A stretch of DNA of 64,000 bases from Denitrovibrio acetiphilus DSM 12809 (GTDB taxonomy: Bacteria > Chrysiogenota > Deferribacteres > Deferribacterales > Geovibrionaceae), in assembly GCF_000025725.1 (NCBI RefSeq), contig NC_013943.1:1178001-1242000 (forward strand). Reading direction: 5' to 3'. The stretch's first letter is position 1. Each line of letters opens with the position of its first letter. The notes below the pieces were generated by a model. That model was not told the DNA's origin, made no database searches, and saw nothing but the letters and a program-made list of their open reading frames with translations. This document shows positions 1 through 64,000 of the stretch, in pieces. The position numbers and the translations under genes are program-made.

Positions 1-194
1 TCTGACTTGCTGGACTTATTTGAAAAGATTGTCGACATTCCTTTGATGGCTTCACTCTTCCATTTAGAAATCTGGTTCGGATGAACATTATACTTGGCTG
101 ATAATTCCGATAAGGTCAGTTCTTCCCTCAGAGCTTCAAGAGCTACTTTTGATTTAAACTCGGCTGAGTAGCGGGTACGTTTTGTTTTTGACAT
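1..194 (-). CDS. IS3-family transposase OrfA, partial
   Basis: First 64 residues of a small helix-turn-helix transposase subunit, cut by the window edge. The protein opens MSKTKRTRYSAEFKSKVALE, the usual start of IS3-family OrfA proteins, and continues with the HTH stretch LTLSELSAKYNVHPNQISKW. In this family OrfA binds the element ends, and a programmed frameshift joins it to a DDE catalytic OrfB. OrfB would lie left of the window, so I cannot say whether the element is intact. A Shine-Dalgarno GGAGG lies 7 to 8 bases before the ATG at 194, so translation signals are preserved. Confidence 0.85.
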   Translation of the reverse strand, partial: MSKTKRTRYSAEFKSKVALEALREELTLSELSAKYNVHPNQISKWKSEAIKGMSTIFSNKSSKS

Positions 195-257
195 CGTGTG
201 ATCCTCCAATATGCTTTTTCCACCTTAGCATATTGTACAGATTTCTGGGACCACCTC
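1..257 (-). mobile_element. Right-hand edge of an IS3-family insertion sequence
   Basis: The OrfA gene is preceded by about 60 bases of non-coding sequence ending in TGGTCCCAGA (minus strand, 253 down to 244), which resembles the terminal inverted repeat region of IS3-family elements. The tip is placed at about 253-257 by position only. The other end, and therefore the target-site duplication, is outside the window. The radical SAM gene stops about 90 bases further right, so the insertion lies just downstream of the RiPP locus. Confidence 0.6.
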
Positions 258-348
258 TTGATGCAAAATTAGAGTAGTATGCTGTGATAAAATTGTGATG
301 GGATTTGGCTAAAAGACGGATGAGCTGCCAGAGTTAGAACTTTTTGTC

Positions 349-1623
349 TTATTTGGGGAATCCTGTGAAAATTAATTCATACCCGTATTTTAAAGCACTG
401 CATTCAGGATCGGGTTTATCGAACCTGCCGTATTTTTTATAAACAGCGGCCTTGCATCCTCCTCCGCAAATACTCATGAAATGGCAGTCGGAGCATTCAT
501 CAATATCGTATGTGTGCACTCTTATATCATTGAGAACAGGGTTACAGATTATGCTTGCAAAGCTCTCTTCTATGACGTTTCCTAGCAAAAACATAGTTTC
601 GTGCAGTAGATGGCACGGGAACACATTTCCTTTCATGTCAATGTTTAATGTAGATTTTCCTGTACCGCAACAAAATAGATTTCTAGTGCTTTGAAGAGTG
701 ATAATGCTCTGACTGTTTCGGGTCGAAAGCCGGTTACGCTGCTTGTGCGAAAGATTATTTTCAGAGTCTATCAAAATTTCCATAAACTTTTTATAGTCAA
801 GAGAAATACTGCCGTCAGAATCACTTATTTTCCTATAATTATTTGGTGTATAACCTCCGCCTTTATCAACGGAATACAGCATCATCTCCTGAAAAAGATG
901 AACATTTCCGTCGTGAATTGTGGGGGCAATAGTGAAAGGCACATTGTATTTATGTAATGTATCTACCCCTGATACGGTCTCAGCAAACGTATCCCCCCGG
1001 GTAATCTCATTGGTTTCGTCATTGGTTCCGTCAAGGCTTACTTGGACATTTTTCAGATAGTTACAGGCAGAAAGCTTATCGGCGATCTCATCATTGATTT
1101 TCGAACCGTTTGTTAATACTTGAAAATTCAGCTTCCTGTTTTCAAGTATCTCTATCAGTTTAAGAAACTCAGGATGTAAAAGAGGCTCTCCGCCTGTAAC
1201 TAATATCTGAGCATTAGGATTAAAATTTGCGACTTTTTCGACAATTTTCGCAAAAATACTAGTTTCGATATAGCTGGTTACTTGGTTACGTTTGTTAATT
1301 TTGGGCTGAATATAGCAATATTTACAATTATAATTGCATAATTCAGATACTATGACATATACAGCATCCAACGCCCCGCCGTAATTGTTCGGTCTGGATT
1401 CTCTCATCCACCCTTCGTGGTTTAGCTTATTTATAAATTTTTCAACAACAGTTTTATCTATCTGTAAGTTCTCAATGATTTCTCTAGAGGCGCAGGTATC
1501 ATATCCCTTTAGAATATGAAATAACAGCAGTTCAAAATCATTAAAACAGCTCAAAGCTCCTGTTTCATCGTTTGAGAGAATATTTAAGTTGTTGATATTG
1601 GACGACTTTGTATATGGCAGCAT
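349..1623 (-). CDS. Radical SAM/SPASM peptide maturase
   Basis: Putative RiPP-modifying radical SAM enzyme, 424 residues. Residues about 27-75 look like a small winged-helix, PqqD/RRE-like leader-binding domain. The core follows: C96-x3-C100-x2-C103 for the SAM-binding 4Fe-4S cluster and GGEP at 144-147. The C-terminal SPASM domain is complete, with C319, C337, then C377-x2-C380-x5-C386-x3-C390 and C408, which is the seven-Cys pattern that ligates two auxiliary clusters. Its start lies 15 bases after the stop of the precursor gene, so the two should be co-transcribed. Family knowledge says such enzymes make thioether or carbon-carbon links in peptides. Which bond is made here is unknown. The SD before ATG 1623 is weak, suggesting coupling to the precursor. 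Confidence 0.85.
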   Translation of the reverse strand: MLPYTKSSNINNLNILSNDETGALSCFNDFELLLFHILKGYDTCASREIIENLQIDKTVVEKFINKLNHEGWMRESRPNNYGGALDAVYVIVSELCNYNCKYCYIQPKINKRNQVTSYIETSIFAKIVEKVANFNPNAQILVTGGEPLLHPEFLKLIEILENRKLNFQVLTNGSKINDEIADKLSACNYLKNVQVSLDGTNDETNEITRGDTFAETVSGVDTLHKYNVPFTIAPTIHDGNVHLFQEMMLYSVDKGGGYTPNNYRKISDSDGSISLDYKKFMEILIDSENNLSHKQRNRLSTRNSQSIITLQSTRNLFCCGTGKSTLNIDMKGNVFPCHLLHETMFLLGNVIEESFASIICNPVLNDIRVHTYDIDECSDCHFMSICGGGCKAAVYKKYGRFDKPDPECSALKYGYELIFTGFPK

Positions 1624-1637
1624 GGTCTTGTTTTCTT

Positions 1638-1868
1638 TTAGACTTCGCCACCGACACTAACGCCGCCGCCTGCTCCAAGAGACCCGCAAACAGTAAGCCT
1701 TAATTCTGTTGTTTCAACCAGACCTCTGTTTGCTTTGTTGATAGTGGAAATATCAAGCTTATCAACGTCTAGTCCTTTTGTTGTAAGAACTTCTTTTGGG
1801 TTTTCCAAAAACTTTTGTTTCATTGCGTCATCAGAGTCAATTTGTTTTAAAACATCAATTAATTGCAT
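1638..1868 (-). CDS. RiPP precursor with NHLP/Nif11-like leader
   Basis: A 76-residue peptide. The leader (about 1-50) has the pattern of nitrile-hydratase-like/Nif11-like leaders: an amphipathic start, then KQKFLENPKEVLTTKGLDVD. The C-terminal core is short and glycine rich, with one cysteine (C61) followed by GSLGAGGGVSVGGEV. There is no double-glycine signal at the leader/core border that I can place with confidence. A very strong ribosome site, AGGAGG at 1875-1880, sits 6 bases before the ATG, fitting a highly expressed substrate. The maturase gene follows 15 bases downstream. No protease or exporter gene is visible nearby. It could act inside the cell or use a general exporter elsewhere. 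Confidence 0.75.
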   Translation of the reverse strand: MQLIDVLKQIDSDDAMKQKFLENPKEVLTTKGLDVDKLDISTINKANRGLVETTELRLTVCGSLGAGGGVSVGGEV

Positions 1869-2223
1869 GGTGTACCTCCTTTTTAGTCACTGGAATAGCA
1901 TTTCATGTCATACCTAAATTAGTTAATATGAGCATAATTAATTTTAGCATCTTTTATTCACAAAACAGGCATAAAACAGTATTTTTGTGTATTTTTTTGT
2001 TATTGAAATTTAAAGACAGGATAATTGATTCTCAGAATACAGGTTTTGAGTTTTTGTAATGATTCTCTTAACAAGAGAGTTTTTGAAGACTTTAATTATT
2101 ATTTACAGCTTTGAAAAGCTAGTGAACGGCGCAAAACATAATCTTACGCCGTTTTGAATTTTGAATATTATCAGCAATACATAAGTGTGTATCTGGTTGA
2201 CTTTCCAGTAGGTTTTGGTTGCG
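1869..2223. other. Intergenic region between rimK and RiPP precursor
   Basis: 355 bases without a gene. It must hold the promoter of the precursor (minus strand) but I see no convincing -35/-10 pair in this AT-rich stretch. Two hairpins are present: 2062-2080 (8 bp, including one G-U pair) and 2125-2153 (7 bp). Either could end transcription of rimK and insulate the RiPP genes. Confidence 0.5.
2125..2153 (-). terminator. Candidate rimK terminator hairpin
   Basis: AACGGCG (2125-2131) pairs with CGCCGTT (2147-2153), about 70 bases after the rimK stop. The T-run is better on the plus strand (TTTTGAATTTT) than on the minus strand, so function in the rimK direction is uncertain. Confidence 0.35.
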
Positions 2224-3126
2224 TTACGCTCCGACGCTGTCCCTTTTTCTCTTGCTGCTGTCTTTTTCTATGAATTCTATGACTTTGGATGCGACATCCA
2301 CTCCTGTAACAGTTTCGATCCCCTCAAGACCAGGGGAAGAGTTCACCTCTAGTATAAGCGGACCTCTGGCTGATCTGAGCATGTCAACTCCGCAGAAAGG
2401 CAGGTTCATGGCTTTTGACGCTGCAATGGCTATTGCCTTCTCTTCTTTGGTCAATTTGACTTTTTCACCTTTTCCTCCTCTGTGCAGGTTTGAGCGGAAA
2501 TCAGACTCGTCGCCTCTTCTCATCATGGATGCAACAACCTTTCCCCCTATAACTATTGTGCGCAGGTCAGAGGATTTTGCCTCTTTTATAAATTCCTGAA
2601 TGAGGATGTTTACCTTCATTCCGTAGAATGCTTCAATGACAGATTTTGCTGCTTTATAAGTGTCAGCGAGGACAACGCCTATACCCTGTGTGCCCTCCAG
2701 CAGTTTGATTATAACAGGGGGGCCTCCAACGTTTTCTATTATGGAGTTTACGTTTTCGGGGGTGCATGCAAATGCTGTTTTTGGTATATTTACATTGTGT
2801 TTGGAGAGAATCTGGAGGCTCCTCAGCTTATCTCTCGCCCGGACAATGGCTATAGACGGGTTTATAGAATACGCTCCGCATGTTTCAAACTGACGCACAA
2901 CAGCAGCACCGTAAAAAGTTTTAGTTGCGCCTATTCTGGGAATAACGGCATCAAGGTAGCTTTTCTGTTCGCTTCCTATGGAGACATCGCCTTCACCAGT
3001 GCCTATAAACATATGGGACTTAACGTAATCTATCCTTTCCATCTCGTGCCCCCTGGAGGTTCCGGCCTCTAGGAGTCTCTGGGTTGAATAGTATGAGTCA
3101 CTTCTTGAAAGAACAGCAATTTTCAT
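2224..3126 (-). CDS. rimK: RimK-family ATP-grasp amino-acid ligase
   Basis: 300-residue ATP-grasp ligase of the RimK type. In enterobacteria and pseudomonads the family adds glutamates to the C-terminus of ribosomal protein S6; relatives ligate glutamate to other peptides or cofactors. Visible features: N-terminal pre-ATP-grasp domain (1-95), ATP-binding K141 and the E144-G-T-Q-G-I-G150 loop, and the metal-binding E260-V-N262 near the C-terminus, so the active site looks complete. It starts 3 bases after the stop of rimB, a known pairing in many proteobacteria. Substrate here is inferred, not shown. Confidence 0.9.
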   Translation of the reverse strand: MKIAVLSRSDSYYSTQRLLEAGTSRGHEMERIDYVKSHMFIGTGEGDVSIGSEQKSYLDAVIPRIGATKTFYGAAVVRQFETCGAYSINPSIAIVRARDKLRSLQILSKHNVNIPKTAFACTPENVNSIIENVGGPPVIIKLLEGTQGIGVVLADTYKAAKSVIEAFYGMKVNILIQEFIKEAKSSDLRTIVIGGKVVASMMRRGDESDFRSNLHRGGKGEKVKLTKEEKAIAIAASKAMNLPFCGVDMLRSARGPLILEVNSSPGLEGIETVTGVDVASKVIEFIEKDSSKRKRDSVGA

Positions 3127-3129
3127 TTT

Positions 3130-3576
3130 TCACCTGTTCGATGTATAGGACAAATCCTTTTTGGATACATCTACAATAAATTTTCCACTCAGCATTCTAC
3201 TCCCTATGAGTACAGGGAATTTCATGTCTTTTCTGTTTGTCAGGGTCAATTCTATAGAATAGGTCTTATTAAATATAATAACTTTGGTTCTGACTGAATA
3301 TCTGGTTTCAGTAATTCCGTTAGAGCTTTTTACGTTTCGGATCTTGCAGATATCCATAACTATTTCTTTTTCGCAGTATTTTTTGTGGCTTGGGTCAAGC
3401 ACTTTAAATGCTACTCTTTGAATATCATCAGACAGAAATGTCCTGATACTGTGACAGTGAATAGATGAGGTGTGAGCGCCCGTGTCTATCTTTGCTGCGA
3501 TATCAAAAAGATCAAATTCAGGGAAGTCAATTCTGTCAGTCAAACCTATGACTTTAAGTCTTTTTTCACTTTTCAT
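3130..3576 (-). CDS. rimB: RimB-like retropepsin-fold protease (DUF785 type)
   Basis: 148-residue protein of the family often labelled 'ATP-dependent zinc protease', whose fold is a single-domain retropepsin. The active-site motif is seen as K29-I-D31-T-G-A34-H. In Pseudomonas a protein of this family acts with RimK and trims glutamate tails from S6. The gene is first in a two-gene unit with rimK. Its SD (GAGGA, 3583-3587, 6 bases before ATG) is part of a predicted stem in the leader (see 3584-3673), so translation may be controlled. Confidence 0.8.
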   Translation of the reverse strand: MKSEKRLKVIGLTDRIDFPEFDLFDIAAKIDTGAHTSSIHCHSIRTFLSDDIQRVAFKVLDPSHKKYCEKEIVMDICKIRNVKSSNGITETRYSVRTKVIIFNKTYSIELTLTNRKDMKFPVLIGSRMLSGKFIVDVSKKDLSYTSNR

Positions 3577-3583
3577 AGCAGGT

Positions 3584-3673
3584 CCTCGGCTGGATCTGAA
3601 TCGTCAGCTCTGACAGCGCAAAAACCGGTTGTTTAACTCGCTGACTGGTGGTCTCATCTGCTTAAGACCGAGG
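3584..3673 (-). promoter_or_regulatory. Structured 5' leader of rimB sequestering the SD
   Basis: On the minus strand CCTCGG (3673-3668) can pair with CCGAGG (3589-3584), closing about 90 bases; the latter strand contains the GAGG of the rimB SD. Inside are GTCAGC (3645-3640) with GCTGAC (3608-3603), or alternatively CAGCG (3643-3639) with CGCTG (3618-3614). GGTC (3669-3666) can form a competing hairpin with GACC (3654-3651), and using it breaks the closing stem. Mutually exclusive stems ending on an SD are the usual design of translational riboswitches or protein-binding leaders. I match it to no known riboswitch class. Confidence 0.5.
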
Positions 3674-3910
3674 TGGTTATATCATACTTCCGTTTAAATA
3701 CAACTGCTAAATTTTGTTAATTGCATGGGGAAGTATTTGTTGTTTACGGACATTACTATTAAATCACAGTATTCATGGAATTACTGCACCATATATCCGG
3801 TAATTTTTGTTTGTAAAAGAATTGATAAATCCTTTGATGGCTTGTATCTTTTATTTTGTAAGTGATTTGGTTTATATCAAAGCTAAATAAATATTAATGA
3901 TAGGTGATAT
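3674..3910. other. AT-rich intergenic promoter region
   Basis: Divergent promoter space between rimB (minus) and the GFA gene (plus). It is AT rich and I see no convincing promoter boxes, repeat or RNA gene. The SD for the GFA gene, AGGTG, precedes the ATG at 3911. Confidence 0.4.
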
Positions 3911-4312
3911 ATGCGTTATGTTGGGTCGTGCCTATGTGGTAAGGTTACTTTTGAGGTGGTGGGTGATTTTGAACATTTTTATCTTTGCCATTGTGAACAT
4001 TGCAGGAAAGACACCGGATCGGCTCACGCCGCAAATCTGTTTTCTTCATCAGCCAGTCTGAACTGGCTTTCCGGTGAAAGCCTTGTGAAGGTTTTTGATT
4101 ATAAGTCCAGCGGACATATAAAAAGTTTTTGCACTGACTGCGGCTCTGCACTCCCTAATATTCAGATGGAGGGGAAACTTATTGTTGTTCCAGCCGGATG
4201 TCTGGATGTTGATGTCCCTTTGAGACCTCAGGGGCATATCTTCTGTGCAAACAGAGCCAACTGGGACGATAGCTTAGAATCTGTCCCCGGTTTCGATCAG
4301 CTTCCTGAATAA
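3911..4312 (+). CDS. GFA/CENP-V family zinc protein
   Basis: 133 residues, full length for the GFA (glutathione-dependent formaldehyde-activating) fold. Zinc ligands are seen in the standard order: C7-x-C9, C26-H-C28-x2-C31 and C74-x2-C77. Members bind a structural zinc and in some bacteria help conjugate formaldehyde to a thiol; most have no proven function. It stands alone with its own SD. The specific substrate cannot be read from the sequence. Confidence 0.88.
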   Translation: MRYVGSCLCGKVTFEVVGDFEHFYLCHCEHCRKDTGSAHAANLFSSSASLNWLSGESLVKVFDYKSSGHIKSFCTDCGSALPNIQMEGKLIVVPAGCLDVDVPLRPQGHIFCANRANWDDSLESVPGFDQLPE

Positions 4313-4371
4313 ACTAACGGCTAAAAAGGCTATAGCTGGCTTTGTATAATGGGAAAAGGTTTGCAGAGAGG

Positions 4372-5691
4372 TTATTTTATGTATTCATCCTCTCTTGTAA
4401 GGTCTTTCCGCATTGTTTCTCTTATATAGTCCATCCCGTTATAGAAGCCCTTCATCATAGTTGATAGGATAAATCTGCCCTTTGGTGTTATGACTGTTTC
4501 TGATCCTGTTCTGCTTACTGCTCCTAATGATTTCAACGCCGTATATTCCAGCAGAGGTCGATGTGCAGGTCTTCCAGATAGTCCGAACATCTCAACCATC
4601 ATGCGGTATTGGCTGATTGAATGTTTGCTGAAACTGACGCTTTTGGAGACGCTTGACCTGCCGTTTCGTATTTTTTCAGCATATCTTTTAAGGGAGAAAG
4701 AGTTCGCATACAGAGTGTTGTTTAAAAAGCTGAAAGCACCGGATCCGAGACCGACATATTCGCTGTGCTCAACGACATATTCATCAATGAACTGCTCCTC
4801 GTTTATTGCAAAGTTCCATGAAGTCTTCTGAATATAAGGTGATGTCATTCTTTTTAATATGATTTTATAAAATTCTGCTTCCGTCTTATGTTCAGATTTG
4901 CCCAGAAGCTTTTTCAATTTTTCACCTGCAAAAGGGGCATACATGAGCGGGTAAAAAGTAACCTGCTGCGGGGACAGTTTCCGGACAGTTTTAATATCTG
5001 TGATGAGCTCTGCTTCTGTTTGTGAAGGAAAATTATATATCATGTCAATATTTACGACAGAGAATTCTTTCAATATATTTGATATCTTTTCGAACTGCTT
5101 TTCACCAGAACCAAATTTTTCAAGCCTGCCGATACTTTCAAGATGCATGTCGTTAAAAGACTGTACTCCCACAGACAGCCTGTCTATACGCCCCACTGTG
5201 TGTTTCATGCTTGCATCGTCGATGTGGTTAGGGTCTGTTTCGCAGGAGATTTCTTTTATGTCAAACAGTTCTCTGGCAAGTTCTATGGTTTTTGCCAGTT
5301 CATCGGGCAGGATAGAGGTTGTTCCCCCTCCGAAGTATGCAGAGGTGAAATTATATCCCAGATCGGCGGTCATTCGCATCTCTTCACGAAGAAGTAAGAA
5401 GTATTTTCTTGCAGTTTCTTCGTGTATTTTAAATCTGTGGAATGAACAGTAAGGGCATAGTGTTGCACAAAAAGGTATATGGATATAAAGCAGATAGTCC
5501 TTTGTGAAGTCAGGAGCCGGAAGGGTTTTAATGTTGTCTTCAGAAAATCTGAGATAATACCTGACAGCCTGTTTCATTACCGCTCTGGCAAGTTTTGCCG
5601 TGACATCCCACTGGATGCGTTCGATAGAATTCTCATTTGAAGTATTGTGTACTCCTGAGAGGAATGATCTTTCTTTTGGGAAGCCGCTCAT
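4372..5691 (-). CDS. HemW/coproporphyrinogen oxidase-like radical SAM protein
   Basis: 439-residue radical SAM protein of the HemN/HemW superfamily. The cluster motif is C75-x3-C79-x2-C82 inside HIPFCATLCPYC; GGGTTS and GVQSF motifs typical of this superfamily follow, and the C-terminal HemN-like domain spans about 340-430. The N-terminal extension of about 60 residues before the barrel is longer than in HemW, more like the HutW/ChuW group that opens haem anaerobically. No haem transport genes are adjacent, so I do not choose between haem chaperone, haem-degrading and other roles. Transcribed divergently from the metallo-beta-lactamase gene, with a palindrome between them. Confidence 0.8.
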   Translation of the reverse strand: MSGFPKERSFLSGVHNTSNENSIERIQWDVTAKLARAVMKQAVRYYLRFSEDNIKTLPAPDFTKDYLLYIHIPFCATLCPYCSFHRFKIHEETARKYFLLLREEMRMTADLGYNFTSAYFGGGTTSILPDELAKTIELARELFDIKEISCETDPNHIDDASMKHTVGRIDRLSVGVQSFNDMHLESIGRLEKFGSGEKQFEKISNILKEFSVVNIDMIYNFPSQTEAELITDIKTVRKLSPQQVTFYPLMYAPFAGEKLKKLLGKSEHKTEAEFYKIILKRMTSPYIQKTSWNFAINEEQFIDEYVVEHSEYVGLGSGAFSFLNNTLYANSFSLKRYAEKIRNGRSSVSKSVSFSKHSISQYRMMVEMFGLSGRPAHRPLLEYTALKSLGAVSRTGSETVITPKGRFILSTMMKGFYNGMDYIRETMRKDLTREDEYIK

Positions 5692-5775
5692 TTTGACCCC
5701 TGTATAGTGTTAATAAAAAACATAATAGTCTTGTAATAGTAAAAAGTACGCACGTGAACAATAGGGGTATTATAC

Positions 5776-5813
5776 ACGAAATATATACATGATAAACATA
5801 TATAGTATTTCGT
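5776..5813. promoter_or_regulatory. Inverted repeat between divergent genes
   Basis: ACGAAATA (5776-5783) and TATTTCGT (5806-5813) are perfect 8-base arms, with further partial symmetry inside. It lies midway between two divergent genes, the usual place for a shared operator. No regulator family can be assigned. Confidence 0.35.
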
Positions 5814-5878
5814 TATGTGAAGTATGTGAAACGTAAATAATGTTGACTTGAATGAACGGATGCTAATATTATGTGTTT

Positions 5879-6700
5879 ATGAAAATAACTATTATTGTTG
5901 ATAATTACGTTGATACTGCATGCCTTCTGGCAGAGCATGGGTTCGCCTGTCTTGTTGAGGCAAACGGCAAAAAAATACTTTTTGATACCGGACAAGGTGA
6001 GGTGCTGCTTAAAAACATGGAGCACATAGGTGTGGAGAAAGACCTGGACATGATTGTCTTTTCGCACGGACATTATGACCATACGGGCGGACTTTGTAAA
6101 AATATGCATACACTTTCAGGATATACGAAAGAGATGTTTGCAAGCGAATTCATATTTGATGACCATCTGAAAAAAGGGGACAGATCGGAATATTCATATA
6201 TCGGGATAGGGGCGACAGAAGAGGGTATACGGGATATGTATAATCTACATCTCACCAGCGGACTCACAGAGATAGCGGACGGAATATATCTGTCTGGGAC
6301 AATTGGCAGAGTTGAAGAGTTCAGCGCTGATAAGCTTCTCTATTCCTGTATAAATGACAGATACTGCAAAGATATGTTTCGTGATGAGCAGTATATGGTT
6401 ATAAAGGATGGGAGCGGTGTTCATGTGATAACAGGATGTACTCACTGTGGTGTGGTTAACCTTCTGGCTGATGTGCGGACAAAGTTTCCTGATGAGCAGA
6501 TTCTTTCTCTCACAGGCGGGCTGCATATGTTTCGTTCAACTGACGAACAGATAAGTCATATTATAGAACATCTTAAGCGTGAGGGGATCAACAGGATTTT
6601 TACGGGGCACTGCACAGGGCTGAATGCAGCTTTTAAGATGCAGAAGAGCCTCGGGGAAACAGTTACTATTGCAAAAGTGGGGATGCAGTTCAGTCTTTAG
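5879..6700 (+). CDS. Metallo-beta-lactamase fold hydrolase
   Basis: 273 residues counted from ATG 5879; a GTG two codons upstream is also possible and no strong SD decides. The zinc motif H63-x-H65-x-D67-H68 (HGHYDH) is intact, with later ligands in GCTHCG and FTGHC. The family resembles the group annotated as dihydropterin ribofuranosyl-aminobenzene phosphate synthase-like, whose biochemical role in bacteria is not settled. A likely promoter precedes it (TTGACT at 5843, TAATAT at 5864). It is a single gene, its 3' end overlapping the next, convergent gene by 11 bases. Confidence 0.85.
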   Translation: MKITIIVDNYVDTACLLAEHGFACLVEANGKKILFDTGQGEVLLKNMEHIGVEKDLDMIVFSHGHYDHTGGLCKNMHTLSGYTKEMFASEFIFDDHLKKGDRSEYSYIGIGATEEGIRDMYNLHLTSGLTEIADGIYLSGTIGRVEEFSADKLLYSCINDRYCKDMFRDEQYMVIKDGSGVHVITGCTHCGVVNLLADVRTKFPDEQILSLTGGLHMFRSTDEQISHIIEHLKREGINRIFTGHCTGLNAAFKMQKSLGETVTIAKVGMQFSL

Positions 6701-6968
6701 AACGTTCTTCGTATTTCTTCATGATCAGTTCGCTTTCTGTGGGCGGGTCTCTTTTGATAAGGTCAGTTTCTCCGCAGTTGCTACAAACGTTTTTTGTCAT
6801 AAAAAGCCATATCGAGCACAAAATCACTGCGGGAGCACCAATCATTGTACCGAAAAAAGGTACAATAGTGAAAAATATGGCGGAAACTGCCAGTGCTATT
6901 GCGGCGTAGTAGTTTTTTTTGGTCACATCGACCATCATTTTGCAGTTCTTGCACCATTTCTGAGCCAT
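6690..6968 (-). CDS. Small membrane protein with two CxxC zinc-ribbon halves
   Basis: 92 residues with no family name I recognise. Layout: C6-x2-C9, two hydrophobic segments (about 20-37 and 41-57), then C62-x2-C65 and a charged tail. If both ends are cytoplasmic, the four cysteines could form one zinc ribbon tied to a membrane hairpin. The gene is convergent with the metallo-beta-lactamase gene (11-base overlap). ATG 6968 is the only reasonable start. Confidence 0.6.
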   Translation of the reverse strand: MAQKWCKNCKMMVDVTKKNYYAAIALAVSAIFFTIVPFFGTMIGAPAVILCSIWLFMTKNVCSNCGETDLIKRDPPTESELIMKKYEERSKD

Positions 6969-7072
6969 ATAGATATCTAACAGAAAGTTACCATATGTTT
7001 CAACCTAATAATTATTATGCATCGCGAGCTTCTTCTTAATCCTCTTTAAACATATCTTTCGCCGAGAAATTT

Positions 7073-7078
7073 TATAAT
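7073..7078 (+). promoter_or_regulatory. Candidate -10 box of the lysozyme transcript
   Basis: A perfect TATAAT with no good -35 partner. Transcription from it would begin near 7085, which is exactly where the 5' strand of the predicted leader RNA structure begins (7086). Confidence 0.45.
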
Positions 7079-7085
7079 CCCGTCC

Positions 7086-7173
7086 ATGAAGAAAACACAC
7101 CCGCTTTAAGCCTCCTGTTGAAAAGCGGGAAAGCCGCGGGGATATTTTTGTCCCCGCTTCTTCATAAAAGGAG
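7086..7173 (+). promoter_or_regulatory. Three-way-junction leader RNA of the lysozyme gene
   Basis: Three perfect helices can form together. P1 is ATGAAGAA (7086-7093) with TTCTTCAT (7158-7165). P2 is CCCGCTTT (7100-7107) with AAAGCGGG (7122-7129). P3 is GCGGGGA (7136-7142) with TCCCCGC (7151-7157). The 14-base P2 loop contains CTCCT (7112-7116), which can pair with AGGAG (7169-7173) of the lysozyme SD as a pseudoknot. There is no T-run, so control would be at translation, not termination. I do not recognise the fold as a catalogued riboswitch. Confidence 0.6.
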
Positions 7174-7178
7174 ATCAT

Positions 7179-7640
7179 ATGGATGAAATTATTAAACGTA
7201 TTAAGGTTTATGAAGGCTACAGCGAAAAGCCGTATGTCTGCCCGGCTGGGAAATGGACAATAGGGTATGGCTACAACTATGAAGACAGAGGATTTCGCAC
7301 AGATGAAATTACTGAAATACTGCGAAATGGCTTTAGTGTGGGGCTGGCTGAAAAGCTGCTGATACGAGATGTGCAGGAGTGTATCCGTGCCCTCGGCAAT
7401 ATCTATCCATTTTTCAAAAAGCTTGATGAAGTGAGACATGCGGTTCTTGCGGATATGGTTTATCAGCTCGGTATGAATGGTTTTAAGGAGTTCAGAAAAA
7501 TGCTGTATGCGGTTCAGCAGGGGGACTATGGAAGAGCTTCCGAAGAGATGAGGGATAGTCTGTGGTATGGGCAGTCCGGCAGAAGAAGCGTAATAAACAC
7601 AACTCAGATGAAAACCGGAGAGTGGGAGGAGATAATCTGA
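7179..7640 (+). CDS. Phage-type lysozyme (GH24, T4-lysozyme class)
   Basis: 153-residue muramidase. The GH24 catalytic triad spacing E-8aa-D/C-5aa-T is met by E12, C21 and T27, so this is the Cys variant seen in several phage endolysins in place of T4 Asp20. No signal peptide or anchor is visible, so release would need a holin-like helper or lysis. It is followed, with a 1-base TGATG overlap, by a 59-residue gene of phage style. No structural phage genes are near, so this looks like a lysis remnant or a domesticated hydrolase. Its mRNA leader is highly structured. Confidence 0.88.
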   Translation: MDEIIKRIKVYEGYSEKPYVCPAGKWTIGYGYNYEDRGFRTDEITEILRNGFSVGLAEKLLIRDVQECIRALGNIYPFFKKLDEVRHAVLADMVYQLGMNGFKEFRKMLYAVQQGDYGRASEEMRDSLWYGQSGRRSVINTTQMKTGEWEEII

Positions 7641-7819
7641 TGACCGGAGTTATAACAAAAGTACTTGCGTCAGTTTTAAGTAAGATATTTTATGCATTTT
7701 TTACCGAAAGGATGGTGTCGCGGGTGCTCATAGAGCTTATGCGGATATTAGCGAGTAAGACAACAAACACACTTGACGACAGCCTTGTTGAAGAGGTTGC
7801 CGCCAATGTGAAATTTTAG
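7640..7819 (+). CDS. Small phage-like protein downstream of lysozyme
   Basis: 59 residues, starting at the ATG that overlaps the lysozyme stop. It is amphipathic with moderately hydrophobic stretches (about 4-18 and 24-36) and ends LDDSLVEEVAANVKF, a tail reminiscent of small proteins that follow endolysin genes in prophages. It is too polar for a clear transmembrane holin. Function unknown; translational coupling with lysozyme suggests a joint role. Confidence 0.6.
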   Translation: MTGVITKVLASVLSKIFYAFFTERMVSRVLIELMRILASKTTNTLDDSLVEEVAANVKF

Positions 7820-7992
7820 ATTATTTATAAGCAGCCATCATTACACAGCTCATATTTTTGTTGATGGAGCGGAATTCTCCTCTCGCCAGTTTCTCTTTCA
7901 GAAAGGGCTCAGAGAGTGTGTTCCCTCCATAATTTTTAAATAGAAATTTTGTGTGGTTTCATTTCCACTGAAGTATAGCTGTCCGGTGCCTG

Positions 7993-8196
7993 TTATTTTT
8001 TCCTTAAATCTGTGACCGTTTCCCCGCCTATGCCGTAGCTGTCTGTGTCTAGCTCCTGAATTGTTACGACCATTGTCTTGGCTCCCCGCCCCATAACATC
8101 AGCGAATACATTTGTAAATCCTGCGATAAGCGCCTTTTTCTGCTCCGGTGTTGCTCCTCCGTCTTCTTTTGTCATTGTAAGATTAAGTATCGGCAT
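7993..8196 (-). CDS. 4-oxalocrotonate tautomerase-like enzyme
   Basis: 67 residues, the normal size of this family. Mature proteins use the N-terminal proline as catalytic base: after Met removal the sequence starts P-I-L-N. The Lys-rich C-terminal end and GIGG turn also fit. The start overlaps the stop of the MFS gene by 14 bases, so both are one operon, and the divergent LysR gene likely controls them. The natural substrate is unknown. Confidence 0.8.
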   Translation of the reverse strand: MPILNLTMTKEDGGATPEQKKALIAGFTNVFADVMGRGAKTMVVTIQELDTDSYGIGGETVTDLRKK

Positions 8197-9325
8197 GTTT
8201 TTCTCCTATTTTTATAATGTATGTCAGCAGACCGCCCAGAGCCACAGCGGATGCGGCCAAAAGCACCGGGATTTTGAAATCACCTGTTCGGTCTGCAATG
8301 TATCCGGCGATCAATGGACCTGTTATCTGACCTATGCTGAAGAAAACAGTGAGAACTGATGTCGTTGTTCCGCCCGGACTGAGCTGTCTTCCGTAGGCGA
8401 GGGCAAGAGATACTATCCCCAGAAAGGTTCCGCCGAACCCAACAGCCCCCACCATTGTGGCAAACATTCCATCTGATATGACAGGAGCGGCAATGGAGAG
8501 TGCCTGCACAGCAAAGGCTGCAATCATAGCGTTCGCAACCCCTGTATGTCTTGCCAGTATCGCCCACATGGGAGTCATGACAACAGCTCCAAGACCGGCA
8601 ATCACCCATACATATCCGGAAAGTATCACAGAGCCTGTTCCGCGCATAACTATAACAGAGATGAAAGTACCGGTGATGATGTAGCCCGCCCCCTCCAGAA
8701 GATACGCAGCGGAGAGGAGATATATAAGCCTGTTAACGCTTTTTCCGGTTTTGGGTACTGTCTTTTCGTAAGTGTCCGGTTTTGGCGTATATTTTATAGC
8801 AATGATTGCGGGAGGTATGCTTAAAACTGCCAGCCACAGCCATATTTGTGAAGAGTTGAAATATTCAGACAACATAGGTACTGTCATCCCCGACAGCACC
8901 ATCCCGCCGCCTATCCCGCTGTATATCACCCCCCCAAGGTGCGGGCGCCTGTATTTCGCCAGATGATCCATTATGAATTCTGCGCTCATAACAAACACCA
9001 CGGCTGAAAGGAACCCGGATATAAACCTGACAACGTACCATAAGGGGTAGTTATGTATGTACATGACCCCCACAAGAAGGAGGCTGACGGGGATCGAAAC
9101 AATGAAAAACGGGTAAGCACGCTTTGTCACCGAAAGATATCCGGCATAGAATGCACCGAGTAGATAACCCAGATAGTTGACAGAGGCAAGTGCTCCGGAA
9201 ACAGTGTCTGAGAAGCCGAAGTCGGACTGCATAAGCGGGAGAACAGGAGTAAAGGCAAATCTGGCGACTCCCATTGCAAGAAATAAAGCTGATGCACCGC
9301 CAAGCAGTGCAGTTAATATTTTCAT
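8183..9325 (-). CDS. MFS transporter, YbfB/YjiJ type
   Basis: 380 residues from ATG 9325; an upstream TTG would add an unlikely 19-residue extension. Twelve hydrophobic segments fill the protein. The opening GGASALFLAMGVARFAFTPV, with its conserved Gly-x-x-R-F-x-x-x-P, is typical of the YbfB/YjiJ major facilitator group. Substrate unknown. The divergent LysR gene and the downstream tautomerase suggest a small regulated unit for uptake or export of an organic acid or aromatic compound, which is inference. Confidence 0.85.
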   Translation of the reverse strand: MKILTALLGGASALFLAMGVARFAFTPVLPLMQSDFGFSDTVSGALASVNYLGYLLGAFYAGYLSVTKRAYPFFIVSIPVSLLLVGVMYIHNYPLWYVVRFISGFLSAVVFVMSAEFIMDHLAKYRRPHLGGVIYSGIGGGMVLSGMTVPMLSEYFNSSQIWLWLAVLSIPPAIIAIKYTPKPDTYEKTVPKTGKSVNRLIYLLSAAYLLEGAGYIITGTFISVIVMRGTGSVILSGYVWVIAGLGAVVMTPMWAILARHTGVANAMIAAFAVQALSIAAPVISDGMFATMVGAVGFGGTFLGIVSLALAYGRQLSPGGTTTSVLTVFFSIGQITGPLIAGYIADRTGDFKIPVLLAASAVALGGLLTYIIKIGEKHADT

Positions 9326-9396
9326 ATTGTAATTATAGGCGGGAGTGATATTATTACAAATGAAAATAAATGAAATAATCAATCAGGAAAAATGAT

Positions 9397-10230
9397 ATGG
9401 ACTCGTCGTTGTTAAGAGTATTTCTGGCTGTTGCACAGGAAGGAAGTTTCTCCGGTGCGGCAAAAAAACTGAATTATGTTCAATCCAATGTGACTGCACG
9501 CATTAAGCAGCTTGAAGAGGCTGCCGGGCATCAGTTATTTTACAGAAAGCCAAGGGGAGTGGTTCTGACACCAGCGGGAGGAACTCTTATTGCAAATGCA
9601 AAGGAGATAGTCAGAAGGCTTGATGACGCAGCAATGATGATGCGGAATTTTGGCGAAAAAACAGGAAGTCTGAGGATAGGGTCAACGGAATCCAACGCTG
9701 CGTTAAGGCTGACTCCTGCGCTGGTGCAACTTCATAAAAAATATCCAAGGATCGAGCTTCAGCTTATGACCGGAACTACGAAAGCTGTTATTGAGGAGCT
9801 TCTTAACTATAATATTGATATAGCTTTTGTGAGTGGAATACCTGAGAATTCTGATTTAGAGGTGCTTGAGGTTTATGACGAAGAGATGGTAATGGTTGAA
9901 CCTGCCGAAGGCGACATTCCGGATGTTATCATAACCTTTAAAAAGGGGTGTACATATAAAGAGGCTCTTGAAAACCTTATGCCTGAGCTGGGGTATAGCT
10001 CGTTCAGGGTTATGGAGTTTGGCAGTCTGGAAACTATAATAGGATGCGTCTCCGCCGGAATGGGGCGGACGTTACTCCCTCTGAAAGTTGTGGAAAGTAT
10101 CGCAGACCTGAAAAGGCTCAGTCTGATAAGTCTGCCGGATGGCTGCAAAAAGATACCAACCTGTATGGTTTGCAGAAAGGATGCACGCCCTGTCATAGAC
10201 TTGCGTGGATTCGGTCTTACGGTTGTTTAA
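9397..10230 (+). CDS. LysR-family transcription regulator
   Basis: 277 residues. Winged HTH at the N-terminus (1-60) with the family signature FLAVAQEGSFSGAAKKLNYV, followed by a periplasmic-binding-protein-like effector domain (about 88-275). The gene starts with an AGGAA SD. It is divergent from the MFS-tautomerase operon with only 71 bases between the starts, the classic arrangement for a LysR regulator and its target. The length is slightly short of the usual 290-310 but both domains are whole. Confidence 0.92.
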   Translation: MDSSLLRVFLAVAQEGSFSGAAKKLNYVQSNVTARIKQLEEAAGHQLFYRKPRGVVLTPAGGTLIANAKEIVRRLDDAAMMMRNFGEKTGSLRIGSTESNAALRLTPALVQLHKKYPRIELQLMTGTTKAVIEELLNYNIDIAFVSGIPENSDLEVLEVYDEEMVMVEPAEGDIPDVIITFKKGCTYKEALENLMPELGYSSFRVMEFGSLETIIGCVSAGMGRTLLPLKVVESIADLKRLSLISLPDGCKKIPTCMVCRKDARPVIDLRGFGLTVV

Positions 10231-10358
10231 TTTTAACATAAAGTTTCATTGTAATAAAATAAGACTAATGTTATCTTAAATTGAGTTAGCGATGATTTTT
10301 TACGTTATTTATTTGCATATTGAAGCTCTATATGGCTTACTGTTATAAGGAGATGCTT

Positions 10359-11006
10359 ATGGTTATTAAAGATCCCGTTAGTGGGCTTTCACATCTTGCC
10401 GGTGCTATTTTATCAGTAGTTGCGCTGGCACTTCTTGTTTCTCTGGCTGCTTATAATTCAACAGCTTGGCACGTTGTGTCATTTTCTATATATGGTGCAT
10501 GTATGATCCTTTTGTACCTTGCCAGTGCCGCTTATCATATTTTCCCTTTAAAAGAGAAGGGGACACGCATTCTGAAAAGGATAGACCATGTGATGATATT
10601 CATGATGATCGCAGGGACATACACTCCGTTTTGTCTTGTTCCGCTTAGGGGCGGATGGGGGTGGAGTATCTTTGGTGTGGTGTGGGGGATAGCTTTTCTG
10701 GGTATATTCTTTAAGTTGTTTTTCATATATGCATCCAGATGGTATTCTACGATACTTTATATCGTTATGGGGTGGATAAGTGTTGTTGCGATATATCCCA
10801 TTATTAAAAGCATTCCTGCCGGTGGTGTACTGTGGCTTGCTGCGGGCGGCATGTGCTACACAATCGGCGCTGTCGTTTATGCCCGTAAAAAACCCGACCC
10901 TTGGCCCGGAGTTTTTGGTTTTCACGAGATATGGCACTTTTTCGTTCTTGGCGGTAGCTTTTGCCATTTTATAGTGATGCTGCGCTATCTGGTCTGGATA
11001 CGCTAA
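10359..11006 (+). CDS. Hemolysin III/YqfA family membrane protein
   Basis: 215 residues from ATG 10359, chosen because AAGGAG at 10347-10352 lies 6 bases before it; earlier in-frame starts overlap this SD. Seven transmembrane segments and the family's conserved SAAYH in helix 2, HxxIF after it, and FHEIWHFFVLGGSFCH near the C-terminus are present; these histidines are the proposed metal ligands of the PAQR/HlyIII fold. Role in bacteria is unclear. Single gene. Confidence 0.9.
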   Translation: MVIKDPVSGLSHLAGAILSVVALALLVSLAAYNSTAWHVVSFSIYGACMILLYLASAAYHIFPLKEKGTRILKRIDHVMIFMMIAGTYTPFCLVPLRGGWGWSIFGVVWGIAFLGIFFKLFFIYASRWYSTILYIVMGWISVVAIYPIIKSIPAGGVLWLAAGGMCYTIGAVVYARKKPDPWPGVFGFHEIWHFFVLGGSFCHFIVMLRYLVWIR

Positions 11007-11257
11007 GTGTTTAGATAATGACCTATGCTGAAAAGTCATGCTCTCTGACAATCCTCTGGGTGTAGTCCAGAAAAGTGTGCCTTTTGCGAGTTAAATCAAT
11101 CAACCTGCCTGTTTTTTCAAAAAGTTTTTTACAACCTGCTCTTAAAGAAGCTTAATCTGACTGCGGACTGATAATTGGTTTGATGAAAAGTATTCATTAG
11201 ACAGATAGCCTATATGGATATATCCTGTCGGTTAATAATTATCAAGAGAGGTTCTCT

Positions 11258-12157
11258 GTGGCGACTCTATCACTTAAATCTAATCAGACTTTAATGCCTT
11301 TTATCGCTTTCTGGGTTCTAGGAGTGATATGGGGGAGTAATTTTATCTATATGAAGCTTGCAGTTGAGCTCATAAGCCCTATGCAGGTGCTTTTATACAG
11401 GGTGTTTTTCGGGTTTGTACCTGTTTTTTTATATGCCCGCGCGAAGGGGGTTCTTAAGCTTGAGCATTTAAAATATTCGCATCATTTTATTATTATGTCT
11501 CTTCTTGCGACCACAGTATATTACTACGGCTTTGTGAAAGGAACATCTCTGCTTTTGTCTGGTGTGGCTGGTGCTGTGAGTGGTGCTATCCCTTTGTTTA
11601 CATTTATTCTCGGCATAGTCTTTATCCCTGAGGAGAAAGCTACACTAAAAAAAGCGACGGGTATTGTTATAGGTTTTGCAGGAGTTCTGATGATAGCACT
11701 CCAGTCTGGTCACGATATTATGTCTTCTAATTTAATTGGGGTTCTTTACATATCTGCCGGTGCGCTGTGTCTGGGAGCATCTTTTGTCTATGCTAAAAAT
11801 TTTGTAATGCCCCTTAAGCTTCCTGCCGCTGCGCTTACAACGTATCAGCTTGGTTTCGGTTTGATTGAGCTTCTGGTGGTGACGAAATATCAAGGTCTGG
11901 GAAATGTCTTTACCGATATGCATTCCGCGATAGGGCTTATTTTAGGGCTTGGTCTTTTAGGTACAGGGCTGGCTTATATAATATATTATTATCTGGTGGA
12001 AAGGCTTGGGGCTGTTTCTGCTTCTTCTGTAACGTATCTCCCCCCTGTTGTTGCTTTGCTCATTGGCGCTTTTATTGTTGGTGAACCCATATCCCTAACA
12101 AGTTACGCTGCAACAGCAATGATATTTGCCGGTGTTTTTCTGCTGAAAAAGAGATAA
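11258..12157 (+). CDS. EamA/DMT-superfamily permease
   Basis: 299 residues, ten predicted transmembrane helices arranged as two EamA repeats (about 15-145 and 160-297). The WGSNFIYMKLA stretch in helix 1 and the repeat in the second half are typical of drug/metabolite transporters such as RhaT- or YdcZ-like exporters. The start is GTG with AGAGAGG upstream. Substrate cannot be deduced; no co-transcribed gene. Confidence 0.85.
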   Translation: MATLSLKSNQTLMPFIAFWVLGVIWGSNFIYMKLAVELISPMQVLLYRVFFGFVPVFLYARAKGVLKLEHLKYSHHFIIMSLLATTVYYYGFVKGTSLLLSGVAGAVSGAIPLFTFILGIVFIPEEKATLKKATGIVIGFAGVLMIALQSGHDIMSSNLIGVLYISAGALCLGASFVYAKNFVMPLKLPAAALTTYQLGFGLIELLVVTKYQGLGNVFTDMHSAIGLILGLGLLGTGLAYIIYYYLVERLGAVSASSVTYLPPVVALLIGAFIVGEPISLTSYAATAMIFAGVFLLKKR

Positions 12158-12226
12158 GTGTATCTGTTTATATTAAATATATTAGAGTGTTTGTTTCTCT
12201 GAGTGTACTTTACTGATAAACCTGCC

Positions 12227-12371
12227 ATGATAATGATTTTCGATATGTGAAAAATGCCTTTTCCGATTACCGGGATATTTTCAATGTAAACAGACATGAC
12301 AACTTCCATCTTACCGTGTATTCTTTACTTAATAGTGGTCTATCATCTTTCATGGCATATGATAATGATTT
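12227..12371. repeat. Direct repeat pair in promoter of the lipoprotein-kinase operon
   Basis: ATGATAATGATTT occurs at 12227-12239 and again at 12359-12371, same orientation, 132 bases apart. The unit resembles half of a Fur-box-like sequence (GATAATGAT). Both lie upstream of the NMT1-like lipoprotein gene, so they could be operator sites. Confidence 0.4.
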
Positions 12372-12438
12372 GAAGAGGCTATGTTTATTATATTTTTGAT
12401 TATAAAGATATGTAAGAACGTTTTTAGCGGAGAATTCT

Positions 12439-13575
12439 ATGAGTTTATTACGGGGATGTCTCCTTTTGAGTTTATTAATATTTACACTTTCTGCATGTAA
12501 TTCCAGACATGAGATACCGGATGTGCGTTTAGGCAATGCCCATCACGACCATCACGCTTCGTTATATATCGCCGCAGAGAAGGGGGAGTATTTTAAAGAT
12601 ATAGCCGGAGTTTTTCTCAGCGAAGTTGTTTACAAATCTCAATACAAACTATATCGCGGTAACTACCTGCTTGCCAATATCTACATTGATGCCAGCACAG
12701 GGGGGATACATCTTGTTCGTAAGCTTAATGATAAAATACTGGATGTTGCTTTTGGCGGTGTCCCGGCAATGATAAGCATGATAGATGAAGGGAGTGATAT
12801 TAAAATAATTTCTCCGGTAATGTCTGAAGGGGCTGCGTTAGTTGTAAGGAATGACATTCCGGCTTCAAACTGGGATGAGTTTATAGATTATATTAAGACC
12901 ACTGATGAGACAGTCAGGATAGGCTATAAAATTGATGTTTCTGTCCAGAATCTCATTTTCGAGTCTGCTTTACATTATGAAGGAATAATATTTGGCAAGG
13001 ATATCTCAACATCTGATGTTGATGTCGTTGTTGTCAATCTGCACGGACCGGAAAATCTTTTGCCGTCTTTGCAGGCAGGGGTAATCGATGGTTTTGTTGT
13101 TATGCAGCCGTACCCTGCTTTGTCAGAATACAGCGGCAGCGCAAAGATTATTTCATATCTGAGCTCACTCCCCCCGCCGGAAAAATGGAACGAACATCCT
13201 TGCTGTGCACTTGCTTCCAGAGGGGATTTTTTAGAAGAGCATAGCGATGTTGCAGACGCTCTTGTTACTCTTTTCGGCTACGCCTCAGATTATATAAGAC
13301 AACATCCGGAAGAGAGTGTGGATATTACATCAAGATGGCTCTCTACACCCCACGAGGTTGAAATGAAATCTCTGCCCAGCATAATATTTATGAATGAGTA
13401 CACTGACTCATGGAACAAAGGGGTCAATTTCTGGGTTCAGTCATTAATAGACAAAGGGATGCTGCACGGAAAAGTTAAAGAGGCATACGATAAGGGCACG
13501 ATAGATCGTGTATTATATAACAATAACTCGTACGAGAAAATGAGGGAGCATATAGCCGATAATGTCAATCAGTAA
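12439..13575 (+). CDS. NMT1/TauA-like solute-binding lipoprotein
   Basis: 378 residues with a lipoprotein signal (LSAC20), so it should be anchored on the periplasmic side. The body is an NMT1/THI5-type binding fold like those of nitrate, taurine and thiamine-precursor ABC systems; a cluster HHDHH near residue 35 sits where the family usually has its first ligand contacts. There is no ABC permease nearby. Instead its last 14 bases overlap a histidine kinase gene, so it probably delivers ligand information to that kinase rather than feeding a transporter. Ligand unknown. Confidence 0.82.
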   Translation: MSLLRGCLLLSLLIFTLSACNSRHEIPDVRLGNAHHDHHASLYIAAEKGEYFKDIAGVFLSEVVYKSQYKLYRGNYLLANIYIDASTGGIHLVRKLNDKILDVAFGGVPAMISMIDEGSDIKIISPVMSEGAALVVRNDIPASNWDEFIDYIKTTDETVRIGYKIDVSVQNLIFESALHYEGIIFGKDISTSDVDVVVVNLHGPENLLPSLQAGVIDGFVVMQPYPALSEYSGSAKIISYLSSLPPPEKWNEHPCCALASRGDFLEEHSDVADALVTLFGYASDYIRQHPEESVDITSRWLSTPHEVEMKSLPSIIFMNEYTDSWNKGVNFWVQSLIDKGMLHGKVKEAYDKGTIDRVLYNNNSYEKMREHIADNVNQ

Positions 13576-15733
13576 AAAAGTTTTTTGGATATTTCTTTCA
13601 GTTATAATTCTCATCTTTGCTCTTGGCGCAACGATTTATACCTATCAGATGGGCAGCAGCAGAATGCATAATGTTCTGCACATTTTACTGCGTTTTAACA
13701 ACAGTGTATATAAGCTGCGTGAGCAGCACATGATAGTGGCAAACAGCGACAGTCCTTCTGCTATCTATGACCTTCAAAAGAGTGTTTCGGAGATGAATAA
13801 AGTCAGTAAAGACCTTACTGGCGAGCTGTCCAGTGTTATTTTGTACGACATAAGTACTGCGTCTCTTCCTGCTGATATTATAAATTACCATAAAGCTATT
13901 AACGATTATGTACACCAGAATAGGTATCAGGTTTCGCTTGATAACGCAATGTTGGAATATCGTGTTAAGCTTTATCACAATTTACACCGGAATTCAAATA
14001 TCAAAGACACCTATTTTAATTTTCTGGGTATGCATGTTGAAGAATTTCGTAAGACAAATGACCCTGATAAACTTAAAGAGATAAGAGAAAAACTCCTTGG
14101 GCTGAAGACGCAGACTGATCAGGAAGAGCTTTTTATGCTGGTTGATAGAATGATTGAAACTCTTGAGAAAATGTACGTCAGTAAACTTACAATACAGGAA
14201 AAAGAGGAGTATCTGAAACTTACATCAGAAAATTTCCTGACAGTAACCACTAGGCTTAGTCAGAAGCTTCAGGAGAGAGACAAAGAACTGAATAGGATTC
14301 TTGGGCTTACAGCTAGTTTTATAAGTGTGCTGAGTGTTATGGTGGCTTTTCTTTACTGGGTCTTTATCAATAAATATGTTCAGAATTTTCTGAAAAATCA
14401 GTCAGAAGTCATGCAGGCAATCCGAACCCGTGAGCTTAAGAAGGATATGGCTCCGTTCAGCTCTGATGAACTGGGGGAACTCACAGGTAAAATGTGGCAG
14501 ATGGCTCATGAACTTCAGGAGAAAGATCATGAACTCGTAAGGAGTGAAGAGAAATACCGTACTTATATAAATTCGACTCCTATTGCTGTTTTTGTCTCGG
14601 ATATGAACAGGAGCATCATTGAGGTAAATCAGGGGGCGGTGAATATGCTTGGTTATACCACAGATGAATTCATGCAGCTTAATATGAAAGACCTTCTGGT
14701 AAAAGATACTGATAATTCAGATAATATGGAATACGATTCTCTTAGTGAACAGGGCAGACTCAGTTTTGAGAAAATACTTGTTTCCAAAAGAGGTCGTGAA
14801 GTTCATGTGGGAATTAGCTCTATCAAGCTTAATGAAGACAGGTTCATTGCGTTCTGTCTTGATATTTCCGACAGAGTGAGGCTCGAAAAAGAACTTAAGC
14901 AGATGAATGAGACCCTTCTTGAAAAAGTTAAGGATGAAGTTGATAAAAATATGCGTCAGGATCAGATCATTCAACAGCAGAAGAAACTGGCTGATATGGG
15001 TATGATGATCAGCGCTATTGCTCACCAGTGGCGTCAGCCCCTTAATGCGCTTGCCCTTTACATTCAGGATGTGAAGGACGAATTTGACATGGGGGAAGTG
15101 TCTGAGGAATATCTGGACAACTTTGAGAACAATTCAATGGATCTTATTGCTCATATGTCTAAAACAATTGATGATTTTCGGGATTTTTTCCTGCCTGACA
15201 AGAATGTTACGGAGTTTAGTGTTATTTACGAGCTGACGGATCTTATCAGACTTTTTAATGTTCAGATAGCGGCAAAAGATATAGATCTCGATTTTGAATG
15301 CTTATGTAAAAATGGTCAGCAGCAATGTGTTGAACTTAGTGAACAGAGGGCATGTAAAAATACTGACAGCGTAGTAAAAGGTTACCCTGGGGAATTCAAG
15401 CAGGTTATTATAAATCTCATGTATAACAGCGTGGACTCTATAATTGATCTTATGAATTCAGGAAAGCTTCATAGAGGTAAAATAAGCATGTCTGTGGCTA
15501 CAAAACCATCCAGTTTGGTCGTTAAGATTTGTGATAATGGGGTTGGTATTTCGGCTGAGGTCAGACAGCATCTTTTTGAGCCTTATTTTACAACTAAACC
15601 GGAAGGGAAGGGGACTGGGATAGGCTTGTATATGTCCAAGGCCATCATCGAAAACCATATGAGCGGAAAAATATACTACATAGAACAGGAAGATGGGGCG
15701 TGTTTTGCGATAGAGCTGCCCACCGATGGCTAG
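13562..15733 (+). CDS. PAS sensor histidine kinase
   Basis: 723 residues. TM1 about 7-28, helical periplasmic domain 29-243, TM2 about 246-268, HAMP-like linker, PAS about 330-445, coiled coil, phospho-acceptor H488 in AHQWRQPLN, then an HATPase domain with DNGVG and GTGIGLYMSK boxes. The HQWRQP style of DHp helix is common in Campylobacterota, Deferribacterota and related groups. No response regulator is adjacent. Start ATG 13562 overlaps the lipoprotein gene, so the pair is probably a sensor module. Convergent with ald, overlapping by 4 bases. Confidence 0.92.
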   Translation: MSISKKVFWIFLSVIILIFALGATIYTYQMGSSRMHNVLHILLRFNNSVYKLREQHMIVANSDSPSAIYDLQKSVSEMNKVSKDLTGELSSVILYDISTASLPADIINYHKAINDYVHQNRYQVSLDNAMLEYRVKLYHNLHRNSNIKDTYFNFLGMHVEEFRKTNDPDKLKEIREKLLGLKTQTDQEELFMLVDRMIETLEKMYVSKLTIQEKEEYLKLTSENFLTVTTRLSQKLQERDKELNRILGLTASFISVLSVMVAFLYWVFINKYVQNFLKNQSEVMQAIRTRELKKDMAPFSSDELGELTGKMWQMAHELQEKDHELVRSEEKYRTYINSTPIAVFVSDMNRSIIEVNQGAVNMLGYTTDEFMQLNMKDLLVKDTDNSDNMEYDSLSEQGRLSFEKILVSKRGREVHVGISSIKLNEDRFIAFCLDISDRVRLEKELKQMNETLLEKVKDEVDKNMRQDQIIQQQKKLADMGMMISAIAHQWRQPLNALALYIQDVKDEFDMGEVSEEYLDNFENNSMDLIAHMSKTIDDFRDFFLPDKNVTEFSVIYELTDLIRLFNVQIAAKDIDLDFECLCKNGQQQCVELSEQRACKNTDSVVKGYPGEFKQVIINLMYNSVDSIIDLMNSGKLHRGKISMSVATKPSSLVVKICDNGVGISAEVRQHLFEPYFTTKPEGKGTGIGLYMSKAIIENHMSGKIYYIEQEDGACFAIELPTDG

Positions 15734-16845
15734 TTCAGCAGTTCTGTAATATTTTTATATTTCATGCCGAATGCATCGGCGACACCTTTGCATGTGACCT
15801 GCCCACTTATAATGTTAGCGCCTTTGGCTGTTTCGGGATCTTCTGTCATAGCTCCTTTCCACCCTTTGCCTGCAATATTGAGAATGTATGGAAGTGTTGC
15901 GTTAGTTAATGCCATTGTTGATGTTTTTGCCACAGCACCGGGCATATTTGCCACGCAGTAATGTATTATGCCGTCTATTGTATATACCGGATCGGAATGT
16001 GTTGTAGGACGTGATGTCTCAAAACACCCCCCTTGATCTATGGCTACATCTACCAGAACTGTTCCAGGCTGCATAAGTCTTAGCATGTCCGCTGTGATAA
16101 GTTTTGGCGCTTTTGCTCCGGGTAAAAGCACTGCACCGATTACAACATCAGCATCGGCTATAAGTTTTCTGACCGTGTCAGGAGAGGACATCACAGGAAT
16201 ACAGTTTTTTGGCATCACATCTGAGAGATAGCGCAATCTGTCAAGTGACATGTCTGCGATATAAACCCTTGCTCCCAGTCCGCATGCTATTTTGGCTGCA
16301 TTGATGCCTACCACACCGCCTCCCAGTACAACGACAGTTCCAGGTTCCACACCGGGGACACCGCCGAGAAGCTTCCCTTTGCCTCCGAAAGACATTTCCA
16401 GATATTTTGCTCCCTCCTGAGCAGCCATCCTGCCTGCAACCTCACTCATTGGTGTCAAAAGCGGGAGCGAGCCGTTACTGCTCTGTATTGTTTCATAAGC
16501 TATGCAGACTGCATTACTTTTTATGAGAGCCTCTGTGAGCATTTTGTCCGCAGCGAGGTGCAGGTATGTGAATATTATCTGGTCTGGTCGGATCATTCCG
16601 TACTCTTCGGGCTGGGGCTCTTTGACATGCAAAACCATATCGGCTTTGTTATAGACTGCTTCTGCATCTGGCATAACGCCAACCCCTGCGTTAACATATG
16701 CTTCGTTGGTGAATCCGCTGTTAACACCTGCTGTTGACTCCACTACGACACTATGCCCTGCCTGCACTAGTATTTCTGCTCCTGCGGGTGTCATAGAAAC
16801 TCTATTTTCATCTTTTTTAATCTCTTTTAGGATACCGACTATCAT
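15730..16845 (-). CDS. ald: Alanine dehydrogenase
   Basis: 371 residues, normal length. Catalyses NAD-dependent, reversible conversion of L-alanine to pyruvate and ammonia in the cytoplasm. K75 and H96 correspond to the pyruvate-binding Lys and catalytic His of characterised enzymes, and the NAD-binding Rossmann loop VLGGGVVG follows in the middle. It lies 32 bases after a rhodanese-like gene on the same strand and may be co-transcribed with it, though the functions do not obviously connect. Confidence 0.95.
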   Translation of the reverse strand: MIVGILKEIKKDENRVSMTPAGAEILVQAGHSVVVESTAGVNSGFTNEAYVNAGVGVMPDAEAVYNKADMVLHVKEPQPEEYGMIRPDQIIFTYLHLAADKMLTEALIKSNAVCIAYETIQSSNGSLPLLTPMSEVAGRMAAQEGAKYLEMSFGGKGKLLGGVPGVEPGTVVVLGGGVVGINAAKIACGLGARVYIADMSLDRLRYLSDVMPKNCIPVMSSPDTVRKLIADADVVIGAVLLPGAKAPKLITADMLRLMQPGTVLVDVAIDQGGCFETSRPTTHSDPVYTIDGIIHYCVANMPGAVAKTSTMALTNATLPYILNIAGKGWKGAMTEDPETAKGANIISGQVTCKGVADAFGMKYKNITELLN

Positions 16846-16877
16846 AAGAACTCCTTATCTGAAGGGATGGGGTGAGT

Positions 16878-17297
16878 TTAGTTTGTATATCTCTCAAACG
16901 GAACATTGTGTCTGGCTGCCGCTATAACTCCGCCCTTTAGGTCTATAGCTTGGGAGAAACCAGCCTGTCTGAGAAATTTGACCACTCTGGCAGTTCTGTT
17001 GCCGGAATTACATATTATCCCGAAAGGTTCCTGCGGATTTACAATTTTCTTAAGTTTCCTCACGAATTTTTCTGCATCATACTGCCCTTTCTCATTATAA
17101 AAAGTCATTATATAAGAACCTTTTACTATTCCTGTCCGTTTCCATTCCCTTTTGGTTCGTATGTCTATGATTTTTATGCCTGTTTTATAAAGTGCTGTTG
17201 ATAGCTCCTGATCTCTGCTTTTTGGGCTTTGCATAAATGCGTTGCTGGTGGCTGCTATGGATAATATTAAAAGCAGGATAATAAGTTTTGGTTTCAT
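16878..17297 (-). CDS. Exported rhodanese-like protein
   Basis: 139 residues with a Sec-type signal peptide (about 1-20) and one rhodanese domain. The active-site loop is C96-N-S-G-N-R101, so the catalytic cysteine is present and sulfur transfer or thiol binding in the periplasm is plausible. The domain is compact, near the size of GlpE/PspE. Located just upstream of ald. Partner unknown. Confidence 0.82.
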   Translation of the reverse strand: MKPKLIILLLILSIAATSNAFMQSPKSRDQELSTALYKTGIKIIDIRTKREWKRTGIVKGSYIMTFYNEKGQYDAEKFVRKLKKIVNPQEPFGIICNSGNRTARVVKFLRQAGFSQAIDLKGGVIAAARHNVPFERYTN

Positions 17298-17355
17298 AAT
17301 TTTGCTCCGGATTTAACATGAATATTCATCGTTTATGTTGCTGAATAATATATAT

Positions 17356-17379
17356 ATGATATCGTTAATATTATATCAT
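17356..17379. promoter_or_regulatory. Inverted repeat upstream of the GGDEF gene
   Basis: ATGATAT (17356-17362) and ATATCAT (17373-17379), 10 bases apart, between divergent rhodanese and GGDEF genes. It could be an operator; no regulator can be assigned. Confidence 0.3.
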
Positions 17380-17402
17380 TTTAAGTATTTTGCGAGGTAA
17401 TC

Positions 17403-18677
17403 TTGTTCAAGAATCTGGATTTTCTACAAACAGGTAATGTCAGAGTTCTGGTTATCGATGGTTCACAGAGTGAGCTTAAAAAGATGTCTGATATCCTCAG
17501 TGCCAACGGCTATGAGCCCTCTACTTCATGCAGTGGAGAGAGAGGCATCATGACAGCCAGACAGATTCTGCCGGATATAATACTGCTGGAAGCTGATTTG
17601 CCGGATATAAGTGGATATGAAGTTTGTAAGAGGCTTAAAAGTCAGCCTCAGACAGAAGATGTTCCTGTTATTTTCATTACGGCTGATACAGAAAAAGATG
17701 ATGTCCTGCAAGGTTTTAATGCAGGAGCAACGGACTATATTATAAAACCCTATGTTGATGACGTGATGATTGCGAGGGTTTCCGCTCATTCGAAACTGGC
17801 GGTTAAAAGCCGGCAGGAGAAGATGCTTTCTGAGATGATAGATAAATATGTACTTGAAATCATTATCGATACGAGCGGTATTATTAAATATATAAGCAGT
17901 GCATTTGCCCGACTTACAGGGTATGAGCCGGATGAGCTGATTGGTAAAAGTTTTGATATGCTGAAACATCCAGAGGCATTCCGCTCTGCCATGCCGGACA
18001 TTCTTGATTCCGTTAAGAATAAATATACTTATTATAAAGAGATTGATATCGTTGCTAAAAATGGCGACAGGTGTGTGCTGAACACATTTGCAGAGCCTCT
18101 TATGGAGCGCAGAGGCAATGTCACAGGCGCCCAGTGCTTTATGGTGGATGTTACAAGTAAAAAAGAACTGGAACTCATTGCTGTCACAGATAAACTCACA
18201 AGACTGCATAACAGGCAGAAACTTGATCAGGTTATGAACTATGAAATGAGCCAGTTTCAGCGGTATGGAACAAAATTCTCTGTGATAATTATAGATGCAG
18301 ATGATTTTAAGACAGTTAATAATTCTCATAGCTATCATATAGGCGACAAAATACTTGTAAAAATATCCGGTATTCTGCTTATGAATGTCAGAGATAGTGA
18401 CACCTGCGGCAGGTGGGGCGGTGATGAGTTTCTTGTTATCCTCCCGAAAGCATCCGAAGGTGATGCTGTTATAGTGGCTGAAAAGCTGCGTAAAACCATC
18501 GCTGAAAGAGACTACGGCATAGATAATAATGTTACTGTCAGCATAGGTGTTGCAGAGATTGAGAAAGGCGAGACTGTAGCAAAGCTTGTTGCCTCTGCCG
18601 GTAAAGCGCTTTATAAAGCAAAAAAATCCGGCAAAAACTGTATTGTTGCTTATTCGGAGACTGATAACCCTGTTTGA
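17403..18677 (+). CDS. Pseudo-receiver-PAS-GGDEF diguanylate cyclase
   Basis: 424 residues from a TTG start preceded by GAGG. Receiver-like domain 12-130, PAS about 145-262, GGDEF domain about 265-420. The cyclase looks active: RWGGDEF is intact and a RxxD inhibitory site (RDSD) lies five residues before it. The receiver is altered: the phospho-acceptor position is Glu (E63 in LLEADLPD) instead of Asp, and the second acidic-pocket residue is Gly (D19-G20). T93 and K115 are kept. Glu can mimic a phosphorylated state, so the protein may make c-di-GMP without a kinase. Single gene. Confidence 0.9.
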   Translation: MFKNLDFLQTGNVRVLVIDGSQSELKKMSDILSANGYEPSTSCSGERGIMTARQILPDIILLEADLPDISGYEVCKRLKSQPQTEDVPVIFITADTEKDDVLQGFNAGATDYIIKPYVDDVMIARVSAHSKLAVKSRQEKMLSEMIDKYVLEIIIDTSGIIKYISSAFARLTGYEPDELIGKSFDMLKHPEAFRSAMPDILDSVKNKYTYYKEIDIVAKNGDRCVLNTFAEPLMERRGNVTGAQCFMVDVTSKKELELIAVTDKLTRLHNRQKLDQVMNYEMSQFQRYGTKFSVIIIDADDFKTVNNSHSYHIGDKILVKISGILLMNVRDSDTCGRWGGDEFLVILPKASEGDAVIVAEKLRKTIAERDYGIDNNVTVSIGVAEIEKGETVAKLVASAGKALYKAKKSGKNCIVAYSETDNPV

Positions 18678-18743
18678 CTATCCAGTATAATTTGTATATA
18701 GTGTAATATGACTAAATTAATCTTATTAAAAGAGGAGTTCAAA

Positions 18744-19244
18744 ATGGAAAGAAAAGGCGCAGTTACTATGAAAGGAAATCCTTTAACACTTGTTGGCTCT
18801 GAGCTTAAAGTTGGCGATAAAGCGCCTGATTTTACTGTTGTGGATCAGGGACTAAAACCTGTAAAGCTTTCTGACTATGCAGGCAAAACTGTTGTTATCA
18901 GCGTTACACCGTCAATTGATACTCCGGTTTGTGATTTTCAGCTTAGAAAGATGAATGCGGATGTGGCAGGGAAAGAAGGGATGGCTGTAATGAATATCAG
19001 CATGGATCTTCCTTTTGCTATTAAAAAGTTTTGTGCTGTTGCAGAAATAGAAAATGCACTTGCTCTCAGCGACCATAAAGATGCTTCTTTCGGCGAGGCA
19101 TACGGTGTGCTTATTAAAGAGCTTAGACTGCTTGCCAGAGCGATTTTTGTTGTGGATGCAGGTGGGAAAATATCCTACGTTGAGGTTGTTCCTGAAGCTA
19201 CTGATAACCCTGACTATACAAAGCTTATGAGTTTTCTCGGATAA
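18744..19244 (+). CDS. tpx: Thiol peroxidase
   Basis: 166 residues counted from ATG 18744, selected for its AGAGGAG SD; the upstream ATG at 18708 lacks one. Atypical 2-Cys peroxiredoxin that reduces hydroperoxides with thioredoxin. Peroxidatic C63 lies in TPSIDTPVCD and resolving C97 in KKFCAVAE, matching the Tpx spacing. A strong terminator follows at 19274, so it is monocistronic. Confidence 0.95.
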   Translation: MERKGAVTMKGNPLTLVGSELKVGDKAPDFTVVDQGLKPVKLSDYAGKTVVISVTPSIDTPVCDFQLRKMNADVAGKEGMAVMNISMDLPFAIKKFCAVAEIENALALSDHKDASFGEAYGVLIKELRLLARAIFVVDAGGKISYVEVVPEATDNPDYTKLMSFLG

Positions 19245-19273
19245 ACCTGAGAATATAATTATGATAATTATCG

Positions 19274-19295
19274 GGGGGCTTTTGCCCCCTTTTTT
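19274..19295 (+). terminator. Rho-independent terminator of tpx
   Basis: GGGGGC (19274-19279), TTTT loop, GCCCCC (19284-19289), then six T. A textbook intrinsic terminator 30 bases after the tpx stop. Confidence 0.92.
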
Positions 19296-19335
19296 CATCT
19301 ATATTAAAACTTTCTGATTAGAGGCTCTGCTGGCA

Positions 19336-19344
19336 TGTTATAAT
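19336..19344 (+). promoter_or_regulatory. Extended -10 promoter of the cyclase gene
   Basis: TGTTATAAT: consensus TATAAT at 19339-19344 with the extended-minus-10 TGN in front, 26 bases before the start codon. No clear -35 box. Confidence 0.55.
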
Positions 19345-19370
19345 GTAATAATTATTTTATGTAGGTTGTT

Positions 19371-21455
19371 ATGTATTCAGTTAAGGTTCTTCTTAAAAAT
19401 TACAGGTTAATTTCTTTTATAATAATTTCCGTGTTTGCTGTCATAGGCTACTGCTATCAGCCTGCGGCTTTGCAGAAGTTTTCTCTGGGGCTTGAGGATA
19501 TTAAGTTCAGCGCACGTTCAGCTCTGGGGCTTGCTCCCACACCGGATAAAGATATCATCATTATCGAAGTCGATGAGCCCAGTGTGAATAAGGTTGGTCG
19601 ATGGCCATGGAACAGAGACGTTATGTCTGAGCTTTTCAAAGATCTGTCTGAAGCCTCGGTTGTGGGGCTTGATATCGTTTTTTCGGAAACATCAGATGAA
19701 GAGAAGGATAACCTGCTCGCAGATACTATCTATAATAACGGTAATATTATACTTGGTTATTTTTTTCGTGATGTTGCCACCGAGGAGACAACAGAGCTGG
19801 ATGTTGATTACTTGCAGGATTGCGCTTATATGAACTTCAGCCTGCTGGATGATGTTGTTGGGGTAAAGGAATTTCCATATGCAGAAGTAAATATACCTAT
19901 TATCGCTGAATCAGCCCTTACCTGTGCATATTTCAGCACAGAGCCGGATGCCGACGGACTTTACCGTCGTTACCCGCTTGCTTATATCCACAAAGGCTAC
20001 ATCCTGCCCCCTCTCGCTGTTCAGATGCTTCGCTATTCACTCAACAAAGAAGTTGATCTTAAACTGGATAAAAATGGTGTAAGGTCTTTTGACATAGGCG
20101 ATATTGATATTAAAAATCACTCCTACATACGTCTTAATTTTTATGATGAAGTTCAATATGTTTCAGCCTATGAGGTGCTTGACGGCACTGTCCCCCCCTC
20201 ATATTTCAAAGATAAAATGGTTATCGTAGGTGTTACAGAGGTCGGTGTTTATGATATGCGTCCAACACCAATCAACTCTATAACCCCCGGGGTATCACTG
20301 CATTATGTTGCACTCAGCAATCTTTTACAGGATGAACTGCTTACAACATCTGAACTTGCGGATTATCTTAGCATATTTCTGACCCTTATTGTTATGCTTG
20401 GTATCTCTTTCATGCGCAAGCAGGTGCATAGGATAGGGCTTTATACTGTTGCACTGATTGTTTCAGGCGGGGCGTCTTATTGTATGTTTTTCTTTGGCAA
20501 CTATTGGCAGCACGAGTTTTTCACTGTTGCGCCTTCGATTATATTTATAGCCAGTCTGGAATCATTTGCGTTCTTTACTGTTGAGCGTAAGGCGAAAGAG
20601 GTGAAGAAGGCTTTCAGTTCTTATGTTTCGCCCGCGCTGGTGGAAGAGATCCAGAAAGACCCCGATAAGCTCAAACTTGGTGGAGAGGAGAGATGTGTTT
20701 CGATAATGTTTTCTGATATACGGGGCTTCACATCCCTGTCAGAAAGCCTTTCTGCTCCGGAGCTTGTTTCCATGCTTAATAAGATACATGGTCCTATGAC
20801 AAATGTTGTGCTGAACAATAAAGGGATGCTCGACAAATATATAGGCGATGCAATGATGGTGCTGTATAACACTCCTCTCGACCTTGAAGATCATGCAGAT
20901 ATGGCTGTTTATTCTGCGTTGGAGCTTATACGCACTCTCCACACCATAAATGAACGTTTCACTGTTGAAGGGCTTCCTAACATTGATATTGGTATAGGTA
21001 TCAACACAGGTCTTGCCGTTTGTGGTAATATGGGTTCACAGGTGCGTTTTGAGTACACAGCGATAGGTGACAGTGTAAACCTTGCTTCAAGACTGGAAGG
21101 ACTTTGTAAAGTATATAAAACCCGTATAGTTGTCAGTGAACACACGAAGGATATGTGCAGTCTGCATTTTCTTATGCGTAAGCTGGATAATGTAAAAGTT
21201 AAGGGGAAACATAAGCCCGTAGCTATATTCGAGGTTATGGAGGATACGGAGGAACTCAGAGAACTGAAAGAAAAATATGAAAAAGCTCTCGAAATGTATT
21301 TCAGCAGGCAGTTCGAAGACGCTTTCAAAGCCTTTGAAAAACTGGCAGAGGAAGGCGACAAAACATCAGAAGTGTTTCTGGAACGCTGTGAACATTATAA
21401 AGACGATCCACCGCAGGATGACTGGGACGGTTCGTTCACGATGAAGAGTAAATAA
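19371..21455 (+). CDS. CHASE2-domain class III adenylate/guanylate cyclase
   Basis: 694 residues. TM1 about 14-32, extracytoplasmic CHASE2 sensor about 35-330, two or three further TM segments about 343-420, then a class III cyclase domain (about 440-620). Both metal-binding aspartates are seen, in FSDIRGFT and in YIGDAMM, with the conserved EYTAIGDSVNLASRLE block. A charged C-terminal TPR-like helix pair ends the protein. It should make cAMP or cGMP in response to an external signal. Its own extended -10 promoter is present; pfkA follows 20 bases later and may be co-transcribed. Confidence 0.92.
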   Translation: MYSVKVLLKNYRLISFIIISVFAVIGYCYQPAALQKFSLGLEDIKFSARSALGLAPTPDKDIIIIEVDEPSVNKVGRWPWNRDVMSELFKDLSEASVVGLDIVFSETSDEEKDNLLADTIYNNGNIILGYFFRDVATEETTELDVDYLQDCAYMNFSLLDDVVGVKEFPYAEVNIPIIAESALTCAYFSTEPDADGLYRRYPLAYIHKGYILPPLAVQMLRYSLNKEVDLKLDKNGVRSFDIGDIDIKNHSYIRLNFYDEVQYVSAYEVLDGTVPPSYFKDKMVIVGVTEVGVYDMRPTPINSITPGVSLHYVALSNLLQDELLTTSELADYLSIFLTLIVMLGISFMRKQVHRIGLYTVALIVSGGASYCMFFFGNYWQHEFFTVAPSIIFIASLESFAFFTVERKAKEVKKAFSSYVSPALVEEIQKDPDKLKLGGEERCVSIMFSDIRGFTSLSESLSAPELVSMLNKIHGPMTNVVLNNKGMLDKYIGDAMMVLYNTPLDLEDHADMAVYSALELIRTLHTINERFTVEGLPNIDIGIGINTGLAVCGNMGSQVRFEYTAIGDSVNLASRLEGLCKVYKTRIVVSEHTKDMCSLHFLMRKLDNVKVKGKHKPVAIFEVMEDTEELRELKEKYEKALEMYFSRQFEDAFKAFEKLAEEGDKTSEVFLERCEHYKDDPPQDDWDGSFTMKSK

Positions 21456-21475
21456 TAAGAATGACGGAGATAAAA

Positions 21476-22438
21476 ATGAAAAAGATAGCAGTTATGACAA
21501 GCGGTGGTGACAGCCCGGGGATGAACGCAGGTATCAGAAGTGTTGTCCGCACAGGGCTTGCGAATGATATCGAAGTATATGGGATTGAACAGGGGTTCAA
21601 AGGGCTGATAGAAGGGCAGATTCGTAAGCTCAACAGCCGGGATGTTTCAAATACTATCCAGCGTGGCGGAACATTTCTCCGCAGTGCCAGATGTATGGAA
21701 TTCAAAACAGAAGCAGGTCAGAAGAAGGCTCTGGATAATCTTGAATCATTCGGTATAGAAGGTTTGATTGTCATAGGCGGTGACGGTTCTCTGACAGGAG
21801 CTAAAATTCTGTATGAAAAATATGGTGTAAAGGTTGTCGGTATGCCCGGATCCATTGATAATGATATTTACGGAACAAGTATATCTATAGGTGTTGACAC
21901 TGCTCTTAATAATATTGCAAGAGCTGTGGACATGATCAACGAAACAGCCAGCTCGCACGACAGAACTTTCATTATCGAAGTTATGGGGCGGCACTGCGGA
22001 TATCTGGCGCTTATGTCTGCTATAGCCTGCGGGGCGGAAGCTGTTATCATTCCTGAAATAGAATACAACCTTGAAAATATAATAGATAAGATAAAGCAGA
22101 GGTATGTTGAAGGTAAATCCAGAAGTGTTGTCATTGTTGCAGAGGGTGCCGGAAGTGCTGTGGATTTTGGCAAAGCATTTCAGCTTATCGGCGGTTTTGA
22201 TACACGAATTACCGTTCTTGGTCACCTTCAGAGAGGGGGGAGCCCGACTGTTTTCGACAGGACACTCGCCACAAGAATGGGAGCAGCGGCTGTTGACGGA
22301 CTTCTTGCCGGACATGGCGGTGTTATGACAGCTCTTGCCGGACGCGAAATATCACTTATTGATCTTGATGTAGTTCTGTCTAACAAGCGTGAGCTCGACA
22401 CTAAATTTATGGAGATTGCCGAGGATCTCAGCCTCTGA
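21476..22438 (+). CDS. pfkA: ATP-dependent 6-phosphofructokinase
   Basis: 320 residues from ATG 21476 (SD ACGGAG; the ATG at 21461 would overlap this SD). Glycolytic phosphorylation of fructose 6-phosphate. The GGDGS motif carries Gly rather than Asp at the position that separates ATP- from pyrophosphate-using enzymes, so ATP is the expected donor. The substrate motif reads PGSIDND, with Ser where most have Thr. First gene of a tight operon: its stop overlaps the next start by one base (TGATG). Confidence 0.95.
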   Translation: MKKIAVMTSGGDSPGMNAGIRSVVRTGLANDIEVYGIEQGFKGLIEGQIRKLNSRDVSNTIQRGGTFLRSARCMEFKTEAGQKKALDNLESFGIEGLIVIGGDGSLTGAKILYEKYGVKVVGMPGSIDNDIYGTSISIGVDTALNNIARAVDMINETASSHDRTFIIEVMGRHCGYLALMSAIACGAEAVIIPEIEYNLENIIDKIKQRYVEGKSRSVVIVAEGAGSAVDFGKAFQLIGGFDTRITVLGHLQRGGSPTVFDRTLATRMGAAAVDGLLAGHGGVMTALAGREISLIDLDVVLSNKRELDTKFMEIAEDLSL

Positions 22439-22935
22439 TGAGTGTTACAACAAAAGGCGGAGACAAAGGGAAGACCTCCCTATATAGCGGTCAAAGGGTT
22501 TCTAAGGATGATATCCGAATTGAAACAGTGGGGACAGGCGATGAGCTTGTTTCTAATCTCGGAGAGTTAAAATTTTTTGTTCCTGACTATAAGGGAACCA
22601 TAGACCGTGTGCAAAAGAACCTCTTTGTTGTAAATGCCCACTGCGCAGATATGGATGGTGGACGGTATGATGTTGCAGAGGAGGAGACAGACTTTCTGGA
22701 GTCGTTTATAAAAGAGGGTGAAAAGCGGCTTGACCTGAAAGGCTTTATACTCCCGTCTGAAAACAGGAGCGCAGCTAAGGCAGATGTGTGCAGAACAGTT
22801 TGCCGCAGATTTGAAAGAAGATTGATAAGTTTATCCGCTTGTGCTAATGTTAGCCCTGCTGTTTTAAAATACATTAACAGGCTGTCAGATTTCCTTTATA
22901 TCATGGCACGCCTCGTTGGAAAGGAGAATGACTGA
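22438..22935 (+). CDS. PduO-type cob(I)alamin adenosyltransferase
   Basis: 165 residues. Transfers adenosyl from ATP to reduced cobalamin to make the B12 coenzyme. Family motifs: TKGGDKGKTSLYSG at the N-terminus (ATP-binding loop), then R-x-x-CRRFERR and YINRLSDFLY in the C-terminal helices. Its start and stop both overlap neighbours by one base, so it is translated with pfkA and yqeY. No B12-dependent enzyme lies in the window. Confidence 0.92.
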   Translation: MSVTTKGGDKGKTSLYSGQRVSKDDIRIETVGTGDELVSNLGELKFFVPDYKGTIDRVQKNLFVVNAHCADMDGGRYDVAEEETDFLESFIKEGEKRLDLKGFILPSENRSAAKADVCRTVCRRFERRLISLSACANVSPAVLKYINRLSDFLYIMARLVGKEND

Positions 22936-23387
22936 TGTCACTGAAAGATCAGATAACTGCTGATATGAAAACATATATGAAAGAGAAAAATACTGTTGCT
23001 CTTGGCGCAGTGCGTATGCTCCGTTCCGAGATAAAGAATGTTGAGATAGACAATAAAATAGAGCTTGATGATGCTGCCGTGCAGAAAGTTATAGCCACTG
23101 CTATCAAAAAGCGTAAAGATGCCGCAGAGCAGTATACCAACGCAGACAGACCTGAGCTCGCTGCCAAAGAGATGGAAGAGGCAGAAATTCTTTCCGCTTA
23201 TATGCCTCTGCAGATGAGCGAGGCAGAAGTTAAGGCTATTGTTGAGAAAGCTTGTGAAGGTGTTGATACATCTGATAAAAGAATGTTCGGTAAGGTTATG
23301 CAGGACGTTATGGCAAAATCTCAGGGACGTGCGGACGGTAAGGTCGTCAATCAGCTTGTGAGGGAAGCATTTGATGGGAATAATTGA
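22935..23387 (+). CDS. yqeY: GatB/YqeY-domain protein
   Basis: 150 residues, whole-length YqeY family, related to the C-terminal tRNA-binding domain of the amidotransferase subunit GatB. Opens SLKDQITADMKTYMKEKNTV and includes the usual LRSEIKNVEID. It may touch tRNA or the translation apparatus; the role is not defined. Embedded in the pfkA-mutS2 operon, with one-base overlap upstream and a 14-base overlap with cvpA. Confidence 0.93.
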   Translation: MSLKDQITADMKTYMKEKNTVALGAVRMLRSEIKNVEIDNKIELDDAAVQKVIATAIKKRKDAAEQYTNADRPELAAKEMEEAEILSAYMPLQMSEAEVKAIVEKACEGVDTSDKRMFGKVMQDVMAKSQGRADGKVVNQLVREAFDGNN

Positions 23388-24075
23388 CATTGTACTGCTG
23401 ATAATAATCGGCGTTTTTGCTGTTAAAGGGCTTATTAAAGGTCTTGTTATGGAGATCTTTGGTCTGATAGCTCTGGTTGCGGGCTATATTGCAGGATTTA
23501 AATATTCACATGTATTTTCTAACCCCATATCAGCTCTCGGGCTGAATGAAAAGGCGTCCGATGCTCTCGGTTATGTTGTAGGCTTTTTACTTGCCTACAT
23601 TATTGTTGTGCTCATCGGCAACATTTTAAGTAAGGCTTTTAAAGAGATAAAATTAGGAGCTGTCAACAGGGGCGGAGGGTTCTTCTTCGGCGGGATAAAG
23701 TCTGCGGTTATCTTAGGTCTTATCCTCAGCGCAGTTATAACCGTTGCTCCTAAAGATGCGGCATTTACAAAAAACCTCCAAAGCGGTGTTGTGTCCGGCA
23801 GTCTGGCAAAGGTTGCTCCTTTTGTTTATAAAGTGATGAACAAGATACCTGATGTGAAAAAGATAAATCCTTTTGATATACCAGAAATACCTAAAAGCAG
23901 GGATGCCCTTGACATGCTGGAGGATGACGCTCTGAAAGATGCTCTGGATGCGGTTAAAAACTCTAAGGCCGTTGAAGAGATCAGAGATCTGCCGGAGAAT
24001 ACAAAAGATACTATAAAGGGACTTACGGAAGAGAAACCTCTGGAAGACCCCCTTGGAGATATGCAGAAGGACTAA
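23374..24075 (+). CDS. cvpA: CvpA-family membrane protein
   Basis: 233 residues from ATG 23374. Four predicted transmembrane helices in the first 150 residues, with IIDIVLLIIIGVFAVKGLIKG and a conserved NRGGGFFFGGIKSAVI in helix 4, as in CvpA. The acidic cytoplasmic tail (about 165-233) is longer than in E. coli CvpA. In other species the family affects envelope stress and colicin V production. Precedes mutS2 with no gap, an order found in other bacteria too. Confidence 0.88.
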   Translation: MGIIDIVLLIIIGVFAVKGLIKGLVMEIFGLIALVAGYIAGFKYSHVFSNPISALGLNEKASDALGYVVGFLLAYIIVVLIGNILSKAFKEIKLGAVNRGGGFFFGGIKSAVILGLILSAVITVAPKDAAFTKNLQSGVVSGSLAKVAPFVYKVMNKIPDVKKINPFDIPEIPKSRDALDMLEDDALKDALDAVKNSKAVEEIRDLPENTKDTIKGLTEEKPLEDPLGDMQKD

Positions 24076-26352
24076 ATGATTCACCTTGAAACCCTTGAGT
24101 TTGGTTTATTTAAAGAATATATGATGCGAGGCTTTACGTCCTCTTTTTCCAAAAAGAGGCTGGAAGCCCTTAAACCCTATTATGCTCTCGAAAAAATAGA
24201 AAAATATAAAAATGAACTGTCGGAAGCTATCGGATATGTACGTAATTCTGATATGCATATTCCTGCGGACTATGAGTTCATAGCTCTTTATCCGAGGTTT
24301 GATGATCCGCTGCTTTTTCTGGAACCGGAAGAACTTATCGTATTCAGTCATTTTTTTAAAAATGTCAAAGAGATAAAGAAAAGTCTTATAGATGCTGGTG
24401 TGAGTGCATTAAAAGTTTATCTGTCTGACATATATACATTGTCTGAGATTACAGATGACATAGACGATACTGTGAACGATAAAGGGGAGATTAAAGACTC
24501 TGCCTCTGTAAAACTGCTGAATGTACGAACTGAGCTAAAAACTGTGCGTAAGCAGATTCAAAAAGAGCTGTCCGGAGTTTTTGCCCATAGCTCTTCTACC
24601 AAGTTTATTCAGGAAAATGTCATAACCGAACGGAGCGGGCGCTTTACTATCCCCTGTAAGACGAATTTTAAGCAGTACATTCAGGGGATTGTTCATGACA
24701 GGTCAGCCAGCGGTCAGACCCTTTTCGTAGAGCCTTCAAATACTGTCGGGATGAATAATACCCAGCAGGAGCTTCTGGCTGCGGAGCGTGAAGAATCCGT
24801 CCGAATACTTAAAGAGCTCTCCGTAAGGATATTTGAGAGCCTATACGAGATCAATACAACGATAGAAGCATATACTGAGCTTGCTTTTCATCTGGAAACC
24901 GCAAAGTTCTATAAGGGGAAGCCCTATGTTTTCCCTGAGTTTACAGACAGTATTGAGTTCCGAAACATACATCACCCCGTGATATACCTTGAAAAGGGTG
25001 AAGAGTCTGTCCCCCTTGATTTTTCATTAAGTTCAGCCGAGCTTACGGCCGTAGTTACAGGTCCGAACACCGGCGGGAAAACCGCTGCACTGAAGTCCAT
25101 AGGGCTGAATCATGTTCTTGGTAAATGCGGACTGCCTTTGATAGGCAAATCTGCCAGATTGGTTAACTTTAAAAATATCCTTGCGGATATAGGAGATAAG
25201 CAGTCCCTTGTGATGGATCTCTCCACTTTCAGCGCCCATATGGTAAACATCAGGGACATAATAAAAAAAGCAGACAGTGACACTCTCGTCCTTTTGGATG
25301 AGGCGGGGACGGGCACTGAACCGCAGGAAGGCGCAGCGCTTGCCGTCGCTGTATGTACAACACTCGCAGATAAAAGAACAAAATCTGTTGTTACAACTCA
25401 CTTCGGAGAGATGAAAAACTATGCACTCTCCACTGACTCAGCGCTAATCTATGCTGTGGATTTTGATTATAAGGATTTTTCACCTAAATACCGTCTGCTG
25501 AAAGGAGTTACAGGGAAATCTGATCCGCTTGTGATTGCACGAAGACTAAATTTTCCGGAAGACGTTGTCAGGCTGGCGTCCTCTATGATTGATAAAAAGA
25601 AGAGTCAGGCAGATTTATCTGTGGAAGAGATAAGCCGGATGCAGGCAGACCTTGAAGGGCGTTTAAAAGACTATGAAGAGCGTATGGCAAGCCTTCAGGA
25701 GCTCGAACAGCGCTATAAGGAAAAGGAAGAGCGCCTGAAAGAGCGTCTCGCTAAGAAAGAGACAGAGCTTCTGGAAGATACTGTCCGTATGTATAACAGA
25801 GCTAAACGACTTGCTGAAAAACCACAGAAGGTTAAAGAGTCTGTTGAAGAAGAGATAAAAAGAGCGTCTGATAAACTTGTAAAAACAAAAAAGAAGATTA
25901 AGCCTGTTGAGGGGATTAGAGCGGGCGACCTGATTCATCTGGAAAGATATGGTAAAAATGCAAAAATCCTGGAAGTTGAAGGTAATTCTGCCCGGATGGA
26001 TATTGGCGGAATGAAGATATCTATGAAACTGAGTGAAATAGTCGGTAAGAAAGTTACCGATAGCGAGAAAATTCAGCAGGATGTGCGTGTCAGCAAAGAG
26101 GTGCAGACGGAAGGACGCTCAGAGCTGGTGCTTGTCGGCAAGCGTGTGGAAGAGGGACTTGATCTGCTGGACAGAAAGCTTGACGATTCTCTGCTGGCAG
26201 GGCACTCAAAGCTTTTTGTTGTTCACGGAAGAGGTTCCGGTCAGCTCCGTAAAGCTGTTCATGAATACCTGCGCACCGACCAGAGGGCACAGTCCTATGC
26301 CCTTGCTACCAACGAAGAGGGCGGTCAGGCGGTAACTGTTGTTCAAATATAA
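24076..26352 (+). CDS. mutS2: Endonuclease MutS2
   Basis: 758 residues. MutS2 suppresses homologous recombination or, in Bacillus, splits collided ribosomes. Core and clamp helices occupy about 1-310, the ATPase starts at the Walker loop GPNTGGKT (about 329-336), with STFSAHM and VLLDEAGTGT motifs. A long coiled coil (about 520-610) leads to a KOW-like patch and a C-terminal Smr domain (about 680-758) with HGRGSGQLR. The usual DLRG nuclease motif at the start of Smr reads VLVG here, so nuclease activity may be lost. Last gene of the pfkA operon. Confidence 0.95.
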   Translation: MIHLETLEFGLFKEYMMRGFTSSFSKKRLEALKPYYALEKIEKYKNELSEAIGYVRNSDMHIPADYEFIALYPRFDDPLLFLEPEELIVFSHFFKNVKEIKKSLIDAGVSALKVYLSDIYTLSEITDDIDDTVNDKGEIKDSASVKLLNVRTELKTVRKQIQKELSGVFAHSSSTKFIQENVITERSGRFTIPCKTNFKQYIQGIVHDRSASGQTLFVEPSNTVGMNNTQQELLAAEREESVRILKELSVRIFESLYEINTTIEAYTELAFHLETAKFYKGKPYVFPEFTDSIEFRNIHHPVIYLEKGEESVPLDFSLSSAELTAVVTGPNTGGKTAALKSIGLNHVLGKCGLPLIGKSARLVNFKNILADIGDKQSLVMDLSTFSAHMVNIRDIIKKADSDTLVLLDEAGTGTEPQEGAALAVAVCTTLADKRTKSVVTTHFGEMKNYALSTDSALIYAVDFDYKDFSPKYRLLKGVTGKSDPLVIARRLNFPEDVVRLASSMIDKKKSQADLSVEEISRMQADLEGRLKDYEERMASLQELEQRYKEKEERLKERLAKKETELLEDTVRMYNRAKRLAEKPQKVKESVEEEIKRASDKLVKTKKKIKPVEGIRAGDLIHLERYGKNAKILEVEGNSARMDIGGMKISMKLSEIVGKKVTDSEKIQQDVRVSKEVQTEGRSELVLVGKRVEEGLDLLDRKLDDSLLAGHSKLFVVHGRGSGQLRKAVHEYLRTDQRAQSYALATNEEGGQAVTVVQI

Positions 26353-26354
26353 TA

Positions 26355-26382
26355 TTGACAATATTTGTCTTTTTAGTAATAC
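26355..26382 (+). promoter_or_regulatory. Candidate promoter of the XRE-cupin gene
   Basis: TTGACA at 26355-26360, 16-base spacer, TAATAC at 26377-26382. The -35 is perfect, the -10 weak. It lies immediately after the mutS2 stop. Confidence 0.5.
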
Positions 26383-26424
26383 TTAACAAGGTTAATTTTT
26401 TAATTGTTATCAAATGAGGTTATC

Positions 26425-27015
26425 ATGCAGGATACAGAAGTAAAGATTGGCGAACGTGTGCGTAAGATAAGGAACGAGAGAGGGTTGACTCTACAGGATG
26501 TCGCTAACTTTACAGGCTTTTCAAAGGCACTTATCTCTCAGATAGAAAACAATATTGTCATGCCTCCTATAAATACTTTGTCTAAAATTGCAAAAGTTCT
26601 AAATGTTAAAATGACATATTTCTTTGAAGAAGAGATAAACCAGAAAGATTACTATGTTGTCAAAAAAGATCAGAAAAAGTTTATATTCCGCGAAGGTGTT
26701 AAGCACGGCTATATGTATGAGGAACTAGCGAAAGTTAAATCGTTTGATTATCTTGATCTGCTGTTGGTGACTATCAAACCCGACAAACGGGATGAGAAAC
26801 TTTTCAGCCATGAGGGTTACGAGTATATGTTTGTCGTTGAAGGCGGAATGAGTATGAAGATGGGTAATGATGTTATCGATCTGTACGCGGGTGACTCAAT
26901 AGCCTTTAATTCTAAAATCCCCCATGCAGCGGTACCACTTGATGATCAGACAGCGCTCGTTCTTTGTGCCCATCTTAAAGTTGAAGCTCTCCGGGAATTT
27001 CTTCAGAACAATTAA
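26425..27015 (+). CDS. XRE-family regulator with cupin domain
   Basis: 196 residues from ATG 26425, chosen for the GAGG SD 5 bases upstream. HTH_XRE at about 8-62 followed by a short linker and a cupin barrel (about 105-190) with the SHEGYEYMFVVEGG motif. Such regulators (PuuR/SutR type) sense a small metabolite in the cupin. Target genes unknown; no amino acid or polyamine genes are adjacent. Convergent with zapE, overlapping by 4 bases. Confidence 0.92.
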   Translation: MQDTEVKIGERVRKIRNERGLTLQDVANFTGFSKALISQIENNIVMPPINTLSKIAKVLNVKMTYFFEEEINQKDYYVVKKDQKKFIFREGVKHGYMYEELAKVKSFDYLDLLLVTIKPDKRDEKLFSHEGYEYMFVVEGGMSMKMGNDVIDLYAGDSIAFNSKIPHAAVPLDDQTALVLCAHLKVEALREFLQNN

Positions 27016-28085
27016 CCTTTAAAAAAAACTGCAAGTTCGTCCAGACGTGACAGACAGCGGTACAGCTTTTTCTGAAAGCTGGATTCAAGGAGTTCCGGAG
27101 GGAACAGATCAGAAAGATCGCAGGATCCTTTGATGAAAAGCTTTGTGTTATAATAGTAACAGACATCTATCAGCTGGTTGAAGCGCAGAGCATTATTAAG
27201 CTGTACAAAAGGGCGCAGCCCGTCTATGAAGATCGCCTCAACTTTTGAAGGGATTGCGTAATATTTGAAGGGGTGGTTTGATTCCAGTATTTTATTAAGT
27301 GACTCGAACCCTATTTTTGTCTTTGGTTTATCCTTTGGTTCGTATCCGGCAAATGCGTCATTAAAGTTATTTTCTGAAACGGATTTGCGGAGTATTTTGT
27401 GTTTTTTGCGATAATCTTCGCCTTCTACTACAAAAGATTCAAAGCTTTCAATAATATTTCCGATCTGTTTGCCGAAATTCTCAAGACTTACCACACGTCC
27501 TTTCCCCAGATCGGCAGGCAGTGTGTTGGATGTTGTGATAACGAGTGTTTTCTTATCAAGTTCTCTGAAAAATTTTGACATGATATGTACCATAGCAGGA
27601 TCATCAAGCTCAAATTCATCGATAAGAAGAAGGTTCAGGCTGGAAAAGTGTTTGATGCAGTTTTCCACACCCAGATAGTGAAAGAAGTAGTTCATTTCGC
27701 CAAAGCTGAGGAAAGCTTTGTTATTTTCGCATTTGTTGTAACAGGCACTTAAGAGATGTGTTTTGCCTATTCCGTAACTTCCGTCTATATAAAGATGTTT
27801 TTGAATTTTGTCAGAATTTTTAGTTTTAGATTTTTTTCTGCTGAAAAGTGGAAAAAACTTCTTAACCGGAGCAGCATTGGGATAGTCGCTGTCTTTCATA
27901 CTATTTAAACTTTCCTGAAGCTTTTCTTTTATCATTGACTGAGACAGGAAATTCTCGTCGGGTATATAATTTTCAAATGTACAGTGAGAGAACTTGGGGT
28001 GCGGGCGGAGATTACTGAAACAGTCCTCTACGGAGATATCAAAGCTTATGTCATGCAGGTCGGTATACTTTTCAGGTGAGCTCAT
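27012..28085 (-). CDS. zapE: ZapE/AFG1-like ATPase
   Basis: 357 residues. P-loop ATPase of the AFG1 family; in E. coli ZapE acts on the Z-ring, in mitochondria Afg1 acts in protein quality control. Walker A G102-S-Y-G-I-G-K-T109 and Walker B LLLIDEFELDD are intact. An insert of about 25 lysine-rich residues (75-98) before Walker A is longer than usual. C-terminal block ending with the family's R/C-x-x-S-R-L pattern is present. Single gene. Confidence 0.9.
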   Translation of the reverse strand: MSSPEKYTDLHDISFDISVEDCFSNLRPHPKFSHCTFENYIPDENFLSQSMIKEKLQESLNSMKDSDYPNAAPVKKFFPLFSRKKSKTKNSDKIQKHLYIDGSYGIGKTHLLSACYNKCENNKAFLSFGEMNYFFHYLGVENCIKHFSSLNLLLIDEFELDDPAMVHIMSKFFRELDKKTLVITTSNTLPADLGKGRVVSLENFGKQIGNIIESFESFVVEGEDYRKKHKILRKSVSENNFNDAFAGYEPKDKPKTKIGFESLNKILESNHPFKYYAIPSKVEAIFIDGLRPFVQLNNALRFNQLIDVCYYYNTKLFIKGSCDLSDLFPPELLESSFQKKLYRCLSRLDELAVFFKG

Positions 28086-28166
28086 ATATAATAACTCTCT
28101 CTCATATTTATATTATGAATAAGTTCATATGGGAGATAAATATATATTAATATACGGGGGAATGCA

Positions 28167-28934
28167 ATGCTTTCAAAGATAGAAAAAGCGGTTACGAAAG
28201 CAGGTGAACATCTGCTGAAAGGCTTTAACAGTGTTAAGGAGATTTCTTATAAAGGGAAGATAGATATTGTCACTCAGTTTGATGTTGAAGTGGAAAAAAT
28301 ACTGCTTAATGAACTTTCTTTCATGATGCCTGAGTATGGTTTTGTAGCAGAGGAAACTGCCCAGCAGAAGACTGACAAGAAGAAAGTCGTTTATATCGAT
28401 CCCATTGACGGAACAACAAATTTTGTGCATGGTTTCCCTTTTTGCTGTGTTTCTGTTGGGGTTTATGAAGAGGGGGAAGGAATATATGGAGTTATATATA
28501 ATCCGATTTTACGTGAAATGTTTATTGCAGAAAAAGGGCAAGGTGCATATCTTAATAGGCAGAAAATACAAGTTTCCAGTAAACACAACATACAGGAAGC
28601 GCTTGTTGCTACCGGGTTCCCTTACAGCATTGCAGAGGGTAACCCCCAGGCAGCTTTAGAACTTTTGGGTACAATATTAAAAAACACAAGGGGTATCAGA
28701 AGGGCAGGTTCGGCAGCATTGGATTTATGCTATGTTGCTAAAGGCGTTTTTGATGCATATTATGAGTTTGATCTTAGTCCATGGGATATTGCTGCGGGGG
28801 CAGTAATAGCCGGAGAAGCCGAAGCGCATGTTTGCGGAAAAGACTTTTCAAAATCACCTGATATGTATGAAAAATTTATTATGGCTGTAACACCTGATAT
28901 CTCAGACAGATTACACAAAATGCTTTTTATGTAA
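28167..28934 (+). CDS. suhB: Inositol monophosphatase family protein
   Basis: 255 residues, full length. Mg-dependent phosphatase fold; the metal site is complete with E62-E63 (AEE), DPIDGTTNF starting at D78, and WDIAAG near residue 200. Likely acts on inositol phosphates or other sugar phosphates; in enterobacteria SuhB also helps rRNA antitermination. The SD is GGGGG before ATG 28167. A long AT-rich hairpin follows the stop. Confidence 0.92.
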   Translation: MLSKIEKAVTKAGEHLLKGFNSVKEISYKGKIDIVTQFDVEVEKILLNELSFMMPEYGFVAEETAQQKTDKKKVVYIDPIDGTTNFVHGFPFCCVSVGVYEEGEGIYGVIYNPILREMFIAEKGQGAYLNRQKIQVSSKHNIQEALVATGFPYSIAEGNPQAALELLGTILKNTRGIRRAGSAALDLCYVAKGVFDAYYEFDLSPWDIAAGAVIAGEAEAHVCGKDFSKSPDMYEKFIMAVTPDISDRLHKMLFM

Positions 28935-28942
28935 TTACTTTG

Positions 28943-28986
28943 TGAAATAATCTTTTTTTTGTTTTTTAGTTAAAAAAATTATTTCA
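28943..28986 (+). terminator. AT-rich hairpin after suhB
   Basis: TGAAATAAT plus a T-run (28943 onward) pairs with A-run plus ATTATTTCA ending at 28986, about 15 bp with one bulge. It lies 9 bases after the stop. Likely a weak, possibly bidirectional terminator. The rest of the gap to 29126 is AT rich with no other feature seen. Confidence 0.4.
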
Positions 28987-29126
28987 TGAAAAGTTGTATA
29001 ATTATGCTTTTTGTGTATTGTGATGTGTAAAAATTAGACATTAAAAACATACAAAATGCGTTTGAGAGCAGTAAAATACATAATTATCGGTATTTACAGA
29101 GGTTTTCAAACAATATATGTTTCAAT

Positions 29127-29735
29127 ATGTTTAAAACACAGGTGAAACCTCTAATGATTTCTGTTCTTGTTTACAGTAATAATACTCTTTTTAGGGAGTA
29201 TCTTTTAAGTGTGGTAAATGACATCAATGGTGTCGGAAACGTAATCGGATCGGATAGTGTATGTGCGCTTAGTGATTCAATTGCAGTATCATACCCTGAC
29301 TATATTATTATCGACCTGTTTTCCCGTGTGGCAGATGAAGAGATACTTAATTTACTTAAGAATAAGTATGATACTTCAAAAGTTGTTGTGCTCACCACAA
29401 AGCAAAATGATATGCTGACTTATTTTTCATATACTTATGGTGTAAGACACTACGTCTATCTTGACGCTGACGTTGATGAGATCATAGCAGGTCTTTGTGA
29501 GGTTCTCGGAGGGCTTTCTGAGAATAACTGTAAGAAGAGGAATGGTTCCCTGACCAGCAGGGAGTGCGAGATACTGAAGCTTATAGCTTCCGGTAAAACC
29601 AGCAGAGAAATCGGCGAAATGCTCTGCATAAGCAAGAATACTGTTGATACACACCGAAATAAGATGCTTCAGAAGCTTAATCTGGCAAATTCAGCGTCTC
29701 TTGTCCACTATGCTTTTGTGTCTGGTCTGGTCTAG
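29127..29735 (+). CDS. LuxR-type regulator with degenerate receiver
   Basis: 202 residues (an alternative start is ATG 29154; neither has a strong SD). The N-terminal half follows the receiver fold, with an Asp in YIIIDLF at the phospho-acceptor place, but the acidic pair after strand 1 is missing (VYSNN) and the conserved Lys is replaced (YVYLDADVD). Classical phosphorylation is therefore doubtful. The C-terminal LuxR/FixJ HTH (about 138-200) is normal: LTSRECEILKLIASGKTSREI. Its last 59 bases overlap the end of the convergent kinase gene. Confidence 0.85.
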   Translation: MFKTQVKPLMISVLVYSNNTLFREYLLSVVNDINGVGNVIGSDSVCALSDSIAVSYPDYIIIDLFSRVADEEILNLLKNKYDTSKVVVLTTKQNDMLTYFSYTYGVRHYVYLDADVDEIIAGLCEVLGGLSENNCKKRNGSLTSRECEILKLIASGKTSREIGEMLCISKNTVDTHRNKMLQKLNLANSASLVHYAFVSGLV

Positions 29736-31968
29736 GTCCTTTCCCGCAGCTTTTTTTTAAGTTAATTGTAAATAAAGCTCCTTTCCCGCTGTTTTCTGCT
29801 TTGACAGTTCCGTTCATGTGGTTTTCTATTATGCTTTTTGCCATATAAAGACCAATACCCGTACCTTTTGTGGATTTTGTTGTAAAGTAAGGTTCAAATA
29901 TCCTGTCCATTATGTTTGCAGGTATCCCCCCTGCGTTGTCGGATATACTGATCTCTATGGTTTGCTGCATACATGAAATTACAATGTTTATACTGCCTTT
30001 TAAAGCAGCTTCCTTCTGCTTATCTATAATTGCATCTCTTGCGTTGTTGATGAGGTTCATCAGCACCTGTTTGAATTCGTTAGGGTAACCGAAACTGTTG
30101 AAACATGAAATACTGATAGTAAAGCAATCTATGATGCAGAGTTCATTAAGTTTAAGAGACTGCACTTCCGCAGAAGCATTAACGATGGTCAGGTTTAGCT
30201 TTATCTCTTCTTTCTCAAGCTGTTTGTTAAGCATTTTCAGTACTGCTACAATCTCCTCGGCAGCGTTAAACTTCTCTTGTGTTTTACTTGGCATGAGAAA
30301 CTTTCTGAAGTCATCGACAGTTTGGTTCATATAGTTTATCTGAACAAGAGCATCCTGCGAGATGGACGTTATGTATTCCTTACTGCTGCTTTCCTGTTGC
30401 GCAGCGTCGGCTAGATCCTGCATAAGATAGCTTATAGCTGTAATGGGCTGCCGCCATTGGTGTATGATAGCAGAGAGTAATTCGCCTACTGAAGACATTT
30501 TTGACTGTTGTATAAGCAGAAACTCCTGACTGCGTCTTTTATCAGTTTCCTTTTGAACCATCATTTCAAGATTCTTATTTAGTTCTTTGAGCTTTTGTTC
30601 CATCAGAACTTTTTCTGTTACGTCGTGACAAATAGTAAAGAGCAGTTTATGCCCGTCTATGTCTATTGGAGAAGCCTGTATTTCAAGATCTACAATATCT
30701 TCATTAAATCTGAATTTTGAAATATAGTTTTCTAATCCTTCTTTGGCAGATTTACTCATCAGTTCTGCTACTCGTTCAGGAGCGAGAAGGCTTATGTCTG
30801 CTATTTTGAGTTTCAGAATGTCTTTTTTGTCCATTTGCAGAAAATTGACAGCAGCAATATTGGCATCAACTATCCGACCGCTTTCCGGACTGATAAGGAA
30901 CATGATTGATCTGTGGTCCTGAAACATACTTTTAAAGCGTTTATACAGAGAACTTATTACTTTATTCTGTTCGAGGGCATTGTTTTTTGCTTCCTCAAGC
31001 TCTTTTGTCCGGTCTGCAATTTTTGATTCCAGTTCTATATTCATAAGTTCAATTTTTTTCAGGATAGTACCGAATCCTATATATAAAACCCATGAGCTAA
31101 GGATGATAACGATGGCGGTAATAATGAGGGTGTAGATGAAAAATCTATGAAATCTTTTTTTTATATTAGTGATATCGTTTGACGTCAGATAGTAGCCTAT
31201 TTTTTCTCCTCTGAAGTCGTAAAGCCCTTGTGTATGAATTATATATTCAGATTCTCCTATTATGATATTCTGGATTTTTTTGTTATAGTCAAAGTTGTCT
31301 GGGATTTTCTGATATAAAGGCGAGCTCTGGTCAATTACTGTGACTTTACTTGTGGGATAGTTTGGCTCTGCAATGCTTAGTCCATATTCAGCATTGAGTA
31401 CTTTGCTGATAGTGCTGTTCATTGTGTTAGTTTGGATGCGGAACTCCAACATGCCTATCTTTTTCCCATTTATTATTATGGCTTTTGCAGTCTGAAAGAA
31501 AAGTTTATTGTTGGATATTGTAAATCCATACAGGGGTGCTGATGTGGATTTTAGTGTTTCAATGAATGAATATGCCGACATGTCAGTGCCATAGTTGTTG
31601 GTTTCTTCCATAGAAAGGAAAAGTCTTCCGTCAGGCAGAAATAACCTTATGTCAGAAAAATCAGGATTCTCTTTTGTGAAGGTGCTGAAACGTCGGGATA
31701 GAAGTTCGATAGTCCGGTCTCTGTTTCTACTCTCAAAAGCTTCAATAATGCGGGTGTTGGATTTGATAAAACCATCGAGTCTGGATACGTAAGAGCGTGT
31801 AAGCTTTTGGAATTCGGACTCTACAAGATAAGATATCGCTTCCTGATGGTGAGTAATTTTTTCTTGATAGTTTTGTTTATATTCATACAGAGAGATAGTT
31901 ATAAAAGTTGCCGACAGGGAGAGGATCACCAAAAGAATGATAAGTATCGCTCTGTTTCTGGTACCCAT
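29677..31968 (-). CDS. Cache-PAS sensor histidine kinase
   Basis: 763 residues. TM1 about 8-28, a large extracytoplasmic Cache-like sensor (about 30-275) with FPDG/LPDG-type and YGF signatures, TM2 about 277-300, coiled coil, PAS about 350-470, phospho-acceptor His in IHQWRQP, then HATPase with NNARDA, DNAGG and GTGIGLYMAK. The polar C-terminal tail (about 35 residues) overlaps the convergent LuxR gene. It follows the CPYC membrane protein gene by 42 bases on the same strand and may be the last gene of the NosL-ABC operon. Confidence 0.92.
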   Translation of the reverse strand: MGTRNRAILIILLVILSLSATFITISLYEYKQNYQEKITHHQEAISYLVESEFQKLTRSYVSRLDGFIKSNTRIIEAFESRNRDRTIELLSRRFSTFTKENPDFSDIRLFLPDGRLFLSMEETNNYGTDMSAYSFIETLKSTSAPLYGFTISNNKLFFQTAKAIIINGKKIGMLEFRIQTNTMNSTISKVLNAEYGLSIAEPNYPTSKVTVIDQSSPLYQKIPDNFDYNKKIQNIIIGESEYIIHTQGLYDFRGEKIGYYLTSNDITNIKKRFHRFFIYTLIITAIVIILSSWVLYIGFGTILKKIELMNIELESKIADRTKELEEAKNNALEQNKVISSLYKRFKSMFQDHRSIMFLISPESGRIVDANIAAVNFLQMDKKDILKLKIADISLLAPERVAELMSKSAKEGLENYISKFRFNEDIVDLEIQASPIDIDGHKLLFTICHDVTEKVLMEQKLKELNKNLEMMVQKETDKRRSQEFLLIQQSKMSSVGELLSAIIHQWRQPITAISYLMQDLADAAQQESSSKEYITSISQDALVQINYMNQTVDDFRKFLMPSKTQEKFNAAEEIVAVLKMLNKQLEKEEIKLNLTIVNASAEVQSLKLNELCIIDCFTISISCFNSFGYPNEFKQVLMNLINNARDAIIDKQKEAALKGSINIVISCMQQTIEISISDNAGGIPANIMDRIFEPYFTTKSTKGTGIGLYMAKSIIENHMNGTVKAENSGKGALFTINLKKSCGKGPRPDQTQKHSGQETLNLPD

Positions 31969-32010
31969 TTGCCAATTTACCCCGCTGCATATAATGTCTC
32001 TACCGTCTGC

Positions 32011-32973
32011 TTACAGCCATGTGTTATTGATGAAAAAATATCTGATCGGATAAAATACGCTGACAACAAAATATATTAACGCAAAAACAATGCTGTTAAC
32101 AATATAAAATATAGATGAATATCCCATCAGCTTTTTGAATATAAACGAGCATATGCCGGATACACTTGATATGAATAGAGAAATATAAAAAATATATCCA
32201 ACGTAACTATATTCTTTTTGCAGTATGCAGTAAGGGCACCTGTGGCTGGGCAGCTCATATACATATGTGCTTGTGAATAATATGAGGTTCAGAGTGCCTG
32301 CGAAGAAAAACACGACAGAGAAGAATAAGATAAACCATGGTCTTTTCAAGATAAGGGCAGCTATATACAGAACTGTAATAACTACGAAAGCGACGAATGC
32401 TGAAAAGGGATCCAAACTCATAATTAACGAATAACCCTCAGATGTTGCGCTATAGATACTGCTGCAGCAGCTTACTACAGCGGTAGGGTCTATTGATGCA
32501 AAGTTAAGAAACGCAAGTGAGGTTTCAATACAGACAAAGACTGTTATAAGAAGCAAATAGCCGTATTTGTTTTTTGTGTAAGGGAGATTCGCATACGTAT
32601 TATTGCATTTGTACACAGTCAGCCATGCAGACATTAAGAATATGTTCACGATTTTAAAATAGAGCAGTGGGGAGCCGTAAACTGTGGCGTTGATGGAACC
32701 GGCTGCACACATGGCTCCGGTGAGTACATTTGACATTTTATCGTTGGTATAGATGAAAAAGAGGAACAGAGGGATTTTAAACAGAAAAATATAAGACACG
32801 ATCGTTGATATCAGGTACCGACGTTTTTCCAGATGGTATTGTGAAGGTGTTGATGCGGATATGTCCCATCCGGTTAAGATGCGCAGAGCAAAAGGTGCTG
32901 TGTAAAGGAGCAAAAGCATAAATAGACTGTCGGTGAGAAGGAGGATGAACACCTCCGGTATCAGAAGTCCCAT
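32011..32973 (-). CDS. Polytopic membrane protein with CPYC motif
   Basis: 320 residues, eight or so hydrophobic segments; I do not recognise a named family. Cysteine motifs face membrane borders: MCAAGSINA (about 90), SCCSS (about 168) and HRCPYCIL (about 246). CPYC is a thioredoxin-like redox or metal-binding pair. Translation starts one base after the stop of the ATPase gene. With a NosL protein in the same operon, handling of copper or of thiols needed for copper loading is a reasonable guess, but it is inference. Confidence 0.7.
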   Translation of the reverse strand: MGLLIPEVFILLLTDSLFMLLLLYTAPFALRILTGWDISASTPSQYHLEKRRYLISTIVSYIFLFKIPLFLFFIYTNDKMSNVLTGAMCAAGSINATVYGSPLLYFKIVNIFLMSAWLTVYKCNNTYANLPYTKNKYGYLLLITVFVCIETSLAFLNFASIDPTAVVSCCSSIYSATSEGYSLIMSLDPFSAFVAFVVITVLYIAALILKRPWFILFFSVVFFFAGTLNLILFTSTYVYELPSHRCPYCILQKEYSYVGYIFYISLFISSVSGICSFIFKKLMGYSSIFYIVNSIVFALIYFVVSVFYPIRYFFINNTWL

Positions 32974-32974
32974 A

Positions 32975-33637
32975 TCAGCTCTCTTTGGTCATAGTTATTA
33001 CCCTGTCAGCTATCCCGCAATTAATAAGTTTGCTGTCGTGGGTGGCTATGAGCATTGTCCGCCCTTCATTTTTCAGAACTTTGAAAATGCCTATTAGCTC
33101 TTCAGTGAGCCTGCTGTCAAGGTTTGCTGTGGGTTCATCTGCGAGAACAACTGATGGGTTGTTTATAAGCGCTCTGGCTATTGCCACTCTCTGCATCTCT
33201 CCTCCGGAAAGTTTGTCTGTGCTGAGGTGCGCTCTGTCGGTTATGTCAAGTTTCATCATCATTTCCATTACAAGTTCTTTGATGATTCTTGCAGGTATTT
33301 CTGATGGTGTAAGGGGGAGTGCTATGTTGTCTTCTGTTGAAATGCCGCTTATAAGGTTGAACTGCTGAAATATCATTCCGACCTTATCTCTCCTGTACAG
33401 TGCCGAGAAGTGTTCAGGGAGTTTTGAAACAATCTGTCCGTCCACTTCCACAAAACCGCTGGATGGCTTTAAAAGTGCCGCTATCATGCTGAGGATTGTA
33501 CTTTTTCCGCTTCCGCTTGGACCGCTAAGTATAACAGTCTCCCCTCTGTTTATCTCAACAGAAAAGTTCTTTATCGGAGTCGTTTCTCTGTTTCTGCCAC
33601 TGATGTAAGTTTTAGTTACATTGTTTAGCTTTATCAT
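32975..33637 (-). CDS. ABC transporter ATPase, LolD/MacB type
   Basis: 220 residues. Walker A GPSGSGKST, signature LSGGEMQRVAIARAL and Walker B VVLADEPTANLD are all present, and the protein matches the LolD/MacB/FtsE subgroup that partners FtsX-like permeases. Such systems move lipoproteins or peptides across or out of the membrane, or transmit force, rather than importing solutes. Start overlaps the permease stop by 4 bases (ATGA). Confidence 0.93.
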   Translation of the reverse strand: MIKLNNVTKTYISGRNRETTPIKNFSVEINRGETVILSGPSGSGKSTILSMIAALLKPSSGFVEVDGQIVSKLPEHFSALYRRDKVGMIFQQFNLISGISTEDNIALPLTPSEIPARIIKELVMEMMMKLDITDRAHLSTDKLSGGEMQRVAIARALINNPSVVLADEPTANLDSRLTEELIGIFKVLKNEGRTMLIATHDSKLINCGIADRVITMTKES

Positions 33638-34812
33638 CGTATAACCTCACCGGAGTCGATCGAGGCAGCACGCCATGAAGGTATAATGACAGCGGCGGTA
33701 TATACAGGAACAGTTATAAAGAAGACTGATATATACACTGACGGATCAAAAGTAAAAGGTATTGTAAAATGAGGTTTAAGGTAAGAGTAACCCAAAAAGA
33801 TATTTTTAAGCCCCGGCGCCTGAAGTATAAAAACATAAATTCCTGACAGGGTTATTGCTGAAATGTATGCGGTGACAGATATTACGAATGATTCGTAAAG
33901 TCTGACCTTCAGAACATCTCCGGTTGTCCAGCCCACTGCTTTCAGTATAGCGGTTTCTCTTGCTTCATCTCCTGATATCCCGCTAAGTCTGTCAAAGATT
34001 ATCACAAAAAAAGTAAATATGGACGATATGAAGAACAGCAGAAAAATACCCCCCTTGTAGTCGAACATATTCTGATAGGATGCGCTTATGACTTCTTTTG
34101 TTATAACCCTGAGCGAAGGGGAGATGTTTTCTATCTTCTCCTGAATGGTTGCAATCTCCTGCGGGTTTGCAGCGTTAATAGCTATGTCTGCGGACATACC
34201 AGCAGGGATCCCCAGTATTTCTGATGCAGTTTTTCTGTCGGTGATTATAGTTCCTGTGGAGATCATCTGTGATTCGGTTTTAAAAATTCCGGCAGTTTGC
34301 AGAGTAATGTATTCACCATCAGGTTTCTGAAAACTGAATTCGTCCTTGTTGTAAATTGCCCTGAGAATTTCATTTAACTGCGCACCGATGAACATGCTCT
34401 TTCCGCTCCGGAGAGACATCGTATCCAGACCGTCTGTGACTTCCTGAATAGTTCTGCTCATGTTCGGATCAAAGATGTCTACCCCCACAACGGTGAGGTT
34501 TGTGTTTAGATAGTCAAAGGGATAAAATCCCCATACCCGGTCAGATGCGTTCAGGACGCCTGGTATCAATACAATCTTATCCAGCATAGCAGAGTTTATA
34601 TATTGCTGTCTGCCTCCTGTAATCTTTTGTACTATGATATCAGGCAGGTTATCCAGAGAGTATTGAGCCTCTTTTTTCAGTCCTGCTGTGACCGTAAAAA
34701 GCACAAGGCATACTGATATCAGCATTGTAAAAATCAGAAAGATAAACAGATGTTTGCCTTTGTGCCTCATGAGCGACATTAAGGCATGTTCCAGCAGTTT
34801 AAAGTTAATCAT
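33634..34812 (-). CDS. FtsX/MacB-like ABC permease
   Basis: 392 residues. TM1 about 22-44, a periplasmic core domain of about 210 residues (MacB_PCD type) and three further TM helices (about 255-278, 300-325, 352-378), the standard FtsX topology. Works with the ATPase encoded next. Overlaps the upstream gene by 8 bases. Unlike NosFDY of classical nos clusters (an ABC-2 system), this is a mechanotransmission-type exporter. Confidence 0.88.
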   Translation of the reverse strand: MINFKLLEHALMSLMRHKGKHLFIFLIFTMLISVCLVLFTVTAGLKKEAQYSLDNLPDIIVQKITGGRQQYINSAMLDKIVLIPGVLNASDRVWGFYPFDYLNTNLTVVGVDIFDPNMSRTIQEVTDGLDTMSLRSGKSMFIGAQLNEILRAIYNKDEFSFQKPDGEYITLQTAGIFKTESQMISTGTIITDRKTASEILGIPAGMSADIAINAANPQEIATIQEKIENISPSLRVITKEVISASYQNMFDYKGGIFLLFFISSIFTFFVIIFDRLSGISGDEARETAILKAVGWTTGDVLKVRLYESFVISVTAYISAITLSGIYVFILQAPGLKNIFLGYSYLKPHFTIPFTFDPSVYISVFFITVPVYTAAVIIPSWRAASIDSGEVIR

Positions 34813-35092
34813 TGCCTGGCGCCTTCTTATATATTATAGCTGAGAAATCTGTGTCTGAAGCGAAAGGGTCTGTTTCAAATAAGGCTCCGGTATCCGTAAG
34901 AGTGCGGAATCTTTCGGATGGTGATTCCAGATAGACAGAAAGGTCAGGCAGACCTGTCAAAAGTGTTAAGGACTGCCTGATTTTTATAGCGTTGACTGAA
35001 GGCGTGTTCGTGTGGCTGATGCCCAGCGTCACCCCCGCAGCCGCAACTAAAAGTATCGTTAATATCACGAAAAATACTGTGGTTCTACTCAT
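34805..35092 (-). CDS. Small membrane-anchored protein
   Basis: 95 residues from ATG 35092, which overlaps the stop of the NosL gene (ATGAGTAG). One N-terminal TM segment (about 5-25) and a periplasmic tail of about 70 residues without cysteines. No family recognised. Overlaps on both sides show it is a genuine operon member. It could be an accessory or adaptor subunit for the permease. Confidence 0.65.
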   Translation of the reverse strand: MSRTTVFFVILTILLVAAAGVTLGISHTNTPSVNAIKIRQSLTLLTGLPDLSVYLESPSERFRTLTDTGALFETDPFASDTDFSAIIYKKAPGND

Positions 35093-36203
35093 CCAGTTTA
35101 TATACCATATCCTCTGTAATATTACCAAAAGTAAGTATTTGTTGACCGTTATGGTCGGACATGAAAGATTCTGCATCTGCTTTAGTGGCAAACGGTACGA
35201 GCTCATTTCCCATCGGTCCATAGACGTTGGAGCCTGTAACATAAAATGCAGATTTGCCGTCAATAGCTTTGTTGGTGTAATAGTCTGTAACATGTATATC
35301 AGTTATTTCTATGTTTTTGTAATCTCCCCATTTGGCAGGGTTGAAGTAGAACTTAAACATATCTTTTGCACCGTCGAATACGGCATGTTCTTTTGTGGAA
35401 TTTTTTTGATAATGCATTTTGGCTGCCCATTTAGGGTATTTGTGCACAAACATTCCGCATACAGGACATTTCTCGCCCTCCAGAACAGTTATAAACTGAT
35501 CGGAATGTTTCTCTTTTCTTACTATGTCCCAAAGGTAAAGCGCAACCGCCTGAAGTTCCTTTTCGTCTAGTGAGCCGCATTTGGAATTAGTTTTTATATC
35601 TGCTTTCAGTTTGTTTATGAGGTTGTATTTAAAAGGGTCAATCGACTTGTCGCAGGCTGAAGAAAATATTTTTTCCCCTTTGGGATACATCATCTTCTGA
35701 CGTTTTTTATTTGTCATCGACACATCTTTTCCCATTGACTCAAGTGCAGCTTTTGACGCCTGATCAAAAGTCATTAGTTCCCCGCCCATTTTTTTCTGAA
35801 ATTCTTCTGCGTCCTTTTTTTCGGCGAAAGCGATTTTGCTTGTCATTGTCATTGTGCCCGGGGCGCTGCTGCCGACAACATAGGTTGCATTTCTGACATC
35901 GATAAGCTTTTCAGTTTTGGCGTCAACAACGAGTATCTGGCTGACTATACTGTGCAGTCCTTCATAATCCTCGAGCATGCATCTTATAGAGCAATACTGC
36001 TTATTCTGACCGTCTTTGAGCTTTAATGCGTGGCTTGTTTTGTAAAACATTTTAAGATTCATCCCGCAGACAGGACACCACGCTTTCTGTTTCCCTGTCT
36101 GAATAAGTTCTGGCTCACCAGAAGCTTTTTTACTGAATTCCATTTCACCTCCGAAGCCTGTAAAGGTGAATCCCAGGCATAACAAAAGGATAACAACTCT
36201 CAT
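35085..36203 (-). CDS. Double-NosL periplasmic protein
   Basis: 372 residues from ATG 36203 (GGAGG SD 5 bases upstream), with a signal peptide (about 1-17). NosL domains bind Cu(I) and assist nitrous oxide reductase. Two are present: first with C43-P-V-C46-G-M and C71-x3-C75 (about 40-150), second with CPVCGM near 245 (about 240-370). Between them a segment of about 55 residues (KGEKIFSSACDKS to AVALYLWDI) has the shape of a cytochrome c fold but lacks CXXCH, so it cannot bind haem covalently. No nosZ is in the window. Confidence 0.85.
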   Translation of the reverse strand: MRVVILLLCLGFTFTGFGGEMEFSKKASGEPELIQTGKQKAWCPVCGMNLKMFYKTSHALKLKDGQNKQYCSIRCMLEDYEGLHSIVSQILVVDAKTEKLIDVRNATYVVGSSAPGTMTMTSKIAFAEKKDAEEFQKKMGGELMTFDQASKAALESMGKDVSMTNKKRQKMMYPKGEKIFSSACDKSIDPFKYNLINKLKADIKTNSKCGSLDEKELQAVALYLWDIVRKEKHSDQFITVLEGEKCPVCGMFVHKYPKWAAKMHYQKNSTKEHAVFDGAKDMFKFYFNPAKWGDYKNIEITDIHVTDYYTNKAIDGKSAFYVTGSNVYGPMGNELVPFATKADAESFMSDHNGQQILTFGNITEDMVYKLDE

Positions 36204-36229
36204 AATTACCTCCAAAGTACAGCTTTTTT

Positions 36230-36258
36230 ATTTTATAGTATAGTAATCAGATGTTCAA
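36230..36258 (-). promoter_or_regulatory. Promoter of the NosL-ABC operon
   Basis: Minus strand: TTGAAC (36258-36253), 17-base spacer, TAAAAT (36235-36230; TATAAA one step upstream is an alternative). It places transcription start about 20 bases before the ATG at 36203. Confidence 0.55.
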
Positions 36259-36335
36259 TACGAATTCGGAATAAAAAGGTGTTTTTACTGTTATTATTGT
36301 TAGGAAGAGTACCGACGATTAAAAGTTTTTTTGTG

Positions 36336-36344
36336 TGTTATAAT
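36336..36344 (+). promoter_or_regulatory. Extended -10 promoter of the ModA-like/kinase operon
   Basis: TGTTATAAT, the same extended -10 seen before the cyclase gene at 19336. It lies 29 bases before the lipoprotein start. Confidence 0.5.
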
Positions 36345-36373
36345 GTTATTGTGCGTTACTGCTGGAGGGATTA

Positions 36374-37150
36374 ATGCATAAATTACTTATACTATGTGTT
36401 TTACAGTGCATACTTTTTGCCTGTGATCCATATGAAAATCCTCTGACCAGAAATAAACCTCTCAATGAGATACTTGTCTATACCGGCATAACTATGTCCG
36501 ATGCAGTCCTTGAGCTTAAAAGTGAATTTGAAAAAGAAAATGACTGTCTTGTTCATGTGATGTACGGCGCGAGCGGATACCTTAAACGTGTGATAGATGT
36601 GAACAAAAAGGGAGATATTTTCATACCAGGGAATAGTTCTTTTTTGGATACCCTGATAGGGGACGCTGTTGTAACCAGAAGAGAGACCCTTGGCTATAAC
36701 AGACTAAGTTTTTTTGTCCCAAAAGGGAACCCTATGGGGTTAAATGGCAGTTTAAGCCAACTTGCGGAGGGGGATTTGCGCCTGATTATAGGTGCTCCTG
36801 AATCCGGTTCTGTTGGTAAGGAGACTATGTACCTTTTGCAAAAATATGGTATATTCCACGATGTTGCTTTGCAGGTACACTCTTTTGCTGCTGATTCAAA
36901 AAAGCTTGCATCCGCCATACGTGATAATGATGCAGATATTGCCATAAACTGGCGTGCGGTCGGCTACACTTTGAAAAACAGAGATTTTATGGATGCAATA
37001 GACATTGATTCTCCATATATACGCAAGGTGCCTGTTGTTATGGGATTATTGAAATACAGTGTGGATACCGGTTGTCCTGTTAAGTTTATGAACATGGCTG
37101 TTTCAGAAAAGGGCAGACAGATATTCCATAAATACGGATTTAGGGATTAA
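36374..37150 (+). CDS. ModA-like solute-binding lipoprotein
   Basis: 258 residues with a lipobox LFAC17, so periplasm-facing. The rest matches the ModA/WtpA type II binding fold: VYTGITMSDAVLEL, YGASGYLKR, DIFIPGNS. There is no ModB or ModC permease or ATPase; instead its stop overlaps the start of a giant histidine kinase (TAATG). I infer a sensor for an oxyanion or similar small anion. SD GGAGGG precedes the ATG. Confidence 0.85.
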   Translation: MHKLLILCVLQCILFACDPYENPLTRNKPLNEILVYTGITMSDAVLELKSEFEKENDCLVHVMYGASGYLKRVIDVNKKGDIFIPGNSSFLDTLIGDAVVTRRETLGYNRLSFFVPKGNPMGLNGSLSQLAEGDLRLIIGAPESGSVGKETMYLLQKYGIFHDVALQVHSFAADSKKLASAIRDNDADIAINWRAVGYTLKNRDFMDAIDIDSPYIRKVPVVMGLLKYSVDTGCPVKFMNMAVSEKGRQIFHKYGFRD

Positions 37151-40100
37151 TGAATAAAAATAAATCTTTTTTGTCAGATAAAATCGTTTTGCAGGTAATC
37201 TTTTACGTCATTTTTGTTGTAGGTTCCATTATGTCTGTTTTTATTATAGACAACTACATGCATAAAAGACTGTCGTTTCTTAATGGTCTGCTTAGTAACG
37301 AAACATCAAGGATTCACCTTAATGATATACTGAAAAGCAAGATGTCAGATGTTCAGAATACATTACTTAACTATACAAATGCCCGCTCTTTCGATGAAAT
37401 GGAAAAGTATGAGAAACAGATAGCCAATTCAATTGAGTCTATGGAGTCGATCCTTTTTATACTGGAACACGGCGGTGTATACGTTGAGGATATGAATGTA
37501 AATTATGAAGGGCTTGAGAACGTAAAATACAAAGTTGAGTATGAAAAGAACTATGTCGGCAGGTTTAATATCCATGTCCTTGATATACAGGCGAAGGTAG
37601 TTGATATAAAAGAGTTGCTGGATAAGTTCCGCAGCCTTGTTATAGACATCATTCTATCAAGGCAGAGCGGTTCTGTAGAAGCATTTCGCGAGGTGGATGA
37701 ACGCAAGAACATAATGACAAAGAGTATGGAAGCATTTTTTGTTCGGATGGATGAAAGCAGCAACAGGCTCTACCTTGAAGCGGAAAAGTCAGAAAATGAG
37801 TTAAAGTCTTATATTGAAAGTTCTATGGTAAAGTTCAGCAGTCAGAAGCTCAGGTTAAACTTGGCTCTCGGAATTATTTTTTTGGTTTCTGGAGTCCTGA
37901 TGTGTATGAATATCCTAAGAATAGTCAAGAGCAGACTTACCGTAAGCGAAGAGCTGAATAAGCTCAATAGCTCTCTTGAGGAAACTGTTAAAAAACGCAC
38001 AGGAGAGCTGGAAACTCAAGTGAGAATAAGAGAAGAGCAAGAGCGTGAAAGTTTTGAGCGTGCTCAGTTTCTTACGGACGTTATCGAGTCTCTTGCCCAC
38101 CCGTTTTATGTTATTGATGCCGAAACATATGAGATAATACTTGCAAATAAAGCGGCTTACAGATCTATCGGCAGTACAGGCAGAACATGTTATGAACTGA
38201 CTCATCACGCTAACCACCCCTGCGATGGGCTTGACCACCCCTGTCCTTTGCAGACCGTCCTTAAAACTGGTGCAGCAACATCTGTTGAGCATATTCACTT
38301 TGATCAGTCCGGTGAGAAACGCTATGTTGAGGTTCACGGTTATCCCGTGAGAAATTCAGAAGGTAAAGTCATACAGATGATTGAATACTCACTGGACATC
38401 ACAGAAAAAAAGGATGCCGAAAGGACTCTGATCAACCTGAACTCTATACTTGAGCAAAAGGTAGCGGAACGCACCGAAAAGCTTGAGGCAGAAGTTAAAA
38501 ACAGAAAAAATGCCGAAGAAAAACTTATAGCCAATGAAAAATATTTCAGACAGCTTATAGCAAACATATCAGATATTATAATTATAGCCGACGAAACTTT
38601 GCGTATTACATACGTTAGCCCCTCTATTGAGCAAATATGCGGTTTCCCGCCGGAGTATTTATTGGGGAAGCCGCTTGAGTATCTTGTCCAGGAAAGCGAC
38701 GGGGTTATTTTTGATCATTGGATAGAAAATGTACTGAGAAGACATGGGGAACAAAGAGTTGCAGAATTGCGGATACTGAAACGCTCCGGTGCATATCTTA
38801 ACGCGGAGGTTCTGGCGAAAAATATGCTGGAAAACAATGTGATAAACGGAGTTGTAGTAAATATCCGTGATGTAACTGTTAGAAAAAAAGCTGAGGAAGA
38901 GCTTAAAAAGCTGGCTCTTGTGATGGAGCAGAACCCTAATAGTATTGTGATCACCGATATTGACGGAAATATAGAATTTGTTAATCCAGCTTTTGAAAAG
39001 ATAACCGGCTACAGCCTCGAAGAAGCGTTAGGTAAAAATCCTAATGTACTCAAAACCGACCATACGGAACCTGCTGTTTTTGAAGAGCTTTGGAAGACTG
39101 TCACTAAAGGTGAAGTATGGAACGGGGAATTTGTAAATAAAAAGAAAAACGGTGAGCTCTATATTGAACATGCAATCATAGCTCCCATTATGAATGACCG
39201 TGGTGAAATAGTTAATTATCTGGGAATGAAGGAAAATATCACAGAGCTAAAGCAGGCTAGGGCTAAGGCGGAAGAGAGCAACAGAGCAAAATCCATGTTT
39301 CTGGCAAATATGAGCCATGAGATACGCACGCCTCTTAACGGACTGATGGGGTTTCTCGAATTGCTCAAGCACACACCGCTTGACAGTGAACAGGCAGAAT
39401 ACCTAAGCACTATCAAATTCAGCGCAGATACTCTTTTGAAGATACTTAATGATATCCTTGATTTGTCGAAAATTGAGAGCGGTATGATGGATATCGAAAG
39501 TTCAGAAATGAACCTTGGCTTTCAGATACTTTCCACAGTCAAAGCATTTTACGCAAAAGCTTCAGCAAAAGGGGTTCGGCTTTACTCCTATATAGATCCT
39601 CAGGTACCTTCATCTTTGCTCGGCGATGCCCTCAGAATCAGTCAGGTTGTTTCAAATCTTCTGAATAATGCAGTGAAATTCACTCATGCCGGAGGAGTAA
39701 TAAAGGTCAATGTCGAGCTTAAAAATGAGACTAAAAAGACTGCCACTGTGCTTATTGCTGTGGAAGATACAGGCGTTGGCATTCCAGACGGCAAAATTAA
39801 GTCTGTGTTCGAACCCTTTGCTCAGGTTGATTCTTCTGTAACAAGAAAATATGGAGGAACAGGGCTCGGACTGACTATATCAAGAAATCTACTGAAATTA
39901 ATGAAATCAGATATAGAACTGAAGAGTGAGAAGGGGAAGGGGAGTAAATTTTATTTTGAACTGGTACTGAAGAAGACTATATCTGTAAACTCTGATAAAA
40001 AAAACATAGGCAACGGCAGAGTTTATATCTATGAAGGAGGATCAGCTGAGCTGTATACCCTTTTCAGAAAGTATCTGGAATCGCTGAACGGCAGCTATAA

Positions 40101-41118
40101 ACTTATTGATGCCATAGACCCTGACGAAGACTATACCGGTTCTGTATTTATCTTTAATGGTGACAGTTACGAGGCGGATATTGTAAGTGAGCTTCTGGAT
40201 AAGGGTGTTCGGGTTGTATGTGTGATGGAAGCATCAGAAAAAGCTTATGCTGAGAGCCTTGATGACAGAGTGGTGACACTCTTTCGCCCATTTGGCGGTG
40301 CACTTTTTTATGAAGCTTTGACAGGTCACAGCTTTGATGAAGAAGAAGACGTTATGCAAAGCATAAAGAATATGCAGAGTTTTGACGGCTGTGTTCTCCT
40401 TGCTGAAGATAACTCGGTGAATATTAGACTTATGGAAGCATTGCTTAGGCGTTTGGGTGTTGACGCAGATGTGGCAGAGAATGGGCAGATTGCTGTGGAC
40501 CTGTGTGAAACAAAAAAATATGACCTTATCCTTATGGATATAAATATGCCTGTTATGGACGGAATTGAAGCTGTACGTACGATAAGGGAACATGAGAATG
40601 CTCTTTATCGCAGCAGAACTCCTATTTACGCTTTAACAGCACACTCACTGACTGATTTGGGTGGCAGAATAAATAAAAGTGATTTCGAAGGATATTTGTC
40701 AAAGCCGATTAATCTGGAAGCACTGGAGAAAATTCTTAAAAAGCATTTAAAAAAATCAGAAATTATTTCATATTCTGGTGAAGCTTTCAATATGTCTGAA
40801 ATTGTTGATGAACTGGGGCTGCCGGATGACATGCTGTATGAGTTATTAAACGGATATTCCGTAAGCCTGACCGGGGATATTGCAAATATGAAAAGTCTTG
40901 CTGAAAATGAAGAGTATAATATGCTCAAGTCGCTGATTCATTCCAACAGGGGGGCGGCAGATAATTTACGGCTTAAAACTTTAGCAGTATTATTTGAAGA
41001 GATTGAAAAGTCAATTAACGTGAAAGATAAAGATGGTATAATTAATAATATCGATCAGCTCGACACAGAGCTTGTGAACGTTAGGCTTATTTTGGATCAG
41101 CAGAGGGGGGGAGATTGA
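37150..41118 (+). CDS. Multi-PAS hybrid histidine kinase with receiver and Hpt
   Basis: 1322 residues. TM1 about 10-30, helical periplasmic domain, TM2 about 234-257, coiled coil, PAS1 about 310-420 with a Cys cluster (CYELTH..PC....PCPL), PAS2 about 466-585, PAS3 about 590-705, HisKA with H723, HATPase, an atypical receiver-like stretch about 950-1060, a normal receiver with phospho-acceptor D1130, and a C-terminal Hpt with H1264 (IHSNRGAADN). All phosphorelay residues are thus present. The preceding ModA-like lipoprotein probably gives the input; the HD-GYP response regulator downstream is the probable output. Confidence 0.93.
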   Translation: MNKNKSFLSDKIVLQVIFYVIFVVGSIMSVFIIDNYMHKRLSFLNGLLSNETSRIHLNDILKSKMSDVQNTLLNYTNARSFDEMEKYEKQIANSIESMESILFILEHGGVYVEDMNVNYEGLENVKYKVEYEKNYVGRFNIHVLDIQAKVVDIKELLDKFRSLVIDIILSRQSGSVEAFREVDERKNIMTKSMEAFFVRMDESSNRLYLEAEKSENELKSYIESSMVKFSSQKLRLNLALGIIFLVSGVLMCMNILRIVKSRLTVSEELNKLNSSLEETVKKRTGELETQVRIREEQERESFERAQFLTDVIESLAHPFYVIDAETYEIILANKAAYRSIGSTGRTCYELTHHANHPCDGLDHPCPLQTVLKTGAATSVEHIHFDQSGEKRYVEVHGYPVRNSEGKVIQMIEYSLDITEKKDAERTLINLNSILEQKVAERTEKLEAEVKNRKNAEEKLIANEKYFRQLIANISDIIIIADETLRITYVSPSIEQICGFPPEYLLGKPLEYLVQESDGVIFDHWIENVLRRHGEQRVAELRILKRSGAYLNAEVLAKNMLENNVINGVVVNIRDVTVRKKAEEELKKLALVMEQNPNSIVITDIDGNIEFVNPAFEKITGYSLEEALGKNPNVLKTDHTEPAVFEELWKTVTKGEVWNGEFVNKKKNGELYIEHAIIAPIMNDRGEIVNYLGMKENITELKQARAKAEESNRAKSMFLANMSHEIRTPLNGLMGFLELLKHTPLDSEQAEYLSTIKFSADTLLKILNDILDLSKIESGMMDIESSEMNLGFQILSTVKAFYAKASAKGVRLYSYIDPQVPSSLLGDALRISQVVSNLLNNAVKFTHAGGVIKVNVELKNETKKTATVLIAVEDTGVGIPDGKIKSVFEPFAQVDSSVTRKYGGTGLGLTISRNLLKLMKSDIELKSEKGKGSKFYFELVLKKTISVNSDKKNIGNGRVYIYEGGSAELYTLFRKYLESLNGSYKLIDAIDPDEDYTGSVFIFNGDSYEADIVSELLDKGVRVVCVMEASEKAYAESLDDRVVTLFRPFGGALFYEALTGHSFDEEEDVMQSIKNMQSFDGCVLLAEDNSVNIRLMEALLRRLGVDADVAENGQIAVDLCETKKYDLILMDINMPVMDGIEAVRTIREHENALYRSRTPIYALTAHSLTDLGGRINKSDFEGYLSKPINLEALEKILKKHLKKSEIISYSGEAFNMSEIVDELGLPDDMLYELLNGYSVSLTGDIANMKSLAENEEYNMLKSLIHSNRGAADNLRLKTLAVLFEEIEKSINVKDKDGIINNIDQLDTELVNVRLILDQQRGGD

Positions 41119-42149
41119 AATACAAGGTTGTGTCTGTCGATGACAACAAACTTAATCTTATGCTCATAGAGTCTATGCTTGGCAATATTACTGCGGATAT
41201 TACAAGTTTCCTAAACCCTGTTGAGGCTCTTGATCATTGCAGGAACAACCCTACTGACCTGATTCTGGTGGATTACATGATGCCTGATCTGGATGGCATA
41301 ACATTTATTGCTGAGACGAGAAAACACGATGAAGAAGTCCCTATTGTAATGATCACGGCTATAAATGATGATGACAATATAAAGCTCAGTGCTCTTGAGG
41401 CCGGAGCAACAGAGTTTCTTAATAAACCTTTGAAACTTTATGAATTTCAGGTAAGAGTGAAAAACCTTCTCACTCTGCGGAAACAGCAGATTTTACTTAA
41501 AGATAAAGCTGCGCTTCTCGAAAAAGAAGTTGAGGCGGCAACCAGCCAGATTGCGAGCAGAGAAATTGAGACTCTATCTATACTCGGACGGGCAAGTGAA
41601 TTTAAAGACACTGAGACAGGGGCTCACATTAGCCGTGTAGCTATGTATGCGAAACTTATCGGAGGTGAGTTTATCAAAGATGAAAATGCTTTAGCAATGC
41701 TCTTTAACAGCAGTCCTCTGCACGATGTCGGGAAAATTGGCATACCAGACAGTATCCTTCTGAAGCCCGGGGCTCTTAATGAGGAAGAGATGTGTGTAAT
41801 GAAGACGCATACTACAATAGGATATGATCTTTTATCTGAGTCTAAAAGTAAATATCTTCAGGCTGGGGCTGTAATAGCTAAAACCCATCATGAGAAATGG
41901 GATGGGTCAGGTTATCCTGACGGGCTCAGGGGAAAAGAGATACCCTTTTTTGGTCGGATTGTTGCTGTGTGTGATGTTTTCGACGCTCTTATGTCTGTGC
42001 GCCCATATAAACCCGCATGGAGCTTTGACGATGCAACAGAATTTATTATCAGTAAAAAGGGTTCTATGTTCGACCCTGACGTTGTGTCAGTTTTTATTCA
42101 GAAATTACCTGAAATTAAGAAAATTGCAGAAACCTTCAAAGATGATTAG
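41115..42149 (+). CDS. Receiver-HD-GYP c-di-GMP phosphodiesterase
   Basis: 344 residues from a TTG start overlapping the kinase stop by 4 bases, with a G-rich SD. Receiver domain 1-120 with intact D9, D10 and phospho-acceptor D53. HD-GYP domain about 165-335 with HDVGKIGIPD and HHEKWDGSGYPDGL, so both metal site and GYP signature are complete. It should hydrolyse c-di-GMP when phosphorylated by the upstream hybrid kinase. Last gene of the operon before a terminator. Confidence 0.94.
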   Translation: MKYKVVSVDDNKLNLMLIESMLGNITADITSFLNPVEALDHCRNNPTDLILVDYMMPDLDGITFIAETRKHDEEVPIVMITAINDDDNIKLSALEAGATEFLNKPLKLYEFQVRVKNLLTLRKQQILLKDKAALLEKEVEAATSQIASREIETLSILGRASEFKDTETGAHISRVAMYAKLIGGEFIKDENALAMLFNSSPLHDVGKIGIPDSILLKPGALNEEEMCVMKTHTTIGYDLLSESKSKYLQAGAVIAKTHHEKWDGSGYPDGLRGKEIPFFGRIVAVCDVFDALMSVRPYKPAWSFDDATEFIISKKGSMFDPDVVSVFIQKLPEIKKIAETFKDD

Positions 42150-42272
42150 TCTTTAATCTCATTTTTTACAAAACTTTACAAAAAATCACCCCGTTTTCTA
42201 TTGCATTATTTACGAATAAGACAATTTTAATGTTAAAGATAAATACTCCTAATGTTTTATGCTGAAAAGCAA

Positions 42273-42319
42273 GGGTGCAGCCACTACAACCTCCATGAGT
42301 AACGGCTGTACCCTTTTTT
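42273..42319 (+). terminator. Rho-independent terminator or attenuator
   Basis: GGGTGCAGCC (42273-42282) pairs with GGCTGTACCC (42304-42313), 10 bp with one G-U, 21-base loop, then six T. It lies 124 bases after the HD-GYP gene and 65 before the HD gene, so it could end the former or attenuate the latter. Confidence 0.8.
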
Positions 42320-42383
42320 CATTTAAAAGTTGCACTGCCTCGGACTTAAAAGTAAAATATAAAAAAGACCAAGGAGTTTTTCG

Positions 42384-42941
42384 GTGGAACTTACAAGAAA
42401 GAACGCATATACACTTCTTACAGAATACACAAAAAACGATTCACTTCTGAAACATGCTCTCAGTGTCGAACAGGCTATGAAGGCCTATGCTGCGAAATAT
42501 GGTGCAGATGCCGAAAGATGGGGCATTGCAGGACTCCTTCACGATTTTGATTATGAAATGTATCCATCACTGGAAGACCACCCTTTTAAAGGGGTCGAAA
42601 TATTGAAGGAAAAAGGCTATCCGCAGGATATCATTGATGCCGTCGCCGGTCATGCAGAACATACTGGGGTTAAACGGGAGACAATGATGGCAAAAACACT
42701 TTTTGCTGTAGACGAACTTTGCGGTTTTCTGCTTGCCTGCGCCTATGTCCGTCCGGATAAATCCATTGCAAATGTTCAGGTCAAGAGTGTTAAGAAAAAA
42801 CTTAAAGATAAGTCTTTTGCCCGTGCGGTAAACAGAGACGATATTGAGCAGGGGATAGCTGAGATGGAGCTTGATAAAGACGAACATATAAAATTTGTCA
42901 TTGATGCTCTGGCTGAGATAGGCGAACAGCTCGGAGTATGA
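42384..42941 (+). CDS. HD-domain phosphohydrolase
   Basis: 185 residues from GTG 42384 (SD AAGGAG). HD/HDIG-type domain: H near residue 24, LLHDFDYE giving the HD pair, HPFKG and AGHAEHTG for the remaining metal ligands. The family hydrolyses phosphate esters of nucleotides or related compounds; substrate here unknown. Its stop overlaps the next gene, an RlmN-like methylase, suggesting joint function. Confidence 0.85.
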   Translation: MELTRKNAYTLLTEYTKNDSLLKHALSVEQAMKAYAAKYGADAERWGIAGLLHDFDYEMYPSLEDHPFKGVEILKEKGYPQDIIDAVAGHAEHTGVKRETMMAKTLFAVDELCGFLLACAYVRPDKSIANVQVKSVKKKLKDKSFARAVNRDDIEQGIAEMELDKDEHIKFVIDALAEIGEQLGV

Positions 42942-43711
42942 TGGATAACGTCCTTCTGCCTCTGGAGCTTTCTGACGGCTTCTGCTTAGAGACAGTTTAC
43001 TACGAAAGCGGAACCCTTTGCATATCAACTCAGGCGGGTTGCCGGATGGCTTGTCCTTTTTGTGCGTCAGGTCGTGTAGGGCTTAAGAGAAACCTTTCTT
43101 CTGATGAACTTTTTACACAGGTGGAACTGCATAAAGGCAATGACATAAAACGTGTTACTCTTTCAGGAATTGGCGAACCTCTTGATAACTTTGAAGTAGT
43201 TAAAGAATTCATAAAAAAGTCCGGATATCCTGTTTCGGTCACAACATCTGTACCTGATACTGAAAAGCTGAAAGAGCTGCTGAAGCTATCTCATAATGGC
43301 GTAATGCTTTCTTTTCATGCAGGTTTTGATGAAACCCGTAAAAAACTTATACCAAAAGCCTGTCAGCTTGATGAGATATTTCATGCTGTTTCTGAGGTAT
43401 GGTCTGAAATCTCTGTTAACAAAAGAAAAAAAGTTGGTTTTAATTATATGCTTCTTGATGGGATTAATGATTCGGCTGAGGAGCTTGATGCATTTGCCGG
43501 GCAGGTGACTAATTTTAAAGAGGTTACAGTGCATCTGCTTGTGTGCAATGACGTTTCAGGCAGTAGCTTTAAAAGTCCGTCGGTATGTGTTTTTACTGAT
43601 GCTTATGAACTGCTCCGGAATAATGGTCTGAATGTGCGCCGAGCTAATAACTGGCGCAAAAGCTCGAATGGCGGGTGTGGAACACTTTTTTTAAAGACTT
43701 TGCAAAAATAA
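42938..43711 (+). CDS. Short RlmN/Cfr-like radical SAM enzyme
   Basis: 257 residues; RlmN and Cfr usually have 340-390. The N-terminal accessory domain is missing; the protein begins at the strand before the barrel. Catalytic parts are present: cluster motif C35-x3-C39-x2-C42 in GCRMACPFCASG, preceding C28 in TLCIS, GIGEPLDN, and the C-terminal methyl-carrying Cys (C247, GGCGTL). Family members methylate C2 or C8 of A2503 in 23S rRNA and C2 of A37 in tRNA. Without the RNA-binding domain a different target is possible. The start overlaps the HD gene by 4 bases (ATGATG; either ATG may serve). Confidence 0.82.
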   Translation: MMDNVLLPLELSDGFCLETVYYESGTLCISTQAGCRMACPFCASGRVGLKRNLSSDELFTQVELHKGNDIKRVTLSGIGEPLDNFEVVKEFIKKSGYPVSVTTSVPDTEKLKELLKLSHNGVMLSFHAGFDETRKKLIPKACQLDEIFHAVSEVWSEISVNKRKKVGFNYMLLDGINDSAEELDAFAGQVTNFKEVTVHLLVCNDVSGSSFKSPSVCVFTDAYELLRNNGLNVRRANNWRKSSNGGCGTLFLKTLQK

Positions 43712-43714
43712 ATA

Positions 43715-43743
43715 TTGACATAAGAATCGAAATATAGGATTAT
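43715..43743 (+). promoter_or_regulatory. trp operon promoter
   Basis: TTGACA (43715-43720), 17-base spacer, GATTAT (43738-43743). Start of transcription is expected close to 43750, which is also the A of the leader-peptide ATG. Confidence 0.6.
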
Positions 43744-43749
43744 CTGCGT

Positions 43750-43812
43750 ATGAATTATAAAGAAAGAAACAGAAATCTTACAAACTGGTGGTGGCGTTTA
43801 ACTTATATATAA
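43750..43812 (+). CDS. trpL: trp operon leader peptide
   Basis: A 20-residue reading frame, MNYKERNRNLTNWWWRLTYI, with three consecutive Trp codons at 43786-43794. It lies between the promoter and two intrinsic terminators ahead of trpE, the classical layout for ribosome-mediated attenuation: stalling at Trp codons when charged tRNA-Trp is scarce lets the operon be read. No SD precedes the ATG, and the predicted transcription start is almost at the ATG, so the leader may be translated from a leaderless mRNA. Confidence 0.88.
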   Translation: MNYKERNRNLTNWWWRLTYI

Positions 43813-43847
43813 TAGGTTTTCGCCCATTTTTAAAAGACGCTTATAAC

Positions 43848-43880
43848 GGCTGTGTGGTGAAAACTGCACAGCCTTTTTTT
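43848..43880 (+). terminator. trp attenuator terminator 1
   Basis: GGCTGTG (43848-43854) pairs with CACAGCC (43867-43873), followed by seven T. It stands 35 bases after the trpL stop. Confidence 0.88.
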
Positions 43881-43896
43881 ATAATCTTAACGCAAA

Positions 43897-43927
43897 GGCT
43901 GTGTTCTAAAGGACACGGCCTTTTTTT
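43897..43927 (+). terminator. trp attenuator terminator 2
   Basis: GGCTGTGT (43897-43904) pairs with ACACGGCC (43913-43920), one G-U pair, followed by seven T. Its 5' arm repeats that of terminator 1. The two in series would give tight repression when Trp is plentiful. Confidence 0.85.
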
Positions 43928-43977
43928 GTATCCGCAGACAGAACAACGATAGAAATAACTATGGAAAAGGAGCAAAG

Positions 43978-45459
43978 ATGAACCTCACAGAGCAGATCCA
44001 TCCATCGAGGGAACGTTTTACGGAACTGGCAGGAGAGTTTGACAGAGTAACAGTTTACCGGGAAATTATCGGTGACACATTCACTCCGATTACTCTTCTG
44101 CGGAATTTCTCAAATGAAGAGAATATCTTTTTGCTGGAGAGCGCAAATCTGGACAAAACATTTTCCAGATTCTCATTTTTCGGCAACAAGCCTAAGAGGG
44201 TTATTACCTTTCAGAACGGGCAGGTTACGGTAAAGAAAGGTAGTAAAAAAGAGACCTTCAGTATGAACCCTATGGATTATATGAGCCAGCAGCTATATGC
44301 AGAAAAAGGTTATAATGACGGTACTTTCGGAGATTTTTCCGGTGGTTTCGCAGGCTTTTTCGCTTACGAGGCGGTGAACTATATGGATACACTCAGAAAG
44401 CCGCTTAAAGTCAGCCCCGAGAGCAAGCTGATCGGGTTTATGGAAGTTGACGAGTTTTATGTTTTTGATAACCACTTTTCAAAGATGTATGCTGCAGTGA
44501 GCGTTCAGACCAAAGGGGGGGAGTCTGCATATGACAAAGCCCTTAAGCGCACACAGAAAATGAGCTCTGAGGTGCACAGGTTCAATTTTGACAATTATGA
44601 CTCTGACCTTGACTGTGAGCTTGTTACAGACATGACAGAGGAAGAATATATGGCAACCGTTGATGCTCTGAAAGAAGAGATAACAAACGGTGAGGGGATA
44701 CAGATTGTACCCTCTAATGCACACAGACTGAAAGGGAAGATAAACCCTCTCAGCCTCTACCGTGCACTTCGCAACGTCAATCCTTCACCTTACATGTTTT
44801 ACCTCAAATTTGGCTCAGAGGTTCTTTTGGGAGCGTCACCTGAGATACACCTTAAGATACGTGAAGGGTATGCAACTCTCAAACCTATAGCGGGCACATA
44901 TCCTATTACAGATGATATTGAGGCGTCTAAACAAGCTCTCCTTTCAGACCCTAAAGAGCGTTCAGAGCACCTTATGCTCCTTGATCTTGCCAGAAATGAT
45001 CTTTACACATGCTGCGAGCCTGAATCTGTGAAAGTGAAAGAGCAGTTTGTTCCGGAAGTATATTCCCATGTGATACACATAGTCTCCGAAGTGGAAGGCA
45101 AAATTGAAAATGGATATAACCCGTTGAATCTTTTCATGAAATCTTTTCCGGCAGGCACAGTTTCCGGTGCTCCGAAAGTTCGTGCAATGGAGCTTATAGA
45201 ACAGTATGAAAAGTCAGAGCGAGGTTTTTATGCCGGATGCGTGGGGTATTTTGGCTATAGCGGAAACATGGATACATGTATAACTATCCGATCCGCATAC
45301 GTCACAGAAACGGAGACAGTTTTCAGGTCTGGCGGCGGTGTTATATACGACTCTGACCCACAGACAGAATATAAAGAGACCAAGAACAAGCTTGGGGCTC
45401 TCTTTTCAGCGTATAAAAATATCGGAGTTACGGAGGGCAGAGATGTTTCTAATGGTTGA
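43978..45459 (+). CDS. trpE: Anthranilate synthase component I
   Basis: 493 residues. Converts chorismate and ammonia (from TrpG) to anthranilate, first step of tryptophan synthesis. The feedback-binding motif LLES (NIFLLESAN) is present, so Trp inhibition is expected. C-terminal chorismate-binding domain has GASPE, PIAGT, DLARNDL, and SFPAGTVSGAPK motifs. SD AAAGGAG precedes ATG 43978. First structural gene of the operon, overlapping trpG by 17 bases. Confidence 0.96.
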   Translation: MNLTEQIHPSRERFTELAGEFDRVTVYREIIGDTFTPITLLRNFSNEENIFLLESANLDKTFSRFSFFGNKPKRVITFQNGQVTVKKGSKKETFSMNPMDYMSQQLYAEKGYNDGTFGDFSGGFAGFFAYEAVNYMDTLRKPLKVSPESKLIGFMEVDEFYVFDNHFSKMYAAVSVQTKGGESAYDKALKRTQKMSSEVHRFNFDNYDSDLDCELVTDMTEEEYMATVDALKEEITNGEGIQIVPSNAHRLKGKINPLSLYRALRNVNPSPYMFYLKFGSEVLLGASPEIHLKIREGYATLKPIAGTYPITDDIEASKQALLSDPKERSEHLMLLDLARNDLYTCCEPESVKVKEQFVPEVYSHVIHIVSEVEGKIENGYNPLNLFMKSFPAGTVSGAPKVRAMELIEQYEKSERGFYAGCVGYFGYSGNMDTCITIRSAYVTETETVFRSGGGVIYDSDPQTEYKETKNKLGALFSAYKNIGVTEGRDVSNG

Positions 45460-46003
45460 TAATTACGACTCTTTTACATATAACCTTGTTGCGCTTTTCA
45501 GGCTGAACGGTGCAAAGGTGGATGTAATCAGAAATACAGAATACAAAGACGCAAATGAATATCAGGGGATTATCCTTTCCCCGGGGCCTTCGAATCCGGC
45601 AAATTCCGGCTCAACTCTTGAGTATCTGGATAAATATGCAGGGCGTACGCCTATCTTCGGTGTTTGCCTCGGTATGCAGTCCATAGGGCACTATCTGGGA
45701 TATGAAGTACGTAGAGCCAAGAGTGTTATGCACGGTAAAGTTGACAACATTAAGCTGACAGGAGATTCAAAAATCCTGAGCGGTGTAAAGGATGATTTCG
45801 CAACGGTACGCTACCACTCTCTGGCTGTGGCAGCTCCGGAAGAGATGATTATAGCAAAAGCTTCGGCTGACGGCGAGTGCATGGCTATAGAGGACGACAG
45901 TAAGCTCCTTTACGGAGTACAATTTCATCCGGAATCAATTCTGAGTGAGCATGGCGACAGTATAGTTAAAAACTTTATGAATATATGTGGGGTAGAGGCA
46001 TGA
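45443..46003 (+). CDS. trpG: Anthranilate synthase component II (glutamine amidotransferase)
   Basis: 186 residues from ATG 45443 (GGAGG SD six bases upstream; earlier in-frame ATGs lie in trpE). Class I amidotransferase: nucleophile Cys in GVCLGMQSIG, His-Glu of the triad in QFHPES. Supplies ammonia to TrpE. Not fused to trpD, unlike enterobacteria. Overlaps both neighbours. Confidence 0.95.
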   Translation: MFLMVDNYDSFTYNLVALFRLNGAKVDVIRNTEYKDANEYQGIILSPGPSNPANSGSTLEYLDKYAGRTPIFGVCLGMQSIGHYLGYEVRRAKSVMHGKVDNIKLTGDSKILSGVKDDFATVRYHSLAVAAPEEMIIAKASADGECMAIEDDSKLLYGVQFHPESILSEHGDSIVKNFMNICGVEA

Positions 46004-46983
46004 AAAAAGAACTTATCAGAAAGACGGGGATGGGTGAAAAACTTACGCAGAAGGAAACTTACACCCTGTTTACATCTATCATGACAGGCGAAATGACTGA
46101 GTCAGAGATAGCGGCGGTGCTTATCGCTATGCGCATGCGTGGGGAAACACCGGACGAGATAGCGGGAGCGGCACTTGCCATGAACGATGTAAAGGTGAAG
46201 TTTGATACCGAGGGAGTAAAGGCATATGACACATGCGGAACAGGTGGAAGCGGCAAGTCTACAATGAATGTCTCTTCTGCTGTTGCTGTTCTTCTGGCAT
46301 CTCTCGGAATGCCTGTAGTAAAACACGGGAACAGGGCTATGAGCGGAACTATGGGGTCAGCAGACCTCTATGAGATGGCAGGTGTCCCGATAGAGTCTGC
46401 AAAGGATGATATGGAGGCATACTTCAAAAAGAATAATTTCGCTTTTTGTTTTGCGCCCCTCTACCACCCTGCTATGAAATATGCCGGTCCCGTCCGCAGG
46501 CAGATTATGGTTCCGACTATATTTAATTTTCTCGGACCTCTCTCAAACCCTGCTGATCTTGCCGGTCAGATAATAGGGATACCGAAAAGGGAGCGTCTTG
46601 CAGGGATTGCGGAAGCGCTGGAAAAAATGGGGAGAACAAATGTTGCTCTCTATAGCTCTCTGGACGGTTTTGACGAAGCATCTTCATGCAGTGAGACAGA
46701 AGTTTATGTTATTAAAGAAGAAGGTATCAGAAATTTTAGAATAAAACCCGAACAATACTTCTCTGTCTGTGATATGCCCGTTGTTAAAACGAGGGAAGAA
46801 GGGCTTGATATGTTTGTAAAAGCTATAAGTCCTGACGGGGGAAAACTTAACGAGCTGATCGCTCTTAACTCCGGTGTGGCTCTTTATGTCTTTGATAAAG
46901 CTGACAGCCTGAAAGACGGCTATATGAAGTCTATGGATACTATACAGTCCGGCAGAGTGTTTGAAAAATACAGGGGTCTGTGA
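46000..46983 (+). CDS. trpD: Anthranilate phosphoribosyltransferase
   Basis: 327 residues from ATG 46000, which overlaps the trpG stop (ATGA). Adds phosphoribosyl from PRPP to anthranilate. The PRPP-binding loop DTCGTGGSGKSTMN and the KHGNRAMSG motif are intact. Length is normal for a stand-alone TrpD. Confidence 0.96.
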   Translation: MKKELIRKTGMGEKLTQKETYTLFTSIMTGEMTESEIAAVLIAMRMRGETPDEIAGAALAMNDVKVKFDTEGVKAYDTCGTGGSGKSTMNVSSAVAVLLASLGMPVVKHGNRAMSGTMGSADLYEMAGVPIESAKDDMEAYFKKNNFAFCFAPLYHPAMKYAGPVRRQIMVPTIFNFLGPLSNPADLAGQIIGIPKRERLAGIAEALEKMGRTNVALYSSLDGFDEASSCSETEVYVIKEEGIRNFRIKPEQYFSVCDMPVVKTREEGLDMFVKAISPDGGKLNELIALNSGVALYVFDKADSLKDGYMKSMDTIQSGRVFEKYRGL

Positions 46984-47747
46984 TGAAGTGTTCGGATGTC
47001 CTTGAAAGAATTCTTTCTAATAAGAGAAAAGAGATAGAGTTACTGTCGGAATCGGTCGAAGAGCGTACAAAGCCTTTGCTGGATTTCAGGCAGGCGATTA
47101 TTGACAGGCAGTTTATATGTGAGGTTAAAAAAGCCTCACCGTCTCTGGGTGCTATAAACACGGGAGCAGATGTTGAAAAAGTTGCAGCGGTGTATGAATC
47201 GATCGGCGCGGGATGTGTGAGTGTTTTGACCGATAAGGAATTCTTTGGCGGGAGCTTTGATGATCTTCGGAAGGTTACGGCTAAGGTCAGTATTCCTGTT
47301 TTATGTAAGGATTTTATAATCACAGAGAAACAGATTGATGTTGCCTATTCTATGGGGGCCGATGCTGTGCTTCTTATGGCTACATCTCTTAGCAGAGAGG
47401 ATTATGAGAGACTATATTCATACGTTAAGGGTAAAGGGATGCAGGCTCTTGTTGAGATACATGAGCTTGAGGAACTTGAGATTGTAAAGGGTATGGAGCC
47501 GGATATCCTCGGAGTCAACTCACGCAACCTGAAAACTCTTGAGATAGACCTTAATAAAGGGGCAGAAATAATAAGATCTCTGCCTGAATATGAAGTTAAG
47601 ATAGCTGAAAGCGGCATGAAAGCAGAGGCGGATATAAGGCTGATGTCCCAAGCGGGGGCGAAGGGCTTTCTTGTCGGGTCAAGCCTCATGGGGGCTGATG
47701 ACCCCGCCGGTGTTTTCGCTTCTCTGAGGTCGGGGTTATGTTCGTAA
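46983..47747 (+). CDS. trpC: Indole-3-glycerol phosphate synthase
   Basis: 254 residues from ATG 46983 in a TGATG overlap with trpD; a GTG one codon earlier is an alternative. (beta-alpha)8 barrel with EVKKASPS, CKDFII, LVEIHELEE, GVNSRNLKT and AESGM motifs, giving the catalytic Lys and Glu residues. Single-function enzyme, not fused to trpF. Confidence 0.96.
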   Translation: MKCSDVLERILSNKRKEIELLSESVEERTKPLLDFRQAIIDRQFICEVKKASPSLGAINTGADVEKVAAVYESIGAGCVSVLTDKEFFGGSFDDLRKVTAKVSIPVLCKDFIITEKQIDVAYSMGADAVLLMATSLSREDYERLYSYVKGKGMQALVEIHELEELEIVKGMEPDILGVNSRNLKTLEIDLNKGAEIIRSLPEYEVKIAESGMKAEADIRLMSQAGAKGFLVGSSLMGADDPAGVFASLRSGLCS

Positions 47748-48268
47748 AGATATGCGGTATAAAAACACCGGAGATGGCTGAACTTGCGTGTGAGCATGGA
47801 GCAGATGCCATAGGTGTTGTCGCTTATAAAAAAAGTAAGCGGTATGTTGCTCCTGAACAGGCAAAAGCTATTAAAAATGCTATTAACGGGCGGTGTCCGC
47901 TGGTGGTGGTTAGTGTTTCAAAAGAGGACTGCGAACCTTATGCATCTTTTGCAGACTATGTTCAGGCAGATGATGCCAACACCTCTGAAACCCAAATTCT
48001 CAGCGGAAGTGAAAGACCGGATGGAATTTTCAGATACTTCCTGTATGATGCCAGCCGTGGGGCTGGACTGCGCTCTGACTATCCTGACTGGATAGAGGAA
48101 TACAGCGACAGACTGATTCTCGCCGGCGGGCTTGATTCGGACAATGTCATTGATGTTATTGAAAAGTACAAACCGTTTGGAGTGGATGTCTCCAGCGGAG
48201 TTGAGACAGATGGTGAAAAAGATATTGAAAAGATCAAAGTTTTTATAAATAACGCAAAAACAAACTAG
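47738..48268 (+). CDS. trpF: Phosphoribosylanthranilate isomerase
   Basis: 176 residues, shorter than the usual 195-210, but with the N-terminal KICGIKTPE (catalytic Cys) and C-terminal LAGGLDSDNV and GVDVSSGVE motifs carrying the phosphate site and catalytic Asp. Overlaps trpC by 10 bases. The shortening falls in the middle of the barrel. Confidence 0.94.
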   Translation: MFVKICGIKTPEMAELACEHGADAIGVVAYKKSKRYVAPEQAKAIKNAINGRCPLVVVSVSKEDCEPYASFADYVQADDANTSETQILSGSERPDGIFRYFLYDASRGAGLRSDYPDWIEEYSDRLILAGGLDSDNVIDVIEKYKPFGVDVSSGVETDGEKDIEKIKVFINNAKTN

Positions 48269-48301
48269 TCACCTCTTCATCCGAAAAGGTTCGTGGTGAC
48301 T
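48267..48301 (+). other. Intercistronic hairpin between trpF and trpB
   Basis: AGTCACC (48267-48273) pairs with GGTGACT (48295-48301), beginning in the trpF stop codon and ending just before the trpB SD (AAGAGGA). There is no T-run, so it is more likely a processing or stability element than a terminator. Confidence 0.5.
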
Positions 48302-48316
48302 ACCTAAGAGGACAAC

Positions 48317-49480
48317 ATGTACGATAAAATGTTTTATGGAAGATACGGAGGGCAGTTTGTACCGGAAACACTTATTCCGGCTATAGACGACCTTGAGGCG
48401 AAGTTCGAAGAGCTGAAGGATGATGCGAAATTCAATGAAGAGCTGAAAGAACTTTTTACTAAGTATGCCGGAAGACCAACTCCTGTTTATAAGGCTCAGA
48501 ATCTCTCTGATAAGTACGGATGCGAAATATACCTGAAGCGTGAAGACCTCATGCATACGGGTGCACATAAGCTCAACAACACTCTTGGGCAGGCACTCCT
48601 TACAAAATATATGGGGAAGAAACGTATCATAGCTGAAACTGGTGCGGGGCAGCATGGTGTAGCGACTGCAACTGTGGCTGCGCTTTTCGGCATGGAATGC
48701 ACAGTTTATATGGGGGCTCTGGATGTAAAGAGGCAGGAGCCTAATGTTAAGCGTATGGAGCTTCTCGGTGCGGAAGTTGTAGCTGTAACAGAAGGGCAGG
48801 GGGCGCTGAAAGAAGCGACTAATGCGGCTCTGCGTGAGTGGGTGGCAAGTGTGGAAACAACACATTATATCATAGGTTCGATCGTGGGACCTTATCCATT
48901 CCCGAAAATTGTGGCACATTTCCAGTCTGTCATAGGACAGGAGGCAAACGTACAGTGCAGAGATATGGGGTTTACTCCTGACTGTGTTGTTGCCTGTGTC
49001 GGCGGTGGGAGTAATGCTATCGGTATATTTAACGGATTTTTAGACAAGCAGTGCGAGCTGTACGGTGTCGAGGCTGGCGGTGTTTCTGATGAAGACTGCA
49101 AACACGCCAGAACTCTCGGTAAAGGTAAACCTGGGGTTCTTCATGGTTCATATACATACCTTGTGCAGACGCCCGAACATCAGATATCTGATGTCCATTC
49201 AATTTCTGCCGGGCTGGATTACCCCGGGATAGGTCCTGTCCATGCTATGTTGCACGACGTCGGCAGGGTAAAATACGGATATGTCAGAGACGATGAGGCA
49301 CTTAACGCATTTAAAGAGCTATCCAGAAACGAAGGGATAATCCCTGCTCTTGAGTCAAGTCACGCTCTGGCATACGTTATTGAAAACAAAGAGAAGTTCA
49401 AGGGTAAAAAGGTGCTTGTCAACCTCTCTGGCAGAGGAGACAAAGACATGGCGGCTATACTTGAAAGGGGGCTGATATGA
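48317..49480 (+). CDS. trpB: Tryptophan synthase beta subunit
   Basis: 387 residues, TrpB1 type. Makes tryptophan from indole and serine. The PLP lysine lies in [13 protein letters not shown] and the phosphate-binding GGGSNAIG loop is present. The only trp gene here with a real intercistronic gap before it (48 bases). Confidence 0.97.
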
Positions 49481-50175
49481 AAGGATTTTACATTGTAGGC
49501 GGTTACCCCGACAGAGATAAGTTCAGAGAATGCCTTTTTGCTGTGGCAGAAAGGGGATTTGACTTTATAGAGGTCGGCATACCTTTCAGTGAGCCTGTTG
49601 CGGATGGACCTGTCATCGCTGACGCTATCCACGAAGCAGTTGAAAAAGGCGTTAATATAGACGAAATAATGAACGATATGCGTGAGATGAAAGAGAAGTA
49701 TCCTGATATCAAGGCGATCGTCATGACATATGCGAATATATTTACCGGATACGGTGAGAAAGCTTTTACTGAAAAGTTTTCCGATATTCTGGATGGTGTC
49801 ATAATTCCGGATATCCCTATGCGTATGCAGAGCTGGGCGAGAGAGCGGGGGCTTGGGATTCCTGCTGTTCCGTTTGTGACTCCTGTTTCGAGACTCGCAG
49901 ATATTGAAGCACTGCGTGGGACAGATGCGCCGTTTATATATTACATAAGTATTATGGGTACAACAGGCTCTGATGTTGAGAGGAAGAACGCAGATAACGG
50001 TATAACAGCAGGAGAAGTCATAGGGAAGCCAGTTGTGACAGGTTTTGGCATAAGGACACCCGAAGATGCTAAGAGGGCTCTTGAGTCAACAGGGGGCTTT
50101 GTGATAGGAACAGAGGTTGTGAAGCGTCAGGGGGACATTGCAGAGTTTAAAAGATATATAGACCAGTTCAGATAA
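49477..50175 (+). CDS. trpA: Tryptophan synthase alpha subunit
   Basis: 232 residues, shorter than the usual 255-270. It begins almost at beta strand 1 ([12 protein letters not shown]), so the N-terminal helix 0 of the Salmonella enzyme is missing. Catalytic Glu ([10 protein letters not shown]) and Asp (VADGP) are kept, as are phosphate-site glycine loops ([17 protein letters not shown]). Overlaps trpB by 4 bases. Last structural gene of the operon. Confidence 0.95.
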
Positions 50176-50345
50176 GATGAAACATGTATGGGCTATCTTT
50201 TCTGAAGTGATGAGCTATAGGTGATAAATGCACTTTCCACAGAAGATGTTGCCTGGTTTGTTTTGAGCCTGGCAGCTCTTCTGGTTTGTAAGATGCCTTC
50301 CATCAAAATGTATTGGATGGAATATGCAGATAACTTCCGAGTGCC

Positions 50346-50366
50346 ACGGCAGAGGCCGTTGTTTTT
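50346..50366 (+). terminator. Candidate trp operon terminator
   Basis: ACGGC (50346-50350), AGAG loop, GCCGT (50355-50359), then TGTTTTT. Short, but the only candidate between trpA and the convergent marR gene. The 225-base gap holds no convincing gene. Confidence 0.45.
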
Positions 50367-50400
50367 CTCTCCTTTATCTATAATCCGCTTGCTGGTCGCA

Positions 50401-50853
50401 CTATAATATTTCTATTTTTTTAATTTCAGGATCCAGTGCATTAGTGATTTTTGCCAGAGACTGAAAGATATCGTTTACGTTCTCTTTCCCCAGTTTTTTT
50501 TCATCAAAGAAACAGTCGTCTTCCAGTATTTTTGTAAGGAGTGCTGTGTATTCTTTCCCTGCCGGAGTTATTTCGAGATAAATTGTTCTTCTGTCACCTG
50601 CTTTTTTAACACGGTTAACAAATCCTTTCGCCTCCAGTCTGTCGACTATGCCTGTAATGGCGCTGTTGTTCAGGTTAACTGAGCGGGTCAGCTCTGTCAG
50701 GTTCATAGAGTCATGCTGACTTATTTCATAAAGAGAGAGCATCTGAGGGAGAGTTACATTGTAGTTGTTGTTAAGATATTTGGAATATTTATCAAGAAAC
50801 CGTGAAAGTTTTCTTATTTCGAGAATAGTTTGGATACATATGTTGCTGGACAT
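50401..50853 (-). CDS. MarR-family transcription regulator
   Basis: 150 residues. Winged-helix dimeric regulator: recognition region MNLTELTRSVNLNNSAITGIVDRLEAKGFV, wing with DRRTIYLEITPAG. The regulated genes and ligand cannot be told; the neighbours are the Fur-like gene upstream on the same strand (79 bases away) and the end of the trp operon. Confidence 0.92.
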   Translation of the reverse strand: MSSNICIQTILEIRKLSRFLDKYSKYLNNNYNVTLPQMLSLYEISQHDSMNLTELTRSVNLNNSAITGIVDRLEAKGFVNRVKKAGDRRTIYLEITPAGKEYTALLTKILEDDCFFDEKKLGKENVNDIFQSLAKITNALDPEIKKIEIL

Positions 50854-50932
50854 TATTATCTCCTGAAAATATCAGAGATGATAAAATTTTATATTGAAAA
50901 TGTCAATGTGAACCGTGTGCCGGACAATAGTT

Positions 50933-51346
50933 TTAGCCCAGACATTTGCTGCATATACCGACTGTGGTGAGTTTGCATTCGGAAATTTTTCTATCAGACA
51001 ATTCTTTGATATTGCTGACAAGCTTGATAGTATCAAAGGGGATGTCTTCTATATTGCCGCATTCTGAGCATACAAGGTGAATATGAGGATCTATGTTCAG
51101 TTCGTACATAGTTTTTTTACCGCTGACATTCACTTCTGTAATGATCTCTTTTTCAGCAAGAGAGTGCATGTTTTTGTATATGGTGGCAATGGACAAGGAC
51201 GGGATCTGTTTTTTGAGGCTTTCATAGAGAGATTCGATCTCTATGTGTCCTGCTTTATCGATCTCTCTGCATATCATAAGGCGCTGTGCCGTTGCACGGA
51301 GACCTTTTTCCCGAAGCTTATCGTCTATGTTATCTATATTAGTCAT
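50933..51346 (-). CDS. Fur/PerR-family metalloregulator
   Basis: 137 residues. N-terminal winged helix (TAQRLMICREI, SLSIATIYKNMHSL), then dimerisation domain with HIHLVCSECG and a final CSKC, giving the two CxxC pairs of the structural zinc site. General pattern is closer to PerR than to Fur, as it is short and lacks a His-rich tail. I could not find a clear PerR box in its own promoter. Confidence 0.9.
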   Translation of the reverse strand: MTNIDNIDDKLREKGLRATAQRLMICREIDKAGHIEIESLYESLKKQIPSLSIATIYKNMHSLAEKEIITEVNVSGKKTMYELNIDPHIHLVCSECGNIEDIPFDTIKLVSNIKELSDRKISECKLTTVGICSKCLG

Positions 51347-51410
51347 AATTTTATGTTATATTTTAAGACTATTTTTGTCAACTAATAATTTCTATAGTTA
51401 CTAAAATAAT

Positions 51411-51435
51411 AAAGCCGGAGTCGTGCCCCGGCTTT
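51411..51435 (-). terminator. Terminator of the TRAP transporter operon
   Basis: AAAGCCGG (51411-51418) pairs with CCGGCTTT (51428-51435). On the minus strand it is followed by ATTATTTT, 15 bases after the permease stop. Confidence 0.75.
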
Positions 51436-51450
51436 AAAGTCCTATATAGT

Positions 51451-53349
51451 TTATGCGGGTTGTTTTTTCTTTTTGAACAGAACTATCCAGTGGAAGCTCA
51501 GTATATAAGAAAAAATATAATTACCGATTATTACTGCAATGAAAGTCAGTGTAATAGTTGTAGGTGAAAACCATTCATATGAATCACTTCCCGGCAGGTA
51601 ATGACGCATACTGAAGGCCGGCACATAAGCGAAAAGGAACGGGCCCAGATAAAGGAACTTTGCAAACTTGAACGCATTAAAAGCTGTTAGCCACATATTC
51701 GCCTTTGCGATAGTCGCCCCTGCAAAAGCCGCAATGCACACCGGAGGTGTTATGTTTGAGTCCTGAGATAGCCAGTAAACCACCATATGTGCTGCGATAG
51801 GTGAAACACCCAGTTCTGTCAGGGCAGGAACAGCAACAACAGCTGTAATAAGGTACGCCGCAGTAACAGGAACACCCATACCAAGCACAAGTGATGCAAG
51901 CGCAATAAGCAGGATAGTAAGCCACAGTTTGCCGGCAGCAAGGTGTATTATTATTGAGCTGAATGTAAGTGTCAGACCGGAGTAAGTCAGCATAGAGATA
52001 ATTATTCCTATGACACCAACAGTAGCTCCGATTTTCAGGCTGGATTCTGTTCCGTTTCTGGATGCTTCGATGAATTCTTTAAGGTTAATCCTCAGCTCAC
52101 CCCTGAGTGCAGCAAAGCCGAATGTTACGAGGGTTGAAAGCCCGGCAGACATTTCATTAACCGAATCAAAGCCTTTAACAGAGTCTGCGAAGAGAACACC
52201 CAGCAGGACAATAGTGAATATTGATACGTATTTAGAACCCCTTGTCCATGTTATGATAACGCATGAGAGCATTCCGACAACAGCCGAATAGCCTGGGGAT
52301 TTTCCCATTATCATGAGTATGGTAATAAGGACGAGAGGCATAACATAATGCCATCCTTCTTTAAATATCTGCTTGGGGCTGACAGCGGATTTTTCACCCC
52401 TGATGTTATGAAGTTTAGCCTCGTAGTGAACCATTACAAATACGCTGAAGAAATACATCAGCGCAGGAAATATAGCAACAAGCATGATCGTCTGGTATGG
52501 AACTTCTGTCAGCTCCGCCATGATGAAACCGCCGGCTCCCATGATAGGAGGCATAAACATACCACCGATAGATGCTGCTGGTTCAACAGCACCGGCAACG
52601 TGAGGTTTGAAACCAGCCTTTTTCATAAGAGGTATGGTGAAAGCCCCTGTGGATACTGTGTTTGCGATAGCAGAGCCTGATATGGAACCGAATATTGCAC
52701 TGGCAATAACTGCGACTTTTGCGGGGCCTCCGGTTTTGTGACCGACAGCCGCAAGTGGGAGGTCGATAAAAAACTTCTGTGCTCCGGATTTTTCCAGAAA
52801 AGCACCAAAGAGGACAAAAAGCAGTACATATGTGGCGAGAACGTCTGCCATGATTCCGAAAACGCCATCGTTTGTAAGGAATATAGCAACAGATATGGTA
52901 TCAAGGAAGTTTCCGCCGGAGTGCTGGAAGAGATCAGGTACTTTATCACCGAAGACACCGTAAAGTATCATTGCTCCGCCGAGAAGTACAAATACAGAAC
53001 CAACCGCACGTCTAGCCACTTCGATACCCATCAGTACGCCCACTACAGACATCCACTGATCCATGATAGTTTCAGCACCTGCTCTGTAGTTTAAGTCAAC
53101 GAAAAATATCATGAAATATAAAACAGGTACGCATGCCGCAAGAATTAATATATAGTCAATAATTCTAAGCCATTTATTTTTAGATTTATATACGAGGAAA
53201 ATCAGAAAATATGTGATAAACACATATATACCCTTGTGGTATTCGGTTGATACGGGCTTTATAAGTGCAGCATATGAGTAAAATAGAACTAAGAACACAG
53301 CCGCAATATCAAATATGATTTTTTCAAATTTCTTCAGATCAGCATACAC
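51451..53349 (-). CDS. TRAP transporter fused permease (4TM/12TM)
   Basis: 632 residues from GTG 53349, which has a GGAG at 8 bases; the GTG three codons earlier overlaps that SD. DctQ-like small domain (about 15-170) fused to a DctM-like large domain (about 175-600), as usual in TAXI-type TRAP systems. The GSISGSAIANTVSTGAFTIP and SVLG-MGVPVTAAYL-like motifs of the large subunit are present. Uses an ion gradient to import the substrate given by the TAXI protein upstream. A terminator-like hairpin separates the two genes. Confidence 0.93.
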   Translation of the reverse strand: MYADLKKFEKIIFDIAAVFLVLFYSYAALIKPVSTEYHKGIYVFITYFLIFLVYKSKNKWLRIIDYILILAACVPVLYFMIFFVDLNYRAGAETIMDQWMSVVGVLMGIEVARRAVGSVFVLLGGAMILYGVFGDKVPDLFQHSGGNFLDTISVAIFLTNDGVFGIMADVLATYVLLFVLFGAFLEKSGAQKFFIDLPLAAVGHKTGGPAKVAVIASAIFGSISGSAIANTVSTGAFTIPLMKKAGFKPHVAGAVEPAASIGGMFMPPIMGAGGFIMAELTEVPYQTIMLVAIFPALMYFFSVFVMVHYEAKLHNIRGEKSAVSPKQIFKEGWHYVMPLVLITILMIMGKSPGYSAVVGMLSCVIITWTRGSKYVSIFTIVLLGVLFADSVKGFDSVNEMSAGLSTLVTFGFAALRGELRINLKEFIEASRNGTESSLKIGATVGVIGIIISMLTYSGLTLTFSSIIIHLAAGKLWLTILLIALASLVLGMGVPVTAAYLITAVVAVPALTELGVSPIAAHMVVYWLSQDSNITPPVCIAAFAGATIAKANMWLTAFNAFKFAKFLYLGPFLFAYVPAFSMRHYLPGSDSYEWFSPTTITLTFIAVIIGNYIFSYILSFHWIVLFKKKKQPA

Positions 53350-53363
53350 GATGATCACTCCTT

Positions 53364-53397
53364 AAAAAAAGCGGCAGACACGATTGCCCACCGCTTT
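53364..53397 (-). terminator. Intercistronic terminator between TAXI and permease genes
   Basis: Minus strand AAAGCGG (53397-53391) pairs with CCGCTTT (53374-53368), followed by more T down to 53364, then directly the permease SD. Partial termination would give more binding protein than permease. Confidence 0.75.
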
Positions 53398-53424
53398 ATA
53401 CCAAACTTTGATTGTGTGTTGTTA

Positions 53425-54402
53425 TTACTTGATTACGCCCATTTCTCTCCAGAACTTTTCAGCTCCAGGGTGAAGTTTAAGCTGTGTTGTACCTTTTGTT
53501 CCGCCTTCGACGCTCATTTGTCTTGCAGTCTTTTTGATGGTTACGAGGTATGATAGACCTTCTTTGCTGTAGACAGATTTGATCATGTTGTATACCACAT
53601 CCTCAGGGACTTTTTCGCTGGCTATCCAGAGAGCAGAATCCTGAAATGACTTTGTGACTTCAGCCTGACCTTTATAAGTGTTTGCGGGGATGTCAATAGA
53701 GCTGTAAAATGGGTATTCGTTAAAAACACCGTGTGTTTCAGCGTCTGTGAAGACATTTATGAGTTTGATGTCATTTTGTTGTGCAGCCTGAATAACAGCC
53801 GCTGTAGGGTATCCTGCGAAAACCCAGAAAGCGTCAAGCTGTTTGTTAGAGAAAGCAGCCGCAGCGTTGTTATATCCAAGGAATTGTGGTTCCATCTTAT
53901 CCCAGACGCCCATCCCTTTGAAGAAACGTTCGGCGTTTGCAGCGGCACCGGAACCGCCTTTACCAACTCCGACCCTTTTGCCTACAAGGTCAGCAGCAGA
54001 GTTTATGCCGGAATCGGCTCTTACGATAAGCTGAGCAGGCGCACCGTAGAGATATCCAACAGCTCTGACACCTTCATATTTTCTGGTGTCCTGCGGTGAA
54101 AGTTTTCCGATAGTAGCAAGGTATGTGTCACCGGCATAAGCAATGCCGAAATCGGCTCTGCCAGCGGAGATAAGCCTTACGTTTTGAGTTGAACCGGCAG
54201 AAGCGCTGACGTTGACTTTGTCTTTGTCCAGAAGTTTTTTGTCATTTGTCCACTGGCTGATACCAGAGGCGAAATACTGGAAAGTACCGCCCGAAGGTCC
54301 GCCGGAGAACTTGTAAACTTTCGCTTCCGAGGAAGCAGGGAACGCTACAAGCACTGCTGTAACAGCGAAAACTGCAGCAAGTGTTATAATAAGCTTTTTC
54401 AT
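53425..54402 (-). CDS. TAXI-family TRAP solute-binding protein
   Basis: 325 residues from ATG 54402 (AAGGAGG SD). Sec signal peptide about 1-27, then the TAXI fold: FSGGPSGGTFQYFASGIS, VRLISAGRADFGIAYAG, VGKRVGVGKGGSGAAA. TAXI proteins of known function bind glutamate or other carboxylates; the ligand here is not known. Promoter region 54403-54550 is AT rich with no clear boxes. Confidence 0.94.
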   Translation of the reverse strand: MKKLIITLAAVFAVTAVLVAFPASSEAKVYKFSGGPSGGTFQYFASGISQWTNDKKLLDKDKVNVSASAGSTQNVRLISAGRADFGIAYAGDTYLATIGKLSPQDTRKYEGVRAVGYLYGAPAQLIVRADSGINSAADLVGKRVGVGKGGSGAAANAERFFKGMGVWDKMEPQFLGYNNAAAAFSNKQLDAFWVFAGYPTAAVIQAAQQNDIKLINVFTDAETHGVFNEYPFYSSIDIPANTYKGQAEVTKSFQDSALWIASEKVPEDVVYNMIKSVYSKEGLSYLVTIKKTARQMSVEGGTKGTTQLKLHPGAEKFWREMGVIK

Positions 54403-54551
54403 AGAACAATCCTCCTTAAATGATACATAGAAACACTTTTTTATCATGTGTGATTAAATAATACAAGAGTATTTTAAAATTAGCATAAGCAGTATTCAAA
54501 TACATTAATATTGTGATGTAAGTATCTGTAAAAACAGACTAAAGTGCTATT

Positions 54552-54597
54552 TAAAAACGTTTATATCTGTTTGGAATTATAGAGACATTCAAACGTT
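54552..54597 (-). terminator. Candidate uspA terminator
   Basis: Minus strand AACGTTT (54597-54591) pairs with AAACGTT (54562-54556), followed by TTTAAA. It lies 19 bases after the uspA stop; the loop is long (28 bases), so it is weak. Confidence 0.35.
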
Positions 54598-54615
54598 GTT
54601 AAAGTTACTGTTTTA

Positions 54616-55071
54616 CTATTGCAGAACTTTTCTGACCAGAAAAACACAGCAGTTAGCTTTTCTGACAACTTTTTCTGTTGTACTTCCAGTAAAGAATCCT
54701 TCTAGTGCATTCTTACCTTTAGAAGAAATAACGATAAGATCAACTTTAAGTATATCGGCTAACTTAAGTATCTTATCATACGGAGAGCCTGTCTCAAAGT
54801 GGGTTTCGTAGTTAACATTTTTACCTTTAATGAATTTTTCTATCTTTGCGTCCATGAGCTGCTTGTTGTATTCGGCAAGATGCTTTTTAACTTCGCCGAC
54901 TTTTTCATCATCAAGGAAAAACATAGGCATGTGCTCTGCATCCTGTGCTGAAACGTGAACAAGGTGTATCTTTGAACCGAACTGCTGGGCGAGCTCTACT
55001 GCCTGAGCGAGGGCAGCTTCTGAATATTCTGAAAAGTCTGTGGGTACGAGTATCTCTTTTGGCTTAAACAT
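54616..55071 (-). CDS. Universal stress protein A-like
   Basis: 151 residues, one Usp domain. Opens KEILVPTDFSEYSEAAL; the ATP-binding end region reads SSKGKNALEGFFTGSTTEKVV, which keeps the G..G(S/T) pattern loosely. In Halomonas a Usp protein (TeaD) regulates an adjacent TRAP transporter, and this gene lies just upstream of the TAXI-TRAP genes on the same strand, so a similar role is possible. Confidence 0.9.
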   Translation of the reverse strand: MFKPKEILVPTDFSEYSEAALAQAVELAQQFGSKIHLVHVSAQDAEHMPMFFLDDEKVGEVKKHLAEYNKQLMDAKIEKFIKGKNVNYETHFETGSPYDKILKLADILKVDLIVISSKGKNALEGFFTGSTTEKVVRKANCCVFLVRKVLQ

Positions 55072-55142
55072 AAATTCCTCCGGAAGCTTAAATATAATCT
55101 AATATACATCTGAAATCTATTGTGCGCTATCGAAATACGCTA

Positions 55143-55889
55143 TTACTTCTTTGTAGTTATAATAAAATTATCTGTCAGACAGCTGATGCCCGGGAATCTG
55201 TTAACATAGGTTTCTTTGCAGTGAAGCATTATCCTGTCTGCTGCTGTCCCGCCGTAAAGTTCATCTCCGAGAATAGGGTGCCCTTTGTGAGCAAGATACG
55301 CACGTAGTTGATGTCTTGAGGCATTTTCCATCTCTGCTCGTACGAGTGTGAGACCATTTTCAAAACTGACAGGTGTAAATGTCGTTTTGTAGCCTCCGGG
55401 CTTTTCCAGAACCCTCACCTTGCGCCTTTTATCAGCATCTATCAGGTTATCCATAACAAAGGGCTTCTCAATTTTACCTTCGACATGGGCAAGGTAGACT
55501 TTTCTTGTCTCAAAAACAAAAAAGTCATCACGAACTGCCGCAATCACACCGTCTGTTGTATAATCCAGTCTGGATATAAAGCTGAACTCATTTGAATATG
55601 CCATGATGACGTCAGTCATCGTGATAGGATCGTCAGGTTTCTGAAGGTCAGTATGCATAAAAGCCGGCTTGTCAAAAAAAACGATATGATCGAATTCTTT
55701 GACAATGTAATCTGCTGGCGTGACATCCGGTCTTTTTGTTTCGGCGGTCAGTTCTAAAAAGCCTTCGTCACTGTCCAGATCTTTGGTCGTAACGATACCG
55801 TCAAGAGCAACCATTCCGTCTTTAATATATTTTTTTGCCATGCGTACAGAAAGTCCGTACTGTTCTGACAGGCGTCTGGAGTATCTCAT
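55143..55889 (-). CDS. RluA-family pseudouridine synthase
   Basis: 248 residues. N-terminal S4-like segment (about 1-45: LSVRMAKKYIKDGMVALDG), then a pseudouridine synthase domain with the catalytic Asp in SRLDYTTDGV and the C-terminal RHQLRAYLAHKGHPILGDELYG. RNA target not determinable. The domain is somewhat short and divergent. Divergent from prmA with 62 bases between. Confidence 0.88.
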   Translation of the reverse strand: MRYSRRLSEQYGLSVRMAKKYIKDGMVALDGIVTTKDLDSDEGFLELTAETKRPDVTPADYIVKEFDHIVFFDKPAFMHTDLQKPDDPITMTDVIMAYSNEFSFISRLDYTTDGVIAAVRDDFFVFETRKVYLAHVEGKIEKPFVMDNLIDADKRRKVRVLEKPGGYKTTFTPVSFENGLTLVRAEMENASRHQLRAYLAHKGHPILGDELYGGTAADRIMLHCKETYVNRFPGISCLTDNFIITTKK

Positions 55890-55951
55890 ATAATTTTAAT
55901 CTCATATGTTTTAGTTTATTGCAACAGTCAAAGAATATGATATAAACACTT

Positions 55952-56722
55952 ATGATTGAATACAGATACGGAATACTTTCCGAAAAAACAAGAGAAATCC
56001 TTGCAGAGCTCGGTATATACCCGATAGAAGAAGACTTTAAAGGGGAGTCCGTCTGCAATGTTATATACTTTGATGAGACACTTCCTGAGATCATAGAAGA
56101 GCAATATCTGACAAGAACACCTGTCGAAGATACCGGATGGGAAGAGAAGTGGAAGGAGTTTATCAAACCGGGTAATCTTACTGATAGCATCAGGTATGAA
56201 TTTGATGCTTCAATTCAGTCCGACGAAAATACTATAATCATTAATCCATCAATGGCGTTCGGGACAGGAACACACCCCACAACAAAATGTGCGGCAGAGC
56301 TGCTTGAGAATGTATGCAGCGGGAAAAATGTCATTGATGCAGGTTGCGGCAGTGGGATACTCGCAATCACAGCCTCCAAGAGGGGAGCCGCAAAAGTGTA
56401 TGCGTTCGATAATGATCCGGTTGCCCTTTTTAACACTTACGAAAATATAAGTCTAAACCATATTGATAATATATATGCATGGGCAGGTGTTATTGAAAGT
56501 TTCAGAGGGGAGGTTCAGGTTGTTGTTGCGAATATCATTACAAGCGTTCTGAAAATCATCCACCCTCATGTAATGGCTCTCAGACCGGAGTACATCATAT
56601 ACTCCGGCATACTTGACAGTGAATATGGTGAATTCATTTCATCCCTTAAGCTTGAAGGGTGTGAGGTCGCAGGGGAGAGCAGCCACAAGGAATGGCGGGG
56701 AGTGCTTATAAAATGCCGGTAA
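55952..56722 (+). CDS. prmA: Ribosomal protein L11 methyltransferase
   Basis: 256 residues. N-terminal L11-recognition domain (about 1-85) and SAM-binding domain with GTGTHPTTK and DAGCGSGIL motifs; VANIIT corresponds to the family's catalytic N/D-P/I-x-x. Methylates lysines of ribosomal protein L11. First of four overlapping genes (prmA, phosphatase, rsmE, tadA). Confidence 0.93.
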   Translation: MIEYRYGILSEKTREILAELGIYPIEEDFKGESVCNVIYFDETLPEIIEEQYLTRTPVEDTGWEEKWKEFIKPGNLTDSIRYEFDASIQSDENTIIINPSMAFGTGTHPTTKCAAELLENVCSGKNVIDAGCGSGILAITASKRGAAKVYAFDNDPVALFNTYENISLNHIDNIYAWAGVIESFRGEVQVVVANIITSVLKIIHPHVMALRPEYIIYSGILDSEYGEFISSLKLEGCEVAGESSHKEWRGVLIKCR

Positions 56723-57477
56723 CAGCGGTTATTGGAGATATCCACGGGTGTATACGCACCCTTGACAGGTTAATAAATGAACTTGAGAAGAGATTCAGCG
56801 GAGTTCAGTACATTTCTCTCGGAGATATTGTAGACAGAGGTCCGGGAATACGCGAGGTTCTACAGCTTTTTATGAACATGAAAGAGCTTGGGATTCTGAC
56901 TATGGTTCGTGGAAATCACGAAGATGTTTTCCTTGATTTTGCCGAACAGACAAATGACTATAGTCATGAAAACTGGTTTACTTACGGCGGCAGGGCAACG
57001 CTTGAAAGTATATCAGAACAGTCAATACCTGAAAATGTTACAGCGTTGAGCGCTGATGACTTTATACCTTACATGGAACCTTATCTTGAGTTTATCAAAA
57101 GTGCGGAATACAAGACTAGTATGAAGTTTGAAAACAATAACTTTATGTTTTCCCATGCGGGGATAGGTCCTTCCTTTGGGCAGGCTAACAGTGTCTATGA
57201 GTTTCAGGCAAGGCAAAACTATCTTTTCATGTGGTCCAGAGACACCTGGCGTTCCACAGAGAAGTATTACGGCTATACCATGGTGCATGGACACACTCCG
57301 GTTAAAGAGATTGAAGCTCATAACGATCCTTACAGACCCTTTGTGAATAGAAATAAAAGGGGGGATCTGGTTAGTGTGGCAATAGATACCGGCTGTGTTT
57401 ACGGGTACTCCCTGAGCAGCATGGTTATCGATACCAGCGGAGACTTTGACTTTGTGAGTGTGAGGAATTGTGAATGA
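56713..57477 (+). CDS. Metallophosphoesterase (PPP-type phosphatase)
   Basis: 254 residues from ATG 56713, overlapping prmA by 10 bases. Motifs GDIHG, GDIVDRGPG, RGNHED and HGHTP show a complete PPP-family dinuclear metal site, like bacterial Ser/Thr phosphatases PrpA/PrpB or ApaH-like enzymes. Substrate could be a phosphoprotein or a dinucleotide. Co-translated with translation-related genes. Confidence 0.92.
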   Translation: MPVTAVIGDIHGCIRTLDRLINELEKRFSGVQYISLGDIVDRGPGIREVLQLFMNMKELGILTMVRGNHEDVFLDFAEQTNDYSHENWFTYGGRATLESISEQSIPENVTALSADDFIPYMEPYLEFIKSAEYKTSMKFENNNFMFSHAGIGPSFGQANSVYEFQARQNYLFMWSRDTWRSTEKYYGYTMVHGHTPVKEIEAHNDPYRPFVNRNKRGDLVSVAIDTGCVYGYSLSSMVIDTSGDFDFVSVRNCE

Positions 57478-58160
57478 AACGAATTTATCTGGCTCAGAAG
57501 CTGACAGATATTTTTGAACTTGAGGGTGATTATTTTCACTATCTTAAGAATGTCGTGAGAGCAAAAGCTGGTGATCTTATAGGGGTTCTCGCAGACGATG
57601 AATACGCAGAATGTACTATTACTGATATGGGGAAAAGAAATGCCGTGATGTCTGTTGAAAGCTGTCGTCCGGCAAAACGTTATACCCATAAGCTGAAAGT
57701 TTATCAGTGCCTTTTAAAGCGGGAATACATGGATTTTGCCGTTGAGAAATACACAGAGCTTGGTGCGACAGAGATAGTACCCGTTATCTCCGAGCGGAGC
57801 CTGAATGACCTGAAAGACAAAACTATGCAGAGGTATCATGATATATCCGTAAAAGCAGCGCTCCAGTCAGAAAATGAACAGCTTCCGGTTATACATGATG
57901 CAGTTGGCATTGCGGATATTCAGCCGGATATGCAGAGTAACTTAATTTTCTATGAACGTTGTGAAGAGCGTGGGTGTTTCAACACCACAAATGAGATGAG
58001 CATTGTGATTGGTCCTGAAGGAGGCTTCACCGAAGAAGAATATCATATGCTGAAAGATAAAGGGTTTACACCTGTGAGACCGATAGATAATATCCTTAAG
58101 GCTGAGACTGCATCAGTTGTTTTTACCGGATATATACGCATACTTCAGGAGAACCTGTGA
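57474..58160 (+). CDS. rsmE: 16S rRNA m3U1498 methyltransferase
   Basis: 228 residues. SPOUT methyltransferase: N-terminal PUA-like domain (about 1-70), then the knot with IGPEGGFTEEE and the C-terminal RILKAETA-like block (DNILKAETASVV). Methylates N3 of U1498 in 16S rRNA. Start overlaps the phosphatase stop (ATGA). Confidence 0.94.
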   Translation: MKRIYLAQKLTDIFELEGDYFHYLKNVVRAKAGDLIGVLADDEYAECTITDMGKRNAVMSVESCRPAKRYTHKLKVYQCLLKREYMDFAVEKYTELGATEIVPVISERSLNDLKDKTMQRYHDISVKAALQSENEQLPVIHDAVGIADIQPDMQSNLIFYERCEERGCFNTTNEMSIVIGPEGGFTEEEYHMLKDKGFTPVRPIDNILKAETASVVFTGYIRILQENL

Positions 58161-58633
58161 ACGGATTTACTGAACAAGACATATTCTTTATGAACGAAGC
58201 TGTCAAAGAGGCAGAGGGTGCAGCGGCAAAAGGCGAAGTTCCTATAGGAGCTGTAGTTGTGTCTGAAGGCGCAGTGATAGGGCGGGGCTCTAACAAAAAG
58301 AACAGCGGTAAATCTGCACTGAACCACGCAGAAATAATAGCAATAGAAGATGCCTCGTCAAAGATAGGGGACTGGCGTCTGGACGAGTGCACACTTTATG
58401 TCACTCTTGAACCGTGCCTTATGTGCGCAGGTGCAATAATCCATGCCCGGATAAGGAATGTTATTTTCGGCACTACTGAGCCCAAATTCGGAGGAGTTAT
58501 TTCGCTAGCCAGAACTTTTGATATTGATGGTCTTAATCATAAGGTCAGTTACAAAGGAGGGCTGCACTCCGATGAAATTTCTGCAATGATGAAGCAATTC
58601 TTTAAAGAAGTTCGCTCCAGAAAGCAGTCTTAG
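58157..58633 (+). CDS. tadA: tRNA-specific adenosine deaminase
   Basis: 158 residues from GTG 58157. Zinc and catalytic residues HAE and PCLMC are intact. Converts A34 to inosine in tRNA-Arg(ACG). Overlaps rsmE by 4 bases and the convergent PilZ gene by 4. Confidence 0.94.
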   Translation: MNGFTEQDIFFMNEAVKEAEGAAAKGEVPIGAVVVSEGAVIGRGSNKKNSGKSALNHAEIIAIEDASSKIGDWRLDECTLYVTLEPCLMCAGAIIHARIRNVIFGTTEPKFGGVISLARTFDIDGLNHKVSYKGGLHSDEISAMMKQFFKEVRSRKQS

Positions 58634-59001
58634 GTGTAAGGCACATCCTCATCAAAACTTGAGAGAAATTCTGCAATAACAACTTTATCATATTCATGTA
58701 TTTCTATAAATCTGAACGCCACAAATCTTTTGCCTAGTTTCATGTTAGACTCGTCAGGTTCAATGCGCCAGACCATTGCTTTTGCATATATAATGTCCTT
58801 TCCATCTTTGAGAGGGATTTCTACCTGACACTCGTAATTTTCATAAATATTGAAGTCTATATTTGTTCTGACCTGAAGCCCGCCAAGGCTGATATCGAGC
58901 ATTTCTGTGAAGCGGAATTCACCGTCACGCTTAAGGTATATCTTTATTGGGACAGCGCTGTATCTTTTAAATTGTCTTCTTTCTTCCAATTGTACCGGCA
59001 T
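58630..59001 (-). CDS. PilZ-domain c-di-GMP receptor
   Basis: 123 residues from ATG 59001 (GGAG SD; the ATG at 59016 overlaps the SD). A stand-alone PilZ domain with the c-di-GMP-binding motifs RRQFKR (near residue 8) and DISLGG. It probably transmits c-di-GMP made by the GGDEF protein and degraded by the HD-GYP protein in this window to motility or surface behaviour; the partner is unknown. Confidence 0.92.
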   Translation of the reverse strand: MPVQLEERRQFKRYSAVPIKIYLKRDGEFRFTEMLDISLGGLQVRTNIDFNIYENYECQVEIPLKDGKDIIYAKAMVWRIEPDESNMKLGKRFVAFRFIEIHEYDKVVIAEFLSSFDEDVPYT

Positions 59002-59038
59002 AATCAACTCCTGCATTTATACAAAAGATAAAAATCAA

Positions 59039-59086
59039 ATATTGCTTATAAATAATACTATAAAAGTATTATTAACTATGCAATAT
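59039..59086. promoter_or_regulatory. Nested inverted repeats between priA and pilZ
   Basis: Outer arms ATATTGC (59039-59045) and GCAATAT (59080-59086) flank inner arms AATAATACT (59051-59059) and AGTATTATT (59065-59073), with a 5-base loop. This could be the priA terminator, a pilZ operator, or both. Confidence 0.45.
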
Positions 59087-59142
59087 AAAATATACTTATT
59101 AATCAATTCTGCAAACAAAATGCTGTGTCGATACTGAAAAAA

Positions 59143-61089
59143 TCACATGAAAAAGTGAGGGTCACGGTCTATTTTAATACGAAGTGTTGTTTTAGCGTTA
59201 TCTTTTAAAGTGTTGGCTGCTGCTCTGATTAATTTCGACAGTTCTGAGTTCAATGGACTTTTTATGATGATTCCATAGCGGAACCTGTTTTGTATTTTAT
59301 ATATCGGCGCCTGTGCGGGGTAAAATACCTCTGCATCATTTTTAAAACGGAGGAGAGTGTCGTAAACAAGGAATGCGGCGTCTTTCACAGCCTCTTCTTT
59401 TGTGTGAGAGAGGGTTATACGGCACATTTTATAAAATGGCGGATAGTTGAAAAGTTTCCTCCGTGCCATCTCCATTTCGTAAAATGTGGTGTCCAGACAA
59501 TCCAGCCTTTTAAAAAGGTCAAGTTCGGGCATTGCTGTTTGTATAACAACACGTCCTTTTTTATCTGCACGCCCGGCACGTCCTGCAAGTTGCAGCAGAA
59601 GCTGGTATGCTCTTTCATTTGCTCTGAAGTCCGGCAGAGTGAACATGTTGTCAATATTTATGATGCCTGCCAGTGTTACATTGCCGAAATCAAGCCCCTT
59701 TGCCACAAGCTGAGTCCCTGCCATGATAGGGTATTCGCCATCTTCGAAGCTTTTAAGCATTTCGGAGAGTTTTTTGTACGATTTAACATTTTCAGTGTCG
59801 AGTCGGAGTATTTTCTTTTCAAATGCTGTTTCCAGAACTTCTGCAACTTTTTCAGTTCCTGCGCCGTAGTCGGTTATGTCGTCACTTCCGCAGTGGAGGC
59901 ATTTAGGTCTTCTGACTTCCTGAGAACAGTAGTTGCATTTGCATGTATTTGTTGACTTATAGTATGTTACGGCGACAGAACAGTTAGAGCAGTTTATAAT
60001 ATTTCCGCATTTCCGGCAGTACAGGGTGTGGGAGTAGCCTTTTCTGTTTATCAGCAGTATGACCTGCTCACCTCTGTTTATAGTTTCATATATTGCATCG
60101 TAGAGCGGGATGGACAGAATACCGCCTATAGGTTCTTCCTCTTTCATGTCTACTATCTGAATTTCCGGCATATCGGTGTCTGGTCTGCACGGGATAGAGT
60201 GATATAAGTATTTTCCGCTTTTAGCGTTTGCCCAGCTTTCAAGTGATGGTGTGGCACTTGCCAGAATCACAGGTATTTTGAGTATCTTTCCGTAAAGGAC
60301 AGACATATCCCGAAGCTGATAAGAGGGGATCTCGTCCTGCTTATAACTGCTTTCGTGCTCTTCATCGACTATTATAAGACCTATCTCTTTTGCCGGGACA
60401 AAGAGCGAGCTTCTTGCCCCCAGCATCATCGGCAATGTGCCGGCTGAGAAGCTCCAGAACGCTTCTTTGCGCTTCTTTGGTGTCTTCTTGCTGTGGTATG
60501 ACAATACGTCGAACCCCATGCGTGCAGACAGCCTGTTTTCAAGCTGAGGTGTAAGGGATATTTCAGGCACTAGGTAGAGCACCTGTTTGCCTTCGGCTAT
60601 AACTTTTTTTGCTAGCTCTATGAATATCTCTGTTTTCCCGCTGCCGGTAACGCCGTGCACCAGATGGGTTGAGAAGCCGTCTTTCAGTGATGAATATATA
60701 CCGTTATAGACAGAAAGCTGCGCTTCGTTGAGGGTTAGTTCTTTCGGTTCAAAATGTTTTATCTCTACTGTAGTTTTCTCGCTGGTGTAGACCTGTTCGG
60801 AGATGACACCCTTCAGAACCTGCCCTGCACCGGCACAATAGTACTCTGATATTTTCATTATCAGATCCATGTATTCGCAGCTGAAGATTGGGTTTGTGTC
60901 GTGTACTGTGCTGATATTTCTGTATTTTATGGATTCATCCGGAGCCGTGTTTTCTCTGAGGACTATGCCGGTGAGAGTTCTTCTGCCCAGGGGGACAGTG
61001 GCTCTGACCCCGTTCTGAATTTCGTCTTCGGATGTATAGGTGTAAATCCCGCCTGTTGGAACAGGCAGGATGACATCGTAATATTTCAT
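59143..61089 (-). CDS. priA: Primosomal protein N' (replication restart helicase)
   Basis: 648 residues, shorter than E. coli PriA (732) but with all parts: N-terminal 3'-DNA-binding domain (about 1-105), helicase Walker A GVTGSGKT, DEEH box, and the eight-cysteine zinc region beginning CRKCGNIINCSNC and ending CLHCGS. GRAGRADKKG is the helicase motif VI area. Restarts stalled forks. Overlaps the acyl-CoA synthetase gene by 4 bases. Confidence 0.95.
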   Translation of the reverse strand: MKYYDVILPVPTGGIYTYTSEDEIQNGVRATVPLGRRTLTGIVLRENTAPDESIKYRNISTVHDTNPIFSCEYMDLIMKISEYYCAGAGQVLKGVISEQVYTSEKTTVEIKHFEPKELTLNEAQLSVYNGIYSSLKDGFSTHLVHGVTGSGKTEIFIELAKKVIAEGKQVLYLVPEISLTPQLENRLSARMGFDVLSYHSKKTPKKRKEAFWSFSAGTLPMMLGARSSLFVPAKEIGLIIVDEEHESSYKQDEIPSYQLRDMSVLYGKILKIPVILASATPSLESWANAKSGKYLYHSIPCRPDTDMPEIQIVDMKEEEPIGGILSIPLYDAIYETINRGEQVILLINRKGYSHTLYCRKCGNIINCSNCSVAVTYYKSTNTCKCNYCSQEVRRPKCLHCGSDDITDYGAGTEKVAEVLETAFEKKILRLDTENVKSYKKLSEMLKSFEDGEYPIMAGTQLVAKGLDFGNVTLAGIINIDNMFTLPDFRANERAYQLLLQLAGRAGRADKKGRVVIQTAMPELDLFKRLDCLDTTFYEMEMARRKLFNYPPFYKMCRITLSHTKEEAVKDAAFLVYDTLLRFKNDAEVFYPAQAPIYKIQNRFRYGIIIKSPLNSELSKLIRAAANTLKDNAKTTLRIKIDRDPHFFM

Positions 61090-62618
61090 TTGTTCAGAGC
61101 TTTGGCTTTCAGCTCTCTCTTGAGTATTTTCCCTGTGACAGTCATGGGGAGATCGGTTTTCACATAAATCTGTTTCGGCAGTTTATAATTTGCGAGACAG
61201 TTTTTCAGATACACACGTATTTCCTTATCTGTTAATTCAACATCGTCTTTCGGTTTGACATACGCAACAGGGATTTCGCCGCTTGCTTTGTCAGGCATCC
61301 CTATAACTGCCGCTGCTGCAATTCTTTCATGTTTGTGAAGGACTTCTTCTATCTCTCTGGGATAAACATTCATCCCTTTTACAATGATAAGATCTTTTTT
61401 GCGGTCAACAATATATATATATCCGTCCTCGTCAATTTTCGCCAGATCACCTGTGAAGAGCCACCCGTTGCGGAGGGCGCTTTTAGTAAGCTCAGGCATA
61501 TTCCAATACCCCTGCATAACGTTTGGTCCTTTGACAATGAGCTCTCCGACGTCACCGGTAGGCACTTCTTTTTCAAATTCATTGACTACTTTGGCTTCGA
61601 CACCTTTCAATGCGGGGCCGACAGAGAGAGGTTTTTGTTCCTTCAGCTTATTTGCGGAAACAACAGGTGATGCCTCAGAAAGCCCGTACCCTTCTATTAT
61701 CGGTCGTCCGAACTTCTGTCTGAACTGCTCAAGTGTTTCCTCAGGAAGTGGTGCTCCTCCGCTGACATGAAGCCTTATAGGGTATAGATATTTTATAAAA
61801 AATTTCGGCATCTTTGATTTTAAGAGTGCCATATAAACCTGCGGAACACCGAGGAAAAAAGTCGGGCGTTTGTATAAAAGTATCTTTTTGAATGTTTTCT
61901 TTTTAAGGTCATTCACGCTTTCAAGAATAATGATGGATGAACCCACATATGTTGGCAGTATGATACATGTCATCATTGCGTAAGAGTGAAAAGCAGGAAG
62001 AAAGAGCAGGAACCTGTCCTTGATGGTAACTTTGAATCTTGCCAGACATGCAGCTGTGTTCGAAGTCATATTGCTGTGAGTCAGCATTGCACCCTTTGGG
62101 TGACCTGTCGTACCTGATGAATATATAAAAACTGCGAGGTCGTCTTTGGTTATTTCTATTTCTGGATTATTTTCATTTATGACTGCTGACGTGTTTACAT
62201 TGTCTGAGCTGAAAGATGTTTCAGTGTATGCGATAACAGAGCTAAGGTTTTCGCAAAGAGCCTTTATCCCTGTGGCAACGTTTTCGAAGTTTTGTGATGT
62301 CACAAAAAACTTAGCCTGACTGTCGTTAATCATATAGGCGACTTCTTCCTGCTTGAGGAATGTGTTCACCGGGATTGCTATTCCGCCGGATTTTAATATT
62401 CCGAAGAATGTAACGAAAAACTCAGGGCTGTTTTCAAGCATAACGGCAACACGGTCACCTTTATTTATCCCTTTTTCTATAAGGATATGCGCCAGCCTGT
62501 TAGCACGCTTATTTATATCTCTGTAGGTAAATTTCTCATCATTAAAAAATAAATATTTCTTTCTGCTTTGTCTTTCAGCCTGTCTTTCAAGGCATTTATG
62601 AACTAGATCAATATGCAT
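61086..62618 (-). CDS. Long-chain acyl-CoA synthetase
   Basis: 510 residues. ANL-superfamily adenylating enzyme with YSSGTTGHPKGA (AMP-binding P-loop), GYGLSEASP, and the C-terminal GEIPVAYVKP and TGKILKRELK, whose last Lys is catalytic. Activates fatty acids, FadD/LcfB-like. Start overlaps the Maf gene by 11 bases. In the same leftward operon as priA. Confidence 0.92.
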   Translation of the reverse strand: MHIDLVHKCLERQAERQSRKKYLFFNDEKFTYRDINKRANRLAHILIEKGINKGDRVAVMLENSPEFFVTFFGILKSGGIAIPVNTFLKQEEVAYMINDSQAKFFVTSQNFENVATGIKALCENLSSVIAYTETSFSSDNVNTSAVINENNPEIEITKDDLAVFIYSSGTTGHPKGAMLTHSNMTSNTAACLARFKVTIKDRFLLFLPAFHSYAMMTCIILPTYVGSSIIILESVNDLKKKTFKKILLYKRPTFFLGVPQVYMALLKSKMPKFFIKYLYPIRLHVSGGAPLPEETLEQFRQKFGRPIIEGYGLSEASPVVSANKLKEQKPLSVGPALKGVEAKVVNEFEKEVPTGDVGELIVKGPNVMQGYWNMPELTKSALRNGWLFTGDLAKIDEDGYIYIVDRKKDLIIVKGMNVYPREIEEVLHKHERIAAAAVIGMPDKASGEIPVAYVKPKDDVELTDKEIRVYLKNCLANYKLPKQIYVKTDLPMTVTGKILKRELKAKALNK

Positions 62619-63210
62619 TCAGTCCTCCGGGACGTACACCAAACTTTATCAGTCTTTCAAAAAGTTCAGCAACCGGGAGCCCTACGACATTGTCGTAACA
62701 GCCATCGATCTTTTCCACCATAAGGCTTCCTTTCCCTTGTATGGCGTAGGAACCTGCTTTATCAAAAGGTTCTTCAGATTTGATATACCATCTGATAAAT
62801 TCATCAGAGTAATTTTTAAAATATACGTCAGTTGTGCGGTAGAATCTTTCGCACACGGCTGCACGTTTGTTTATTATGGCAACGCCTGTGGTGACCTGAT
62901 GTTTCTTATTCCGGAGGAACTGGAGAGCATCCATGATGTCCTGCTCGCCTTTCGGTTTGCCAAATATTCTGTCTTCGCAGGATACTATTGTGTCGGCAGC
63001 TATTATAAAAGCTTCGTCGTAAAGGTTCGACACGTCATAGCCTTTCATTGCGGCATTTTTTATAGTGAGCTCACCAACTGGGATATTGGGGCTCATGTCT
63101 TCTTTTGCTTTGGATGTAACGTATTGGAAGTTAATACCTATTCTTGTCATGAGTTCGCGTCTGCGGGGTGACCCGCTTGCGAGTATTATTTTTTGAAAAT
63201 TTAAGTGCAC
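62608..63210 (-). CDS. maf: Maf-family nucleotide pyrophosphatase
   Basis: 200 residues. Opening LASGSPRRRELM, ADTIV and the GKP..D motifs are those of Maf/YhdE, which hydrolyses dTTP, UTP or modified nucleotides. The C-terminal DKAGSYAIQGKG is typical. Overlaps the Gx gene by 10 bases. Confidence 0.94.
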   Translation of the reverse strand: MHLNFQKIILASGSPRRRELMTRIGINFQYVTSKAKEDMSPNIPVGELTIKNAAMKGYDVSNLYDEAFIIAADTIVSCEDRIFGKPKGEQDIMDALQFLRNKKHQVTTGVAIINKRAAVCERFYRTTDVYFKNYSDEFIRWYIKSEEPFDKAGSYAIQGKGSLMVEKIDGCYDNVVGLPVAELFERLIKFGVRPGGLNAY

Positions 63211-63716
63211 TCTTCAACCCCTGGGAAATTCTTTAGAATCTGTATGGTTATATAGCCTGTTACAGCGCCTGTAAGCACTGAAAATAGTGTGAAATACGGT
63301 AATAAGTTATAAATCGCATCAGCTTTGATGTAAAGGTTTTTTACAGCAAAAAACTGTACGGAGATGTGTACAAATGCCCCTACAGCTCCTGTGGACAAAG
63401 GGCTTGTGAATCTACCGGATAAAAATATATAAAGTGCCATAGCTGCTGTGGCACAGAGTGTTGCGGGCATACTTATAGACATTTTAACTAGCAGATTTCC
63501 CGTAAGGAGCGGTACAAGAATGGACTTAGCCAGTGCGACATATATTGCTGCTGGAAAGTCTAATATGTAAAGGCACATCATAATGCCTACATTAGAAAGC
63601 CCCATGCGAACCCCGGGAACAGGTAAAGCCACGAACGTTTCAAACACGCCCAGCGTTACAGTCAGTGCGGCAAATAGCCCTGTTGTTGCCAGACGCTTAC
63701 TCTGAGACTGCGTCAT
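63201..63716 (-). CDS. Gx-family membrane protein (heptaprenyl diphosphate synthase component I-like)
   Basis: 171 residues, five predicted TM helices. Resembles the Gx transporter/HepSI-like family (RLATTGLFAALTVTLGVFE, GLSNVGIM). These are related to ECF-type substrate-binding subunits. It overlaps the NusG-domain-II gene by 20 bases, a pairing found in several anaerobes. Function unproven. Confidence 0.85.
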   Translation of the reverse strand: MTQSQSKRLATTGLFAALTVTLGVFETFVALPVPGVRMGLSNVGIMMCLYILDFPAAIYVALAKSILVPLLTGNLLVKMSISMPATLCATAAMALYIFLSGRFTSPLSTGAVGAFVHISVQFFAVKNLYIKADAIYNLLPYFTLFSVLTGAVTGYITIQILKNFPGVEECT

Positions 63717-64000
63717 ATACGACCTCTCTGCACTCTATCACAAGAGCATATCTGTTCGGTACACAGACAGCGGTCTGTCCACATTCTTTTGCCCAGCCGG
63801 TATGTACGCATATCTGATTGGAACAGTCACTTTTAAGAAAGCGGGCCCCATCTTTGGTTACCTCAATAATCACATCACCGCCGTGGAGTTCTATCATCTG
63901 GTTTTCTAATTTTATCTGTTTTTTTACGTTATTACTGATCAGAAAGAGTTTCTTTTCACCATTTCCTTTGTTTAGCATCAGCATTAAAGAAAGGGCTATA
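63697..64000 (-). CDS. NusG domain II-containing protein, 5' partial
   Basis: The reading frame stays open to the window edge through IALSLMLMLNKGNGEKK, so the ATG at 63984 is probably internal and an N-terminal signal anchor is cut off. The body is a NusG domain-II fold with three or four cysteines (DCSNQICVHTGW, ECGQTAVC) and the pattern D-C-x-N-x-x-C of this secreted small-domain family. Likely extracytoplasmic and metal- or redox-linked; function unknown. Co-encoded with the Gx protein. Confidence 0.85.
   Translation of the reverse strand, partial: IALSLMLMLNKGNGEKKLFLISNNVKKQIKLENQMIELHGGDVIIEVTKDGARFLKSDCSNQICVHTGWAKECGQTAVCVPNRYALVIECREVVYDAVSE

Follow-up and report, generated by a model that had tools for sequence, protein, structure and literature searches.

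We identified in Denitrovibrio acetiphilus a gene pair that encodes a short precursor peptide and a radical SAM/SPASM maturase. It is a real and rare representative, as yet without a name, of an established kind of RiPP locus, and it is ordinary in plan. A homologous enzyme in a second phylum also follows a peptide with a homologous leader, and thus the pair is most unlikely to be a chance arrangement. By analogy with characterised enzymes, we propose a horizontally acquired RiPP locus in which C61, the only cysteine of the precursor, would receive one thioether; we give this explanation as a whole a probability of about 0.5. No paper on the locus was found in the literature, and the main text of a survey of RiPPs in anaerobes makes no mention of Denitrovibrio.

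The precursor peptide

The stretch of DNA analysed here (the window, 64,000 nucleotides) spans 1178001-1242000 of the single-contig D. acetiphilus genome (3,222,077 bp); strain N2460T has been described with a circular chromosome of 3,222,077 bp (PMC3035293). From ORF and profile analysis, the precursor gene lies at 1638..1868 on the minus strand and encodes 76 residues from an ATG start. The start is preceded by AAAAGGAGGTACACC, a strong ribosome site with the Shine-Dalgarno sequence AAGGAGG and the spacer TACACC (1869..1881, minus strand). The maturase ORF (349..1623, 424 residues) follows on the same strand, 14 nt beyond the precursor stop codon. On re-checking, the positions, the single cysteine at residue 61 and the core given in an initial annotation were all exact.

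The precursor is comprised of an NHLP-like leader (about residues 1-50) and a Gly/Ser/Val-rich tail, with a core of about TVCGSLGAGGGVSVGGEV that holds C61 and has no aromatic residue. Residues 6-42 match the NHLP/proteusin model TIGR03793 (E 5.7e-5), including an ENPxxVLxxxG segment common to the relative described below, scoring 22.9 bits where the curated cut-off is 50.9. The leader had been annotated as NHLP/Nif11-like: it resembles NHLP without formal membership of that family, and the Nif11 part does not hold, as no Nif11 model appears among the Pfam and NCBIfam matches up to E 10. The system also differs from the proteusins in that the precursor lacks a GG-type cleavage site before the core, the genome has no detected C39-type exporter, and the maturase is not a PoyD epimerase. 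No C39 peptidase was detected in the D. acetiphilus genome, nor is an exporter or leader-peptidase gene found alongside the pair. AlphaFold, run on the precursor without an alignment, predicted helices in residues 3-51 and a disordered tail, with low confidence.

The maturase

The enzyme matches the Pfam Radical_SAM (1.3e-24, residues 90-239) and SPASM (6.1e-10, residues 319-408) domains, both over their curated cut-offs; together with a short, leader-bearing precursor that is linked here and in one relative, this places the pair within the general radical-SAM/SPASM RiPP kind. C96, C100 and C103 form the CxxxCxxC motif, and the SPASM region contains seven cysteines (C319, C337, C377, C380, C386, C390 and C408). 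Each of these ten cysteines is also present in the relative, in an alignment at 33% identity. The N-terminal region (about residues 10-80) is winged-helix-like, with weak matches to winged-helix models. Aligned by hhalign with three PqqD proteins, it gave P 0.002 over 70 columns, compared with 0.13 for a reversed control, which is suggestive of an RRE. The AlphaFold model of the maturase was poor (mean pLDDT 46).

We compared the maturase to curated families and to solved structures. No NCBIfam cut-off was reached. The best model was the StsB sactipeptide maturase (NF045574, 111.5 versus 625 bits), and it is also the closest for the relative (143 bits against the same cut-off), with alignments that take in the N-terminal domain. 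The ranthipeptide PapB (NF047865, 97.1 bits, cut-off 340) and SCIFF (TIGR03974, 72.3 bits, cut-off 425) models scored lower. For the maturases of both loci, models of heme, mycofactocin and cyclophane maturases lay close in score as well, in each case below cut-off. The Nif11-like radical SAM maturase system (TIGR04064) has the same plan, a long leader of the broad class and a SPASM maturase, but scores 73.8 bits here against 518.7, and its Nif11 leader type is not matched by our precursor. Matches to antiphage viperins were confined to the shared radical SAM core and were discarded. When a two-sequence profile of both family enzymes was searched against solved structures, CteB (5wgg) and SkfB (6efn) ranked first; both are thioether-forming enzymes (PMC8326336). 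Identity to the characterised maturases compared is about 25%, and therefore their chemistry is not transferable.

A related locus in a second phylum

Two diverse samples of 385 and 386 genomes, which overlap for the most part, yielded one true relative, the sole close one found (G364; E 2e-75, about 33-34% identity over residues 13-412). It belongs to another, small phylum, of which seven genomes were searched. The locus (L022 7009-10759) contains a precursor-like ORF, the enzyme and two further genes. The precursor-like ORF (74 residues, MTPKDAYAKIYADPKLQKAFSENPIAVLAELGVESPLIVVKTNVPKPAGALPTPGSQNCACVSIGCIVCGDVGA) lies upstream of the enzyme, in the same order as in Denitrovibrio, at a spacing of 273 nt. 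The leaders of both precursors align ungapped over residues 5-42 (BLOSUM score 48 over 38 residues), and none of 3000 shuffles did as well. The cores share only VCGSLGA/VCGDVGA (VCGxxGA, P about 0.018) and differ in cysteine number, one in Denitrovibrio versus four in G364. Judged from these two loci, the linkage of NHLP-like peptide and maturase is conserved and the number of cysteines is not.

The second locus bears out the initial reading of a RiPP precursor with a SPASM maturase. That reading was to fall if homologous enzymes occurred without such a peptide; the G364 enzyme has an NHLP-like peptide upstream, and the RiPP reading is therefore favoured. The single cysteine had been called unusual. 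The precursor does have only one, but its unusualness was overstated, given the precedents of SkfA and NxxcA and the four cysteines of the G364 core, which make the single cysteine a local feature rather than a family hallmark.

The two genes that follow the G364 maturase (L022 7009-8951) encode paralogous proteins of 296 and 351 residues, 31% identical over 116 residues, that match no known Pfam or NCBIfam family. We consider them a candidate new RiPP accessory pair. No homologue of either was detected in the Denitrovibrio genome, in a search that carried no positive control. The G364 operon is also without an obvious exporter.

The maturase was absent at E 1e-30 from 50 other genomes of the Denitrovibrio phylum. 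No further member was found in the phyla of G364 and of two other genomes (G092 and G186), or among plasmids and viral contigs. Among other enzymes with E values of 1e-26 to 1e-33, those with fully read flanks showed no NHLP-like peptide alongside and were set aside as different families. A scan of contigs with the maturase gave only segments of other radical SAM proteins, 24-36% identical. The family has only two known members, in two distant phyla. Two other loci were noted as observations in their own right: another candidate RiPP cluster, where less than 4 kb encodes a PqqD-like protein, a radical SAM protein and a 58-residue peptide with ACSTTPCTVSPSGSGF at its end (L030 3443-7201), and a Duodenibacillus contig with five consecutive ORFs carrying CxxxCxxC motifs and radical SAM-like sequence (L007 4400-11050).

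The flanks of the locus

An IS3-family element lies 90 bp beyond the maturase stop codon. Its right end, with orfA and the terminal inverted repeat AGAGGTGGTCCC, occupies 1..258 of the window on the minus strand. The whole element (G000:C1:1176985-1178258; L001 16985-18258) contains HTH_Tnp_1 and rve domains and has the ends AGAGGTGGTCCC...GGGACCACCTCT. Several further copies, 90-100% identical, are present in the genome; two of them, both partial, are separated by about 3 kb in the region of 1.138-1.142 Mb.

On the far side of the element (G000:C1:1175288-1178258; L001 15288-18258) is a Tn7-type tnsA, identified by Pfam, followed by a gene that stops at the element after about 319 codons. This gene has no Pfam match, and from its place after tnsA and a reading of its sequence it is probably a truncated tnsB. 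The near side shows no remainder of this probable tnsB, and the element is not flanked by a clear target-site duplication. Thus, rearrangement of the junction is probable, with a possible loss of genes.

Upstream of the precursor, rimK-rimB (2224..3576, minus strand) provides the native context. In a genome of the same genus, rimB-rimK is followed by an AstE/AspA-type gene in place of the precursor/maturase locus; D. acetiphilus has no such gene after rimK. The block is therefore foreign or rearranged. The locus had been described as consisting of two genes, with no exporter or protease beside them. Two genes do adjoin here, but two genes as the ancestral state is doubtful, given the IS3-family element, the broken probable tnsB and the two additional genes in the operon of the relative. 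The statement on neighbours is literally true for the exporter and carries little weight, since what lies 3' of the pair is an IS3-family element next to a broken gene, and since the same-genus genome has a different gene after rimK.

Proposed chemistry and alternative explanations

We propose that the RRE-like N-terminal domain of the maturase would hold the helical NHLP-like leader while reductive cleavage of SAM at the CxxxCxxC cluster would yield a 5'-deoxyadenosyl radical. A small residue of the Gly/Ser/Val core, close to C61, would lose a hydrogen to this radical. The thiolate of C61, coordinated to a SPASM cluster, would attack to form one thioether and so lower the mass by 2 Da; the likeliest partner is the alpha carbon of a Gly, Ser or Leu within a few residues. 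To remove the leader and export the product, the system would rely on genes at other sites in the genome or on ones that disappeared where the 3' flank is broken.

There are precedents for such a product. SkfA and NxxcA carry a single thioether made by the radical SAM enzymes SkfB and NxxcB (PMC8326336), as we propose for C61, although we found no similarity between their leaders and that of Denitrovibrio. In streptosactin, a small sactipeptide, cysteines bond to Ser and Gly (PMC8172795) through S-C-alpha links. The Denitrovibrio system differs in its NHLP-like leader, in having no adjoining protease or Rgg regulator, and in a single cysteine that permits at most one S-C-alpha bond. We take NF045574 to be of the streptosactin/GGG type. 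The linked, leader-homologous ORF beside the 34%-identical G364 enzyme, the VCGxxGA motif in otherwise different cores, the conservation of every radical SAM and SPASM cysteine, the rank of StsB as closest curated model, albeit far under its cut-off, and the CteB and SkfB matches all argue for this explanation. Against it stand the small family, the weak similarity of the core motif, an RRE that is only suggestive, the poor AlphaFold model, the lack of an export or leader-peptidase gene alongside, and the chance that the locus is a non-functional remnant.

Such a remnant, of a larger cluster whose downstream genes were removed at the IS3-family junction, so that the pair yields no exported product, is an appreciable possibility, though we hold it to be somewhat improbable. 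It concerns whether a product is still delivered, and hence overlaps the chemical readings without competing with them. The element close behind the maturase, the missing tnsB-like remainder and lack of a clear target-site duplication, the two additional G364 genes without a detected homologue here and the absence of a C39 peptidase are in line with decay. However, both frames are intact, the ribosome site is strong and the catalytic cysteines are all conserved, and the G364 operon likewise lacks an obvious exporter. It is unlikely, if plausible, that the pair makes a RiPP by a cysteine-independent change (a C-C link, epimerisation, beta-scission or similar), with C61 free or otherwise modified. 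SPASM maturases carry out many chemistries, and both enzymes score near the heme, mycofactocin and cyclophane models; yet what the core has in common with that of G364, which contains three more cysteines, is VCG, the nearest solved structures are thioether enzymes, and a cyclophane would need a core aromatic residue. We regard it as highly improbable that the maturase acts on something else and that the short ORF lies beside it by chance. Many SPASM proteins do act on non-peptides (heme, a tungsten cofactor), and models of this type were matched too, but the NHLP match and the homologous leader beside a homologous enzyme in another phylum, which no shuffle equalled, argue for the pairing.

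Implications

The locus represents a rare maturase-peptide pair in two distant phyla, outside every named NCBIfam family. More tentatively, and we think this rather unlikely, the two members may define a new radical SAM RiPP family in which an NHLP-like leader is recognised and one crosslink, possibly of an undescribed type, is formed at VCGxxGA in cores with one to four cysteines. The flanks also advise caution, as "minimal two-gene" loci can be insertion-sequence leftovers. Cores with one and four cysteines under homologous enzymes offer a natural comparison with which to probe the role of VCGxxGA.
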